Of a DNA stretch of 44,583 nucleotides, positions 1 through 44,583 are shown piece after piece. Numbering within the stretch: the first letter of the stretch is position 1; the number at the start of each line of letters is the position of its first letter. The position numbers and the translations under genes are program-made. The DNA comes from a virus. The stretch is taken from positions 1 to 44,583 of the IMG/VR virus record IMGVR_UViG_3300022745_000059, one strand, 5' to 3'. The notes under the pieces are model-generated. The model saw only the letters and a program-made list of their open reading frames with translations. It did no database searches and had not been told where the DNA came from.

Positions 1-225
1 AGCGAGGGCATCCTGAGAGGCGCCGACCTGAGCGAGGCCGACCTGAGCGGGGCCAACCTGAGCGAGGCCAACCTGAGCGAGGCCAACCTGAGAGGGGCCA
101 ACCTGAGAGGGGCCAACCTGAGCGAGGCCAACCTGAGCGAGGCCAACCTGAGAGGGGCCAACCTGAGCGAGGCCAACCTGAGCGAGGCCAACCTGAGAGG
201 GGCCTACCTGAGAGGGGCCAATTGG
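1..225 (+). repeat. 15-bp tandem repeat encoding pentapeptides
   Basis: There are fifteen in-phase 15-base units, mostly agcgaggccaacctg or agaggggccaacctg, several identical at the DNA level. Two more units lie at the far end of the window. The near-identity suggests recent expansion or recombination, and it is a likely reason why the assembly broke here. Confidence 0.9.
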
Positions 226-474
226 ACCGATGAAATCGTCATCAATCGGGTGCCGATACAGGTGTCAGGCCTTACATGGGGAGTGACTATCCTAGATATG
301 CACATGCAGATTGGTTGTCAGCTACATGCGATCAGCGAATGGGAGCAGTTCGACGATGATGAAATCGTCGAGATGGATGGTCACAAGGCCTTGCGTTTTT
401 GGCGCGACTACAAGACCGCACTGCTTGGTCTGGCCGCTGGCGCTGGGCGAGGCACAACAACGGAGAAAACGTGA
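1..474 (+). CDS. Pentapeptide-repeat protein, C-terminal part (gene continues from 44437 across the window ends)
   Basis: The open frame runs from base 1 with no start and ends at TGA 472-474. It encodes fifteen consecutive five-residue units ([15 protein letters not shown] types; A(N/D)L core) over bases 1-225, then about 82 non-repeat residues. This is the classic pentapeptide-repeat signature, which folds into a right-handed quadrilateral beta-helix. Some members mimic DNA and inhibit gyrase, but most have no known role and none is assigned here. The frame joins seamlessly to the 49 codons at 44437-44583, giving a protein of about 206 residues that is first in the rightward early block. 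The next gene starts within its stop codon (GTGA overlap at 471-474). The repeat number may be unreliable because the assembly was cut inside it. Confidence 0.85.
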
Positions 475-701
475 AACTGACAAAACACCGGACGGTTCTA
501 TTGCCCGTCCACGACCCACAAGAACAGCTTAGGCTTGCCAGACGGAGCGAGCTGTTTTTCAAAACCGGCGATACGTGGACGACAGCGACGTCTCAGGACG
601 TTTACACCCCCCAACCCGCCGCGATCTTCTACCGCAAGGCGCACTCTATTGAGCAGCGCGCCAACCCCTTCGCAACCCCCACCACGGAGAGTAGTCTGTG
701 A
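471..701 (+). CDS. Hypothetical protein, 76 residues
   Basis: GTG start at 471 overlaps the stop of the pentapeptide gene (GTGA), with GGAG at 462-465 as ribosome-binding site. It ends at TGA 699-701, which in turn overlaps the GTG of the next gene. The product ([13 protein letters not shown] at the start, charged middle, PTTESSL end) has no motif I recognise. The stretch around its start, cacaacaa(c)ggagaaaacgtgaa, is almost the same as that around the pentapeptide gene start at 44420-44441, so the translation-start cassette appears duplicated. The overlaps on both sides imply coupled translation within the early operon. An upstream in-frame ATG at 399 would lie deep inside the previous gene, so I rejected it. 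Confidence 0.6.
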
Positions 702-1135
702 TCACCATCACCCTGAATTTCAACACCATCGCCGCCACCATCGAGGCGCTGCGGCTGCTACCAGACGACGCCAAGGTCGGTGTCGCTGGCTGCGCTGGCA
801 CAGCGTGCCGCGAGACCAACCCAGAGGTGCGGGCAGAGATGGCCGCTGCGGAAGCTCCTGCACCTGCACCTGCACCTGCACCTGCACCTGCACCTGCACC
901 TGCACCTGCACCTGCACCTGCACCTGCACCTGCACCTGCACCACCGACCTATCTGGATCTCCAGAAGGCCGTGGTTGCCCTGCACGGGATGGACAAGACA
1001 AAGGCCCTCCCCATCGCCAAGGGCATGGGCTTCAATACCTTCCTTGACATGAAGGGCAACCAGGAGGCCATCGCCAAGGCGCTTGAACTGGTGCTTGCAG
1101 CCCAGGCGGAGGTCAAAGATGCTGCCAGCAACTGA
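698..1135 (+). CDS. Hypothetical protein with (Ala-Pro) linker, 145 residues
   Basis: GTG start at 698 overlaps the previous stop (GTGA), with GGAG about 6 bases upstream. Residues 1-50 form a small N-terminal domain. A long uninterrupted Ala-Pro run follows (about residues 54-84), then a helical C-terminal domain of about 60 residues (YLDLQKAVVALHGMDKTKAL and on). Ala-Pro runs are stiff, extended linkers, so this looks like two small domains held apart. I do not recognise either domain. It directly precedes the DUF2800 nuclease gene and overlaps it by 17 bases, so it may act with the replication/recombination module; that is inference from position only. Confidence 0.75.
   Translation: MITITLNFNTIAATIEALRLLPDDAKVGVAGCAGTACRETNPEVRAEMAAAEAPAPAPAPAPAPAPAPAPAPAPAPAPAPAPPTYLDLQKAVVALHGMDKTKALPIAKGMGFNTFLDMKGNQEAIAKALELVLAAQAEVKDAASN
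857..940 (+). repeat. CCTGCA hexanucleotide tandem repeat, 14 copies
   Basis: Fourteen perfect copies of CCTGCA inside the preceding gene encode the Ala-Pro linker. Each copy is two codons, so slippage would lengthen or shorten the linker without breaking the frame. Confidence 0.95.
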
Positions 1136-2405
1136 CACCGGGCACAGCTACTACAGCGCCAGCTCCTTCGCTGCGCTGATGCTCTGCCCCGGCAAGAAAA
1201 GTATGGAAGCTGGGCGCAAGGACAAGACAAGCGTCCATGCTGCATGGGGCACCGTGGCGCACCAGATCGCCGATGAGATCCTGTCGGACAACCGAGATCA
1301 CGTCACGCAAAACGGCGACGTGATCCTCCAAGATGGCCACAACATCGTCGTGGACGAGGAAATGTCGGCTGTTGTCGGCGCCTACGTCACCAACGTGCTC
1401 ACCATGACAGAGGGCGCGGTGTGGGCGCAGGCCGAGACGCGGACCAATTATGCGTTCTGGCTCGATGTTGACGAGGACAAGGCGTGGGGTACGGCGGACT
1501 ACACCGCCTTCATGCCCGACGGTGAGCTTCAGGTTCACGACCTGAAGACAGGCCGAGGGGTTGAGGTAGCAGCCGAAGGCAACGAGCAGATGATGCTCTA
1601 CGCCGGGGGCAAGCTGCTTGAGCTGGCAGAGATGGGGCTCGAAGCCTCGACAGTGCGGCTTGTGATCCACCAGCCACGCCTGTCGCAACACCCGTCCGAA
1701 GCGGTCATGACGGTGGCGCAGCTGGAAGAATGGTTGTCTCGTGCCAAGGCTGCCGCCGATGTCGAAGCAGAGGCAGCCAACATGTTCGACCCTGCTGTGC
1801 AGGCCGAGCACCAGACCGTCCAGTGGCTTGAAACCTACGTGCACCCCGGAGAGAAGCAGTGCCGGTTCTGCCGAGCCAAGGCGGTGTGCCCCCGGCTGGT
1901 GGGCCTGTCGCTGGACGCCGTGTTTCCTGACAACACGCCAGCGGTGACGGCCGACGACTTCGACAACCTCACGCCCAGCAAGGAAGCCATCCCGCTGACC
2001 TCCGCTGAGCGACTGGCGAAGATCATCGGCCTAGCCGACCTGATCGAGAACTGGCTCAACGCTTGTCGTGCTGAAGGCACCAGTCGCCTGTTGGCTGGTG
2101 CGGAGGTGCCAGGTTACAAGCTTGTGGCCGGTCGGGCAGGCCACCGCAAGTGGTCCGATCCTGTCGAGGCTGAGAACCTGCTGAAACGCACTGCCCTGAA
2201 GAAGGACGACATCTACGAACGGACACTCATCTCCCCCACCAAGGCCGCTGAGCTGCTTGAGACAGCCGCAGTCGGCCCCCGTCAAAAGAAGGCTATCGAA
2301 GCACTTGTGACCCGCGCCGAGGGGAAGCCTGCCATGGCTCCCATCTCCGACAAACGACCAGCGATGCAGGTAACGCCGCTGGCCGATCAGTTCTCCACTC
2401 TTTGA
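1119..2405 (+). CDS. DUF2800 family RecB-like (PD-(D/E)XK) nuclease, 428 residues
   Basis: The protein matches the phage DUF2800 family, RecB/Cas4-like nucleases found beside DUF2815 and polA genes. A SYYSASSFAALMLCPGK start is followed by GTADYT and the D-x-K of HDLKTG (D141, K143), then NEQMMLYA as the conserved Q region. A cysteine group, CRFCRAKAVC, together with the early cysteine in LMLCPG, could hold an iron-sulfur cluster as in AddB/Cas4 nucleases. It probably processes DNA ends in replication or recombination. I chose ATG 1119 because GGAGG lies at 1108-1112, six bases away. An in-frame TTG at 1083 has no such site. It overlaps the upstream gene by 17 bases and is followed closely by the DUF2815 gene. 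Confidence 0.88.
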   Translation: MLPATDTGHSYYSASSFAALMLCPGKKSMEAGRKDKTSVHAAWGTVAHQIADEILSDNRDHVTQNGDVILQDGHNIVVDEEMSAVVGAYVTNVLTMTEGAVWAQAETRTNYAFWLDVDEDKAWGTADYTAFMPDGELQVHDLKTGRGVEVAAEGNEQMMLYAGGKLLELAEMGLEASTVRLVIHQPRLSQHPSEAVMTVAQLEEWLSRAKAAADVEAEAANMFDPAVQAEHQTVQWLETYVHPGEKQCRFCRAKAVCPRLVGLSLDAVFPDNTPAVTADDFDNLTPSKEAIPLTSAERLAKIIGLADLIENWLNACRAEGTSRLLAGAEVPGYKLVAGRAGHRKWSDPVEAENLLKRTALKKDDIYERTLISPTKAAELLETAAVGPRQKKAIEALVTRAEGKPAMAPISDKRPAMQVTPLADQFSTL

Positions 2406-2416
2406 AAGCAACCACC

Positions 2417-3007
2417 ATGTCAGCAACTGAATTCCGTCTCGATAACGTCCGCGTGGCGTTCCCCAACCTGTTTAAGGCCACCCAGTTCAACGGCACCGGC
2501 AACTTCCGTTGCGGTGCAACGCTGATCATCACCCCTGATCATCCCCAACTGCCGCAGGTCAAGGCAGCCATCGAGGCAGCCGCCTTGGCCAAGTGGGGTG
2601 AGAAGGCCGCCGCACGACTCAAGGCAGCACGGGCAAAGAACAAGATCGCCCTCACCGACGGCGACCTGAAGTCGAAGTACGACGGCTTCGAGGGCAATCA
2701 AGTGCTCTCCGCAAACTGTCGTGGCGGCGCCACAGAGGCCGAGGCCACCAAACCCACGGTGTACGGCAAGAATCCGAAGCTCGGCCCGATCACGGAAGAA
2801 GCGAAGAGCCCGATCTACTCGGGTTGCTACGTGAACGCCAAGATCAGTCTCTACGCTGACGACCGTTTCGGCGACGGCGTGTTCTGCTCCCTCACCGGTA
2901 TCCAGTTCGCAGCCGATGGTGACGCCTTCGGTGCAGCTCCAGCCCGAGCCGACGACTTCGACGACATCGCCGACAGCGGCGGCGAAGACCCCGCTGCATG
3001 GGCTTGA
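2417..3007 (+). CDS. DUF2815 family protein, putative ssDNA-binding protein, 196 residues
   Basis: The N-terminus (TEFRLDNVRVAFPNLFKA) and the central GNQVLSANCRGG and SPIYSGCYVNAKISLYA segments match the phage DUF2815 family. That family is usually considered a single-strand-DNA-binding or annealing-type replication protein because of its fixed place between DUF2800 nucleases and polA genes. The acidic tail (DDFDDIADSGGED) is the kind of C-terminal tip that recruits partners in SSB proteins. ATG 2417 is preferred; a TTG at 2402 overlaps the previous stop but fits the family start less well. Only a weak gaaag lies upstream, so translation may be coupled to the nuclease gene, which ends 11 bases before. 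Confidence 0.82.
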   Translation: MSATEFRLDNVRVAFPNLFKATQFNGTGNFRCGATLIITPDHPQLPQVKAAIEAAALAKWGEKAAARLKAARAKNKIALTDGDLKSKYDGFEGNQVLSANCRGGATEAEATKPTVYGKNPKLGPITEEAKSPIYSGCYVNAKISLYADDRFGDGVFCSLTGIQFAADGDAFGAAPARADDFDDIADSGGEDPAAWA

Positions 3008-3475
3008 CGACAACCCGGTGTGCACTCGATAACGCGCGGAAGCTGTAGGTAGAAGGCACACCTGACACCCCGGAAAGACGGGGACCATCACGCATGCGGG
3101 CCGGTAGCCGTCTTGTTGACGGAATAGTAAGGGTCGCAACCTTGCCGACCCGCAGTCGTGATGGTGAATGCGCAGGCTGATGCGCGACAGGGCCTGGTGA
3201 CATACGTCGGGTTGGCGACTGCACCTCGGGCAAGCTTGCACTATGACCACCCTGAGAGGTAAGCCGGAGATCAGCACCGGCCACCATCACCCCAACAATT
3301 AGGGGCACCGCTCTCCTTTCACCCGGCCTGCCTGCCGGGTACGGTCACCCATCGGTTTCAGTAGACCCCTAAAACAAACCAGTCACGACTGAGACCTAGC
3401 ACGCCACGCGGTGCGTAAAAACGATTGTGGCGATGTCTGACCATGGCAACCCCATCAACCTAAAACCCCCGGAGA
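3008..3475 (+). ncRNA. Non-coding, highly structured segment between DUF2815 and polA genes (candidate structured RNA)
   Basis: There is no convincing gene here, but there are many perfect stems. They are CCCCG/CGGGG (3068-3072/3079-3083), ACCATCACG/CGTGATGGT (3084-3092/3157-3165) enclosing CCGTC/GACGG (3108-3112/3118-3122) and GGGTCG/CGACCC (3131-3136/3146-3151), GCGCA/TGCGC (3170-3174/3181-3185), CAGGG/CCCTG (3188-3192/3250-3254), GCCGG/CCGGC (3263-3267/3277-3281), ACCCGGC/GCCGGGT (3321-3327/3334-3340), and TTAGGGG/CCCCTAA (3299-3305/3366-3372). A second copy of the pairing strand, CACCATCAC at 3282-3290, can compete for 3158-3166. It sits in the 5' leader of polA, so it may be a cis regulator or a released RNA. 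It has no tRNA or group I intron core. The exact ends are unknown. Confidence 0.55.
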
Positions 3476-3481
3476 TTGAAT

Positions 3482-5557
3482 GTGACAACGCTTTGGTTTG
3501 ACTGCGAAACACGCAGCGAGTGCGACCTGAAGGCGCACGGAACCCACAGGTACGCAGAGCACCAAAGCACCCGCATCATCGTCGCCCAGTGGGCTATCGA
3601 CGACGGCGAGCCGGTGGTGCAGGACATGACAACCGAGCGGTACTACAGACCGGAGTTGGCCGCTGCGCTGGACGACCCCACCGTCACCGTCGTGGCACAC
3701 AACAGCATGTTCGACCGGGCATTGTTGCGCCACTGCTGGGGGCTCGACGTCCCCACCGCGCGGTGGAGCGACACGATGGTCAAGGCCATGTCTCACTCCC
3801 TCCCCGGAGGGCTTGACAAGCTATCGACCATCTTCGGCCTTGGTGAGGACCAAGCCAAGGACAAGCGCGGCAAGGACTTGATCCGGCTGTTCTGCCTACC
3901 GAAGAAGGACAAGCAAGGGGCGCTCTATTTCAACGACGCCACCTCGCACCCGGATGAATGGCAGGACTTCCTAGAATACTCCCGGCAGGACATCATCGCC
4001 ATGCGGACCATCGACAAGAAACTTCCCAAGTGGAACTTCGAGGCCGGGTCTTCCGAGCTGGTGCTGTGGCATCTTGACCAGACAATCAACGACCGAGGCT
4101 TCGCGGTCGATCTTGAGCTGGCCAACTCCGCCATCGAGGCCGTCAAGGAAGAGACAGCACGACTGAAGGAAGAGATCCACACCGCCACCAACGGCGAGGT
4201 GTCCAGCGCCAGCAAGCGGGATGAACTCTTGGCCTACGTCCTCAAAGAGCACGGTGTCACCCTGCCGGACATGGCCGCTGACACGTTGCGCCGCAGGTTG
4301 GAAGACCCGAACCTGCCCGAGGCGGTGAAGACGCTCATCAGCATCCGGCTGGAGGCCACGAAGACATCCACCGCGAAGTACAAGGCCGTTGTCAACTGCG
4401 CGTCACAAGACGGTCGGATGCGTAACACCCTCCAGTTCGCTGGTGCACTGCGCACCCAGCGGTGGGCTGGCCGGACGTTCCAGCCGCAGAACATGCCCCG
4501 TCCAGATATGAAGCAGCCGGAGATCGACACCGGCATCGCGGCGCTCAAGGTGGGGTGCGCATCGATGGTCTTCCCGAACGTGATGCAGCTCACGGCCAAC
4601 ACCGTGCGGGGGTGCATCGTCGCGCCACCAGGCAAGAAGCTGGTTATCGCCGATCTATCCAACATCGAAGGCCGGGGGCTGGCGTGGCTGGCTGGTGAGG
4701 ACTGGAAGATCAAAGCCTTCGCCGACTTCGACCAAGGCAGAGGCCACGATCTGTACAAGCTGGCCTATGCCCGCAGCTTCGGTGTGGCCCCCGACACCGT
4801 TGACTCCAGCATGCGCCAGATCGGCAAGGTGCAGGAACTTGGCCTAGGGTACGAGGGAGGCGTGGCGGCGTTCCTGACCTTCGCAGCGGTGTACCGGATG
4901 GACTTGACGGTGCTCGCCAAGGCTGTGCTCGCCACGGTTGACCAGACAGCCTACGCCGACGCCCTCCGCGTTCACGAATGGGCGGCCAAGAACGACCGAA
5001 CGCTCGGCCTGCCGAAGGACACCTACGTGGCGTGTGAAATCCTCAAAGCCGCGTGGCGCGCCGCTCACCCGGCGACGGCATCGTTCTGGAAAGACGTCGG
5101 AGCTACCGTTAGGCAGGCCATCGACAGCCCTGACACCACTTTCAACTGCCGACAGGTGGCGACGCGACGGACGGGTGGTTGGCTCCGTATCCGGCTCCCC
5201 TCGGGCCGCCAACTGTGCTACCTGAAGCCTGCGGTAGACGATGGGCAGATCACCTACTTCGGCGTCAACCAGTACACCCGCAAGTGGGAACGACTGAAGA
5301 CCTACGGTGGGAAGCTTGTGGAGAACATCGTGCAGGCCTGGGCTCGTGATGTTCTCGCAAGCAGCATGCAACCTGTCGAGGACGCCGGGTACAAGATCGT
5401 GCTGACCGTCCACGATGAAATTCTGACGGAGTGCCCTGACGACCCAGCCTACACGGCGGAGGCTCTCGGCAAGATGATGGCCACGGCCCCCAAGTGGGCC
5501 GAAGGTTGCCCGCTGGCTGCGGCTGGCTTTGAAACAACGAGGTATCGAAAGGGGTGA
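3482..5557 (+). CDS. polA: Family A DNA polymerase with 3'-5' exonuclease domain, 691 residues
   Basis: This is the replicative DNA polymerase. The N-terminal DnaQ-like exonuclease shows FDCET (D7, E9), then VVAHNSMFD, and later YSRQD for the third motif. The polymerase domain has motif A VIADLSNIEGR (D391), motif B RQIGKVQELGLGYEGG, and motif C LTVHDE (H644, D645). There is no 5'-3' exonuclease domain, as is usual for phage enzymes of this branch, which includes DUF2800/DUF2815-linked and DpoZ-type polymerases. I chose GTG 3482 because GGAG at 3471-3474 is seven bases away. An in-frame TTG at 3476 would be only one base from it. The last codons (ETTRYRKG, stop) fall in a 24-bp repeat found again 283 bases downstream. 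Confidence 0.95.
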   Translation: MTTLWFDCETRSECDLKAHGTHRYAEHQSTRIIVAQWAIDDGEPVVQDMTTERYYRPELAAALDDPTVTVVAHNSMFDRALLRHCWGLDVPTARWSDTMVKAMSHSLPGGLDKLSTIFGLGEDQAKDKRGKDLIRLFCLPKKDKQGALYFNDATSHPDEWQDFLEYSRQDIIAMRTIDKKLPKWNFEAGSSELVLWHLDQTINDRGFAVDLELANSAIEAVKEETARLKEEIHTATNGEVSSASKRDELLAYVLKEHGVTLPDMAADTLRRRLEDPNLPEAVKTLISIRLEATKTSTAKYKAVVNCASQDGRMRNTLQFAGALRTQRWAGRTFQPQNMPRPDMKQPEIDTGIAALKVGCASMVFPNVMQLTANTVRGCIVAPPGKKLVIADLSNIEGRGLAWLAGEDWKIKAFADFDQGRGHDLYKLAYARSFGVAPDTVDSSMRQIGKVQELGLGYEGGVAAFLTFAAVYRMDLTVLAKAVLATVDQTAYADALRVHEWAAKNDRTLGLPKDTYVACEILKAAWRAAHPATASFWKDVGATVRQAIDSPDTTFNCRQVATRRTGGWLRIRLPSGRQLCYLKPAVDDGQITYFGVNQYTRKWERLKTYGGKLVENIVQAWARDVLASSMQPVEDAGYKIVLTVHDEILTECPDDPAYTAEALGKMMATAPKWAEGCPLAAAGFETTRYRKG
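5530..5553 (+). repeat. 24-bp direct repeat, copy 1 (3' end of polA)
   Basis: This 24-base sequence (core tgaaacaacgaggtatcgaa) is identical to 5813-5836. Here it encodes the polymerase C-terminus ETTRYRKG and supplies the ribosome-binding site (aaaggg) for the next gene. Confidence 0.95.
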
Positions 5558-5560
5558 TAA

Positions 5561-5815
5561 ATGTTCTCCGCCAAACAGTCCGAGCTGATAAGAAGGGTGA
5601 AGACGTTCGGCTTCGGGTATGCCATCTTCGCTACGAATGTGGAGAGGCAGGGTTTCTGCTCCGCAAGACAAGAGGGTACGCTGAGAAAGATGGAAGGCAC
5701 CTATGCATACCGCCAGAACAACTGGAAGCCCAGCACAAGAGCTGGTAGGTTGCCCAACCAGTACAAGCACAACATATCCGATGCAGAAGCTATGCAGTCA
5801 GGAGACTGTTTCTGA
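5561..5815 (+). CDS. Hypothetical protein inserted after polA, 84 residues
   Basis: ATG 5561 lies seven bases after a GAAAGGGG site. The product is rich in Lys, Arg and Gln, with aromatic residues (MFSAKQSELIRRVKTFG, then NVERQGFCSARQEGTLRKM and YRQNNWKPS). Its base composition looks more AT-rich than its neighbours. I do not recognise a family. The gene lies exactly between two copies of a 24-bp repeat, and its stop codon TGA (5813-5815) is made by the first bases of the second copy. This is what a small inserted gene (moron) would leave behind. It could act on the polymerase or on host functions, but nothing in the sequence shows that. Confidence 0.65.
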   Translation: MFSAKQSELIRRVKTFGFGYAIFATNVERQGFCSARQEGTLRKMEGTYAYRQNNWKPSTRAGRLPNQYKHNISDAEAMQSGDCF

Positions 5816-5836
5816 AACAACGAGGTATCGAAAGGG
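5813..5836 (+). repeat. 24-bp direct repeat, copy 2
   Basis: An exact copy of 5530-5553. In the matching frame it still reads ETTRYRKG followed by TAG, the same peptide tail as polA. This indicates that the copy descends from the polymerase 3' end. It also carries the AAAGGG ribosome-binding site of the next gene. Confidence 0.95.
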
Positions 5837-5842
5837 ATAGAG

Positions 5843-6166
5843 ATGACAACGGAAGCATCGAACATGACTCACCGGGAGCACTGGCGGCTCAATGGCGAGA
5901 CACTCAGCCCTGAACGCCAGCGCGCCGTTCTTGACGACCTTGAGGACGCGCAGACCGAGGTCGAGGAGCTACAGTCCAAGGTTGGGGACCGCCACACCGA
6001 CACGGACGTGGATCAGCTAGAGGACGACCTAGACAAGACCAAGCGCACCCTACAAGAGATGGCTGAGGCCATCGACGAACTTGTTGCCGAGGCAGAGCCC
6101 ACAGGGCTGTTCGACCTCAAGAGAGTCAAACGTCTTGTGACCAAAGCGACGGGGGGCAAGCTGTGA
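5843..6166 (+). CDS. Hypothetical coiled-coil protein, 107 residues
   Basis: ATG 5843 follows AAAGGG (5831-5836). Residues 25-85 are strongly helical, acidic and heptad-like (DDLEDAQTEVEELQSKVGD, then QLEDDLDKTKRTLQEMAEA), so a coiled-coil dimer or oligomer is likely. The tail is basic (LKRVKRLVTKATGGKL). There is no enzyme motif. It sits between the polymerase and the VRR-NUC gene, and its stop overlaps the GTG of a 32-codon ORF. A structural or partner role in the replication module is possible but unproven. Confidence 0.75.
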   Translation: MTTEASNMTHREHWRLNGETLSPERQRAVLDDLEDAQTEVEELQSKVGDRHTDTDVDQLEDDLDKTKRTLQEMAEAIDELVAEAEPTGLFDLKRVKRLVTKATGGKL

Positions 6167-6261
6167 ACCTACTACGTCTCCTGCGCATGTTCCGTTTTTA
6201 CCGGGGGTATCTCCCTATCCGAATCTCGGCCAAACTGGCTTGGAGGTACGTCTATGGCTAG
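6163..6261 (+). CDS. Small basic protein, 32 residues
   Basis: GTG 6163 overlaps the previous stop (GTGA), and the TAG at 6259-6261 overlaps the start of the VRR-NUC gene (ATG 6254). The peptide (VNLLRLLRMFRFYRGYLPIR, then ISAKLAWRYVYG) is short, basic and amphipathic. Similar tiny ORFs occur in many phage early operons. The tight overlaps on both sides support real, coupled translation. The function is unknown. Confidence 0.5.
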   Translation: MNLLRLLRMFRFYRGYLPIRISAKLAWRYVYG

Positions 6262-6721
6262 ACCAAGGAAGGACGCTGTGCTGCGTCTTGATTACAACGG
6301 GCTCGGTGACATCCTCACCGCAGGCATACCGATGTGGGGCACCCGAAAGCCTCGCGCCAAACGTGTACCCAAGGAAGCCGTCGCCAGCGAGATGGCTGAC
6401 AACGCGCCAGTGCGGGATGCGAAGACACCCCGCATCGATAGGCGGGTCAAAGAGAAGGTCATTGAGGCCTACCTCGTGAAGGAGGTCGAGAAGGCAGGCG
6501 GTGAAGCGTTCAAAGTGCAGTTCATCGGGCGCCGAGCCTGCCCCGACCGGCTTGTCATGTTCCCTGACCGCCCCTGTGTGTGGGTGGAGGTCAAGGCGCC
6601 GGGCGAGAAGCCGCGTGCAGACCAACAACGCATGCACACCCGCATGCGAGCCCTCGGCCAAACGGTCGAGGTCGTGGACACCCTAGATGTCGCCGACGCG
6701 CTCATCGCAGGGCTCATTTAA
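6254..6721 (+). CDS. VRR-NUC domain nuclease, 155 residues
   Basis: The C-terminal half carries the VRR-NUC fold signature. It has KAGGEAFKVQFIGRRACPDR with D98, then VWVEVKAPG (E112, K114) and Q124 in RADQQRMH, the catalytic D, E-x-K and Q set of this PD-(D/E)XK branch. Phage stand-alone VRR-NUC proteins are structure-specific nucleases, some cleaving Holliday junctions or flaps. Here it probably resolves replication or recombination intermediates beside polA and the SNF2 helicase. The N-terminal 60 residues are a basic extension of unknown role. GGAGG at 6242-6246 lies seven bases before ATG 6254. Confidence 0.9.
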   Translation: MARPRKDAVLRLDYNGLGDILTAGIPMWGTRKPRAKRVPKEAVASEMADNAPVRDAKTPRIDRRVKEKVIEAYLVKEVEKAGGEAFKVQFIGRRACPDRLVMFPDRPCVWVEVKAPGEKPRADQQRMHTRMRALGQTVEVVDTLDVADALIAGLI

Positions 6722-6745
6722 CCAAAGGTAAGAAGGAGGACAGCA

Positions 6746-7228
6746 ATGTCTCACTACCAACGAAAGAATATCGTGAAGCGCCACAAGCCGGTCGAAAGCC
6801 ACATCGTGCTGGAGATCTTGCAAAAAGCCGGTGCGTCTGGCGTCCTGCTCTCTGCCATGGACTTGCACGACCTGATGGGCATCCCGTTCCTGCCCGAAGA
6901 CCGGGCGCGCATGCGCGCCACACTCGCCAGACTGATCCAACTCGGATGCGTCGAGCACCACGGCACGACGACAATCCCCACCGGGCGGGTCGTCCCGACG
7001 GTGCGGTTCATCAAAGACCTCCCCCATCCTAGACCGCGTGCCGTTGCAGAGTCCCGAAAGAAGCCGACGTCTAAACCCAAGGTGTATGCCGCAGCGCGTG
7101 ACATACCGCACTCCAACCACTTCACCGACGGCCTTCCAAGAGTAGCCAGTGTCTTTGCCCTTGCAGGTGTCATGGCAGGCACGGAGCAGGCACTGGCTGC
7201 ACCCAAGCGGTACGGGTGGCCGGTATGA
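6746..7228 (+). CDS. Hypothetical protein with helix-turn-helix-like N-terminus, 160 residues
   Basis: A strong ribosome-binding site (AGAAGGAGG) precedes ATG 6746. Residues 15-75 (ESHIVLEILQKAGASGVLLS, then RMRATLARLIQLGCVEHHG) have the pattern of a winged-helix domain: a helix, a helix with MDLHDLMG, a recognition-like helix and a beta wing (TTTIPTGRVVPTVRF). The remainder is basic and proline-rich, and the last 40 residues contain a small hydrophobic segment (VASVFALAGVMAGTEQAL). It may be a DNA-binding regulator or replication accessory; this is inference from pattern only. The stop overlaps the next ATG (ATGA at 7225-7228). Confidence 0.7.
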   Translation: MSHYQRKNIVKRHKPVESHIVLEILQKAGASGVLLSAMDLHDLMGIPFLPEDRARMRATLARLIQLGCVEHHGTTTIPTGRVVPTVRFIKDLPHPRPRAVAESRKKPTSKPKVYAAARDIPHSNHFTDGLPRVASVFALAGVMAGTEQALAAPKRYGWPV

Positions 7229-7581
7229 GCGCCGCAACGACGTTGTTTCTCGTGGCCGGATGCGCAGCCGTCCCGTTCATCTTGGCCGCCCTTGCAGTGG
7301 TCGCGGAGCGATGCGTCGTGCACCGACGCCGTGCTTCGGAGCTGACGGTCTTCCAACCGCGCGACACAGACCCCACGGAGGTGGGTTGGTATCAGGTGCG
7401 GTGGTCGGACGAATCGGGCGATCATGTCGAATACAGAGGTTTCAACGGAACGTGGTGGACACCACTGCCAGACGGATGGCTGTCAGCCCCCTACGGCAAG
7501 TACGAATGGCGGGGGCCTGTGGCCGACATTCAAGGCCCTGCACCCGACGGAACAAATCCAAAATCTGACGGGAGACACTAA
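7225..7581 (+). CDS. Small membrane-anchored hypothetical protein, 118 residues
   Basis: ATG 7225 overlaps the previous stop (ATGA). Residues 3-27 (AATTLFLVAGCAAVPFILAA and on) form one clear membrane segment followed by an Arg/His cluster, so the C-terminal part should lie in the cytoplasm. That part is rich in Trp and Tyr (GWYQVRWSDESGDHVEYRG, FNGTWWTPLPDGW), resembling small beta-sheet phage proteins. No known family is assigned. It is followed without a gap by the next gene. Confidence 0.68.
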   Translation: MSAATTLFLVAGCAAVPFILAALAVVAERCVVHRRRASELTVFQPRDTDPTEVGWYQVRWSDESGDHVEYRGFNGTWWTPLPDGWLSAPYGKYEWRGPVADIQGPAPDGTNPKSDGRH

Positions 7582-7872
7582 ATGGCTTGGCTATCGACAG
7601 GACAAACTGGCGTTGGGCGCAACAACCAAGACACGGCTTCGCCGGTCTCGTACTCTGCAAGCTCGTCAAACCACAAACCCGACTCTACCGGCAGCGCCGT
7701 GGTTGACCCCAACTACTACTGGCGACCAATGAGCACCTGCCCTGTTGGGCCGAAGGTGCTGCTTTTGAACCTGGGTGGCGTGGCGGTGCTTGGCACCTAC
7801 AACGGGCGCTCCAAGTGGGAGGGGTGGGTTCCTCTGCCAAAGCGCAGGCCGCAGGAGGAGCCAAGTGCTTGA
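7582..7872 (+). CDS. Hypothetical protein, DUF551-like C-terminus, 96 residues
   Basis: ATG 7582 follows the TAA of the previous gene directly, with GGGAG in reach upstream. Residues 1-45 are low-complexity and polar. Residues 46-90 (YYWRPMSTCPVGPKVLLLNL then GGVAVLGTYNG and GWVPLP) resemble the short 'WxPIxTAPxDGxxVLL' proteins common in phage genomes (DUF551-like). The role of that family is unknown. It overlaps the helicase start by eight bases. Confidence 0.68.
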   Translation: MAWLSTGQTGVGRNNQDTASPVSYSASSSNHKPDSTGSAVVDPNYYWRPMSTCPVGPKVLLLNLGGVAVLGTYNGRSKWEGWVPLPKRRPQEEPSA

Positions 7873-9280
7873 CTTCAAACCGCGCGACTACCAACGCGCC
7901 ATCATCGACACGATCATCGACACCCCACGGGTCAACGTCTGGGCAGGGATGGGCACCGGGAAGACAGTGGCAACACTCACAGCGATCGATGTCCTGCACA
8001 ACGGCCTTGGGCACCCAGGGCGAACGCTTGTGCTGGCTCCGTTGCGGGTGGCGCAGTCAACATGGCCTGACGAGCAACGCAAGTGGTCACACTTGCAGGA
8101 CTTGAGCGTCCAGGCGGCCATCGGAGATCCGAGGCGCCGAGGGGAGGCCATCCAAGGCCCTGCGCGGGTTGTGACAATGAACTACGAGAACCTGCCTTGG
8201 CTCATGGACTTCCTCGTGCTGGCGGGCATGGACTGGCCGTTCTCCATCGTGGTGGCGGATGAGGCCACTCGGCTGAAGAACTTCCGCCTGCGTCAAGGCG
8301 GGCTTCGCTCGCGTGCGCTCGGTAAGGTGGCCCACGCCGGTACGATCGAGCGGTGGGTCAACCTCACCGGCACGCCCGCACCGAACGGTTTGCTTGATGT
8401 GTGGGGGCAGAACTGGTTCATCGACGCCGGTCAGCGCCTCGGGCGGACGTTCTCCGCCTTCGAGGGGCGTTACTTCCACACCTACCGCAGGCCGGGGCAG
8501 CAGTTCGGCGGTGAGGTGCGACTCAACGAGGGGTCGCAGGCGAAGATCGAGCAGGCGCTATCGGACGTGACGGTCACGGTGAAGGCCTCAGACTACCTCG
8601 ACATGCCACCACTGATCGAGAACACGATCTACGTTGATCTACCCCCGGCAGCGCGCAAGCTTTACAAAGACCTTGAGCGCGACATGTTTATGACCCTCGC
8701 ATGTGGTGCAGAGGTCGAGGTTGTCAACGCGGCCACCCTCAGCATGAAGTGCTTGCAGGTGGCCAACGGAGCCGCATACACCGGTGAGGCCGGGAGCCAA
8801 CAATGGAGGGAGATACACGATGCAAAGGTTGAAGCTCTTCGGTCGGTGGTTGAAGAGTCTGCCGGAGCACCTGTCTTGGTGGCCTACCACTTCAAGTCAG
8901 ACCTGGAAAGACTCTTGGCGGCGTTCCCTCACGGTCGGGCGCTTGACCGCGACCCTGACACGATACGCCAGTGGAACGCCGGAGCCGTGCCTGTGCTTTT
9001 CGCTCATCCTGAGTCTGCCGGACACGGACTCAACCTCCAAGACGGTGGATGCGCCATCGTCTTCTTCGGACTGTGGTGGAACCTAGAGCATCACGAGCAG
9101 ATCATTGAACGAATAGGGCCGACACGACAGGCCCAAGCGGGCCACAACCGCCCTGTGACGGTGCATCGCATCGTGGCTCGCAAGACCGTGGACGAACTGG
9201 TTCTGGCCAGACTTAAAACCAAGGCGTCAGTGCAGCAGTTGCTGATCGACGCCATGAAGGAGAAAACGAGTGAACAGTAA
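7865..9280 (+). CDS. SNF2-family DEAD/DEAH helicase, 471 residues
   Basis: This is a superfamily 2 ATPase of the SNF2 type. Walker A is AGMGTGKT (27-34), motif II VVADEATRLKN (D132, E133), motif III LTGTP (167-171), motif V near AGHGLNLQ (385-392), and motif VI QIIERIGPTRQ (Q412, R416). Length and domain order match the small phage SNF2 helicases that sit with DUF2800, DUF2815, polA and VRR-NUC genes. It probably remodels or unwinds DNA during phage replication. I chose GTG 7865 because AGGAGG at 7853-7858 is six bases away; an in-frame codon at 7775 would overlap the previous gene fully. The stop overlaps the next start by 11 bases. Confidence 0.93.
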   Translation: MLDFKPRDYQRAIIDTIIDTPRVNVWAGMGTGKTVATLTAIDVLHNGLGHPGRTLVLAPLRVAQSTWPDEQRKWSHLQDLSVQAAIGDPRRRGEAIQGPARVVTMNYENLPWLMDFLVLAGMDWPFSIVVADEATRLKNFRLRQGGLRSRALGKVAHAGTIERWVNLTGTPAPNGLLDVWGQNWFIDAGQRLGRTFSAFEGRYFHTYRRPGQQFGGEVRLNEGSQAKIEQALSDVTVTVKASDYLDMPPLIENTIYVDLPPAARKLYKDLERDMFMTLACGAEVEVVNAATLSMKCLQVANGAAYTGEAGSQQWREIHDAKVEALRSVVEESAGAPVLVAYHFKSDLERLLAAFPHGRALDRDPDTIRQWNAGAVPVLFAHPESAGHGLNLQDGGCAIVFFGLWWNLEHHEQIIERIGPTRQAQAGHNRPVTVHRIVARKTVDELVLARLKTKASVQQLLIDAMKEKTSEQ

Positions 9281-9977
9281 TATGGCAGACCCAGCAGTGG
9301 TGATCCGCAAGATCGAGGATCTTCTACCCACCGTTGCCCCACTGATAGATACCCGTCGTCGTCGCGAGACCGCTATCGAGTTGTTCGGAGGGCTCGTACA
9401 GCTCGACCATAGGGCTCTCGGAGGGGTCACTGCGTTTGAGACAATACGGCGCACCCTACGCCAGATAGCTGGCGTGACGTTGATAGATGGGAGCAAAGGA
9501 GAGATATACCTAACGGAGACGATCTCGGCGTTGGTCAGAGGACACATAAGCGCGCTGCGGGAGCAGGAGCTTATGATGGAAAAACAGGCGGAAGACGCGA
9601 TGCGCAACACCCAGAACAGCCCACCAGCTGCGGAAGCCGACCCGAACGGACTCGCACCCAACGCACCGGGCGCCAAGCTCGACGCCGGTAAGCAGCGCGT
9701 TTGGCTCATGGTGTCGGGTTTCAGCCGTGCGCTTGCAGAGGTCGCGGCAGTGACTACTGTCGGGGCGGCCAAGTACACACCCGACGGGTGGATGTCGGTC
9801 GAGGATGGCAGTGCCCGCTACATGGACGCCTTCGGCAGACACATGCTATCCCTCGGGAAAGGGAACACCGTTGATGACGCCACTGGCGGTACCGGGTGCC
9901 TGCACAAGGCCCAGATGATCTGGAACCTACTCGCTTCCCTTGAGCTGGATCTGCGCGCCGCAGAGTCGCCGAAGTGA
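9270..9977 (+). CDS. DUF5664 (dATP/dGTP diphosphohydrolase-like) domain protein, 235 residues
   Basis: The C-terminal half (about 134-230) matches the DUF5664 / dATP-dGTP diphosphohydrolase N-terminal family. It has KLDAGKQRVWLMVSGFSRAL, then TVGAAKYTPDGW, then YMDAFGRHMLSLG and TGCLHKAQMIWNLLASLELD. Family members are all-alpha NTP-pyrophosphatase-like proteins thought to act on purine nucleotides. The N-terminal 110 residues form a separate helical domain I do not recognise, followed by a Pro/Ala linker. I chose GTG 9270 because AAGGAG lies at 9257-9262; ATG 9282 is an alternative. It closes the rightward operon, just before a strong terminator. It may adjust nucleotide pools, but no partner enzyme for modified purines is visible. 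Confidence 0.75.
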   Translation: MNSNMADPAVVIRKIEDLLPTVAPLIDTRRRRETAIELFGGLVQLDHRALGGVTAFETIRRTLRQIAGVTLIDGSKGEIYLTETISALVRGHISALREQELMMEKQAEDAMRNTQNSPPAAEADPNGLAPNAPGAKLDAGKQRVWLMVSGFSRALAEVAAVTTVGAAKYTPDGWMSVEDGSARYMDAFGRHMLSLGKGNTVDDATGGTGCLHKAQMIWNLLASLELDLRAAESPK

Positions 9978-9982
9978 AAAGC

Positions 9983-10018
9983 AAAAGCCCCTCAGCCAGC
10001 AACGGCGAGGGGCTTTTT
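9983..10018. terminator. Bidirectional intrinsic terminator between convergent operons
   Basis: Stem GCCCCTC (9987-9993) pairs with GAGGGGC (10007-10013). It is extended by AAAA on the left and TTTTT on the right, so it has a U-tract for rightward transcripts and, on the other strand, for leftward ones. It lies six bases after the DUF5664 stop and six before the stop of the leftward HNH gene. Confidence 0.92.
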
Positions 10019-10023
10019 GTTTG

Positions 10024-10461
10024 CTACTTTACTGCGCAAGTCTTCCAAGCCGAGGGCGAGCCGAAGCAGGCTTGTCCTTCGGCGAGGGTGGCTTTGCCAG
10101 AGCAGACGGCGCGGTGAACCCGGTTTTCTACCGCATCCTTGGCTTTGCCATCCTTAAGATTTTGCAGCATGAAATTCCGTGGGTCACGTGGCGCTCCACC
10201 AACCTCCAGAGGGAGGATGTGATCCGCGACAAAGGCCCGCGAGTCGGTCACGCCAGCCGCTTGCATCATGTGGCGCTTGATGCCATTGGTGTAGGCAAGC
10301 GTCGGGCGAATCGTGGCGGTGTAGCCGGTGGTGCAAATCGTCGTCTTGGTCGTGGCTTGGGTCACGGCCCCATTGGTCGCTTGAGCGTGTGATGGCGTGG
10401 CCATCACGTAGCCCAGCACGATAACCACTGCCATCTTCAGGGCGTGATAGACCACCATCAT
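10024..10461 (-). CDS. Secreted HNH-like nuclease family protein, 145 residues
   Basis: Residues 1-27 are a signal peptide (basic start, VVIVLGYVMA core, PSHAQA cleavage-like end). The mature part has TGYTATIRPTLAYTNGIKR then VADHILPLEVGG (D80, H81) with DPRN (N97) and a later H117. This is the D-H ... N ... H layout of HNH/beta-beta-alpha-metal nucleases that carry the 'DHxxPLExGG' signature. Exported members are common in bacteria and phages; the substrate is presumably DNA, but this is not shown by the sequence. It is the last gene of the leftward block, in the lysis-like cassette, and its ATG overlaps the previous stop (ATGA). Confidence 0.75.
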   Translation of the reverse strand: MMVVYHALKMAVVIVLGYVMATPSHAQATNGAVTQATTKTTICTTGYTATIRPTLAYTNGIKRHMMQAAGVTDSRAFVADHILPLEVGGAPRDPRNFMLQNLKDGKAKDAVENRVHRAVCSGKATLAEGQACFGSPSAWKTCAVK

Positions 10462-10622
10462 CGTGGCACGCCCACCAGAAAACCACCGATGGGCAGCAGC
10501 AGGGCGGATGCCACCTGACCGGCTTCATCGCCCCATTTCAGCGAGACAAGGCCTGCGGCCACAGAGACAAAGCCCGCCCAAGTACCCGGCATGCGGAAGT
10601 AGGCCAAGAGTGTTTCTTTCAT
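10458..10622 (-). CDS. Small membrane protein, putative holin, 54 residues
   Basis: I chose the ATG at 10622 (MKETLLAYFRMPGTWAGF...) because GAAAGGA lies nine bases upstream. Earlier in-frame codons lie in the preceding gene and read as non-family sequence. The protein has two hydrophobic segments (WAGFVSVAAGLVSL and VASALLLPIGGFLVGV) separated by a charged turn, which fits a small class II-like holin. The position, after the tail fibre gene and next to a coiled-coil membrane protein, fits a lysis cassette as in T7-like phages. A structural membrane protein cannot be excluded. Confidence 0.6.
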   Translation of the reverse strand: MKETLLAYFRMPGTWAGFVSVAAGLVSLKWGDEAGQVASALLLPIGGFLVGVPR

Positions 10623-10627
10623 GGTGT

Positions 10628-11203
10628 TCATCCTTTCGGGGGAATGCCCCGGAGTATCGCATCGATGACGATATCGAAATAGTGCTGCACAACCCAAGCC
10701 AGACCGGCCAATGCTGCCAGCACCACGCTACCCACGGCGTTGCGGTAGCGCGTCAACCTACCCTCGGTGTCGTCAGCCACTGCCTTAACCCCTGAGAGTT
10801 TGCTGGTGAGTTCCGCGAGCTGGCCTTCGATGCCACTCTGCCGCATGGCGTAATCCGAGCGCAAGGCGTTGATGTTCTCGTTCACCTGTCGCTCGCCTTT
10901 GAGCACCAAGGACACAAAGTGCTCGCTTTGTGCCCGTGCCCTGGCGCTTTCGCGCCCGTTCTCCTCGACCATGGCGGTAAGTCTCTCGACCTGCTCGCGC
11001 AAAGGCGTAAGGTCGGAGCGCACCAGCTGGGGGTCAACAACATCCTGCACCGTCTCAGCGACGAACTCCGCCAAGCCAGACGGCGAGAAGTCCGCGACCG
11101 ATCGGCCATGCGACCCGCTCGCCTGCGCCAGACGGCCCCAGACAAGCTGGTGCAAGTCTCCACGACTCAGCTTGGTGTTGGGGGGCGTCTTGTCGTCAGC
11201 CAT
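10628..11203 (-). CDS. Coiled-coil protein with C-terminal membrane anchor, 191 residues
   Basis: Residues 1-60 are a soluble N-terminal part. Residues 65-160 are strongly helical with heptads (TPLREQVERLTAMVEENGRE, then IEGQLAELTSKLSGVKAVAD), so a coiled coil is likely. Residues 167-186 are a single membrane segment (AVGSVVLAALAGLAWVVQHY). The stop lies within the ribosome-binding region of the holin-like gene. Location and architecture suggest a spanin-like or membrane-linked role, but the topology (C-terminal anchor) differs from a normal Rz protein, so I leave the function open. Confidence 0.75.
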   Translation of the reverse strand: MADDKTPPNTKLSRGDLHQLVWGRLAQASGSHGRSVADFSPSGLAEFVAETVQDVVDPQLVRSDLTPLREQVERLTAMVEENGRESARARAQSEHFVSLVLKGERQVNENINALRSDYAMRQSGIEGQLAELTSKLSGVKAVADDTEGRLTRYRNAVGSVVLAALAGLAWVVQHYFDIVIDAILRGIPPKG

Positions 11204-11207
11204 GGTG

Positions 11208-12161
11208 TCACACCAACGGCACCGTGCCGGTGATCGTCAGGTACATGTTGTTGTTGGCTGCACCAGCAAGCTCCAAGTGCAGAGCGTTGCGCATGACGAC
11301 AGACCCGCCGCCGTAGGAGCTTGAGACGGCATCAAACCCTGGGTTGCCCGTGATCGGATCGACTCCGCTGCTGCCTCCTACGGACACCGTTGACACTGCG
11401 TAAGAGCTTGTGCCCCACACAGGGAGGCCGTACACAATCAGCCCCCCGGTGAAGGGCGTGGCAGGGCAGGTGAATCCGATGTCCAAGGTGAAGAACACCA
11501 GAGGCCCGTAGATGATGTAAGAGCCTTGCTGCACAAGGTACGCCGCAGGCGGGAGGTTGGCGTAGGTCACGGTCGGAGTGAAAGTGCCCGTGATCGGAGT
11601 CACTCCACCGCCACCAGACGACGGTGGGGCACCGACAAGCCCGGTAGCGGTACTGTTCCACGCCAAGAGTTGTCCCGCCACAGGCACCGGGAGCGTGGCG
11701 TTGACTCCGGTGACGCTTGACGGCAGAACCGCCACGGTGGACAACGGCACCGCCCCGCCTCCGGTATTCCCTGTGACGCTGACAGGGTTGGCCGCCTGCT
11801 GAGCCAAGATGGCCATGCGGTCCAAGGCATCTTCGACGACGCTCGGGTAAAAACCACCACCCATCGTGAACGCAGCCGGTTGGAGGGCCTGAACGTTGGA
11901 GTTGACCGTCAACTTCTCACCGGCTGCCAACGCCACGACAAGCGTGACACTGCCACCAGGGTTGACATTCTGGTCGGCATTCAACGTCACAGTGTAGTCT
12001 GTCGTCAGTGCCAAGACAACATCCGCCGCCCCCACCGTCGCAGGCGTCTTGACCACCAGCACGTCAGCCGAGGTGAACACCTTGAACGCGAACGGGTAAG
12101 GCACGACGACACCCGTCCCAGAGTATGGGCCAGCCTTTCGGACGGTGGAGGAGATCGTCAT
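11208..12161 (-). CDS. Short tail fibre / T7 gp17 N-terminal-like protein, 317 residues
   Basis: The first 130 residues match the T7-type tail-fibre attachment domain. They read STVRKAGPYSGTGVVVPYPF, then a repeated beta pattern (ALTTDYTVTLNADQNVNPGG) and FYPSVVEDALDRMAILAQQ. The remaining 185 residues are Gly/Ser/Val-rich beta sequence ending in a compact domain (LELAGAANNNMYLTITGTVP). It is short for a receptor-binding fibre, so it may be an adaptor or a truncated fibre with a small tip domain. No separate distal fibre gene follows. It lies directly after the giant internal virion protein gene. Confidence 0.8.
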   Translation of the reverse strand: MTISSTVRKAGPYSGTGVVVPYPFAFKVFTSADVLVVKTPATVGAADVVLALTTDYTVTLNADQNVNPGGSVTLVVALAAGEKLTVNSNVQALQPAAFTMGGGFYPSVVEDALDRMAILAQQAANPVSVTGNTGGGAVPLSTVAVLPSSVTGVNATLPVPVAGQLLAWNSTATGLVGAPPSSGGGGVTPITGTFTPTVTYANLPPAAYLVQQGSYIIYGPLVFFTLDIGFTCPATPFTGGLIVYGLPVWGTSSYAVSTVSVGGSSGVDPITGNPGFDAVSSSYGGGSVVMRNALHLELAGAANNNMYLTITGTVPLV

Positions 12162-12199
12162 AGTCTTACGCTTTCAAGTTGGTGCCAATTATCCCCGAT

Positions 12200-12219
12200 A
12201 ACCCCTCACTTATGGGGTT
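12200..12219 (-). terminator. Hairpin at the end of the giant virion gene
   Basis: AACCCC (12200-12205) pairs with GGGGTT (12214-12219) around an 8-base loop that contains the stop codon of the giant protein. There is no U-tract, so it may be an attenuator or an mRNA end-stabilising hairpin rather than a strong terminator. Confidence 0.35.
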
Positions 12220-15200
12220 CTTCATAGCCAAAGAGTATTGCAGCCGGGTTGCCTGTCTTGCCTTCGTGTAGTGCCGACGCGCCAGACACACTCCGGTTTG
12301 CCTGCGCTGACGGCACACCCGGCAAGACGTCACCTGCCATGTTGATCGCAGCCTTTCGGAACGCCGTGTCGAACACGCCTTGGTGCACTTCCTTGCCGAG
12401 CTTGGCGGCGTCCGCGAACAGGCGCATGCCTGATGGTCCCTGATAGCCTTGCGACTCCTCGCCGAACAGCGCGAGCATGCCGACGGACAATTCCCGCGCG
12501 ACGGGCACCATGCCCAGCAGCGAGCGCAACGTCTCGAAGAACCAACTCTTGGCTGCGTGCTCCGGGGTGTCCCAGTTTCCAGAGTCACCGGGGGTGAGCG
12601 CGTTCTTGAGCAGCAACCCTGCCGCAGCTGGCCCAGCGATGGCCAGCATGAAGTGGGCGAGTTGCTTGCCTGTGGTTTTCTGGAGCTTGCTGTTGCCGTA
12701 GACCACGTTGTATTGCGTGCTCCCATAGCTGTAGAAGGCTGTGGCAAGTTTGGCCATGCGCGACTGGTCGCGCTCCCATGCAGCTTGGTCAACCTTCTCT
12801 CCACCACCTTGGCTGTCTTTCACCGCCTGATCAGCCGCAGCGATGACCCGAGACATGTCGGCGTTCCCTTTGGCGTCGTAGAGGGTCATGCCCTCATCGA
12901 TGGCCTTGTGGTAGGCGCCCCACCACGTCGGGGTGTCAACCGCCAACTCCTGCATCTTGAGCATGGGCAAGAACCCGGCATGTTGCACCCATGTCATGAC
13001 ACCTGACTGGCCCTCGATCTTGTTCCGCACGGCATTCAGGTCGCGGAACATGGTGATCGGACGGTGCGCCATGAAGGACGATAGCTTGCGCATTTCCTTC
13101 ACCGCCCCATAGCCGTCGGCGAGGTACTTGTCCGCGCCGACCTTGAGCCACTTCGACCCGATGACAGAGGCGGCCATGCCGAGGCCGGTGGACTGCTGCA
13201 CCGCGTTGGTGAAGTTGAACAGGAGACCGGCATAGGACACGCCTTTGGCGATCACCGAGGCGGCGTAGTCCAGCGCGTCGCCTTGCTTCGTCTGACCACC
13301 GGCCATGTCATCCACCCAGCTGCGCCACTCCGATCGGAACTGGGTGTCGTAATGCTGGTGCATCGCCTCAGAAATGTGATGGCTCCCGAGCAGCTTGTTC
13401 TGGTCGCGTGTCCACTCGCGCCAGCTCACGTCGTGGATGACCTCGTTGAGGCCACTGTAGAGCGCCCCAAGAGTGAGCAGCAGCGGGCGCCCGTTCACTG
13501 CGTCGGCCCGGTCTTTGGTGAACGTCTGGCGCGTCGTGGCCGCAACGCTCGTCACGTCGCTCACCGGGCGCTTGGCATCACGGTCAGCGTGCTCCTGCGC
13601 CTTCACCGAAGCGCGGGGGTCATACTTGATGGGGTAATGTCCTCCGGCCAGCACAACGTCAACACCGTCGGATGACCGCACGGTGATCCTGCGGGCCTCT
13701 GTCCACTCAGGCTCTTTCCCGTTGAATTGGCGCTCAAGCCGCGCCACCTCCGGGCGCAGACGCGAAACGACCTCGAAGATCTTGTCTGCCAGCCGGATGT
13801 GGCTTGCGGGGAGGGTAGCGACGATGGCGTTGATCTGGGCAGGGGTGAGCGTCTTGTAGGCCGTGCCAGCGATGCCGCCGCCAAGCAGCCGCTGGTAGTT
13901 GCCTTCGTTGCCGATGTTCAACAAGACGGCGAAACGTTGCTGCCAGTTCAACCGCACGCCGTCAAGGCCAGGGATCTTGATACCGCGCCCCAGCTTGTCG
14001 GCCAGAGGAACCTCCGCAAGCACGTCTTTCAACATGCGGTGGAGCTCAACGGCGAAGTTGTGTTTGTAGGCTGTCTCGGTATCGGCGCACTTGTTGGCGG
14101 GGAACAAGACGTGATCGTGCAAAGGCCCGTTGACACCGTTGTCCGCGATGCGGAACCGCGTTGACATCTTCACACCCCGGTGGAGGAAGTCTGTCGCCTG
14201 CTCTTTGGCTGAGCCAACGACGTCCGCAGCCGTGGCGTGGTTCTCTGCTGCCTTGCCTGCGTTCGCAATCAGCCCCGAGGCGATAGCGTCGGCCACCTCA
14301 GAGTAACCGAGCTTCCCCGCCGTGGTGTACATGACGTCGGAGCGATCCTCCGCTTTGGCAAGTTGCTCCGCAACAGACACAAGCCCGCGCATTTCTTCCA
14401 CCGTCATGTTGATGTACGGCATGCTCGGCTCGGCATCCAAGATGTCGGCGGCCACCTGCAACTGATCAACGTCGGCCTTGTAGATGAGTTCACCATCGAC
14501 GTCACGTTCGGCGATCTTGGCGAGGAACTTGCGCTTGGCCGCGCCGCTGAACACCGGCATGACGGGGATCTCTGCACCAAGCGCGATGGCGCTGCGCACG
14601 TAGGCCCCGAAGCTCGTCATGCGGTCTGCCGCCTCGCCGGACATGTCCGCGAGGTCGTACTTGTGCAGGACACCACGCAGCGCAGCGCCTGCGGCGTGAC
14701 CGTACTTGCCTGACGTCGCGTCCTTGCTGATCTTGCGCAGGCGCTGCACTGCTGCCTTCATCTCCGCCTGCGCGGCTGACGAGTGCTTTGCCAGCGCGGT
14801 GTTCAGCAGCTGTGCACGGCGCATTTCCACGCTGCGCTCGAAGGGTGTCTTACCGCCCTTCTCGTCAAGCGCAGCCTGAGCGCGCTCACGCGCCTTCGTG
14901 CCAGCCTTCACGGCAAGTGGCATGGCCTCATCTTTGGCCATGAGTGGGGGCGCGGTCAGGCGGGCGTACTCTTCTTTGACAACCTTCTCGTACACTGGGT
15001 AAGACGCAGCCTGTGCTGCCCCTTCATCCATGCCGCCCTTCACGAGGCGTGCCGCCTCCTCTGCTTGGGCCTTCTCCCCTGCGATGTGCGCCTTGGCGTC
15101 GGCCTCGTCTTCGCTGAGTGGTTTGCGCGTCAGGCGATTCAACTCCGCAGAGGTCGCGGCTTTCTGCGCCGTCTCTGGGGTCCGCGCCTTGCGGTATGCC

Positions 15201-18200
15201 TCACCGGCTTCCTTTCCAGCTCGGGTAGCCGCTGCGACGTAACGGTCTGGGCGCAGGTCGCGGATGCGCAGGGAGCTTACTGTCTCGGTGGCGATCTGCT
15301 TTGCCGCAGCGGCCAGCGCCCGACTGCCGCCCAAGGCCTTGGTTTGCGCAGCCAGCTCCGCAGCGACGAAGCGCACCCGTGCCTCACCGTGGATGGCGGC
15401 GTCCGCTGCGCGCTCTACCGCCGCAGGCGTTGCCAGATCGGAGTACCGCTCCAACATGAGCCGGTCGGTTTCTGCATCCACGGCTTCCTTGGGAGGCAAC
15501 CCCTCTGCCAACTCGTGCAGCATGGTGTCCGCAGAGTCGAAGCCGAACCGGCTGGCGATCAGCTCAGGCGACCATCCTTCTTTGGCAACCATGCCGCGTG
15601 CTTGGAGTGCCTTCAGCTCTGCATCAGATAGATTAAAACTCTTAAGGTCTGCCAAGTCGAGCCGCCCAGCGGTGACCTCGTTGACGTCCCGTGCGTCGCT
15701 GCCCCGACGCTCCTGGTAGTCTTTGCGCACGGAGTAGTGCCGGTGTCCACCAAGCTCGTCGTTGATCCGCTCTTCGAGGTCGGTCAGCTCGACGCCGTTC
15801 TCTCCTGGAAGTAGGTAGCCGTGCTCCGCAAGCCGCTCCGCCATGACTTCAGCGGTGACGCCGCCTGTTTTGCGGAACGGTGGGGCGGAGAACACTTCGC
15901 CCTTCATTGTCATGTTGTCCTCGTGGACACCAAGATTGACCGCTGCCTCCTCACGGGAGATCCCACCGAGCTTTGCGATGGCCACCAGCAGGGAGTCGCG
16001 CGTCGGGTCGAGATCTCGCCCGACGGCAGTCGAGACCGCCTTGAGTTGGTTTTCTCCCGACATCGCTCCGCGCAGGAAGGACCACGCCATGTAAACCGGC
16101 TCTTGCATCACCTTGCGGCGTGCCTCGATACGCACCTCGCGGCGCTTTGCCTTCTCCTCAGCCTGAAGTTCCTTAAGCTTTCCCGACTTGGCGTTGCTGG
16201 CCCACCGTTGGGCACGCAGAGACTTAGCCTGTAGTTCAGCGGTGGCGGCGTCAACATCGGACTGGCTGGCCGTCTGGTAGGCCTTCCAGTCGCTATCCGA
16301 CATACCCTCCGGCTTTTCCTCGACCCCTGCGAACATACCCCGCGCACGTCGGGCTTGCGCGATGGCTTCATCCGTGGCGAGCATGCGGTCGTAGACGCTG
16401 CGGATCTCGGGTGAGATTGTTGCCTCGCCACCCTTCAGGTACGCCATCGTCGCCTTGTACGCCTGCAACAGGAACGCACGGAACTGAGCGAATAACGAAG
16501 CAAGCTCAGGCGTGGGTGCCTTGCCACTGTACAGGTACGCCTCGAAACCCTTGGCGACCTTCTCGTGCGCGTCCTCACGCTCGGCCAAAGTCTTGCCGTG
16601 CCAAGCATCCACGCTCTCGATACCTGTCCACTTGAGGATGGTGTCAGCCATCTCCTTCACCGCAGGCAGGGCAGTGGGTGACGCCGCAAGACCCATGTAC
16701 ATCTCAAGGAAAACGTGCGCCCCTTCATGGGCTGGTGACGAGGCATCCGACCCCTCGAACAGGTGCATGATGGGGGTGTTCTCTCCTCGGAATTCGATCT
16801 GCGCACGAGGGATGTCGGTGCCGTCGTTCTGGTAGAGCGTCGTGATGTCCTTGATGCTCTCGCCTTTGTAGATCACGAAGTTCTTGGCCCCGTTGCCCTT
16901 GGTCTTGACGAACTCCCCTTCGTAGGTGTGACCCGCGATTCCGGCCTCATGAAGCAGATCGGACGCTTTGCGCATGGACATCGCGTAGTCGTAACCGTCT
17001 TCCTCGAAATGCTTGGCAATACCGTGATAGATCTGTTGGCCGGACATCCGTGCCATATCGACATTCTCGCCAAGGATGAGGCGAACGGCGGTGTTCAGCA
17101 CATCCTTGACGTAGCGCGACTGCTCGCTTCCGTATTTGTCCCACAGGAGCAGGTGCTCGTCTTCCGGCAGTTCCGTCGCATACACCTGACCTTTAAGCGG
17201 TTCATTCTCTACGGCTTCCCTGACCTCCGCCTGCCGTCTTGCCAGGACTTCCTCCGCCCACCGTGTCGTCATGCTAACATGAGCGCCGATGGCGGATAGA
17301 ACACCCAGCCGGGAGGTTGTGTATCTGATCCGGTTTGCGTACTCCTCTAGGGAATGGGTGTTACTCGGTGATGACCCCCAAGCCTTAAAAGCCTCATCCC
17401 AGCCGCTAAGCGACGTTTTGTCGCCTTTGGCGCTGGCCCGCATGGCGTCAATAATGCTGATCTTGGCTCCGTCTGTCGCCTTCTCAAAGGCCCTCCCAGC
17501 GTCGGTTAGACCTGCTGCGTCAAGTGCCTTCAGCATCGCCTTGGCAGACGTTGGCCACCCCTTCTCTAAGGCGTCACCCCGCAGAGACGCCTCCGCCTCC
17601 GCCTGTTTCCTTGCCTGCTCTTCCGCTGCCTGCGCCTCAGCGGCCTTGGCGTCGGATACCCGCTTTTCATAGCTGGCCAAGTACCCTGGACGCGCAGCCA
17701 GGTACTCCTCAACGGTCTGTTTGCGCTTCCAGTTCGGTTCGTTCTCCAGTCGTTTTTCGACAGCGGGCGGCGCGCCGGAGTACCGCTCCCTTGCCGCCTC
17801 GTAGGTGGCAAGCCACTCCTTGGCGTGTTTCTTCTCAATCTCGGACGTATCCGGGTTCTTGAGGATGTCTTGAACGTCAAGCACAACGTGCGACACGTAG
17901 GCGGAAGGGGTGGGGGAGTACACAAAGGTGTCGAGGATGGCATTGGCAACTGCTGCGCTCTTCGACTGGATAACCTGCCCCTGGTCAGGAACGGCACGGG
18001 CGCGAAGATCGTCCAGCTTGACACTACCGCCGTTGGCGAATACGACAAACTCTTTGCCTTCTCGGCTGAGGCGACGCTCTAGGTTGCTCACCGAGATCTT
18101 GCGGTACACCTCCGCAACGGCGTCTTTCTCTGCCGTCAGGTAGTGCCCCGCACCGTAGGCGGCGTTGCCTTCCCCCGTCCCGGCGAAGGCTTCCTCGAAC

Positions 18201-20176
18201 TTGGCAATGTCGCGGATGGCCGAGCCGTGGTAGGCGCGTTGGTCAAGCCGGTCCTGCATGGCCTGCAAAGCCTCGTCCGCCCACTTGCTTGCCCGCACGT
18301 CGATGGGGTAGTCGCGCAGCGCCTGCTCGGGAGTGATGCCTGCGTGGTGGGCGAAGGTGCTGTAGAGGTGCTTGAACAGATCGGCCTGTGCGTGGCTCAC
18401 CTCCCGCGAATACTTGCCGGTGGCGTGGAAGGCGTCGAACATCTTCTCTTTGACCGCCTGCTCCTCCTTCGCCCATGCCTTGGCCTCAGTCACCGTGCGC
18501 TCGACCTCGGGCTTCACCTTCTCGAAGGCCTTGACTTCTTCCTCGACCGCCTTCTTTGCGTCTCCAAAGGCGATGCCGTCCGGGTCGATCTTCAGATGCC
18601 CGCGCAGCGCGGTGTCGAGAGGACCGTTGGCCACGCCCGTAAGCCACTCCGACACAGGGATGCGGACATCACCCTTGAGCGTGACCTGTTCCGCCAGCTG
18701 GTGGCCGACAGAGGGCAGGATGCGGTTCAACTCTTCGGCATCAATCCCTTGGGCATCAAGGACTTCGGCCAACTTCTCGGCTGGCAGGTAAAGCGCGTCG
18801 GCCCCTGCACCGTCGGTCATGTCTGCGACAAGCTGGTTGAACGTGTCACCTGCCCGTGCAGCCGTCTTGCTCTCCGCTGCGGCTGCTGATGCACGGTCAA
18901 GGGCTTCTCCCGCCGTGAAGGCACGCCCTGCGTCCGATACCGTCTTGGCAATGCGTTCGATAGGCGCGCGCACCGAGGCTTCAGCGACTTTGCCGCCCAT
19001 CGTCAGGCCAAGCAGACCGCCCGTCGCTGCACCGACAGCGAGGTCAACCATATCGAACGGGGTCTGCATGCTCGACGGCATGGCAAGGTTCATCGCCTCG
19101 CGCCCGACCTCGCCCGTTGCAACACCAACCGCCGCGCCGCTGAGCACACGGGCGGCCCGCGTGCCTTGGAGCGACACAGGGGCTGCACCTTGGGCCGCAG
19201 AGATGAGCCACTGCGCCACCCCAGCACGGATAGCCCCGCCGGTGCCTTGAGTGTTCTGCGCAACATCCGCCATGGTGCTGACCATCGAGGACGTTGCAGG
19301 GATGGCCATGGCCTTGGCGCCGTGCTCGACAGCACCACGAACGAAAGCCGCTGTGCTGTCGGTGGCAGCGGCACCTGCCGCCTCACCCGCCGCGCCGCCA
19401 CTGGCGACGATGTAGGGCAAAGCACCAAGCAGATCGCCAATGCCGTGCGCGAACTTCGTGATCGGTCCCGCGCCTTCAGGCAGCGCGAAGGCCTGTTTCT
19501 GTTCATCAAAGGGCGCGGCGTACTTCGCCAGCGCGTAGTCCTCCAAGGCTGTGGATGCACCACCGGCCTTTGGGTTCTGCGCAGGGTCAACGGCGTGTCC
19601 CAGACGCTCTAGGTCGTTGCTGAGGGTGTCACCGAGCTTGGCAGCGCCAGCCGCCACGAAGCCCGCTGCACGGCCAAGCTTGTGGGTGAACCCGCCGAAG
19701 CCCTGCGCCAGCGCCATCGGCGCGCCGGTGAGGTCGCCAACAAAGTCGTAGCCCTTCGGAGTGGCCGTGCCCATGTCGCGGACAGCCTGCTCCGTGTCGT
19801 GCAGAGTGGCAATGTCGTCGTGCGCAACGTTGGCGTTGTCCTGCACGCGCAGGAATGCCGCCAAGGCAGGGCTCTTGCGCACCACGTCCAGCGCATCCGC
19901 TTGGCTCATGAGCAGCAGCCTGCGCGCGTCAACAGGGTTGGCCTCCGCTGCGCTCACCGGCATGGTGGTCATTCGTGCCATGAACTGCGACTGCGCCGCC
20001 TTGTCAGGGCTCACCCCCGCAGCGGAGATCAGGCTCGCACCCAACTCCCGGCGCGCTTCGGACTCCTGCCGCTGGCGCGACGCTGCGGCCCATCCGTCTT
20101 CATCAAGGTCCGAAGGGGTTTGGGGTTGTCCCAGCGGGTTTGCTAGGCTTTTTTCCGGGGCGTAGGATGCGGTCAT
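12206..20176 (-). CDS. Giant polyvalent internal virion protein, 2656 residues
   Basis: This is the largest gene, in the place of T7 gene 16. It reads as a phage 'polyvalent protein'. Gly/Ala-rich hydrophobic stretches lie near residues 130-380. An AYHGSAIRDIAKFEEAF segment (H650) with GAGHYLTAEKDAV starts a domain of the ADP-ribosyltransferase-like or LPD type. A second related segment ends in TKGNGAKNFVIYKGESIK. A zincin-like domain follows with SPAHEGAHVFLE (H1150, E1151, H1154) and a downstream EKVAKGFEAYLY that could give the third ligand. Long helical, charged regions come next, then a C-terminal part with hydrophobic segments (FTNAVQQSTG from 2322; LAHFMLAIAGPAAAGLLL). It is probably ejected into the host with the DNA. 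It overlaps the upstream gene by 74 bases. Confidence 0.85.
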   Translation of the reverse strand: MTASYAPEKSLANPLGQPQTPSDLDEDGWAAASRQRQESEARRELGASLISAAGVSPDKAAQSQFMARMTTMPVSAAEANPVDARRLLLMSQADALDVVRKSPALAAFLRVQDNANVAHDDIATLHDTEQAVRDMGTATPKGYDFVGDLTGAPMALAQGFGGFTHKLGRAAGFVAAGAAKLGDTLSNDLERLGHAVDPAQNPKAGGASTALEDYALAKYAAPFDEQKQAFALPEGAGPITKFAHGIGDLLGALPYIVASGGAAGEAAGAAATDSTAAFVRGAVEHGAKAMAIPATSSMVSTMADVAQNTQGTGGAIRAGVAQWLISAAQGAAPVSLQGTRAARVLSGAAVGVATGEVGREAMNLAMPSSMQTPFDMVDLAVGAATGGLLGLTMGGKVAEASVRAPIERIAKTVSDAGRAFTAGEALDRASAAAAESKTAARAGDTFNQLVADMTDGAGADALYLPAEKLAEVLDAQGIDAEELNRILPSVGHQLAEQVTLKGDVRIPVSEWLTGVANGPLDTALRGHLKIDPDGIAFGDAKKAVEEEVKAFEKVKPEVERTVTEAKAWAKEEQAVKEKMFDAFHATGKYSREVSHAQADLFKHLYSTFAHHAGITPEQALRDYPIDVRASKWADEALQAMQDRLDQRAYHGSAIRDIAKFEEAFAGTGEGNAAYGAGHYLTAEKDAVAEVYRKISVSNLERRLSREGKEFVVFANGGSVKLDDLRARAVPDQGQVIQSKSAAVANAILDTFVYSPTPSAYVSHVVLDVQDILKNPDTSEIEKKHAKEWLATYEAARERYSGAPPAVEKRLENEPNWKRKQTVEEYLAARPGYLASYEKRVSDAKAAEAQAAEEQARKQAEAEASLRGDALEKGWPTSAKAMLKALDAAGLTDAGRAFEKATDGAKISIIDAMRASAKGDKTSLSGWDEAFKAWGSSPSNTHSLEEYANRIRYTTSRLGVLSAIGAHVSMTTRWAEEVLARRQAEVREAVENEPLKGQVYATELPEDEHLLLWDKYGSEQSRYVKDVLNTAVRLILGENVDMARMSGQQIYHGIAKHFEEDGYDYAMSMRKASDLLHEAGIAGHTYEGEFVKTKGNGAKNFVIYKGESIKDITTLYQNDGTDIPRAQIEFRGENTPIMHLFEGSDASSPAHEGAHVFLEMYMGLAASPTALPAVKEMADTILKWTGIESVDAWHGKTLAEREDAHEKVAKGFEAYLYSGKAPTPELASLFAQFRAFLLQAYKATMAYLKGGEATISPEIRSVYDRMLATDEAIAQARRARGMFAGVEEKPEGMSDSDWKAYQTASQSDVDAATAELQAKSLRAQRWASNAKSGKLKELQAEEKAKRREVRIEARRKVMQEPVYMAWSFLRGAMSGENQLKAVSTAVGRDLDPTRDSLLVAIAKLGGISREEAAVNLGVHEDNMTMKGEVFSAPPFRKTGGVTAEVMAERLAEHGYLLPGENGVELTDLEERINDELGGHRHYSVRKDYQERRGSDARDVNEVTAGRLDLADLKSFNLSDAELKALQARGMVAKEGWSPELIASRFGFDSADTMLHELAEGLPPKEAVDAETDRLMLERYSDLATPAAVERAADAAIHGEARVRFVAAELAAQTKALGGSRALAAAAKQIATETVSSLRIRDLRPDRYVAAATRAGKEAGEAYRKARTPETAQKAATSAELNRLTRKPLSEDEADAKAHIAGEKAQAEEAARLVKGGMDEGAAQAASYPVYEKVVKEEYARLTAPPLMAKDEAMPLAVKAGTKARERAQAALDEKGGKTPFERSVEMRRAQLLNTALAKHSSAAQAEMKAAVQRLRKISKDATSGKYGHAAGAALRGVLHKYDLADMSGEAADRMTSFGAYVRSAIALGAEIPVMPVFSGAAKRKFLAKIAERDVDGELIYKADVDQLQVAADILDAEPSMPYINMTVEEMRGLVSVAEQLAKAEDRSDVMYTTAGKLGYSEVADAIASGLIANAGKAAENHATAADVVGSAKEQATDFLHRGVKMSTRFRIADNGVNGPLHDHVLFPANKCADTETAYKHNFAVELHRMLKDVLAEVPLADKLGRGIKIPGLDGVRLNWQQRFAVLLNIGNEGNYQRLLGGGIAGTAYKTLTPAQINAIVATLPASHIRLADKIFEVVSRLRPEVARLERQFNGKEPEWTEARRITVRSSDGVDVVLAGGHYPIKYDPRASVKAQEHADRDAKRPVSDVTSVAATTRQTFTKDRADAVNGRPLLLTLGALYSGLNEVIHDVSWREWTRDQNKLLGSHHISEAMHQHYDTQFRSEWRSWVDDMAGGQTKQGDALDYAASVIAKGVSYAGLLFNFTNAVQQSTGLGMAASVIGSKWLKVGADKYLADGYGAVKEMRKLSSFMAHRPITMFRDLNAVRNKIEGQSGVMTWVQHAGFLPMLKMQELAVDTPTWWGAYHKAIDEGMTLYDAKGNADMSRVIAAADQAVKDSQGGGEKVDQAAWERDQSRMAKLATAFYSYGSTQYNVVYGNSKLQKTTGKQLAHFMLAIAGPAAAGLLLKNALTPGDSGNWDTPEHAAKSWFFETLRSLLGMVPVARELSVGMLALFGEESQGYQGPSGMRLFADAAKLGKEVHQGVFDTAFRKAAINMAGDVLPGVPSAQANRSVSGASALHEGKTGNPAAILFGYEEPHK

Positions 20177-21947
20177 AGGTTGCCAGATACTCGGTTAGCA
20201 CCTGCGACTCCGTGGGGTTCACGACACCGCGCTCGCGCAGTGCCTTGGTGATCCCGCCTACGGCAGGCGCAGGGATGTCGTTGAACTTCGTTGCCAGCAT
20301 TCTCCCCTGAGTCGTGCCAAGGGGGATACCCATAATGTGCCTACGCATCTCAATATCCGAGGCCGCCAGCTTGTTGAGGTGGTCGGCCACCTCGCTCTCG
20401 CTGAAAACGTGCCCTGCCTGCTGCTGGGCAAAAAGCAACGAGGTGTGAGCGAACTGCGTCACTGCGGCACGCCTCGGGAGATCAGCGTCCTTGCCAGACG
20501 ACTTCATCAGCCCGGTGTCCTCCGTCTCAGCCAGCATCCGGTCGATGGCAGGCTTGACGAACTTCAGGGGCAGAACGTTCGGGTCGTTACCCGGACGCCC
20601 TTCGTTCTTCTCTGCTTGGCGGATCTGAGGCAGCACATGGTCCATGTACGCTTTTTGACCGATCGCGGCGTAGAGCTTGAACCGCTCCGTGTCCGGCTGA
20701 AGCGAGATGTCCAAGGCCGATCCGTCGCCGACGTGGGTCATGGCGTTCAGGTACGCCACCTGAGCCTCCGGCGACATGGCCTCCGCCCCAGAGGCTTGGG
20801 CGAAGATCCCCTCAAGGGCCTTGGCGTAGTGGATGTCTTGCGAAGCCCGTGCCATGATGGACGCAGGCACCTGACCGATGGTCATGTTGGGGTTGTCCAG
20901 CTTGGCCTTGAACATCCTGCCGAGGGTAGCGTTGTCCGCCTGGGTCTGCTGCTCCACACGCTGGTGCTCATCGGCACGCAGGTGAGCCAAGGCGATCGCG
21001 TGGACCTCATAGGCTTTCTGCCCTTGACCCAGCTCTCCGTCCTTGTATTTACGGTCGAGAATCTTCTCCTGCTCGGCCAGCGTGCTGGCCTCGTCCCGCG
21101 TCTTCAGTGCCAGCGACAACCCATCGGTCTTCACCTTTCCTGCTGAGATGAGCTGCGTCAGGTGATCGGAGACCTTTGGGTCAAGTTCACCTTGCTCCTT
21201 CATCGACTTCAGCACACGTTCAGCCGCACCCACCTGATCGGACGCCACAAGGTGATCAATCAGGTCGGCCTTGATCGCGCCGACGCCTTGGGCCACGTAG
21301 GCAGCAAGCTCAGGACTGCCATCGGCATACCCGAAGTGGCGGTGAGCCTGATCGGCAAGTTCCGCCGTGGCTGCGGCCATGCGCGACTTGAACTCGGTGT
21401 TCACCGAGTTCTCGATGGGGTTGAACGCCAGCACCGCGCCGTCGCCTTCGACCTTGAGTCGGAGTTTCGATGCACTGAGTTCGTAGGCCTTGGTCTGGGC
21501 GGAGGCGTGCTCCATCGCCACGCCGGTAGCGATCTGCACTTGATGTTGGGCCAGCAACTTGTATTGCTGTTGCATCGCCGGGTCGGTGATGTCTTGGCCG
21601 AAGGCGTCCGCGATCTGGTTGATGCGCTCGCGTGTCGGTTTGAACCGCTCGACTGCATCGCCGCCTTGGGCGCTCAGGTAGCCGGTGTCGGGAGCGCGAA
21701 GCAGCTCCTGCAACGACGCTGATAGGTTCGCAACGCGGGTCTTTTGATCTGCCTCGTTGACCGTGGCGCGGTGCTCGTCGATCACTCGTTGGATGTGACT
21801 GGCCGCACTCATGCCAGCCTGCCCCAAGTCCTGCTCCTGCTTACCGACAAGTGAGGCCATCTGCATGGCAGGGCCTGCGCTGAACTGCGCACCGGGCAGT
21901 TCAGTCGGTGCGGCTTGAGGAGTGTTGTAGATCGGGATGGTCGCCAT
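20103..21947 (-). CDS. Internal virion protein, 614 residues (T7 gp15-like position)
   Basis: The start MATIPIYNTPQAAPTELPGA is followed by long helical segments (QASLVGKQEQDLGQAGMSAA-type, then VIDEHRATVNEADQKTR). Alpha-helical, low-cysteine content of this kind is typical of podovirus internal or ejected proteins. The gene lies between a small helical protein (gp14-like) and the giant protein (gp16-like), matching the T7 order of internal virion genes. I see no catalytic motif. The N-terminal proline-rich stretch and the acidic helices fit a tunnel or ejection protein. AGAGAA lies before ATG 21947. The C-terminal tail (PAGTTPNPFGP) overlaps the giant gene's start. Confidence 0.75.
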   Translation of the reverse strand: MATIPIYNTPQAAPTELPGAQFSAGPAMQMASLVGKQEQDLGQAGMSAASHIQRVIDEHRATVNEADQKTRVANLSASLQELLRAPDTGYLSAQGGDAVERFKPTRERINQIADAFGQDITDPAMQQQYKLLAQHQVQIATGVAMEHASAQTKAYELSASKLRLKVEGDGAVLAFNPIENSVNTEFKSRMAAATAELADQAHRHFGYADGSPELAAYVAQGVGAIKADLIDHLVASDQVGAAERVLKSMKEQGELDPKVSDHLTQLISAGKVKTDGLSLALKTRDEASTLAEQEKILDRKYKDGELGQGQKAYEVHAIALAHLRADEHQRVEQQTQADNATLGRMFKAKLDNPNMTIGQVPASIMARASQDIHYAKALEGIFAQASGAEAMSPEAQVAYLNAMTHVGDGSALDISLQPDTERFKLYAAIGQKAYMDHVLPQIRQAEKNEGRPGNDPNVLPLKFVKPAIDRMLAETEDTGLMKSSGKDADLPRRAAVTQFAHTSLLFAQQQAGHVFSESEVADHLNKLAASDIEMRRHIMGIPLGTTQGRMLATKFNDIPAPAVGGITKALRERGVVNPTESQVLTEYLATYDRILRPGKKPSKPAGTTPNPFGP

Positions 21948-21958
21948 GGGGTTCTCTT

Positions 21959-22471
21959 TTACGGCATCGGAGGCGTGACCTTACCCGGTCCTGCCGCCCA
22001 AGTAGATGCAACCTGCCCGGAGCTACCGAGCAAGGATGTCAGCGCCGCAGTGTTCGGGTTGATGTTGCCTGCACCCTTGCGGTATTGCGCTGCGGCGCTG
22101 AGTTCGTTCTGTTGCTGCACCCGGTGCGCCCACTGTTGACGCGAGGCGTTGTCGCGGATGGTCAGCGCATCACGCTCGCCCATGTAGGCGGACGAACTGA
22201 GCACGTCGTTCGCGCTACCGGAGCCCATATCGATGCCGTTGGCTGCCATCTGGGCGCGTTGGTTCCCAACAAGAGCCGCAGTCTTCAGGCGCTGTGTCTG
22301 TTCTGCCGCCGCGCCGACGACACCGGCCTGCGTGGCCTGCTCACCGGCGAGCCACGCGTTCTTGTCGGCCACGGAGGCTTGATACCCGAGCGCGTCTTTC
22401 TGCGCGCTGGCGCTGTCGTACGCCCCCTTGGCGGAAAGTGCACCAGCGGCAAGAGATGCGGAGAAACCCAT
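21959..22471 (-). CDS. Small internal virion protein, 170 residues (T7 gp14-like position)
   Basis: I chose ATG 22471 because GGAGGGT sits at the right spacing upstream; the longer in-frame reading runs into the previous gene. The start MGFSASLAAGALSAKGAYDS, with an Ala/Gly-rich membrane-like helix, then YQASVADKNAWLAGEQATQA and a Gln-rich helical part (QQWAHRVQQQNELSAAAQ), matches the small phage internal virion or membrane-pore-forming proteins in this gene order. It probably helps build the ejection channel with the two downstream proteins. It lies 11 bases before the 614-residue gene. Confidence 0.72.
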   Translation of the reverse strand: MGFSASLAAGALSAKGAYDSASAQKDALGYQASVADKNAWLAGEQATQAGVVGAAAEQTQRLKTAALVGNQRAQMAANGIDMGSGSANDVLSSSAYMGERDALTIRDNASRQQWAHRVQQQNELSAAAQYRKGAGNINPNTAALTSLLGSSGQVASTWAAGPGKVTPPMP

Positions 22472-22473
22472 GT

Positions 22474-24918
22474 CTACCCTCCAACAGCGACTTCTACCGT
22501 CGCCGACGTAATTGTCAGTGGTAAGGGGTCTGTCTGCCGGATGAACACCTGTCCAGACATACCCCAACTGTTGTCGAGGACAACCTCGACCTCGCCCGTG
22601 ACAGGGCCGGGAGGAAAACCGTAGGGCTCCGTTGTCCGCTGGGCGTAGGCCACCAGTTTATCCGCTGATGGTCCGACCTTGATGCCAGACGACTGGACAA
22701 CTTTCAGAAACACGCGGTTGACGTTCTTTGGTCGCCCTTGCCCGAGGTCGCCCTGCCCAGCAAAGGCGAACGGTAGAGTCTGGAGGTCGGCAGTGATGGG
22801 CAGCCCCACGTGCACCGTTGAGCTGGCGTGAGCAAGCGTGATCGCTCCACCCGTGACGACCTGCGGTGGCACTGTCGCGCCATCGGCCAGAATGTTCACC
22901 GTAGCGCCCTCAAGCCAGTCCAACCCCGAGATGGTTGTCGCTGGTGCGCCGGTGTAGGTGCCGCCGCAGTCCACGTAGAAATTGTCGGCGAGGGTCGCTG
23001 CCTGGTGAGATCGGAACCGCTCAATAAACCGCTTGGCGACACCACCGACGGTACGCAGGACAACCACGTAGAGATAGTCCTCCCCCTGCTCGGGAACGAC
23101 GCAGCACGACTCGAACATGCCGCCCGTCGTTGTGTGGGTGTGCCATGCGTAGGCCTGTTGCTCGGGCATGTACGTCAACCCGACAAGCTGGCCCAAAGTG
23201 TTCACCAGCCACGCCATCGGGTAGGGTGCCCGTTGAAATGCCATGTCGGCGATCTGCTGACCTCCGTCGAACAAGTGCGGCGCTACAGGGTTCACCTCGT
23301 TGGTGAGATACCCCTGCGCCTGCCAGTTGTATTCCATCGACCGGAGGCGTCCACCACGAGACTGAGCGTACAAGATGCCGCTGTTCAGCACCAGCGGCTG
23401 CACGTTGCTGGCACCCACGTAGGCCTGCGGGCGAACGCTCAGAGTGGCACCTGTGATGGCCCCGCCGTCAGTAGACGCCACCTTGAACTCGTTCGTGCCG
23501 GTGAAGAGAATGACTTGCTGCACAGGCACGATGTGTTGCACCGTGGATCCCTCGCGGGCGTGCATACGAAACGACAGCCTGTCATCCGCCCGTGTTGGGG
23601 TGGAGAACACCACGCTCGACTCCGTGCCCGATCGGGTGGCGATGACGCTTTGCGGCCCGTTCTTCCACCCACCGAACCAGCGGCGCTGCTCGAAGTAGCC
23701 GACAGCAGCCGGGTAGAAGTTCGGCCCTGACGACAACGTGGTGTCAAGGTTGGGCGGCTGCTTGGCGATGTCGGGGGTGATGTTGTCATCGACAAAGGAC
23801 ACCGCGTCAAACCCCGGCTGGTAGACGAACTGACCAATGTAGCCGTACATGCCCCCCACATCGAGCTTGTACAGGTTGACCGTCTTGGTATACCACTGCG
23901 CAACACAGGTCAACGTGTTGAACTGCCCAGCGATGGCGAGGTCGTTCGTGCACGAGAAGGGTGCTGAAGGCAGGGACTCCTGCCCATCGCCGTAGTCTGG
24001 CGTTGGCGCCGTTGTCGCAACGTAGGTGTACGTCTTGGCGCCTGCGCCGGTGGGCGTGGCCGCGTAGGCGCCGAGCGGTGCCTGTGCCAACGGGGAGAAC
24101 AAGATGTCTGCCACCGCCCACTGTTGCGACCCGTGCCGAGAGATCTCCAACGGCGGGTGCATGGGGTGCACCAAGGTCACGACATCCGCGCTTTGAGTGT
24201 AGTGGACATCGAACAGTTCAGCCCCCGTGTAGGGCACCGCGATGGTGTACGGCGCTGGCGCTGCAAACGGGGTGATGGTCGTTGCAGAACCCACCGCCGC
24301 CCACAGAGGGCCTGCCGACGGTGCGGAGAGCATGGGGTATTGCGCCACCTTGGCATACCACGACACGCCGCCGTGCTCCACCAAAGACCCAGCCATGACG
24401 TGGTAGCCGAACAGGGGATTCACATTCGGTGTGTACACCAAAGGGCGCCAGTAGAAGGGGGCCGCAGGCTCCGGGTTCCCGCTGCCTGCCGACGTCACAA
24501 CGGCGTTGAGGCTTGGTTGGAGTCCAGTGTTGGCCACAATGCAGACGTAAGCCACACCGTCGGTAACGATGTCCCCCGGAGAGTACCAAGCTCCTGCGCT
24601 CCACGCCCCAAGCGTGCCGTTCATGACTGTGCCGCCGTTGCGGTGCAAGCGTGCGTTCCCTGCCGACAGTTCGATGACGAAGGACTGGTCTTGGTTGAAC
24701 ACGAACGGAATCAGTCGGCTCTTGCCAGCTGCACCGAGATACGTGCTGCGCACCATCTCCGTTCCGTTGCGCATCCGTGCTGGGCCGTGGGGCAGGATGA
24801 CGAAGTTGTTGGCTGTGGCGACACCGTTCTGGTATTGCTGGAGATCAATCCGCCCGTAAAGCTCCGGCGAGACGATGCCAGAGCCAAAAGACCGTTGGAG
24901 CGTGCGAACCGTTGCCAT
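22474..24918 (-). CDS. Tail tubular protein B / tail nozzle, 814 residues
   Basis: The start (VRTLQRSFGSGIVSPELYGR, then IDLQQYQNGVATANNFVILP, HGPARMRNGTEMV) is the family signature of podovirus tail proteins of the T7 gp12 / stabilisation type. The body is beta-rich with many Gly, Thr and Trp residues, in line with the six-fold nozzle. Typical inner elements are WFGGWKNGPQSVIATRSG and FFTGTNEFKV-like strands. It should cap the tail below tail tubular protein A. The start overlaps the previous stop by one base (TAATG), so the two tail genes are translationally coupled. Length fits the family. Confidence 0.85.
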   Translation of the reverse strand: MATVRTLQRSFGSGIVSPELYGRIDLQQYQNGVATANNFVILPHGPARMRNGTEMVRSTYLGAAGKSRLIPFVFNQDQSFVIELSAGNARLHRNGGTVMNGTLGAWSAGAWYSPGDIVTDGVAYVCIVANTGLQPSLNAVVTSAGSGNPEPAAPFYWRPLVYTPNVNPLFGYHVMAGSLVEHGGVSWYAKVAQYPMLSAPSAGPLWAAVGSATTITPFAAPAPYTIAVPYTGAELFDVHYTQSADVVTLVHPMHPPLEISRHGSQQWAVADILFSPLAQAPLGAYAATPTGAGAKTYTYVATTAPTPDYGDGQESLPSAPFSCTNDLAIAGQFNTLTCVAQWYTKTVNLYKLDVGGMYGYIGQFVYQPGFDAVSFVDDNITPDIAKQPPNLDTTLSSGPNFYPAAVGYFEQRRWFGGWKNGPQSVIATRSGTESSVVFSTPTRADDRLSFRMHAREGSTVQHIVPVQQVILFTGTNEFKVASTDGGAITGATLSVRPQAYVGASNVQPLVLNSGILYAQSRGGRLRSMEYNWQAQGYLTNEVNPVAPHLFDGGQQIADMAFQRAPYPMAWLVNTLGQLVGLTYMPEQQAYAWHTHTTTGGMFESCCVVPEQGEDYLYVVVLRTVGGVAKRFIERFRSHQAATLADNFYVDCGGTYTGAPATTISGLDWLEGATVNILADGATVPPQVVTGGAITLAHASSTVHVGLPITADLQTLPFAFAGQGDLGQGRPKNVNRVFLKVVQSSGIKVGPSADKLVAYAQRTTEPYGFPPGPVTGEVEVVLDNSWGMSGQVFIRQTDPLPLTITSATVEVAVGG

Positions 24919-25586
24919 TATCGGTTCACCTGCCAGGACACGCTTTGCTTGATGTCCGTGCGCTGTTGGTTGGCGTCAGACTCGACTGCGCGCGAGTAGA
25001 CGTCTTGCCCAAGCTTGAGCATCTGCGCGGCCACTGCCCGACCTTCCTGACCTTTGATGATCGGCCCTGCCAGCTTGGCCGCAAGGAAGTAGGAAAGGGT
25101 CGAGATGAACAAGGGGGAGAACCTCGACGGATCAGAGACGATAGCCGTGTAGATCAGCACCGCATCCGGGGTGTTGGTGTAGATCACCGTTGCGCCTGTC
25201 GAGCCTTGGCCCATGCGGTACGGTTGAGGGGCGTAGACCCCCATCGTCCCTGTGGTGGCGTAGGTGAGGGTGTTGGGCAGCATGATTGGTGTGCTCCAGT
25301 CATCGCCCGCGCCTGCACTCAGCACAACCTGGGGGCTCACGCTGTCAGCCGGTGCCTCGTAGACGTATTGCCACGACGACACCATGTCGGTAGTGAGCGC
25401 CAGTGCAACGCGCTTCGTGGCAAAACCCCACGAGTACATTTCAAGCAGCTCGTTGCGCGCCATCGGGTAGAAGCGCGCGCAGTGGCCTGCCTGAGCACTT
25501 GGGTCAGGAGGTGAGATGCTCATCACCGTGGCGGAGTCGCCAAGGTGCGCCAGAGCGGTGTTACAAATATCGACTTCAGACGCCAC
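24918..25586 (-). CDS. Tail tubular protein A (adaptor/gatekeeper), 222 residues
   Basis: The protein starts SEVDICNTALAHLGDSATV, followed by PDPSAQAGHCARFYPMARNE and LLEMYSWGFATKRVALAL, the hallmark of T7 gp11-like tail tubular proteins and related head-tail adaptors. It forms the ring between portal and nozzle. The order A then B is conserved in podoviruses. It is separated from the upstream gene by a 67-base gap holding a 7-bp hairpin, which could reduce tail versus head gene expression. Its stop shares a base with the next start. Confidence 0.85.
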   Translation of the reverse strand: MASEVDICNTALAHLGDSATVMSISPPDPSAQAGHCARFYPMARNELLEMYSWGFATKRVALALTTDMVSSWQYVYEAPADSVSPQVVLSAGAGDDWSTPIMLPNTLTYATTGTMGVYAPQPYRMGQGSTGATVIYTNTPDAVLIYTAIVSDPSRFSPLFISTLSYFLAAKLAGPIIKGQEGRAVAAQMLKLGQDVYSRAVESDANQQRTDIKQSVSWQVNR

Positions 25587-25607
25587 GTTTCACCCCCGTC
25601 AAACAAC

Positions 25608-25630
25608 AGCGGGGACTAAAAGCCCCCGCT
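25608..25630 (-). terminator. Hairpin before the tail genes
   Basis: AGCGGGG (25608-25614) pairs with CCCCGCT (25624-25630), loop 9 bases, in the gap between the 102-residue gene and tail tubular A. Only a broken T-run (TGTTGTTTG) follows on the leftward transcript, so it is a weak terminator or attenuator at best. Confidence 0.45.
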
Positions 25631-25653
25631 TGCCACTTCCGCTAGGCTACCGC

Positions 25654-25962
25654 TTACGCGATGGCAGAGGGAGAGGCCAACGCCTTCTTGGCGGCTTCGA
25701 CCATCTTGTCAGAGGTCTTGAACCCGTCAGCGATCACCGAGTCGATGTCGCTTTCACCCGCATTGTCTGGCGAGTCGCCGCGTGACGCTGCGCGCTGACG
25801 TGCGAGAGAGATCAGGTCCAACGCGCCCTTCGGTAAACCCGGCTTTACCGGGTCGAGGGGTTGCAGGTTCGGGCCGTGAGGGCCGTCGTAGCTGATCGTC
25901 TCGCCTGGCTGCACAAGGCGACCGTCGATATAGCTGGTTTCGAGAACTTTGAAGCGCGCCAT
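25654..25962 (-). CDS. Hypothetical head/tail-associated protein, 102 residues
   Basis: The start FKVLETSYIDGRLVQPGETI, then SYDGPHGPNLQPL, resembles small phage proteins found between capsid and tail genes ('VLexSYInGxLvePGxxVxYDG'). These are probably minor head or connector accessory proteins of unknown role. The C-terminal half is polar and helical (DKMVEAAKKALASPSA). GAAGGA lies ahead of ATG 25962. It follows the cement protein gene closely. Confidence 0.65.
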   Translation of the reverse strand: MARFKVLETSYIDGRLVQPGETISYDGPHGPNLQPLDPVKPGLPKGALDLISLARQRAASRGDSPDNAGESDIDSVIADGFKTSDKMVEAAKKALASPSAIA

Positions 25963-25986
25963 GGCGTTTTTCCTTCAGGTTTGAGT

Positions 25987-26451
25987 TTAGAGGACGTTCG
26001 AGCCCACCGGGAACGCAACGAAGGTGTCGGACACGTCGTTGGTGATCCCAGCGATGTACGCGCCAGCGGAGAACGCGCCAACCAGAACGTAACGCAGGGC
26101 CAGATACCGGCGAGCGATGTTCGGGTCAACACGGCCAACGCGGATCGGGATCTGCTTGCCCAGCGTCAAGGTGGCGATGGGGATGGCGTCCGTCTGGGTG
26201 AGCACGTTCACGTTGGTTGTGATGGCTGCATCGTCAGCCTGCACCAGCTGAATCTGCACCGTGGTGCCGCCCACCGGCGCGACGGTGACGCCGACGAACA
26301 CGTCGATGGCTTCGCCCTTGCCAATGTCACGCGCGGTAACGAGGTCAACCACGTTGGTGGAGACCGTGTTGCCGGTGGCAGTCACGGTCTGGCCGGTGAC
26401 GGTAGCGCCGACAATGGAGCCGGAGAGGAACAGGTTGTTGTCGAGGATCAT
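25987..26451 (-). CDS. Bbp16-like capsid cement protein, 154 residues
   Basis: The start MILDNNLFLSGSIVGATVTG with STNVVDLVTARDIGKGE and a jelly-roll-like beta pattern match the BPP-1 Bbp16 cement family, which decorates and stabilises the capsid. It lies immediately downstream of the major capsid gene, as in BPP-1-like phages. I see no cysteines. Its start is 58 bases from the capsid stop, across a strong GC hairpin. The identification rests on pattern and position, not a computed alignment. Confidence 0.78.
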   Translation of the reverse strand: MILDNNLFLSGSIVGATVTGQTVTATGNTVSTNVVDLVTARDIGKGEAIDVFVGVTVAPVGGTTVQIQLVQADDAAITTNVNVLTQTDAIPIATLTLGKQIPIRVGRVDPNIARRYLALRYVLVGAFSAGAYIAGITNDVSDTFVAFPVGSNVL

Positions 26452-26484
26452 GGTATTCCTTGTGGGTGTGTTTGCTGTGTTGAG

Positions 26485-26502
26485 AGCCGCCCGCAGGCGG
26501 CT
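26485..26502 (-). terminator. GC hairpin after the major capsid gene
   Basis: AGCCGCC (26485-26491) pairs with GGCGGCT (26496-26502), loop of 4. It stands eight bases after the major capsid stop on the leftward transcript, with a CTCTC tract rather than a U-run. It is likely a partial terminator or mRNA end-stabiliser, comparable in place to the terminator after T7 gene 10. Confidence 0.5.
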
Positions 26503-26509
26503 TCCAGTC

Positions 26510-27514
26510 TTAGACCACGCGGGCCTCAGTGTTCAGCAGCTGATCAACACGACGGATCGGGTAGCCTTGGAAAGACAGCCACGACGTGGCGTTACCGAAC
26601 TGGTCGAGGCCCTTCTCGATGGACAGCGCGTAGTTCGACTTTTGCAAGGCTTGGACGCGGAGCATCGAGTACACCGTGCGGTTCATGTACCAAACAGGCT
26701 TGCACAACCCACGGTTCACGATACGGTCAGTGGCGCGCGACATCAAGGTGATGATGTCAGCAGCAGCCGACTGCGCCACCAAGTTGGCGGTGTTGATGTT
26801 GCAGATCCGAACGGCGTAGCGCCAGTCTTTGACCACCAGGCCGCTCTTCCACTGGTATTGCGTCTGGAGCACCTTGAGGATGTTGCCGTTGGCATCAGGC
26901 ACCGTCACCGTGCCGTCATCGACGTGCTTCAGGCCAGCTTGGCTGCCTTTCGGGAAGATACCGTAGACGGTCTGCTCACCCCAACCCACCAACCAGATGG
27001 AGGTGTTGTTGGTCAGCGTGCCACCAGCATCCAGAATGTTCTGAGCGTTGCCTGCACCAGCAATGGAGCCGTAGCGGGTGGACAGGCCGGTGAAGCTGGC
27101 CGGGTTGGTGGCGACGTTGCCGTAGAAGATGGTGGCGGCTTGCGTCTGGTTCATGGCTTCCAAGAACGCGCTGTCTTCCGAAGCGCGGAAGGCTGCGGTG
27201 TTGCCATTCAGGGATGCCAGATCCGGGTCGATACGGGCGTAGGCTTCGAGCAAGCCGCAGCCTTCATCAACCTGCGCGGTGCTCGACTTGCTGGCCGGAA
27301 CGCCAGTGTTCAGTGCACGCCAGTAGGCGATAGGCAAGCCGGTGCGGACGGTGACGCGCTCGCCGGTGGGCAGGTTGCCCTCGCGGAACAACATGTCGTC
27401 CAACACTTCGTTGGTTTGCGACAACAACTCAGCCACGACGGCGGGCTTGCCTTCGGGATCAATTCGCTTGGCCCAGTCAGCGAGAGTCAGGGCGGTGGTG
27501 GACAGAACGGCCAT
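26510..27514 (-). CDS. Major capsid protein (BPP-1 Bbp17-like), 334 residues
   Basis: The start MAVLSTTALTLADWAKRIDP, then AVVAELLSQTNEVLDDMLFR, EGNLPTGERVTVRTGLP and the late FQGYPIRRVDQLLNTEA segment, matches the HK97-fold major capsid group of BPP-1-like podoviruses. 'NEVLDDM', 'RTGLP' and 'PIRR.D' are typical of this group. Length fits the family, and the order scaffold, capsid, cement fits. AAGG precedes ATG 27514. It should be the most abundant virion protein; a GC hairpin lies just past its stop. Confidence 0.88.
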   Translation of the reverse strand: MAVLSTTALTLADWAKRIDPEGKPAVVAELLSQTNEVLDDMLFREGNLPTGERVTVRTGLPIAYWRALNTGVPASKSSTAQVDEGCGLLEAYARIDPDLASLNGNTAAFRASEDSAFLEAMNQTQAATIFYGNVATNPASFTGLSTRYGSIAGAGNAQNILDAGGTLTNNTSIWLVGWGEQTVYGIFPKGSQAGLKHVDDGTVTVPDANGNILKVLQTQYQWKSGLVVKDWRYAVRICNINTANLVAQSAAADIITLMSRATDRIVNRGLCKPVWYMNRTVYSMLRVQALQKSNYALSIEKGLDQFGNATSWLSFQGYPIRRVDQLLNTEARVV

Positions 27515-27537
27515 GGTTGAAATGCCTTACGGTGAAG

Positions 27538-28194
27538 TTACTTGGTGCCGGTTGAGTACAGTCGGTCGGCCAGCGATCTGGCGCTTGACGCTCCTGACCC
27601 GTTACCGGATACGAACGTGTCTGGGCTGATGGCCTTGCCAGCCTTGATGAATGCCTTCACCAATGCCGGGTGGTTCCCGAGCCCTGTCTGGTCAAGCAGC
27701 GTCTTGAGTTCAGGTGTGCCAAAGGCATCCTTGAAACGCGCCGCCAAAGCGAGGTTCTCTGTCAGCTTGTCCCCGCCGATCTCTTTGTCGGCCCGAACCT
27801 GTCCTTCCCACGTGTCCGGCATGCCGCCGAGCGTGGAGTAGAACGTTTTCAACGCCTCGGTGTGTTGGGTCTGCAATGTCGCAGCCATCTCACCGAGCAG
27901 TCGCTGCGCTGAGTCCTGCGGCAGCTTAAGCTCGTTGGCGAGCGTCGAGAACTTGGCCACCGTGTCGCTTGATAGATTTACTCCATCGGGCGCAGACACA
28001 ACGTAGGGTTCGGAGGGGGCTTGTTCCGCAGCGGGTGCCGCAGCCGGTGGTTGTTCAGCCGCAGGCGTTGGTGCAGGAGCGAGGGACGGGGTGGCGTCAG
28101 CCGCCGGTGGAGGTGACTGAGGTGCTGGCGCTGGAGAGACCGGAGCGGCGTCAGTGGGTGCTTGGCCGTTCGTTGGTGCTTCGCTCATGGTCAT
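27538..28194 (-). CDS. Capsid scaffold protein, 218 residues
   Basis: The N-terminal 70 residues are very rich in Ala and Pro (disordered), followed by helical charged sequence (VAKFSTLANELKLPQDSAQR, then EVRADKEIGGDKLTENLALA-type helices) and a C-terminal helix. This disordered-plus-coiled architecture and the position directly before the major capsid gene are typical of scaffold proteins. The gene start overlaps the Bbp19-like gene by 44 bases; ATG 28188 is an alternative start. I see no protease motif. Confidence 0.75.
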   Translation of the reverse strand: MTMSEAPTNGQAPTDAAPVSPAPAPQSPPPAADATPSLAPAPTPAAEQPPAAAPAAEQAPSEPYVVSAPDGVNLSSDTVAKFSTLANELKLPQDSAQRLLGEMAATLQTQHTEALKTFYSTLGGMPDTWEGQVRADKEIGGDKLTENLALAARFKDAFGTPELKTLLDQTGLGNHPALVKAFIKAGKAISPDTFVSGNGSGASSARSLADRLYSTGTK

Positions 28195-28492
28195 TGTGCT
28201 CTTTGAGCATTAGGGAGTACGCCTCGGGAGCGTGTTCGTTCAGCATGCCCAAGAGATGCAACCCGATGTTACGTTGGCCTTCGTTGAAGAAGGTTGTCGA
28301 GTTGCCAGTGAAGGACGAACGAAAAACACCGCACCGATCTAAGAGCCGGTAGGCGAACCTCCGGCCGCGTTTGTTGCTCACGATCCACTTGAAGTCGTCG
28401 GCATCGACACGCACAGCGTCACGGGCACGCTTTTGCGCGTCCTGCTGTGCAGTGTCGTTTTGGTCTACCTCAGTGGGGTCGTAGGCGTCCAT
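28151..28492 (-). CDS. Bbp19-like protein, 113 residues
   Basis: The protein contains DADDFKWIVSNKRGRRFAYR, then LLDRCGVFRSSFTGNSTTFF and NEGQRNIGLHLLGMLNEHAP, close to the Bbp19 family ('RGRRF..RLL..cGv...SF.gn...t.f.EG.RnvGl'). Bbp19-like proteins occur in BPP-1-like head modules; their role is not established. It sits before the scaffold gene, which it overlaps. The C-terminus is basic and ends in THR-rich sequence. It might help portal or scaffold assembly, but that is inference. Confidence 0.75.
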   Translation of the reverse strand: MDAYDPTEVDQNDTAQQDAQKRARDAVRVDADDFKWIVSNKRGRRFAYRLLDRCGVFRSSFTGNSTTFFNEGQRNIGLHLLGMLNEHAPEAYSLMLKEHNDHERSTNERPSTH

Positions 28493-28526
28493 GCGGCGGA
28501 TTGTACCCCCGCGTTATAGCCGTAGG

Positions 28527-28829
28527 CTATTGGTCCGCGTAGAGTTGCGCTGCTTTGCCTTTGGGCGATGGCGAGATCTCGGCGTACTCAACGTCGAGCG
28601 TCAAGGTGATGTCCTGGCCCTTGCCGTCATCCGCATCGTCATCCGATACCTCGGTTACAGAGGCAACCTCAACAACAGCCGTGAGGGTGAACTGCGTCCC
28701 AGCTCGCGGGGGCGTAGTGATGCCAAGGGCAGCCACTTGCGCGGAGTTGAGGTAGATGCGCGGGCAGGGATCGTAATCGCTGGGGGTAGCGGAGTCGTCG
28801 TCAACGACGTCCATCGAAACGAGAGCCAT
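28527..28829 (-). CDS. Capsid staple-like protein, 100 residues
   Basis: The start MALVSMDVVDDDSATPSDYD, then PRIYLNSAQVAALGI and PPRAGTQFTLTAVVEV, is the pattern of short phage 'capsid staple' proteins in BPP-1-like gene clusters, which clamp capsid subunits. The rest is acidic beta sequence (VTEVSDDDADDGKGQDITL). The position next to the Bbp19-like and scaffold genes supports a head role. The stop shares bases with the next gene's start region. Confidence 0.68.
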   Translation of the reverse strand: MALVSMDVVDDDSATPSDYDPCPRIYLNSAQVAALGITTPPRAGTQFTLTAVVEVASVTEVSDDDADDGKGQDITLTLDVEYAEISPSPKGKAAQLYADQ

Positions 28830-29017
28830 CAGAGTAGTCCTGCCTGGGGTGGTAGCTTGGGGATCAGCGCCAGCACCTGGGCCGCTGCGCGTTTAGGGTC
28901 GGGTGTGGTCGGGCCCTCGTTCTGGCCGAAAGTCTTGCGCACCAATGGCCCCTGTGACACAGGAACAGGCTCGCCATTCGGGCCGTACACGTTGGGGTAG
29001 AAGGGCCCGGTCGCCAT
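28829..29017 (-). CDS. Hypothetical small head-region protein, 62 residues
   Basis: ATG 29017 shares a base with the upstream stop (TGATG); a GTG at 29020 is an alternative start. The product (MATGPFYPNVYGPNGEPVPV, then GPTTPDPKRAAAQVLALIPK) is short and proline-rich, with no motif I recognise. The tight overlap with both neighbours suggests it is really translated within the head operon. Confidence 0.55.
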   Translation of the reverse strand: MATGPFYPNVYGPNGEPVPVSQGPLVRKTFGQNEGPTTPDPKRAAAQVLALIPKLPPQAGLL

Positions 29018-29286
29018 CACCAGAACCCGATGACGCCGGTACCAGCCGTGATCTTGATCACCGACAGGTACAACAGCACGCCGGTGGCTGTCGCCGGGAA
29101 GGTGACCGTCGCCGTCGTGTTGTCGGCCATGGTGAAGGAGACTGAGCCCGCCGCCGTGAGCATGATCGCTCGCGTTGGGGCGAGGGGGTCAGGGCCGGGG
29201 GCCACGATCTGACCTGCGCCTGCCGTGATGGCAGCGCAGGAGATCATCGGCGTGAAGTCAGAGGTCGTCTTGAAGAAGGGCGTCAT
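29017..29286 (-). CDS. Hypothetical beta-rich small virion protein, 89 residues
   Basis: The start MTPFFKTTSDFTPMISCAAI, then PTRAIMLTAAGSVSFTMADN and a GVLLYLSVIKITAGTGVI end, resembles short phage beta-domain proteins ('F.PvtpsDst...aRAlyv...Gdv'), some of which are spike-base or head-fibre proteins. The order near small head genes fits. The match is by pattern only, so I keep the name neutral. GGCTGAG precedes ATG 29286. Confidence 0.65.
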   Translation of the reverse strand: MTPFFKTTSDFTPMISCAAITAGAGQIVAPGPDPLAPTRAIMLTAAGSVSFTMADNTTATVTFPATATGVLLYLSVIKITAGTGVIGFW

Positions 29287-29292
29287 GGTCGC

Positions 29293-29631
29293 TCAGCCTT
29301 GTGTGAGTAGGTACGCCGTCGTGTTGGTGCTGCCCGCCAGCAAGGCCGCGATGCCGGTGGGGTACGCGTCACCCGGGCACAGGCCGGTGTAGCTCAGCGT
29401 CAACGTTCCGGTGGCACCCGACACGTCTATGTGGCTGCCAAAACCAGCGATAGGCAGGAATGCCACCACTGTCCCGGTTCCAGACGTCACAGTGAAGGCG
29501 CTCATGCGGTTGCCGTAGCCAGTAACGTTGTACTCCGCTGCCACCGTGCCCGGTGTGGGGGCAGGATTCGCTCGGTATTGGTGAGCAATGGCCTTGCAGA
29601 CACCGTAGTTCTTCGGAGAAAAGATGAACAT
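29293..29631 (-). CDS. Hypothetical beta-rich head-region protein, 112 residues
   Basis: The product starts MFIFSPKNYGVCKAIAHQYR and continues with TPGTVAAEYNVTGYGNRMSA and Thr/Gly-rich strands (VSGATGTLTLSYTGLCPGDA). It reads as a compact beta domain of a virion protein. I recognise no family. It is followed after six bases by the next gene and preceded by another small beta-rich gene, so this row of genes may encode head decoration or fibre proteins. Confidence 0.65.
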   Translation of the reverse strand: MFIFSPKNYGVCKAIAHQYRANPAPTPGTVAAEYNVTGYGNRMSAFTVTSGTGTVVAFLPIAGFGSHIDVSGATGTLTLSYTGLCPGDAYPTGIAALLAGSTNTTAYLLTQG

Positions 29632-29639
29632 GTCCTAGC

Positions 29640-30002
29640 TCACTTTTTGGAGATGTACAGAGCGTACAGCGTGCCATTGATTGCGGTAGCCGCTGTCACA
29701 TAATCCACCGATAGGGGAATGATCCACACCGGACCTGAAGATTGGTTGTTGCCGTAGAAGCCGCCGAAGGCCGACGATGTTACCGTCACAGTTGCTTGAG
29801 TGCCGTCGCTGTTGTTGATGAGTCCCGTGAAGGGTGCAAGGTTGCACTGAACCCCTCGCGTCGTCGCCACAAAGGCGATGGCGTCGCAGCGACCGTCCGG
29901 CAGAGGGTTGGCCGACGGTGTGATGGGGACACCGTCGTAGTTGATGTGCGTCTGGCCGTGGTCGCCCGCCGACGTCGAGGTCTGCTGAAATTTGAAATGC
30001 AT
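29640..30002 (-). CDS. Hypothetical beta-rich head-region protein, 120 residues
   Basis: The product (MHFKFQQTSTSAGDHGQTHI, then NYDGVPITPSANPLPDGRCD and VTVTSSAFGGFYGNNQSSGP) reads as a small all-beta domain with two cysteines. No family is recognised. It lies directly after the portal gene (11-base gap) and before another small beta protein, typical of accessory capsid genes of this phage type. Confidence 0.65.
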   Translation of the reverse strand: MHFKFQQTSTSAGDHGQTHINYDGVPITPSANPLPDGRCDAIAFVATTRGVQCNLAPFTGLINNSDGTQATVTVTSSAFGGFYGNNQSSGPVWIIPLSVDYVTAATAINGTLYALYISKK

Positions 30003-30012
30003 GTTTGACGCC

Positions 30013-31710
30013 TCACACTTGGCTTGGCGACGGAGACCCGTAGCCGGAGAACTGGTTGATCATGTCTGACGCCGCCGTGCTGGCCCCGCTCTGTGTCGGC
30101 ACCTTGGCCAGCTTTGCTGCTGTGTCAGCCTGTTGGTTCATTATCGCAGAGCGTTGCGCTTGCGCAGCACTGTCCGCCCGTTGTTTGCGCACGATGGCCA
30201 CCTTGTCACCCCCAACGATCATGCTCGGATCAACGCCGAGGACGTCGCTGGCGATGTCGGCCCACTGATCCGCGTCGAACTTGTCCAGCACGTCAGGCTT
30301 GAACTGCGCCACCGCACCGATGCTCGACACGAACCGATCGGTAGCGTTGATGTTGATGGCGCGTTGGGCCTGCGCCAGCATCGACACGAACTCGATGGAG
30401 ATCTCTTTGCCGTGCAGCTCGGGGGGTGGAGGGGGAAACACCCCTGCCTCAAGCCCACGAGAGAAGGCCGTGTCCACCAAGGGGCTGAGCAGTTCGTCGC
30501 TGAGGCGCTCCAGCACCGGGCCGAGCATGAGCAGCTTCTCTTCCTGCCGTTCTGCCACCTCGGTCGCAGTCATGCGACTGTTGGCAGAGTTGGCGATCAT
30601 CATGAACAGGTCGGAGTAGAAGCACGAGTTGACCCGACCGCGAACGTCTTGGATGTCCTCCAGCAACTCGCGCAGGTTCAACTGCACCTGGAACAGGTTG
30701 CGAGTGCCGGAGCTGTTCGTGTTGTCGAGGTAGCTGATGCCACCCGGCAGCGCGTCGATCTCCCGGTTCTTCATGCCGGACGGCAACTGCAACGGTGGCT
30801 TGGTCATGTAGTCGATGGCCTGCCCCTTGCGCAGCTGTTGCTGTTGCAACTGCTTCACGTCGCCCAGCGCCTCCATGCCGGGGGAGTTACCGTAGATGTC
30901 GCCGCCTTGGAGATCCCACCGGGGGGCAAGCACAGGGAAACGTTGATACCCGGACTCGCGCAGGACGGTGTCTTTGTCACCGCCAAGTTCGAAGTACACC
31001 GACTTGAACGGCATGTTCTTGGCGTCCATGCGTGTGGTGTCGCGGTCCTCGCGAGGCTCCACCGCGTGGATGACCGTCACCCAAGCGTCGAGGTTGCCAC
31101 TGCCGTACATGCCCTTCACCGTCTGAGAGCAGTTTTCCAACCCGAACTCTTTGACCACCTCACCAACCGTCTTTTGGAACTCCCGGTACATGGTGCACAC
31201 CGTGCCGCGCCAGTTCTGCGCAAGGCAGAATTCACCTGCCGTGAGGCTGTAGTGCCGCACCACGTCGGTGTGATCGTCGAGCAGTGTGGTGGCCGCCGTG
31301 CCGAAGGCGCCCAGCTCTTTGTAGAGGCCGTGCAGTGCGCGGTAGGTGTTGCCCTTATGGAAGATGCGCAGGACCGTCTTCGTCACCTCGTCCGTCCACA
31401 CCTTGACAGGCTGGTAGCGCATCAAGTCTTGGTCGGCCAACGTGAGGCGAAACCATGGCCGGGCCGGGCTTGTCATGCCCGCCATCATCCCAGCTGCCAG
31501 CGTGTTCAACGCCTTGGTGCCGGTGGAGTCGAAGATGGCGTTGTGACGGCGCATGCCTCGGTTGCGGTCTTGGGGGAAGTACCGACCGTTGCGAGGTGTC
31601 AGGTAGTTCGTGATCTCCGCCCAGTGGTAGAGCCACGAAGCCCGCTCGTTCTTGAGCGCACCCCACCGTTTATGAAGGGCGTTCTTGTCGATGGTGCTTT
31701 GCTGCGTCAT
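30013..31710 (-). CDS. Portal protein (head-to-tail connector), 565 residues
   Basis: The N-terminus ALHKRWGALKNERASWLYHW followed by FDSTGTKALNTLAAGMMAGM and TSPARPWFRLTLADQ is diagnostic of podovirus portal proteins of the T7 gp8-like head-tail connector family. Later segments (LYKELGAFGTAATTLLDD, MEALGDVKQLQQQQLRKGQA, VNSCFYSDLFMMIANSANSR with MTATEVAERQEEK) fit the stem and wing. It forms the DNA channel and meets the terminase for packaging. The C-terminal Gln/Ala-rich tail is normal. ATG 31710 adjoins the TAA of the small upstream gene. Confidence 0.93.
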   Translation of the reverse strand: MTQQSTIDKNALHKRWGALKNERASWLYHWAEITNYLTPRNGRYFPQDRNRGMRRHNAIFDSTGTKALNTLAAGMMAGMTSPARPWFRLTLADQDLMRYQPVKVWTDEVTKTVLRIFHKGNTYRALHGLYKELGAFGTAATTLLDDHTDVVRHYSLTAGEFCLAQNWRGTVCTMYREFQKTVGEVVKEFGLENCSQTVKGMYGSGNLDAWVTVIHAVEPREDRDTTRMDAKNMPFKSVYFELGGDKDTVLRESGYQRFPVLAPRWDLQGGDIYGNSPGMEALGDVKQLQQQQLRKGQAIDYMTKPPLQLPSGMKNREIDALPGGISYLDNTNSSGTRNLFQVQLNLRELLEDIQDVRGRVNSCFYSDLFMMIANSANSRMTATEVAERQEEKLLMLGPVLERLSDELLSPLVDTAFSRGLEAGVFPPPPPELHGKEISIEFVSMLAQAQRAININATDRFVSSIGAVAQFKPDVLDKFDADQWADIASDVLGVDPSMIVGGDKVAIVRKQRADSAAQAQRSAIMNQQADTAAKLAKVPTQSGASTAASDMINQFSGYGSPSPSQV

Positions 31711-32088
31711 TTAACTTGATCCAAGCAGGGTTGTCTTGCCCAGGCGCAGTAGGCCGGGGTCGATGCCGCTGGAGCCGGTGAGGAAGGTGTTGGCGCTGCC
31801 CTTGCCGCCCCCCGCCTGACCCTGCCCTGCCATGCCTGATGCGAAGCTGGCGTAGGTCGGCACCTTGGCCGCTTGGGGTGGCAGTAAGGCCCGTGCTTGG
31901 GCCGCAGCGGCAGCGGCAGCAGCGTTCTGCTCTGTGGCCGACATGGGGCCGCTGGCGCTGACCATGCCTCCACCCGTCAAGTTGCTGGCAACACTGCCGG
32001 GCAGGATGCCCATGGCGGCTGTCGGGATGGAGTGAGAGAGGCTTGACGCCGCTGCGCCAAGACCGAGGTCTTTCGGACTGAAGCCCAT
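31711..32088 (-). CDS. Hypothetical small virion/connector protein, 125 residues
   Basis: I chose ATG 32088 (MGFSPKDLGLGAAASSLSHS...) because it lies three bases after the acetyltransferase stop; longer readings run into that gene. The protein is Ala/Gly/Ser-rich with a run of Ala (QNAAAAAAAAQ) and a GSSGIDPGLLRLGKTTLLG end. No motif is recognised. It resembles short, low-complexity proteins beside portal genes. It is directly followed by the portal ATG. Confidence 0.6.
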   Translation of the reverse strand: MGFSPKDLGLGAAASSLSHSIPTAAMGILPGSVASNLTGGGMVSASGPMSATEQNAAAAAAAAQARALLPPQAAKVPTYASFASGMAGQGQAGGGKGSANTFLTGSSGIDPGLLRLGKTTLLGSS

Positions 32089-32090
32089 GG

Positions 32091-32582
32091 TCAGAGCGCC
32101 TTTGAAAACATGATGTCTTGCACGCCGTAGCCGAGCCGAGGGAGGATCTTCTCCAACGCCGTGGCCTGCTTGGCGTGCCAGATGATCATCGAGCAGCCAA
32201 GGCTCTTGGCCTCGCACTCTGTCGCGTCGATCAGCATCCGTCCGATCTGGCCGGTGCGGTACTCCGGCTTAAGGTAGAGCACGTCGTTTTGAGCGTAGCG
32301 CAGGCCGCCGTAGTGGAGATGCTGGCCGAGGAAGTTGACCGAGTACCCGATGGGCGCGCCGTTGTCTCTTGCGACGATGGTGAACAGCACTCCCGCCTCC
32401 TCCAAGGCACGGTATTGGTCAACGCGAGGGGCCAGCACCATGCGCTCCAGATCGGTCGCCAGTTCAAGGCGATGCTTCTCCAGCAGCGGCCAGAACTCCG
32501 TCTCGATCTTGTCGGCGATGGACTCAATGGCCAGAGTGGTGCCGTTGCGCATGCTAAACGAAGCTGTAGGGGTCGTGGTCAT
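32091..32582 (-). CDS. GNAT-type acetyltransferase, 163 residues
   Basis: The fold pattern of GNAT enzymes is visible. A beta hairpin with GAPIGYSVNFLGQHLHYGGL is followed by a DVLYLKPEYRTGQIGRMLID segment, where RTGQIG is the acetyl-CoA binding loop and the next helix follows. CSMIIWHAKQATALEKILPR and LGYGVQDIMFSKAL close the domain. Such GNAT proteins are common just upstream of portal genes in BPP-1-like phages, and the substrate is unknown. The start at 32582 overlaps the terminase by 29 bases; ATG 32552 is an alternative. Confidence 0.78.
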   Translation of the reverse strand: MTTTPTASFSMRNGTTLAIESIADKIETEFWPLLEKHRLELATDLERMVLAPRVDQYRALEEAGVLFTIVARDNGAPIGYSVNFLGQHLHYGGLRYAQNDVLYLKPEYRTGQIGRMLIDATECEAKSLGCSMIIWHAKQATALEKILPRLGYGVQDIMFSKAL

Positions 32583-34215
32583 AGGGTTTACCGCCGTACA
32601 TGGCGGTGTTTAACCCCTCGTTTTCCAGCGGATTGTACTCCCCACGTCTTGGTGATTGCGTTCTTCCAAACACTTCGCGTTTCGGGCTGTCCATGAGAGC
32701 CAACACCGCTGCGGAGGCGTAGTCAGGCGATCTGCCGATGCGTCGCACGATGTCCTCGCGCCCTTCGACTTGGATCTTCTCCCCGCTCATGTGCCACAAG
32801 GGCGCGCACAGGTCAGCCTTGAGCTTGGCGTCAGGTGGCAAGGCGATGCCGTTGTTGGCCGCTGGGTCGAGCGCCTCGCGCATGTTCCACCAGAGTTGCG
32901 AGCGTTGGTTCATGAAGCCGAGCCGTCCCGACTTGTCCGTCCCGACAGCACGCTCCGACACGTTCACGCCGATCACGTCTTGGTTCGCCTCGCGCAGGAA
33001 GTCGTAGGGGCTCGCGCCAACACCGATCACGTCGAGGTGGATGGGTGATCGGTCCCTGAGCGCCGCAATGACAAGGCCCGCCACCGTCGGGCCGTCCGGT
33101 GTCTCTTTGCCAGGGTAGACCTTGGGCTTGTCGAACCACATGCCATGCCGCGCTTGGAGGATGGTGCTGTCGCGCCCGCCGCGCGCGATGTCAACACCAA
33201 GACTGTCCATGGGCGGCTTGACGGCGTGGTCAACCCACCGCGCCATAGCTGCGTCAACCCATGCCGTCGGGATGACTTGGAAGGCGTCGTCTTGCATGCC
33301 TGCCGAGAAGTCGCCCAGCAACATCTGACTGCGCAGAGGCTCGGGCAGGGACTGCAACACCGACATGTACCCGCTGCCCGCAAGGTAGGGGTTGTCGCTG
33401 ATGCGCGACGGAATGAACGTCCGCCCAAGCGGAGTGATGATCTGCTGGAGCTGGTAGTCGTCGGGGTTGAACTTGTAGACGCGCTTCTCGCCGTCGGGGT
33501 GCATGACGAAGGGGCGAGGGCTGTCAACCCACACGTCTTTGCCGTCGATGGAGGCGCAGTAACAGATCGCTCCCGGCTGTTGGGGGAACTTCGGGTGCTG
33601 CGGATCCAGCCACGGGCCGAAAAACGGAATGACCCACCGGCCTTCAGCCGTGGTTGGCGGATTGAACGTCATGAGGGTTTGACTGCGCTGCCCTTCGCGT
33701 GTCGATCGCACCCACCCCATGAGGAAGCGCACCTGACTTTCAAGGAAGTTGGCCGCCTCGTCGATCACGAGCAAGTCTTTGGGCCGCCCTTGGTGCTTGG
33801 CTTCGTCGCCAGCGTTGGGGACCGAGCCGAATTCGATCTGGACACCGCGCGGCCCAGCGTTGCGCCAGATCTTGTCTGCGCCGTTGTAGCCGTCCCGACT
33901 GCCGGTGATCTCCGTGAGGCGGTCGATGATGCCGGTCAGCTGCGTGGCTTCACGGCGGAAGATCGCCGCCCGATGGTGCGACGTGAGTGTCTTGCCGACC
34001 GCAAGGTCTGTCTTTCCTCCGCCCGCCGCACCGCCGAAGCCGATCACATCGGCGGTTGAGTTGAACGCCATCGTCTGCGGTCCAGGGAGTGGGCGCCAGA
34101 TCGTCTCCTTCACGTCCTGCACGACCAGCAGCTCCAACTCCGCCCGTTCCTCCGGGCTCAGGAACTGCGCCAGCTTTTTGATGTCAGCCGGGGATAGATT
34201 GTTCGGGTTGGTCAC
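32554..34215 (-). CDS. terL: Terminase large subunit (DNA-packaging ATPase/nuclease), 553 residues
   Basis: Walker A GGAAGGGKT lies near residues 61-69 (K68), Walker B is LLVIDEAANF, and the nuclease domain shows SLGVDIARGGRDSTILQ. Further typical blocks are GWVRSTREGQRSQTLMTFNP and the late LCAPLWHMSGEKIQVEG. It cleaves concatemers and pumps DNA into the prohead. I chose GTG 34215 because GGAGAG lies eight bases upstream. The longer in-frame reading to 34509 is antisense-like Arg/His-rich sequence over the previous gene. The GTG overlaps the upstream stop (GTGA), so the two genes are coupled. Confidence 0.95.
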   Translation of the reverse strand: MTNPNNLSPADIKKLAQFLSPEERAELELLVVQDVKETIWRPLPGPQTMAFNSTADVIGFGGAAGGGKTDLAVGKTLTSHHRAAIFRREATQLTGIIDRLTEITGSRDGYNGADKIWRNAGPRGVQIEFGSVPNAGDEAKHQGRPKDLLVIDEAANFLESQVRFLMGWVRSTREGQRSQTLMTFNPPTTAEGRWVIPFFGPWLDPQHPKFPQQPGAICYCASIDGKDVWVDSPRPFVMHPDGEKRVYKFNPDDYQLQQIITPLGRTFIPSRISDNPYLAGSGYMSVLQSLPEPLRSQMLLGDFSAGMQDDAFQVIPTAWVDAAMARWVDHAVKPPMDSLGVDIARGGRDSTILQARHGMWFDKPKVYPGKETPDGPTVAGLVIAALRDRSPIHLDVIGVGASPYDFLREANQDVIGVNVSERAVGTDKSGRLGFMNQRSQLWWNMREALDPAANNGIALPPDAKLKADLCAPLWHMSGEKIQVEGREDIVRRIGRSPDYASAAVLALMDSPKREVFGRTQSPRRGEYNPLENEGLNTAMYGGKPYDHDPYSFV

Positions 34216-34583
34216 AGTGCGTTCTCTCCTGCCTCGATCACCGGCAGGTAACGCTTGTCGTTCCGGTTGAGTCGGGCGTAGATGTAAAGGGGTGAGGGGT
34301 CGAGGTTCTTCAACCACGGCGCATTGTGGCGTGCAACGGCTTGGACGAGAGTGTCGTTGTTCAACTTGTCGCGCAGGACGAAGGTGTGCCGTTCCTGCCC
34401 AGCACATCGCCCGCTGGGGCTCGTTGTGATGGTGTGGCTGATGACCTCGAAGAGAGTGAGTCTTACCCCCGTGGTGTTCGTCCGGGTGAAGGCCCGCTCC
34501 TTCGTCCACGGCGTTTTGCGTCGCCGGTCGCCCGTCTCGAAGGCGTATCGCTTGCGAGGTTTTGGGGTGTCATTGGTTTGCAT
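34212..34583 (-). CDS. Hypothetical protein between small and large terminase, 123 residues
   Basis: ATG 34583 is preferred over a TTG at 34604; neither has a clear ribosome-binding site. The product is basic (NDTPKPRKRYAFETGDRRRK, TPWTKERAFTRTN), then beta-like (GVRLTLFEVISHTITTSPSG), with a C-terminal NLDPSPLYIYARLNRNDKRY. It may bind nucleic acid. It overlaps the large-terminase start by four bases (GTGA) and lies in the packaging cluster. No family is recognised. Confidence 0.6.
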   Translation of the reverse strand: MQTNDTPKPRKRYAFETGDRRRKTPWTKERAFTRTNTTGVRLTLFEVISHTITTSPSGRCAGQERHTFVLRDKLNNDTLVQAVARHNAPWLKNLDPSPLYIYARLNRNDKRYLPVIEAGENAL

Positions 34584-34828
34584 GTCGCTGTTGGCGTGTA
34601 GCAATTGGTATTGAGCTAAAAATCAAAAAATAAAATTTTGTCCGACGGTAGGCCCCCACCGGGCGCGAGGTCTGCTGTGGGGCCCCCACCCCCACCCTGT
34701 CGGCGTTTGAGAAGAGACCCCTCCGGCTGTAGGGTGAGGCCGATGGGGCGGAATCGGAGGGCTGGCCGCCCCTCGAAACGCGCCAAAAGCTACTCACGAT
34801 AATGAAGGGTTATCGTGAGTAAACAGGG
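34584..34828 (-). other. Gap between small terminase and next gene: A/T-rich patch, G/C-rich patches and a 12-bp inverted repeat
   Basis: No gene is convincing here. The gap holds an A/T-rich stretch (34618-34638), G/C-rich tracts such as ggcccccacc, and a perfect 12-bp inverted repeat at its right end. Confidence 0.6.
34791..34821 (-). repeat. 12-bp perfect inverted repeat after small terminase
   Basis: TACTCACGATAA (34791-34802) is the exact reverse complement of TTATCGTGAGTA (34810-34821), with a 7-base loop. It starts eight bases downstream of the small-terminase stop on the leftward transcript. Only a short GCTTTTGG follows, so it could be a terminator, an attenuator or a packaging (pac/cos) recognition site. 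Confidence 0.7.
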
Positions 34829-35350
34829 TTAGACGATGCTGGACGCGTCGTCAACCACCACCACATCGACCGCTTGCACATCGACCACATCTCGCCGCGT
34901 TGCTGCGTCACCAGGGAGCATAAGTGCCCGCTTATGTGCCACTTCCAACAGCTGCACGATGCGCGCCGCGCGTGCGCCCTCGTCCAATTGCACAGGCTCG
35001 CCCCCGCTTGTGATGTCCACCCGTGAGCCGTAGCGCGCTGGATCAGCCGCACGCAGCGCCAGCGCCAGCAATTGATCCGAGTAATCCCGCACCGTGCCCA
35101 CCAGCCGCCCCTGTTGGTACACCGGACGCTCGACACCCTCGACAGCGCGCCGTAGGCACTCATCCTCAAGGATGTCCACACGTAGCCTTAGCGCGTCATC
35201 CCACGCCTGCGCAAACTGTTTGTGTGATGTCCGCCAGTGGCTGGCAGTCTTGAGCGACACACCCGCAGCAATACACGCAAGCCGAAGCCGCCCGGTCTCC
35301 GCAAGTGTATCAATCAGTACAGCGGCCCTAGATTGATCGAAAACAGCCAT
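34829..35350 (-). CDS. terS: Terminase small subunit, 173 residues
   Basis: The start at 35350 (MAVFDQSRAAVLIDTLAETG) leads into a helix-turn-helix (LACIAAGVSLKTASHWRTSH), then QAWDDALRLRVDILEDECLR, RAVEGVERPVYQQGRLVGTV and RDYSDQLLALALRAADPARY. This series is the small-terminase signature of BPP-1-like and many other phages ('LE.EA.rRA..G...PV..G.....vr.YSd.Ll'). It recognises the packaging site and recruits TerL. It is the first gene of the structural block, after a sigma70-like promoter at 35414-35442. An in-frame ATG at 35380 would add ten atypical residues. Confidence 0.88.
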   Translation of the reverse strand: MAVFDQSRAAVLIDTLAETGRLRLACIAAGVSLKTASHWRTSHKQFAQAWDDALRLRVDILEDECLRRAVEGVERPVYQQGRLVGTVRDYSDQLLALALRAADPARYGSRVDITSGGEPVQLDEGARAARIVQLLEVAHKRALMLPGDAATRRDVVDVQAVDVVVVDDASSIV

Positions 35351-35393
35351 AAACAGCCCATAAATGCAAGATTCATGCATTCTGGGGCCAAAA

Positions 35394-35443
35394 GTTAAAG
35401 AGACGTTAACCTTTTATAAATGTTTTGTTTAACTTTTGTTAAG
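35394..35443. promoter_or_regulatory. Late (structural) promoter, leftward, with GTTAA-box cluster
   Basis: On the minus strand, -35 TTAACA (35442-35437), a 17-base spacer, and -10 TTATAA (35419-35414) make a good sigma70-type promoter about 64 bases before the terS start. Four related boxes lie around it: GTTAA at 35394, GTTAAC at 35405, GTTTAAC at 35427 and GTTAAG at 35438. These are likely operators for a repressor or activator. No experiment supports this; it is read from the sequence. Confidence 0.6.
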
Positions 35444-35493
35444 GTTTTTAGCGCGATTTCCGCCACGGTTACAATTAAATTTACGCGCATTGC

Positions 35494-35521
35494 TTGCGTG
35501 CTCCGTACCAATTGATATACA
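35494..35521 (+). promoter_or_regulatory. Early rightward promoter
   Basis: -35 TTGCGT (35494-35499), 16-base spacer, -10 TATACA (35516-35521) within TTGATATACAG. The same -10 context occurs at 44285-44295 in front of the other rightward block, so both early units probably use the same host RNA polymerase signal. Confidence 0.65.
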
Positions 35522-35528
35522 GTTGAGA

Positions 35529-35559
35529 CATCGCAGAAATGCAAACGTTCTTTAACAAC
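35529..35559 (+). promoter_or_regulatory. Leader with boxA-like antitermination element
   Basis: The leader starts CATCGCAGAAATGCAAACG and continues to GTTCTTTAACA (35547-35557). It matches 44303-44333 in 27 of 31 positions. GYTCTTTAACA is the boxA of rRNA operons, bound by NusB-S10 to allow polymerase to read through terminators. A small hairpin (CCCGG/CCGGG, 35582-35597) and an intrinsic terminator follow. Confidence 0.65.
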
Positions 35560-35607
35560 TCAGGCCGACGGGCAGAAACGCCCCGGATCGCACCGGGTCA
35601 AAAAATC

Positions 35608-35640
35608 CAAGGGGTGGAAACGCTCGCCCCTTGTCTTTTT
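35608..35640 (+). terminator. Intrinsic terminator in the leader of the first early gene
   Basis: CAAGGGG (35608-35614) pairs with CCCCTTG (35627-35633), followed by TCTTTTT. It lies between the boxA and the first gene (ATG 35674), an attenuator arrangement: transcripts would stop here unless antitermination or another control lets them pass. Confidence 0.75.
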
Positions 35641-35669
35641 GATCTGACCGACACACTCAAAGGAGAGAC
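35638..35669 (+). repeat. 32-bp direct repeat, copy 1 (translation-start cassette)
   Basis: The 32-base sequence (core gatctgaccgacacactcaa, then aggagagac) is repeated exactly at 36077-36108. It carries the ribosome-binding site (AGGAGAG) of the gene at 35674. TTTGA and TCAAA inside it are inverted and might pair around the site. Confidence 0.95.
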
Positions 35670-35673
35670 TGAA

Positions 35674-36081
35674 ATGAGCGAGACCAACCTGAGCAAGACC
35701 AACTTCGCCGACCGCGCCCGTGCGGCCAATGACGCCGCCGTCGCGGCTTGGAACGCCGCAGAGACAGCGGCTTTCTTTGCGCGCCGTAAGCGCGCACTCT
35801 GCGCGCCTCTAAGCAACAAGGAGCGCTGCGACGCGCAGCGGCGTAATTGCAGCCACGGAGAGCCCTTCATTATTAAGGGGGGGTTCCAGGTGTCCGTGAG
35901 GGTGGCTTTCTTTGACCGTCGTGGGGCATTTGTCCGTACTGAGCAGTCTGATGATTGCACCTGGGAGGGGGATGCACCGTCAAAAGTGATCACCGCTCGG
36001 CGCGGGGACGCATTCGCACGGATAGAGACCGTGCGGTATGGCAACGGGGGCAGGGTCTACGTGCGCGTGGTGTCTCTTTGA
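35674..36081 (+). CDS. Hypothetical early protein with pentapeptide-like start, 135 residues
   Basis: ATG 35674 follows AGGAGAG. The first codons read SETNL SKTNF, like two pentapeptide units, and at the DNA level they resemble the agcgaggccaacctg repeat. The middle is Ala/Arg-rich with cysteines (AFFARRKRALCAPLSNKERC and DAQRRNCSHGE), then a beta-like part (VSVRVAFFDRRGAFVRTEQS). It is probably a small host-takeover protein made early, but no function is shown. An upstream in-frame ATG at 35539 would start inside the boxA leader and is rejected. Confidence 0.72.
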   Translation: MSETNLSKTNFADRARAANDAAVAAWNAAETAAFFARRKRALCAPLSNKERCDAQRRNCSHGEPFIIKGGFQVSVRVAFFDRRGAFVRTEQSDDCTWEGDAPSKVITARRGDAFARIETVRYGNGGRVYVRVVSL

Positions 36082-36108
36082 TCTGACCGACACACTCAAA
36101 GGAGAGAC
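36077..36108 (+). repeat. 32-bp direct repeat, copy 2
   Basis: Exact copy of 35638-35669, directly upstream of ATG 36112. It gives this gene the same ribosome-binding site and leader as the first gene of the block. A few further upstream bases (tgtct) also match, with one mismatch. Confidence 0.95.
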
Positions 36109-36111
36109 ACC

Positions 36112-36513
36112 ATGAAAACCTTGACCAAACGTCAACGTAAGATTTTCCCCTCCCACATCGACCCTTATCTTCTTTCTAAGAAGGTGGTTCTGCTTGGACT
36201 CTTTGCGGCCCAAGCCCCCGAACTCGACTACAGAGACTACGGGGACATAAAGACCTACCGCGCCGATAGTCGGCGCATCTCTAACGATCTGATAAAGGTC
36301 CGATATCTGCTACACGACGCCCTGAATGCGGGTGTCACTGATGCTGATGTCGAGCAAGCTGTACAGGGTTCCCGCCTTGGTTTTGCCACCGCCAACGGCG
36401 CCCTGTACATCGACTTCACCCCCGGCCAATATTGGCCGACTGAGTACCGCATGGCTGTAGTGCGTGCTCTTGTCCGTGCCGTGGCAGCAGCCGATCAGCG
36501 CCACGCCCTATAA
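36112..36513 (+). CDS. Hypothetical early protein, 133 residues
   Basis: ATG 36112 follows AGGAGAG in the repeated cassette. The product is basic at the start ([20 protein letters not shown]), then mixed ([20 protein letters not shown] and [20 protein letters not shown]), with [20 protein letters not shown] near the end. I recognise no domain. It is a typical small early phage protein, just before a CCCCAA repeat and the RadC-like gene. Confidence 0.7.
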
Positions 36514-36514
36514 G

Positions 36515-36547
36515 CCCCAACCCCAACCCCAACCCCAACCCCAACCC
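36515..36547 (+). repeat. CCCCAA tandem repeat (5 copies), potential G-quadruplex on the other strand
   Basis: Five copies of CCCCAA plus a final CCC lie between a stop codon and the ribosome-binding site of the RadC-like gene. The complement (TTGGGG)n can form a G-quadruplex in the DNA template strand. Confidence 0.9.
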
Positions 36548-36559
36548 ACGGAGAGAATC

Positions 36560-37060
36560 ATGCTGAAAGAAGAGACACGCGCCGCGTACAGCGCCCCCAA
36601 AAAAGCCCCCGATCGCATCAAAGAAGATAGGGTTATCGCCCGTGCCTTGGCGATCCTTGAAGCCCGGTTCAGGGATCCGGAGGCCTTCACGGTCTTTGAC
36701 TCACCCAGCGCCGTGCGTCAGTACGTGCGCTTGCACTTGAGCGGGCTGGAGCACGAGGTCTTCGGTGTGCTGTTCCTTGACGCACAACACCGGTTAATTG
36801 CGTTCGAGGAAATGTTCAGGGGCACGCTTACACAGACCAGCGTTTACCCCCGCGAGGTTGTGAAGGCCGCCCTGCGACACAACGCGGCAGCGGTGATCCT
36901 GACCCATAACCACCCGTCAGGCAGCGCCGAGCCGTCACGCGCTGACGAGATGTTGACCCAGCAGCTACAGAAAACGCTGACCTTGATCGACGTCAGCGTT
37001 TTGGATCACCTCGTTGTGGGTCGCACGGTCACATCGTTCGCCGAGCGAGGGCTTCTATGA
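36560..37060 (+). CDS. radC: RadC-like JAMM/MPN domain protein, 166 residues
   Basis: The protein has the RadC/JAMM signature. [20 protein letters not shown], then [20 protein letters not shown] and [16 protein letters not shown] carry the H-x-H (H116, H118) and D129 of the metal site, with S120. E64 or E66 may be the catalytic glutamate. RadC-like proteins occur widely in phages and mobile elements. Their activity (metallo-peptidase-like or nucleic-acid-related) is unclear, and the old 'DNA repair' name is not proven. I chose ATG 36560; GGAGAG lies at 36550-36555. The stop overlaps the next ATG (ATGATG). Confidence 0.88.
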
Positions 37061-37467
37061 TGGACCGCTTCACCGTCACCCCGCCGCCCGCCGTGGCTTT
37101 GCTGCGCCCACTTCAGCGCACGTACTCGCTCCACGCGGAGAGCCACGCCGAAGCCGTGCGCATCATCGCCGAGCGTCTGGGCTACCCGCTGGACGACACC
37201 GAGGCTTTAAGTCGGTGGCACTGCCGCAAGAGTGGCACGGTCACACCCAAGCCCAAAAAGACCCCCATCACCGACAGACTCCCTTCGGGGGGTGCCCGCC
37301 GAGATGTCGTGTGGGTGCGCGCAGCGTTTCGCAAATACTGGCGCAACGAGTACGCAGGCCCGCACTATGACAAGTGCGCCAAGGCCCAGGCCTTCTCGTT
37401 CTTCGTTGGTTCGCTGCACCGTCAGCGGATCATCTCCAAAAAAGTGGCCAATAACGCCACCCTCTAA
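37057..37467 (+). CDS. Hypothetical protein, 136 residues
   Basis: ATG 37057 overlaps the RadC-like stop. The product is basic ([20 protein letters not shown], then [20 protein letters not shown]) with helical segments and a C-terminal [20 protein letters not shown]. It is likely a nucleic-acid- or protein-binding accessory; no family is recognised. Its overlap with the RadC-like gene suggests the two act or are expressed together. Confidence 0.68.
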
Positions 37468-37483
37468 CCCCCAAGGAAAAATC

Positions 37484-37957
37484 ATGTCTAAAAATCTGTC
37501 TTTCACCGCCGCCGCCGTGCGTGAGTCCCGCAATCACGTGGCCCTTTACGGCCATCGTGGTGCGTGGGTTGTCTCGTCCCCGTACCATGTCGAGATCCTG
37601 AGCGGTCCCCGCATCGAACACCAAGCCCGAGACTATCAGCAGGCCGTGCTATGGCGCACCCGTGCCCGCGCTGAGGTGGCGCTGTATCTGATGGGCAAAG
37701 GGGACAACGACGCCTGTTTATCGATTCAGGACATGCACGGCGGTACGGTGGCCGACATGGTGCGGGCTGCACTACCCGCCCCGCTCTACCGCATCAGCAA
37801 CGTGCGCAAAGTGATTCTAAACGGTCGCCCCCGCGTGGCTTTTGATCTGTACGAACGCGGTGGTCAGGACAACGCCTACATCTTCACCGGGTCTTTTACT
37901 GCCCCAGCAGGCACCCCGAAGGCGCGACTAATCGACTTTACACGCGATAGCGAGTGA
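37484..37957 (+). CDS. Hypothetical protein, 157 residues
   Basis: I chose ATG 37484 (AAGGAAAA upstream); the longer in-frame reading from 37232 runs inside the previous gene. The product reads MSKNLSFTAAAVRESRNHVA, then VLWRTRARAEVALYLMGKGD and PLYRISNVRKVILNGRPRVA, with beta-like YIFTGSFTAPAGTPKARLID near the end. No domain is recognised. It ends the tightly packed early cluster; two hairpins follow. Confidence 0.68.
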   Translation: MSKNLSFTAAAVRESRNHVALYGHRGAWVVSSPYHVEILSGPRIEHQARDYQQAVLWRTRARAEVALYLMGKGDNDACLSIQDMHGGTVADMVRAALPAPLYRISNVRKVILNGRPRVAFDLYERGGQDNAYIFTGSFTAPAGTPKARLIDFTRDSE

Positions 37958-37966
37958 TGCACCCAC

Positions 37967-38030
37967 CCGCAGCACGCCCCCATGCTGCGGTTTCTCGAAA
38001 AATAACCCCCTGATTTTCGGGGGGTTCGTT
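37967..38030 (+). terminator. Two hairpins, likely intrinsic terminators
   Basis: CCGCAGCA/TGCTGCGG (37967-37974/37983-37990) is followed by TTTCTC. AACCCCC/GGGGGTT (38004-38010/38020-38026) is followed by CGTTGTT. Together they probably stop most transcription after the 157-residue gene, before the next small gene at 38089. Confidence 0.65.
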
Positions 38031-38088
38031 GTTCTGCCCTCGTCTGGCGACGCCAAGCCGGACAGGTAAGACCTAGAGGATTTACAAG

Positions 38089-38346
38089 ATGGACACCCAA
38101 AAACCGGCCTACACCGTGCCCGTTGAGGCGTTGAAACTGCAAAAGCGTGCCCTTCAGGCCTTCAAGGCCCTCCCGACGGCGAACGCAGGAGAACGCGGAG
38201 AGGCTCGCGCCTTGCTGCGCGTCATCGGCGCGTGTCTTGCTGAAGATTTCCCGTTCTGGACCGTCACGCCTGACGACGTGCGCCATACCGTCACCGAACA
38301 TTCAGCCGTGGAGGTCGCAGGGTTGACGCAGTGCAGGACACCCTAG
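38089..38346 (+). CDS. Hypothetical protein, 85 residues
   Basis: ATG 38089 follows a weak site (AGAGGA at 38072-38077, 11 bases away). The product is alpha-helical (MDTQKPAYTVPVEALKLQKR, then RALQAFKALPTANAGERGEA), with EDFPFWTVTPDDVRHTVTEH late. No family is recognised. It is the last sizeable gene of the early block; its end overlaps a 30-codon ORF. Confidence 0.58.
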   Translation: MDTQKPAYTVPVEALKLQKRALQAFKALPTANAGERGEARALLRVIGACLAEDFPFWTVTPDDVRHTVTEHSAVEVAGLTQCRTP

Positions 38347-38423
38347 ATACCCTTCTACGCGTTGCGCAGCGCGCCAAGTGGCGAACATACAGAGAGTTGA
38401 TAAAGGCCCGGCAGGGCACCTAA
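38331..38423 (+). CDS. Possible small protein, 30 residues
   Basis: GTG 38331 is in a different frame from the preceding gene and overlaps its stop by 16 bases. The peptide (VQDTLDTLLRVAQRAKWRTY, then RELIKARQGT) is amphipathic and basic. The ribosome-binding site is weak (aggg at 38319-38322). It is included because coding character and overlap are plausible. Confidence 0.35.
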   Translation: MQDTLDTLLRVAQRAKWRTYRELIKARQGT

Positions 38424-38491
38424 TCGGCCCTTGGCTGGCTTTTCAGCCTCAGACCCTCATCACCCTACATGCAAAGCCCACAAAGCGCCCC

Positions 38492-38517
38492 AAGGCCCGC
38501 CATCGTGCGGGCCTTTT
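38492..38517 (+). terminator. Intrinsic terminator ending the rightward early block
   Basis: AAGGCCCGC (38492-38500) pairs with GCGGGCCTT (38507-38515), loop CATCGT, followed by TTG. It is nine base pairs long with a T-tract on the rightward strand. A weaker hairpin (GGCTG/CAGCC at 38432-38447) lies before it. Confidence 0.85.
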
Positions 38518-39032
38518 GCGTTCCCGCTCGCATAGAGCCGTTGTCCGCCGTGGGTGTTGCGCTGTCGCCTCTGCGGAGGACGTCGCAGACCCGCGAGGGG
38601 TGCCCAGGCCTTACCCCCGACAAGCCACGTGAGCGCAAGAGGCTGAACCGCCGACGGCTCGCCCTTACCCCCGAAGTCCCGACTGCCACGGACACCGCCA
38701 AGGTGCGAACCGCCGACCCTATCCGCCGTGCCGTCGAGGTGCGACCTTGCTACCCGTCGAGGGGCGCCCGGCGAAGGCCCAAAAACCAGTGGTGCTCATG
38801 TTCCTCATCTTTTCTCTCTCTTGCTGTACAGAATTAGAAGAGAAGAGAAAAGAGAAAAGAAGAGAACAAAAAATAAGGGAGAGAGTAGGAAATAGATGAT
38901 ACTTGAGGAACATGAGGAGCATGAGGAGCACGGAACCCCGCCTGACCACGGCGATTCCGGCCAAAAAACGCCGAAATCCGCCAAGACGGACAATTCCGGC
39001 AAAAACAGCCGAAAACGAATTGGCGTAAAAAA
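38518..39032. other. Long non-coding region with purine/pyrimidine tracts and a 13-bp inverted repeat (origin-like)
   Basis: Over 500 bases carry no convincing gene on either strand. CTCATGTTCCTCA (38795-38807) is the exact inverse of TGAGGAACATGAG (38904-38916). Between them lie a pyrimidine tract (38808-38822) and a long purine-rich stretch (38832-38890) with gagaagagaaaagagaaaag. ATGAGGAGC is repeated at 38912 and 38921. Further on, attccggc followed by an A-run occurs twice (38952-38966, 38993-39006). Such a region between converging operons could be a replication origin or a structured signal; I see no proof. Confidence 0.5.
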
Positions 39033-39055
39033 AGGCCGACTCAGCGAATCGGCCT
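39026..39055 (-). terminator. Intrinsic terminator for the leftward primase operon
   Basis: On the minus strand, AGGCCGA (39055-39049) pairs with TCGGCCT (39039-39033), followed by TTTTTT. It lies 30 bases after the stop of the primase/helicase gene. Confidence 0.88.
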
Positions 39056-39084
39056 AAAAACGTCCAAGTCGTGGGGCACAACTT

Positions 39085-41421
39085 TTAAGTGTCTGCTCCC
39101 CAAGTTGTAACTTGTGACCCATCTTTTCTAGACTTGCGCCCCACCAAACCGAGCGATCGAACCACCCTTCCAACCCGGTTTGAGTCTGTTTTCGTGATCT
39201 CCTTCGGCTTGAATTTCAGTGCCCCAACGAGGATCTCTTGGATGGTCGCACGGCGTTTCGGCGCACCGATCACCCTAGCCTCACCCTCCCCGCGAGGGAT
39301 ACCCACGTCCACGAACTCATCCTCACCGGCGAACCAAGCCGCCACCGTCATCTCCCAGTCGTCACGGCTCTTGAACGCAGCATGCTCGGCCAGCGCGAGG
39401 TTCTGCGCCCCGGCCCACTGGATGCCACCCTTGCGCCACAGCGCCAGCCCTTCGGCCCAGTATTGGTCTCGCCACCGCTCGAACGCGGGGATGTCAACCT
39501 GACCACCGACCTGACCGTCCCCACCCGTCACACCGACGCGCACCGGCAACCAACGGCGCTCCTCGTCATCGCTCAGGAAGTCATCGCGGTTCGACGTGCC
39601 TATGGCCACGAAGCGACGGGGATACTTGACGTGAAACTCTGCGTACAGTGGCCGTATCTCTTCGACGCGACGGGTGACCCAAGCCTTGATCGCCTCAGCA
39701 TCCTTCGACTGCAACCCCTTAAGCTCTGCGATCTCCCCCACCAGCTTGCCCCGCAACGTCCGCGCCAAGGCGTCCTCGTCACGGTGGCTCAGGTCGATCT
39801 CGACAAAGGCCTCAGGGGTGGGGGCCAACGCCGCGACAATGGCCGTCTTGCCCAGGCCTTGGCGCCCAACGAACACGGGCACCATGTCGGCCTGACACCC
39901 CGGTGACATGCACCGACCGGCCAAGGCGGTCCACAGGTACAGGCTCACCGCCCGGGTGTAGTCGGTGTCTTCAGCCAAGAGCACGTCCGCCATGAACCGC
40001 TCAACACGAGGGGTGCCATCCCACACCAGCGACTCGGCCCACCCCATCGCGGAGTCGAACGACTTCGACTCAGCCACAAAGCGCACACCCTCGCGCACCA
40101 GCTCTGTGGGTGCCGACTTGAACCCCCGGCGCTCCAGCTCCACCCGCAGGCGGAAGTAGTCACTGTCCTTGAACTCGCGCCACGTCGTCTCCCCAACGCT
40201 GGCGATCACGCGCTTGCCCCCGAAGTCATCCCATGCCAGGCGATGACCCACCATGCCCTGACAGGCCAGCGCCTTGCCTACGTTCGATGCGGTGGGCTCG
40301 ATGCGCCCAGCCGTGTCACGGTCGAGCACCGGCCAGTCCTCGTCTTCCACACCCTCGCCAGCACCGGCGACCACGACAGCACTGCCCACCATCCCGCCAC
40401 TGCGCCGCCCAGCGCCGCCACGCCCCGTCGCCACGCCTCCACCACCCGGCAGAGTTTCGAACTGCGACGCAGTGAAGCCGACGGCCTCCTTGAACGCTTC
40501 ATCGGTGCGCTGAGCGCAGTGAGCGTGCAGGCACCGGTAGTGACCAGCGGCAAAGCCGCCCACCCCCGCCAAGAACCACGACGACGCCGACGGTGCACCA
40601 CCCTCACCCCCGTCGCTGTGCTCGGCGGCCCAAGGGCACACCACATCAAGCCGACCCTCACCACGGTCGAGCACAAGGCCCTGCGCCTCCAACCACTCCG
40701 CCACCTCGTCACCCTCAGCGTCAGCTGCACGACGCGGCTTGGCCAGCCCAGCTGACGCGCTGCCCTTGCCACCACGGCCCACCCACACGCCGCCGCTGTA
40801 CGTGTCCGCGAGGCCCTGCCACAGGCCCTCGAACGACTCTGCGTCGAGCACCGGGAAGCTGCCCAGCACCGACAGGACATCAAGGCCATCCCATTCATAC
40901 CGCACGCCGCTGGGGTGGGTACCTCCGGCGATGAACTGGTTCCCCCCGGCGAGGAACTCGATGATCCCCGCCCCGTCCACCATGCGGATCACGCGCTTGC
41001 TGAAGTCGCCCGGCATGTAGAAGGCCAGCAGCAACTTGCCACTGTTGGCGCGCCACCGGCAAGGCATGCGCCCACCGAGCAGCTCCACCAAGTCCCGCAC
41101 GGCGGCGCTCACCGCGCCGTCAGCCACGTCAACGTCGATGGCCCGCACGCGACGCGCCTGGAGGCACACGCCGAGGCGGCTGTCGGCGCTCCACCGTGCC
41201 ACCTCAGCAGCACTGGCGACGTGCCGCGTCCAACCAGGGAAGCCCACCACGCCACTGGCAGTGACCAACGACGGCACCTTGCCCATGTCGCGCAACTTCG
41301 ACGACGGCGACAACGCCAGCCCGTGCTGGCTCACCACCGGCAACAAGTCTGATGTCAGCCCAGCGCCGGTCAGCAACGACCACTCTTGGGGAGTCGCACC
41401 CCACAACCTGCTCTCTTCCAT
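39085..41421 (-). CDS. Primase-polymerase / VapE-type helicase fusion, 778 residues
   Basis: The N-terminal prim-pol domain shows RAIDVDVADG (D96, D98), then ANSGKLLLAFY and FIAGGTHPSG (H169). A cysteine/histidine patch (VCPWAAEH at 261-268, HYRCLHAHC near 294-302) could bind zinc. The C-terminal VirE/VapE superfamily 3-like ATPase has GRQGLGKT (519-526), VGEIAELKGLQSKDAEAIKA and IGTSNRDDFLSDDEERRWLP. It should prime and help unwind DNA at the phage fork. I chose ATG 41421 because AAGGA sits just upstream; an in-frame ATG at 41445 is the alternative. It ends the leftward early block. Confidence 0.9.
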   Translation of the reverse strand: MEESRLWGATPQEWSLLTGAGLTSDLLPVVSQHGLALSPSSKLRDMGKVPSLVTASGVVGFPGWTRHVASAAEVARWSADSRLGVCLQARRVRAIDVDVADGAVSAAVRDLVELLGGRMPCRWRANSGKLLLAFYMPGDFSKRVIRMVDGAGIIEFLAGGNQFIAGGTHPSGVRYEWDGLDVLSVLGSFPVLDAESFEGLWQGLADTYSGGVWVGRGGKGSASAGLAKPRRAADAEGDEVAEWLEAQGLVLDRGEGRLDVVCPWAAEHSDGGEGGAPSASSWFLAGVGGFAAGHYRCLHAHCAQRTDEAFKEAVGFTASQFETLPGGGGVATGRGGAGRRSGGMVGSAVVVAGAGEGVEDEDWPVLDRDTAGRIEPTASNVGKALACQGMVGHRLAWDDFGGKRVIASVGETTWREFKDSDYFRLRVELERRGFKSAPTELVREGVRFVAESKSFDSAMGWAESLVWDGTPRVERFMADVLLAEDTDYTRAVSLYLWTALAGRCMSPGCQADMVPVFVGRQGLGKTAIVAALAPTPEAFVEIDLSHRDEDALARTLRGKLVGEIAELKGLQSKDAEAIKAWVTRRVEEIRPLYAEFHVKYPRRFVAIGTSNRDDFLSDDEERRWLPVRVGVTGGDGQVGGQVDIPAFERWRDQYWAEGLALWRKGGIQWAGAQNLALAEHAAFKSRDDWEMTVAAWFAGEDEFVDVGIPRGEGEARVIGAPKRRATIQEILVGALKFKPKEITKTDSNRVGRVVRSLGLVGRKSRKDGSQVTTWGADT

Positions 41422-41441
41422 TTCTTTCCTTCGTTGTGTTC

Positions 41442-42244
41442 TCAAGCCATCACGGCTTTGATGAAGCCCGCCGCGACTTGGGGGACGATAGCGTTGCCAT
41501 AACCGCGCAGTCGCACCACCCGCGAGGGTAGCCCATGAGCCAGCGGGAATGTGCCGGGTTCAACTGGCCGCGACTTCCCGTCTCGGCAAGGTAACCAGTC
41601 AGCAGCGGACCACAAAGATTCACCTGCCTCGGCAGTTGGTCCAACCTGAGCGACTGCGTACCCGTCGCTGACACCCGAGGCTTGATGTCCGCCCCGGAGT
41701 CCTTCCAGTCCCGCGAGGTGGGCGTTGTCCACCCTACCGGAGGCAGCGCCACACCAGTAGAGTCGCTGGCGGATGTGCGGCGCGCCGAAGCCCGCAGCGC
41801 ACAAATCGGCAGCCCCGAAGGCGTAACCCGAGCCCTCCAGGTCAGAACGTACAAGATCGAGCCACTTGAGGCCGTCAGGGCTCGCAACTTGCTCTCCAAA
41901 GACGACTGGAGGGCGCAGCCAATTGACGAGCCAGTGGAAGGCGGGCCATAGGTGCCGCTCGTCATCAAACCCCGCTCCTTTGCCTGCCGAGCTGAAAGGT
42001 TGGCAAGGGCATGATCCCCCGTCCACACCGGACGGTCGTCAGGCCACCCAGCGAGGCGCAAGGCGAGAGACCACCCTCCGATGCCTGCGAAGAAATGGTG
42101 CTGGGTGAAACCCTTGAGGTCGGAGGGGAAGACATCCAAGACGCTTCGTTCATCAACTTCTCCATCGGCAATAAAACCACCGGCGATAAGCTCACGCAGC
42201 CATGCAGCCGCGTGAGGGTCTATCTCGTTGTAATAGGCTGCCAT
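41442..42244 (-). CDS. DNA (cytosine-5-)-methyltransferase, interrupted by a frameshift
   Basis: From ATG 42244 one frame reads YYNEIDPHAAAWLRELIAGG, then HHFFAGIGGWSLALRLAGWP (motif I) to DDRPVWTG. The next expected block, GGSCPCQPFSSAGKGAGF (motif IV, catalytic Cys in PCQ), is in another frame, which continues with FGEQVAS (motif VI), RQRLYWCG (motif VIII) and GNAIVPQVA (motif X) to the stop at 41442. The switch falls at a run of five C/G at 42016-42020; one extra base would restore a normal enzyme. So this is a one-base deletion, a sequencing error, or a -1 programmed shift. The whole would be about 267 residues. Such enzymes protect phage DNA from restriction. Confidence 0.85.
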
Positions 42245-42249
42245 GGTAG

Positions 42250-42810
42250 TCAGCCAGCTTTCTTTCTCAGAACGGTCTCAGCGTCGCGCACCACGTCACC
42301 AAGGTAACCGATGGGGATCACTCCCTCACCAGCGTTGCCTGTCATGGCCTGCCGCACCAACTCGACAACCCGGCTCACCGCCCGCTCGTACTCCCGCCGC
42401 GAGCACGTGCGCAGCTGGATCTCATACCGCTCCAAGCCTGCGTGCAACGCCTCGATCTCACCCGGCTCAAGGCCGGTGAACGTCTTGGCGTGGATCCGCG
42501 ACCACACCGACGCCAAAGCCTCCTGCCACGCAGCAAAGACCACCCTTGACTCAGTGTCAGAGCAGATCCGTAGCAGCGACAGCTGCTCAGCGATGTTGGC
42601 GCTATCCCCCAGGGCTTTCCACGCCATCACCTGCCCGCGCACGCCCTTGTCAGTGTGCAGCTCCACCACAGACAGGCTGAGGCGCGACATGACACCATCC
42701 GCGCGCTTCTCAGGCAGCTTGGCCGCGTTCTCAATCGCTCGATGGATCGGGTTGGCAGTAAGCGCCACAAGGCAACTGCGCCGCATCGGTGTGTTTTTCT
42801 TTGCGCTCAT
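42250..42810 (-). CDS. Hypothetical protein, 186 residues
   Basis: ATG 42810 overlaps the previous stop (ATGA), with AGAGGCGG upstream. The protein is mostly helical (ANPIHRAIENAAKLPEKRAD, then QVMAWKALGDSANIAEQLSL, ELRTCSRREYERAVSRVVEL-like end) and resembles small phage regulators or accessory proteins with no known function. It is between an unknown gene and the methyltransferase and may be co-expressed with both. I recognise no catalytic motif. Confidence 0.7.
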   Translation of the reverse strand: MSAKKNTPMRRSCLVALTANPIHRAIENAAKLPEKRADGVMSRLSLSVVELHTDKGVRGQVMAWKALGDSANIAEQLSLLRICSDTESRVVFAAWQEALASVWSRIHAKTFTGLEPGEIEALHAGLERYEIQLRTCSRREYERAVSRVVELVRQAMTGNAGEGVIPIGYLGDVVRDAETVLRKKAG

Positions 42811-43253
42811 GCCACACCGCCTCTGCTCTTTTTGGGCGGTAAGCCAATACCATGCGCGTGTTCAATGGCACGAGCAAACTCCGTCTGCCTGACAGATACC
42901 CACAAGTCAGACAAACCCCCTCTGCTCTTAGCAGCAAGAACAGCCTCCTCTATTTGAGGCAAACCCAAAGGCCTCTTGGTGAAGGTCAGCAAGTCCGACA
43001 ACCGGTACAGCGGTTCGCCGTCTTCAAGCATCGGCGCGTCAGCCACTGGTACAGCACACCACCGCACACCGGCGTTGCCGCCGCACTTGTCGTACTTGGC
43101 CACCGCCACAGGCTCACCTGGTAAGTACGTCAAACACGCGCTGTAAAAACCAGACATAAAACCCTCGCGAGTTCCACGAGACATAGGATCCTCTGCGTCC
43201 CAGGCGGCACAGAACGCACGGTACAGCGCGTCGTTATCGATCACAGTTTTCAC
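42807..43253 (-). CDS. Hypothetical protein, 148 residues
   Basis: GTG 43253 with AAGGAG seven bases away. The N-terminus (YRAFCAAWDAEDPMSRGTRE, then GFMSGFYSACLTYLPGEPVA) resembles short phage proteins of the 'F...W..A......S...F..GFy' kind. A C-rich part (YDKCGGNAGVRWCAVPVADA) and a 'GEPLYRLSDLL' segment follow. The role is unknown. It overlaps the next gene (ATGA at 42807-42810). It follows ThyX by 21 bases. Confidence 0.68.
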   Translation of the reverse strand: MKTVIDNDALYRAFCAAWDAEDPMSRGTREGFMSGFYSACLTYLPGEPVAVAKYDKCGGNAGVRWCAVPVADAPMLEDGEPLYRLSDLLTFTKRPLGLPQIEEAVLAAKSRGGLSDLWVSVRQTEFARAIEHAHGIGLPPKKSRGGVA

Positions 43254-43274
43254 TTCTCTTCTCCTTCAAAGATT

Positions 43275-43844
43275 TCAGAATAGATCAGGCGCGATGCGCC
43301 GCAACTGATCGCGGATGCTCACGGCCACCTCGCGCACCTCCCACTGAGCATGCTTCGACGTGCGGTTGCCCAAAAAATCGCGCCAGAACTGAAAGTTCCC
43401 CGTCATGTGCAGCTCCGTCTCAGCAGAGGCCAGCAATGCGTACCGGGCATCCTCCTTCTTCATGCCTGCTTCCAGCAAGTCGCAGTAAAGGTCACGCGAC
43501 TCCGCCTCCAGCCGCGCCCAGCGCAGTTTCAGCTCGTCAGGCGCGTCCGCCAGGCTGTGCGGCTGGACGAAGCGGATGCCTGTCTCGCGCACGTATCGCT
43601 GGCTGCGCTGGAGGATGCCAGCATGGGCAACCCGGACGATCTGGTGTGAACAGATCCGAGAGACGCCTTCAATGTGGAACGTGGCGTAGGCGAACCGCAT
43701 GGTGGCAAGGTGACCACTGCCCGAGCAGTGAATCGCCCGACGGGTCGAGGCCTCATCAGACACGTCGCTGTCGTAGCAGATCGCAGCAGCACGGCCAATC
43801 CGCACCTGCGGCTCTTGGGTGTGATCGGTGAGGGTTACTTTCAT
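43275..43844 (-). CDS. thyX: Flavin-dependent thymidylate synthase ThyX, 189 residues
   Basis: The product is ThyX-like: VTLTDHTQEPQVRIGRAAAI (start), ATFHIEGVSRICSHQIVRVA, then ILQRSQRYVRETG, and LLASAETELHMTGNFQFWRD, FLGNRTSKHAQWEVREVA. ThyX makes dTMP from dUMP with FAD and folate. The classical RHRxxS motif is here RVAHAG (71-76) followed by QRSQRY, so the signature is altered at its core while the flanks are conserved. It supplies thymidine for phage replication. The ATG at 43844 overlaps the regulator's stop (ATGA). Confidence 0.88.
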   Translation of the reverse strand: MKVTLTDHTQEPQVRIGRAAAICYDSDVSDEASTRRAIHCSGSGHLATMRFAYATFHIEGVSRICSHQIVRVAHAGILQRSQRYVRETGIRFVQPHSLADAPDELKLRWARLEAESRDLYCDLLEAGMKKEDARYALLASAETELHMTGNFQFWRDFLGNRTSKHAQWEVREVAVSIRDQLRRIAPDLF

Positions 43845-44158
43845 CGCACCGGCTCTTCAGTGATGGGCCACGACGCCGCCTCGACAGCGCCACGACCGAG
43901 ACACTTCAAAGCGTGGTCGCAATTGCGACACTCTTTGACCATGTCAATCCGGTCAACAACCGGCAGGCGACCCCGACTCTCGCGGGCCAGGATCTTGGTG
44001 GCGCGCTCCACGTCGATGGCGCGAGCCACGGACATCGAGCGGAACCCGTTCGCGTAGTGGCGCAGCATCGCCACCGACGTCGGGGGGTTGAGCGTCTTGG
44101 CAAGAGCTTCCTGCTCTTTGCCGTTGGCTATCTTCATCCAGTGCCGTAAGGCGTTCAT
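43841..44158 (-). CDS. Cro/YdaS-like helix-turn-helix regulator, 105 residues
   Basis: I chose ATG 44158 (GGAGAG upstream); a longer in-frame reading runs to 44227 through the promoter region. MNALRHWMKIANGKEQEALA, then TSVAMLRHYANGFRSMSVAR and AIDVERATKIL form a helix-turn-helix with the 'RAIxIExAT' end of Cro/YdaS-type proteins. A C-terminal CRNCDHALKC could bind metal. It is the first leftward gene, next to the divergent early promoters, so it may repress or tune them. Confidence 0.72.
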   Translation of the reverse strand: MNALRHWMKIANGKEQEALAKTLNPPTSVAMLRHYANGFRSMSVARAIDVERATKILARESRGRLPVVDRIDMVKECRNCDHALKCLGRGAVEAASWPITEEPVR

Positions 44159-44267
44159 GTTCTCTCCAGTGTGTTGGAGCCAAAAGCATAACACGGAGAT
44201 AGCAAAAAGCTCACACTTGTTAGCCAAAACTTATAGCAATTGATATAAAAATTTTTTCCAAAAACGC
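44159..44267 (-). promoter_or_regulatory. Leftward promoter region of the thyX/methyltransferase/primase block
   Basis: The stretch is very A/T-rich. A possible -10 TATAAG lies on the minus strand at 44235-44230, but no good -35 is at the usual spacing. CAATTGATATAAA at 44237-44249 resembles the early -10 context TTGATATACAG. I see no gene here. Confidence 0.4.
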
Positions 44268-44294
44268 TTGCACTGTCATATCACTTGATATACA
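44268..44294 (+). promoter_or_regulatory. Early rightward promoter of the pentapeptide/replication block
   Basis: -35 TTGCAC (44268-44273), 15-base spacer, -10 TATACA (44289-44294) inside TTGATATACAG. It is nearly the same as the promoter at 35494-35521. Confidence 0.65.
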
Positions 44295-44302
44295 GTCCAA
44301 CC

Positions 44303-44333
44303 CATCGCAGCAACGCGAACGCTCTTTAACAAC
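44303..44333 (+). promoter_or_regulatory. Leader with boxA antitermination element
   Basis: CATCGCAGCAACGCGAACG leads to GCTCTTTAACA (44321-44331), which is the boxA sequence of rRNA operons. It matches the other early leader at 27 of 31 positions. It lies directly downstream of the promoter, as boxA does in rrn leaders. Confidence 0.7.
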
Positions 44334-44343
44334 CAGCACAACA

Positions 44344-44400
44344 GCGCCCCGATAGCAAGGGGCGCACTCCACAGGGCCACGGGTTGACCTTGTGGAGTGC
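44344..44400 (+). promoter_or_regulatory. Two leader hairpins before the pentapeptide gene
   Basis: GCGCCCC/GGGGCGC (44344-44350/44359-44365, 8-base loop) and GCACTCCACA/TGTGGAGTGC (44364-44373/44391-44400) are perfect stems that overlap by two bases. The first lies in the place of a boxB-like element after boxA. No T-run follows, so they are not intrinsic terminators. Confidence 0.6.
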
Positions 44401-44436
44401 AGCGCGGTACTCCACCGCCCACAACAAGGAGAAAAC

Positions 44437-44583
44437 GTGAAGATCACGATCAAGCACCGCCTGACAGACGCTGTCTTGTTTGAGCACGAAACCACCGAAG
44501 AGCGCATGGCCACAGGCCTAGCAATGCGCGACGCCGTTGAAGCCGCTGTTTGCAGCAGGGCCAACCTGAGCGAGGCCAACCGG
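44437..44583 (+). CDS. Pentapeptide-repeat protein, N-terminal part (continues at base 1)
   Basis: GTG 44437 has AAGGAG at 44426-44431, five bases away. The first 38 residues (VKITIKHRLTDAVLFEHETT, then EERMATGLAMRDAVEAAVC) are a non-repeat cap, followed by the units SRANL and SEANR. The frame ends exactly at the last base and joins codon-for-codon and unit-for-unit to the start of the window ([10 protein letters not shown] and on), giving 17 consecutive pentapeptides. It is the first gene after the boxA leader, so it is made very early. Confidence 0.88.
   Translation, partial: MKITIKHRLTDAVLFEHETTEERMATGLAMRDAVEAAVCSRANLSEANR

Follow-up and report, generated by a model that had tools for sequence, protein, structure and literature searches.

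A mobile structured phage RNA with kissing hairpin loops and an exchangeable insert, located upstream of a DNA polymerase gene

The window analysed here is a whole 44,583-nt stretch of viral DNA (IMG/VR record IMGVR_UViG_3300022745_000059), and the region under study is the interval at positions 3008 to 3475. This interval is flanked upstream by a Gp2.5/SSAP-like gene of the DUF2815 type (2402 to 3007, plus strand; phrog_112, E 1e-41) and downstream by a DNA polymerase gene, polA (3476 to 5557, plus strand; phrog_17, E 2.5e-118), both of which lie outside the RNA described below. In its polymerase and gene order the phage resembles BPP-1-like podophages. The stretch between the two genes had been described as gene-free, and no credible open reading frame (ORF) was found in it; a protein-coding reading was rejected, the long antisense ORFs being without any PHROG match. 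Elsewhere in the window, an ORF at 698 to 1135 contains a long Ala-Pro dipeptide repeat that derives from a short DNA tandem repeat, and a 2,656-aa ORF on the minus strand (12206 to 20176) matches phrog_9880 (E 7e-264), a PHROG of unknown function.

Using sensitive blastn, two short, near-identical islands were found, corresponding to window positions 3162 to 3188 and 3261 to 3286, which are mostly intergenic in other phages and are carried by unrelated phages of Klebsiella, Escherichia, Pseudomonas, Burkholderia and Erwinia. At each locus read the order of parts was M, P2, VAR (which has no common sequence), P4 and D, and D was complementary to M, though the letters of both vary between phages. 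These parts form a compact RNA at 3158 to 3290 of the window, on the plus strand. Strand M (3158 to 3166, GTGATGGTG) pairs with strand D (3282 to 3290, CACCATCAC) to make the 9-bp helix P1. Downstream of M come AAT, the near-invariant hairpin P2 (3170 to 3185, GCGC-AGGCTGAT-GCGC), the hypervariable cassette VAR that fills the interval between P2 and P4 (3186 to 3262), and hairpin P4 (3263 to 3281, GCCGG-AGATCAGCA-CCGGC), which abuts P1 with no linker. The P2 loop kisses the P4 loop via GCUGAU/AUCAGC (GCTGAT at 3176 to 3181 and ATCAGC at 3270 to 3275 in the DNA), and P2 loop variants occur with matching P4 loops. Across copies the core is mostly about 65 to 150 nt long. A covariance model, R1, matches the window at 3155 to 3293 with 89 bits (E 6.7e-22), the window itself being among its 77 training sequences.

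The original prediction was of a densely folded RNA. Its folding energy is modestly unusual (z = -2.0 for 3008 to 3475 and -2.7 for 3062 to 3300), so that in GC-rich DNA a large number of perfect stems is not in itself proof of structure, and it is comparison between phages that bears the prediction out. When M and D were swapped between phages, the mean pairing run fell from 7.3 to 5.3 bp, with a maximum of 5.7 in 200 swaps. When 77 copies of diverse phage origin, picked for differing flanks and inserts, were aligned, 93.6% of the cells in P1, P2, P4 and the loop-loop kiss were paired, compared to 85.8% after shuffling; 11 pairs had changed on both sides, and on all five measures none of 500 shuffles reached the observed value. 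Both-side changes were present in six of the nine P1 pairs, and the compensatory changes that would support the predicted stems were found in M:D, P2 and P4. Shuffling leaves the relatedness of the copies in place, whereas the slide control removes it, and with slid versions of the structure the covariation signal collapsed. G-U pairs are tolerated in the stems, as in RNA.

Since the first scan held the P2 loop fixed, the kiss was examined in further ways. When P2 was allowed other loops, the scan found AGGCGAU, accompanied by P4 loops containing UCGC, and AGGUGAU with GAUCACAU, which yields the kiss variants GCGAU/AUCGC and GUGAU/AUCAC beside GCUGAU/AUCAGC. The copy in Pseudomonas phage FBPa47, found solely through its VAR, has the kiss UGAUGA/UCAUCA; a search for other sequences with a UCAUCA P4 loop returned one extra contig (L368), in which no strong core was found. 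Among the matches listed from P4-only scans, which used non-standard loops and no P2 constraint, were GGUGA/UCACC, GCUCA/UGAGC, UGGCA/UGCCA, GAUGA/UCAUC and UUGC/GCAA. The 21 distinct loop pairs among these listed matches had a mean kiss of 3.8 bp versus 2.9 bp when swapped (maximum of 1000 swaps, 3.7), and about eight different loop pairs retain the kiss. A few pairs in the set do not, for example GACUGA/AUUCUCGGC under strict matching, in part because the automatic P2 call was crude. Taken on this comparative evidence, a conserved RNA with the fold given above is almost certainly present, and its secondary structure and kiss are established to the extent that sequence allows.

Upstream of the core lies strand U (3084 to 3092, ACCATCACG), the alternative partner of M, which forms 9 bp with positions 3157 to 3165. 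As originally predicted, U, M and D are perfectly complementary both ways, and U:M and M:D exclude each other. In related RNAs, each of the two pairings was found above chance. U is abutted by H_A, a 5-bp hairpin (3068 to 3083, CCCCG-GAAAGA-CGGGG) preceded by TGACA (3063 to 3067), and in other copies H_A also stands directly 5' of U, with stem letters that vary but stay paired. H_A thus abuts U as P4 abuts D, and M therefore has two partners of similar build. The remainder of the upstream hairpin B (U:M), its apical part at 3093 to 3156, varies between phages, and T-arm-like hairpins are enriched there in other copies. A subclass of copies shares a common TGAC-H_A-ACCAACACGCATG...CCAGCCGTGTTGGTG. 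As U was out of register in some rows of the MAFFT alignment (A4), U:M was assessed through swap nulls in place of column counts. The strict U:M pairing run was 5.5 versus 4.7 when swapped (107 copies; maximum of 200 swaps, 4.9), and 6.0 versus 4.8 where H_A anchors U, a value reached in none of 500 swaps.

Over 3062 to 3300, the U:M state has an energy of -97.4 kcal/mol, and the state with M:D, P2 and P4 one of -91.8 kcal/mol with the kiss not counted. The kiss would contribute roughly a further -8 kcal/mol to the latter (duplex estimate -8.3), which leaves little energy difference between the two folds. Minimum-energy folds contain U:M in most copies examined, M:D being 0 to 11 kcal/mol worse before the kiss. 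Of the bistable switch first envisaged, the above-chance U:M pairing and the similar energies stood, but a clear U was missing from several copies (L055, L096, L112 and L140, the last of which lies directly 3' of a tRNA). As some copies do without U, the U:M switch is accessory, and M:D with kissing P2 and P4 is the universally kept fold.

The RNA had been taken for a switch in the leader of polA, and this did not survive comparison with related phages. The core was absent ahead of polA in all 82 homologous loci (78 from IMG/VR together with BPP-1, BcepC6B, Acinetobacter phage 4316 and coliphage 606R2), where most of the polA relatives are 43 to 71% identical and the gap before polA, in the 65 loci where it was measurable, spans 76 to 2069 nt. 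It was also absent from all 18 relatives found via the SSAP gene, and elsewhere the same RNA sits beside unrelated genes. A polA-specific leader was rejected because the relatives lack the core. In four of the polA leaders without a core (L202, L212, L220 and L229), the CTGACACCCCGGAAAGACGGGG hairpin, which comprises H_A (window 3061 to 3083), is present before polA with 21 to 23 nt identical, and H_A may thus be a motif that moves independently. Four other SSAP-polA gaps (L205, L209, L210 and L223) hold a different GC-rich stretch with the recurring frame CCCCAGCATC...GCTGGGGAACGGGCCAC, which is possibly another leader RNA. In Escherichia phage vB_EcoM-606R2 a protein annotated with a TIR-like domain is encoded immediately 3' of polA (L195, 4617 to 5378).

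A 30-nt query for the P2 island matched 255 phage records at a permissive cut-off, the weakest of which are chance matches; with at least 80% query coverage required, the island is present in at least 164 phage records. Plasmid records with the island number 578 (571 at the same coverage), many of them 90 to 100 kb in size, like P1-like phage-plasmids; the one examined, an IncY plasmid, carries P1-like genes. Among complete E. coli genomes, 717 of 5,426 (approximately 13%) contain the island. A scan of one genome per species across bacteria and archaea gave 73 loci, nearly all in beta- or gammaproteobacteria, and a check of 58 of these with the model confirmed the core in nearly all. All scans are biased to the common P2 and P4 sequences, and the matches listed from two of them are a lower bound. 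By these sequence comparisons, the window copy is one of a widespread mobile phage RNA.

Copies elsewhere are located 3' of Q-like antiterminators or CI-like repressors, 5' of holins, in tRNA clusters and antisense to genes. In HK620, pR'/qut (pR' being the late promoter) lies on one side of the copy and the terminator tQ on the other, and in phage D6 and a P1-like plasmid the core is 5' of tciA-like genes. Many copies stand 10 to 150 nt ahead of a same-strand ORF. A common downstream target gene was sought and rejected, the neighbours being holins, N-like, Q-like and CI-like genes and many unknowns. Tandem double core matches were seen in eight loci (L037, L109, L129, L158, L160, L184, L188 and L189), the second match being weak in L184, L188 and L189. 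The two copies in L109 have differing kissing loops, GCGA/UCGC and GCUGAU/AUCAGC.

A same-strand tRNA lies within 500 nt of 27 of 198 copies (approximately 14%), compared to 6.7 for random positions in the same loci and to two copies with a tRNA on the opposite strand. In L140 a 64-nt core is wedged between two genes of a 12-tRNA array, with tRNA-Cys ending 4 nt before it and tRNA-Gly beginning 9 nt after it. Phage D6 has a copy directly 5' of tRNA-Ser, followed by a weaker second match. The D6 record (NC_050154; L184, 2029 to 2734) has three annotated tRNAs on the strand opposite to the ARAGORN calls, and the strand given in the record is probably wrong. In L109 (520 to 747), ARAGORN calls a tRNA-Pro (581 to 666) within the insert that separates P2 from P4. 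The upstream and downstream segments, as well as VAR, show an approximately 8- to 10-fold enrichment of T-arm-like hairpins.

The core itself follows the helix order of a tRNA. In alignment A1, the tRNA succession of acceptor stem, 2 nt, D arm, anticodon and variable arms, and a T arm abutting the acceptor corresponds to P1-AA-P2-VAR-P4-P1', with the 2-nt junction AA, a 5-bp P4 that abuts P1, and an elbow built by two loops; viral tRNA-like structures, compared alongside, share this helix order and two-loop elbow. The RNA differs from tRNA in that its elbow is a Watson-Crick kiss of 4 to 6 bp and VAR stands in place of the anticodon arm. The core copies showed neither a conserved CCA end nor a conserved anticodon, and the Rfam tRNA model did not match even the minimal L140 copy, so the likeness is topological. 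A canonical tRNA or tmRNA was rejected as an identity, since neither ARAGORN nor Rfam called one in the core, while both tRNAs next to the L140 core are called. RNase P, RNase Z, modifying enzymes and the ribosome all recognise the tRNA elbow, which viral tRNA-like RNAs imitate (PMC4810234). By analogy, we infer that the core could be recognised in the manner of a tRNA elbow.

The 194 VARs examined fall into 139 clusters, 111 of them with a single member. In 58 pairs the VARs are alike (mostly 80 to 100% identical, most above 80%) and both flanks unrelated; in two pairs the reverse is seen, with flanks alike and VARs unrelated (L108/L185 and L015/L120). From these comparisons, the insert behaves as a swappable cassette. 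Folds of three VAR clusters keep most of their pairs, a few of which are compensated, in what are few sequences and weak evidence. The window's own VAR had no relatives beyond chance among phage records. As the shortest VARs are reduced to about 9 to 13 nt (L140 and L116), VAR is not needed for the scaffold, and it may be tolerated filler and not an effector.

Promoter-like sites were found upstream of 24 of 183 copies versus 6 at random positions, an approximately fourfold excess. Terminator-like sites within 170 nt downstream were found for 32 of 148 copies versus 13.7 at random positions; the upstream control gave 27 and the reverse strand 22. Since these controls also hold such sites, terminators are weak evidence for stand-alone units, and a stand-alone transcription unit as a general rule was set aside as weakly supported. 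No terminator was seen directly 3' of the RNA in the window, and for this reason the window copy probably rides on the exonuclease-SSAP-polA transcript.

The explanation that we tentatively favour, at somewhat under an even chance for the mechanism as a whole, is a tRNA-like RNA that is mobile, carries an exchangeable insert and probably acts in trans. The RNA would be excised from the transcripts of phages (those of tRNA arrays, of late leaders downstream of Q and of other operons) and would work away from its own locus, its tRNA-like elbow binding a tRNA-binding partner such as RNase P, a tRNA-modifying enzyme or the ribosome. VAR would bear a variable activity or a decoy, and phages would swap it by recombining at the conserved arms P2 and P4. 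Formed first as transcription proceeds, the U:M helix would keep the RNA in a precursor fold, and M would be captured once P4-D has been made. The earlier idea of a cis attenuator or riboswitch acting on the downstream gene through exchange of U:M for M:D is in keeping with strands that are mutually exclusive here and in many copies, with two folds close in energy, and with the many copies 10 to 150 nt before a same-strand ORF. It is very doubtful all the same, as the downstream genes are unrelated, the 82 polA relatives have no core, some copies lack U, and others, L140 and L001 among them, are placed within tRNA arrays or run antisense to genes. That the core is a substrate of RNase P or other tRNA enzymes, which merely separates or matures neighbouring RNAs and has no product of its own, would suit the tRNA-like order with P4 abutting P1, the location in tRNA arrays and at the heads of late operons, and VARs as short as about 9 to 13 nt. 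With VAR as filler, the recurrence of the same VAR in unrelated flanks and the apparently kept paired structure of VARs are left unexplained, and we consider this distinctly unlikely.

A modular regulatory RNA, in which VAR targets other RNAs as an antisense or sponge and P1, P2 and P4 are a stabilising scaffold, would fit a hypervariable, exchangeable insert on a constant scaffold and the placement of the HK620 copy between pR' and tQ; the VARs looked at appear structured, not open, and make it quite improbable. An RNA-only assembly comparable to GOLLD and ROOL, with kissing loops or the M strand acting between molecules to form oligomers and VAR as cargo, is brought to mind by the kissing loops, variable insert and tRNA neighbourhood common to those RNAs (PMC12286853) and the present one, and by the tRNA-Pro call inside the L109 insert. 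The mostly 65- to 150-nt core, the complementarity of the loops and of P1 inside one molecule, and the absence of an Rfam match to GOLLD or ROOL render it unlikely. Cassette exchange between near-invariant arms of 20 to 25 nt, and the mobility of the core, could also be read as a recombination site at the DNA level, with folding that belongs to single-stranded DNA. The toleration of G-U pairs, the strand coupling to tRNA genes (27 same versus 2 opposite) and the promoter-like sites upstream on the RNA strand speak for RNA, and a DNA-level element is extremely improbable.

Returning to the trans-acting, tRNA-like RNA, a more ambitious form is a class of modular phage effector RNAs, in which a near-invariant, tRNA-mimicking scaffold with a kissing elbow presents recombination-swapped cassettes (139 clusters in 194 copies), for example as a set of decoys or inhibitors directed at tRNA-linked machinery or defences of the host. 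We regard this as possible, if on the doubtful side. So far, it seems, annotation has missed a structured RNA that well-known phages and prophages carry (HK620, D3, P1-like phage-plasmids and approximately 13% of complete E. coli genomes). Its covariation provides a ready secondary and tertiary model, with kissing loops open to compensatory mutation, and the exchangeable insert suggests a selected, diversifying function. The RNA also offers a compact proteobacterial case for the puzzle of why phage tRNA islands bear large structured RNAs.

Among known families, Rfam 15 covariance models gave no match in the window at gathering score, the weak best hits (E of 3.4 or more) being unrelated. A relationship to DUF2800 or DUF2815 motifs, raised in the original prediction, found no match among Rfam 15 families, a result that covers such motifs as far as that release includes them. 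The Rfam models for GOLLD, ROOL and C4 had no match in the window or in loci L001 to L006. The conserved sequences were not found in open-access PMC papers, and open-access literature on phage tRNA-like RNA, tRNA decoys and Proteo-phage-1 contained nothing on the present RNA, which is judged new relative to Rfam 15 and open-access papers only. Proteo-phage-1 RNA (RF03044) is likewise a structured RNA of proteobacterial phages, and in Pseudomonas phage PS-1 (L005) it occurs at 1216 to 1295 (63.7 bits), about 150 nt upstream of the core; it is separate, does not overlap and does not match the core. The purine riboswitch has a P1 helix, two hairpins with kissing loops and strand exchange at P1. 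The present RNA shares these features, but it has no Rfam match, no common downstream gene and no conserved ligand pocket evident in its junction, and it has a variable insert between the hairpins. C4 antisense RNA of P1 and P7 is a phage RNA with conserved paired loops, and P1-like elements also bear the present RNA, which differs in the absence of a C4 match in the Rfam scans and in its place 5' of tciA-like genes in D6 and the P1-like plasmid. GOLLD and ROOL, RNAs of phages or prophages, occur near tRNA islands and have kissing loops and a poorly conserved linker that sometimes holds tRNAs (PMC12286853). The present RNA is also phage-borne and non-coding, with a tRNA neighbourhood, kissing loops and a variable internal stretch. 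GOLLD is often more than 800 nt and ROOL env-120 659 nt long, whereas the core here is shorter than the approximately 600 to 800 nt or more that serves as a length criterion for those families, has no Rfam match to them, and has an insert that is exchanged as a cassette. The RNA falls in no family tested, yet in its setting and its kissing loops it resembles GOLLD and ROOL.
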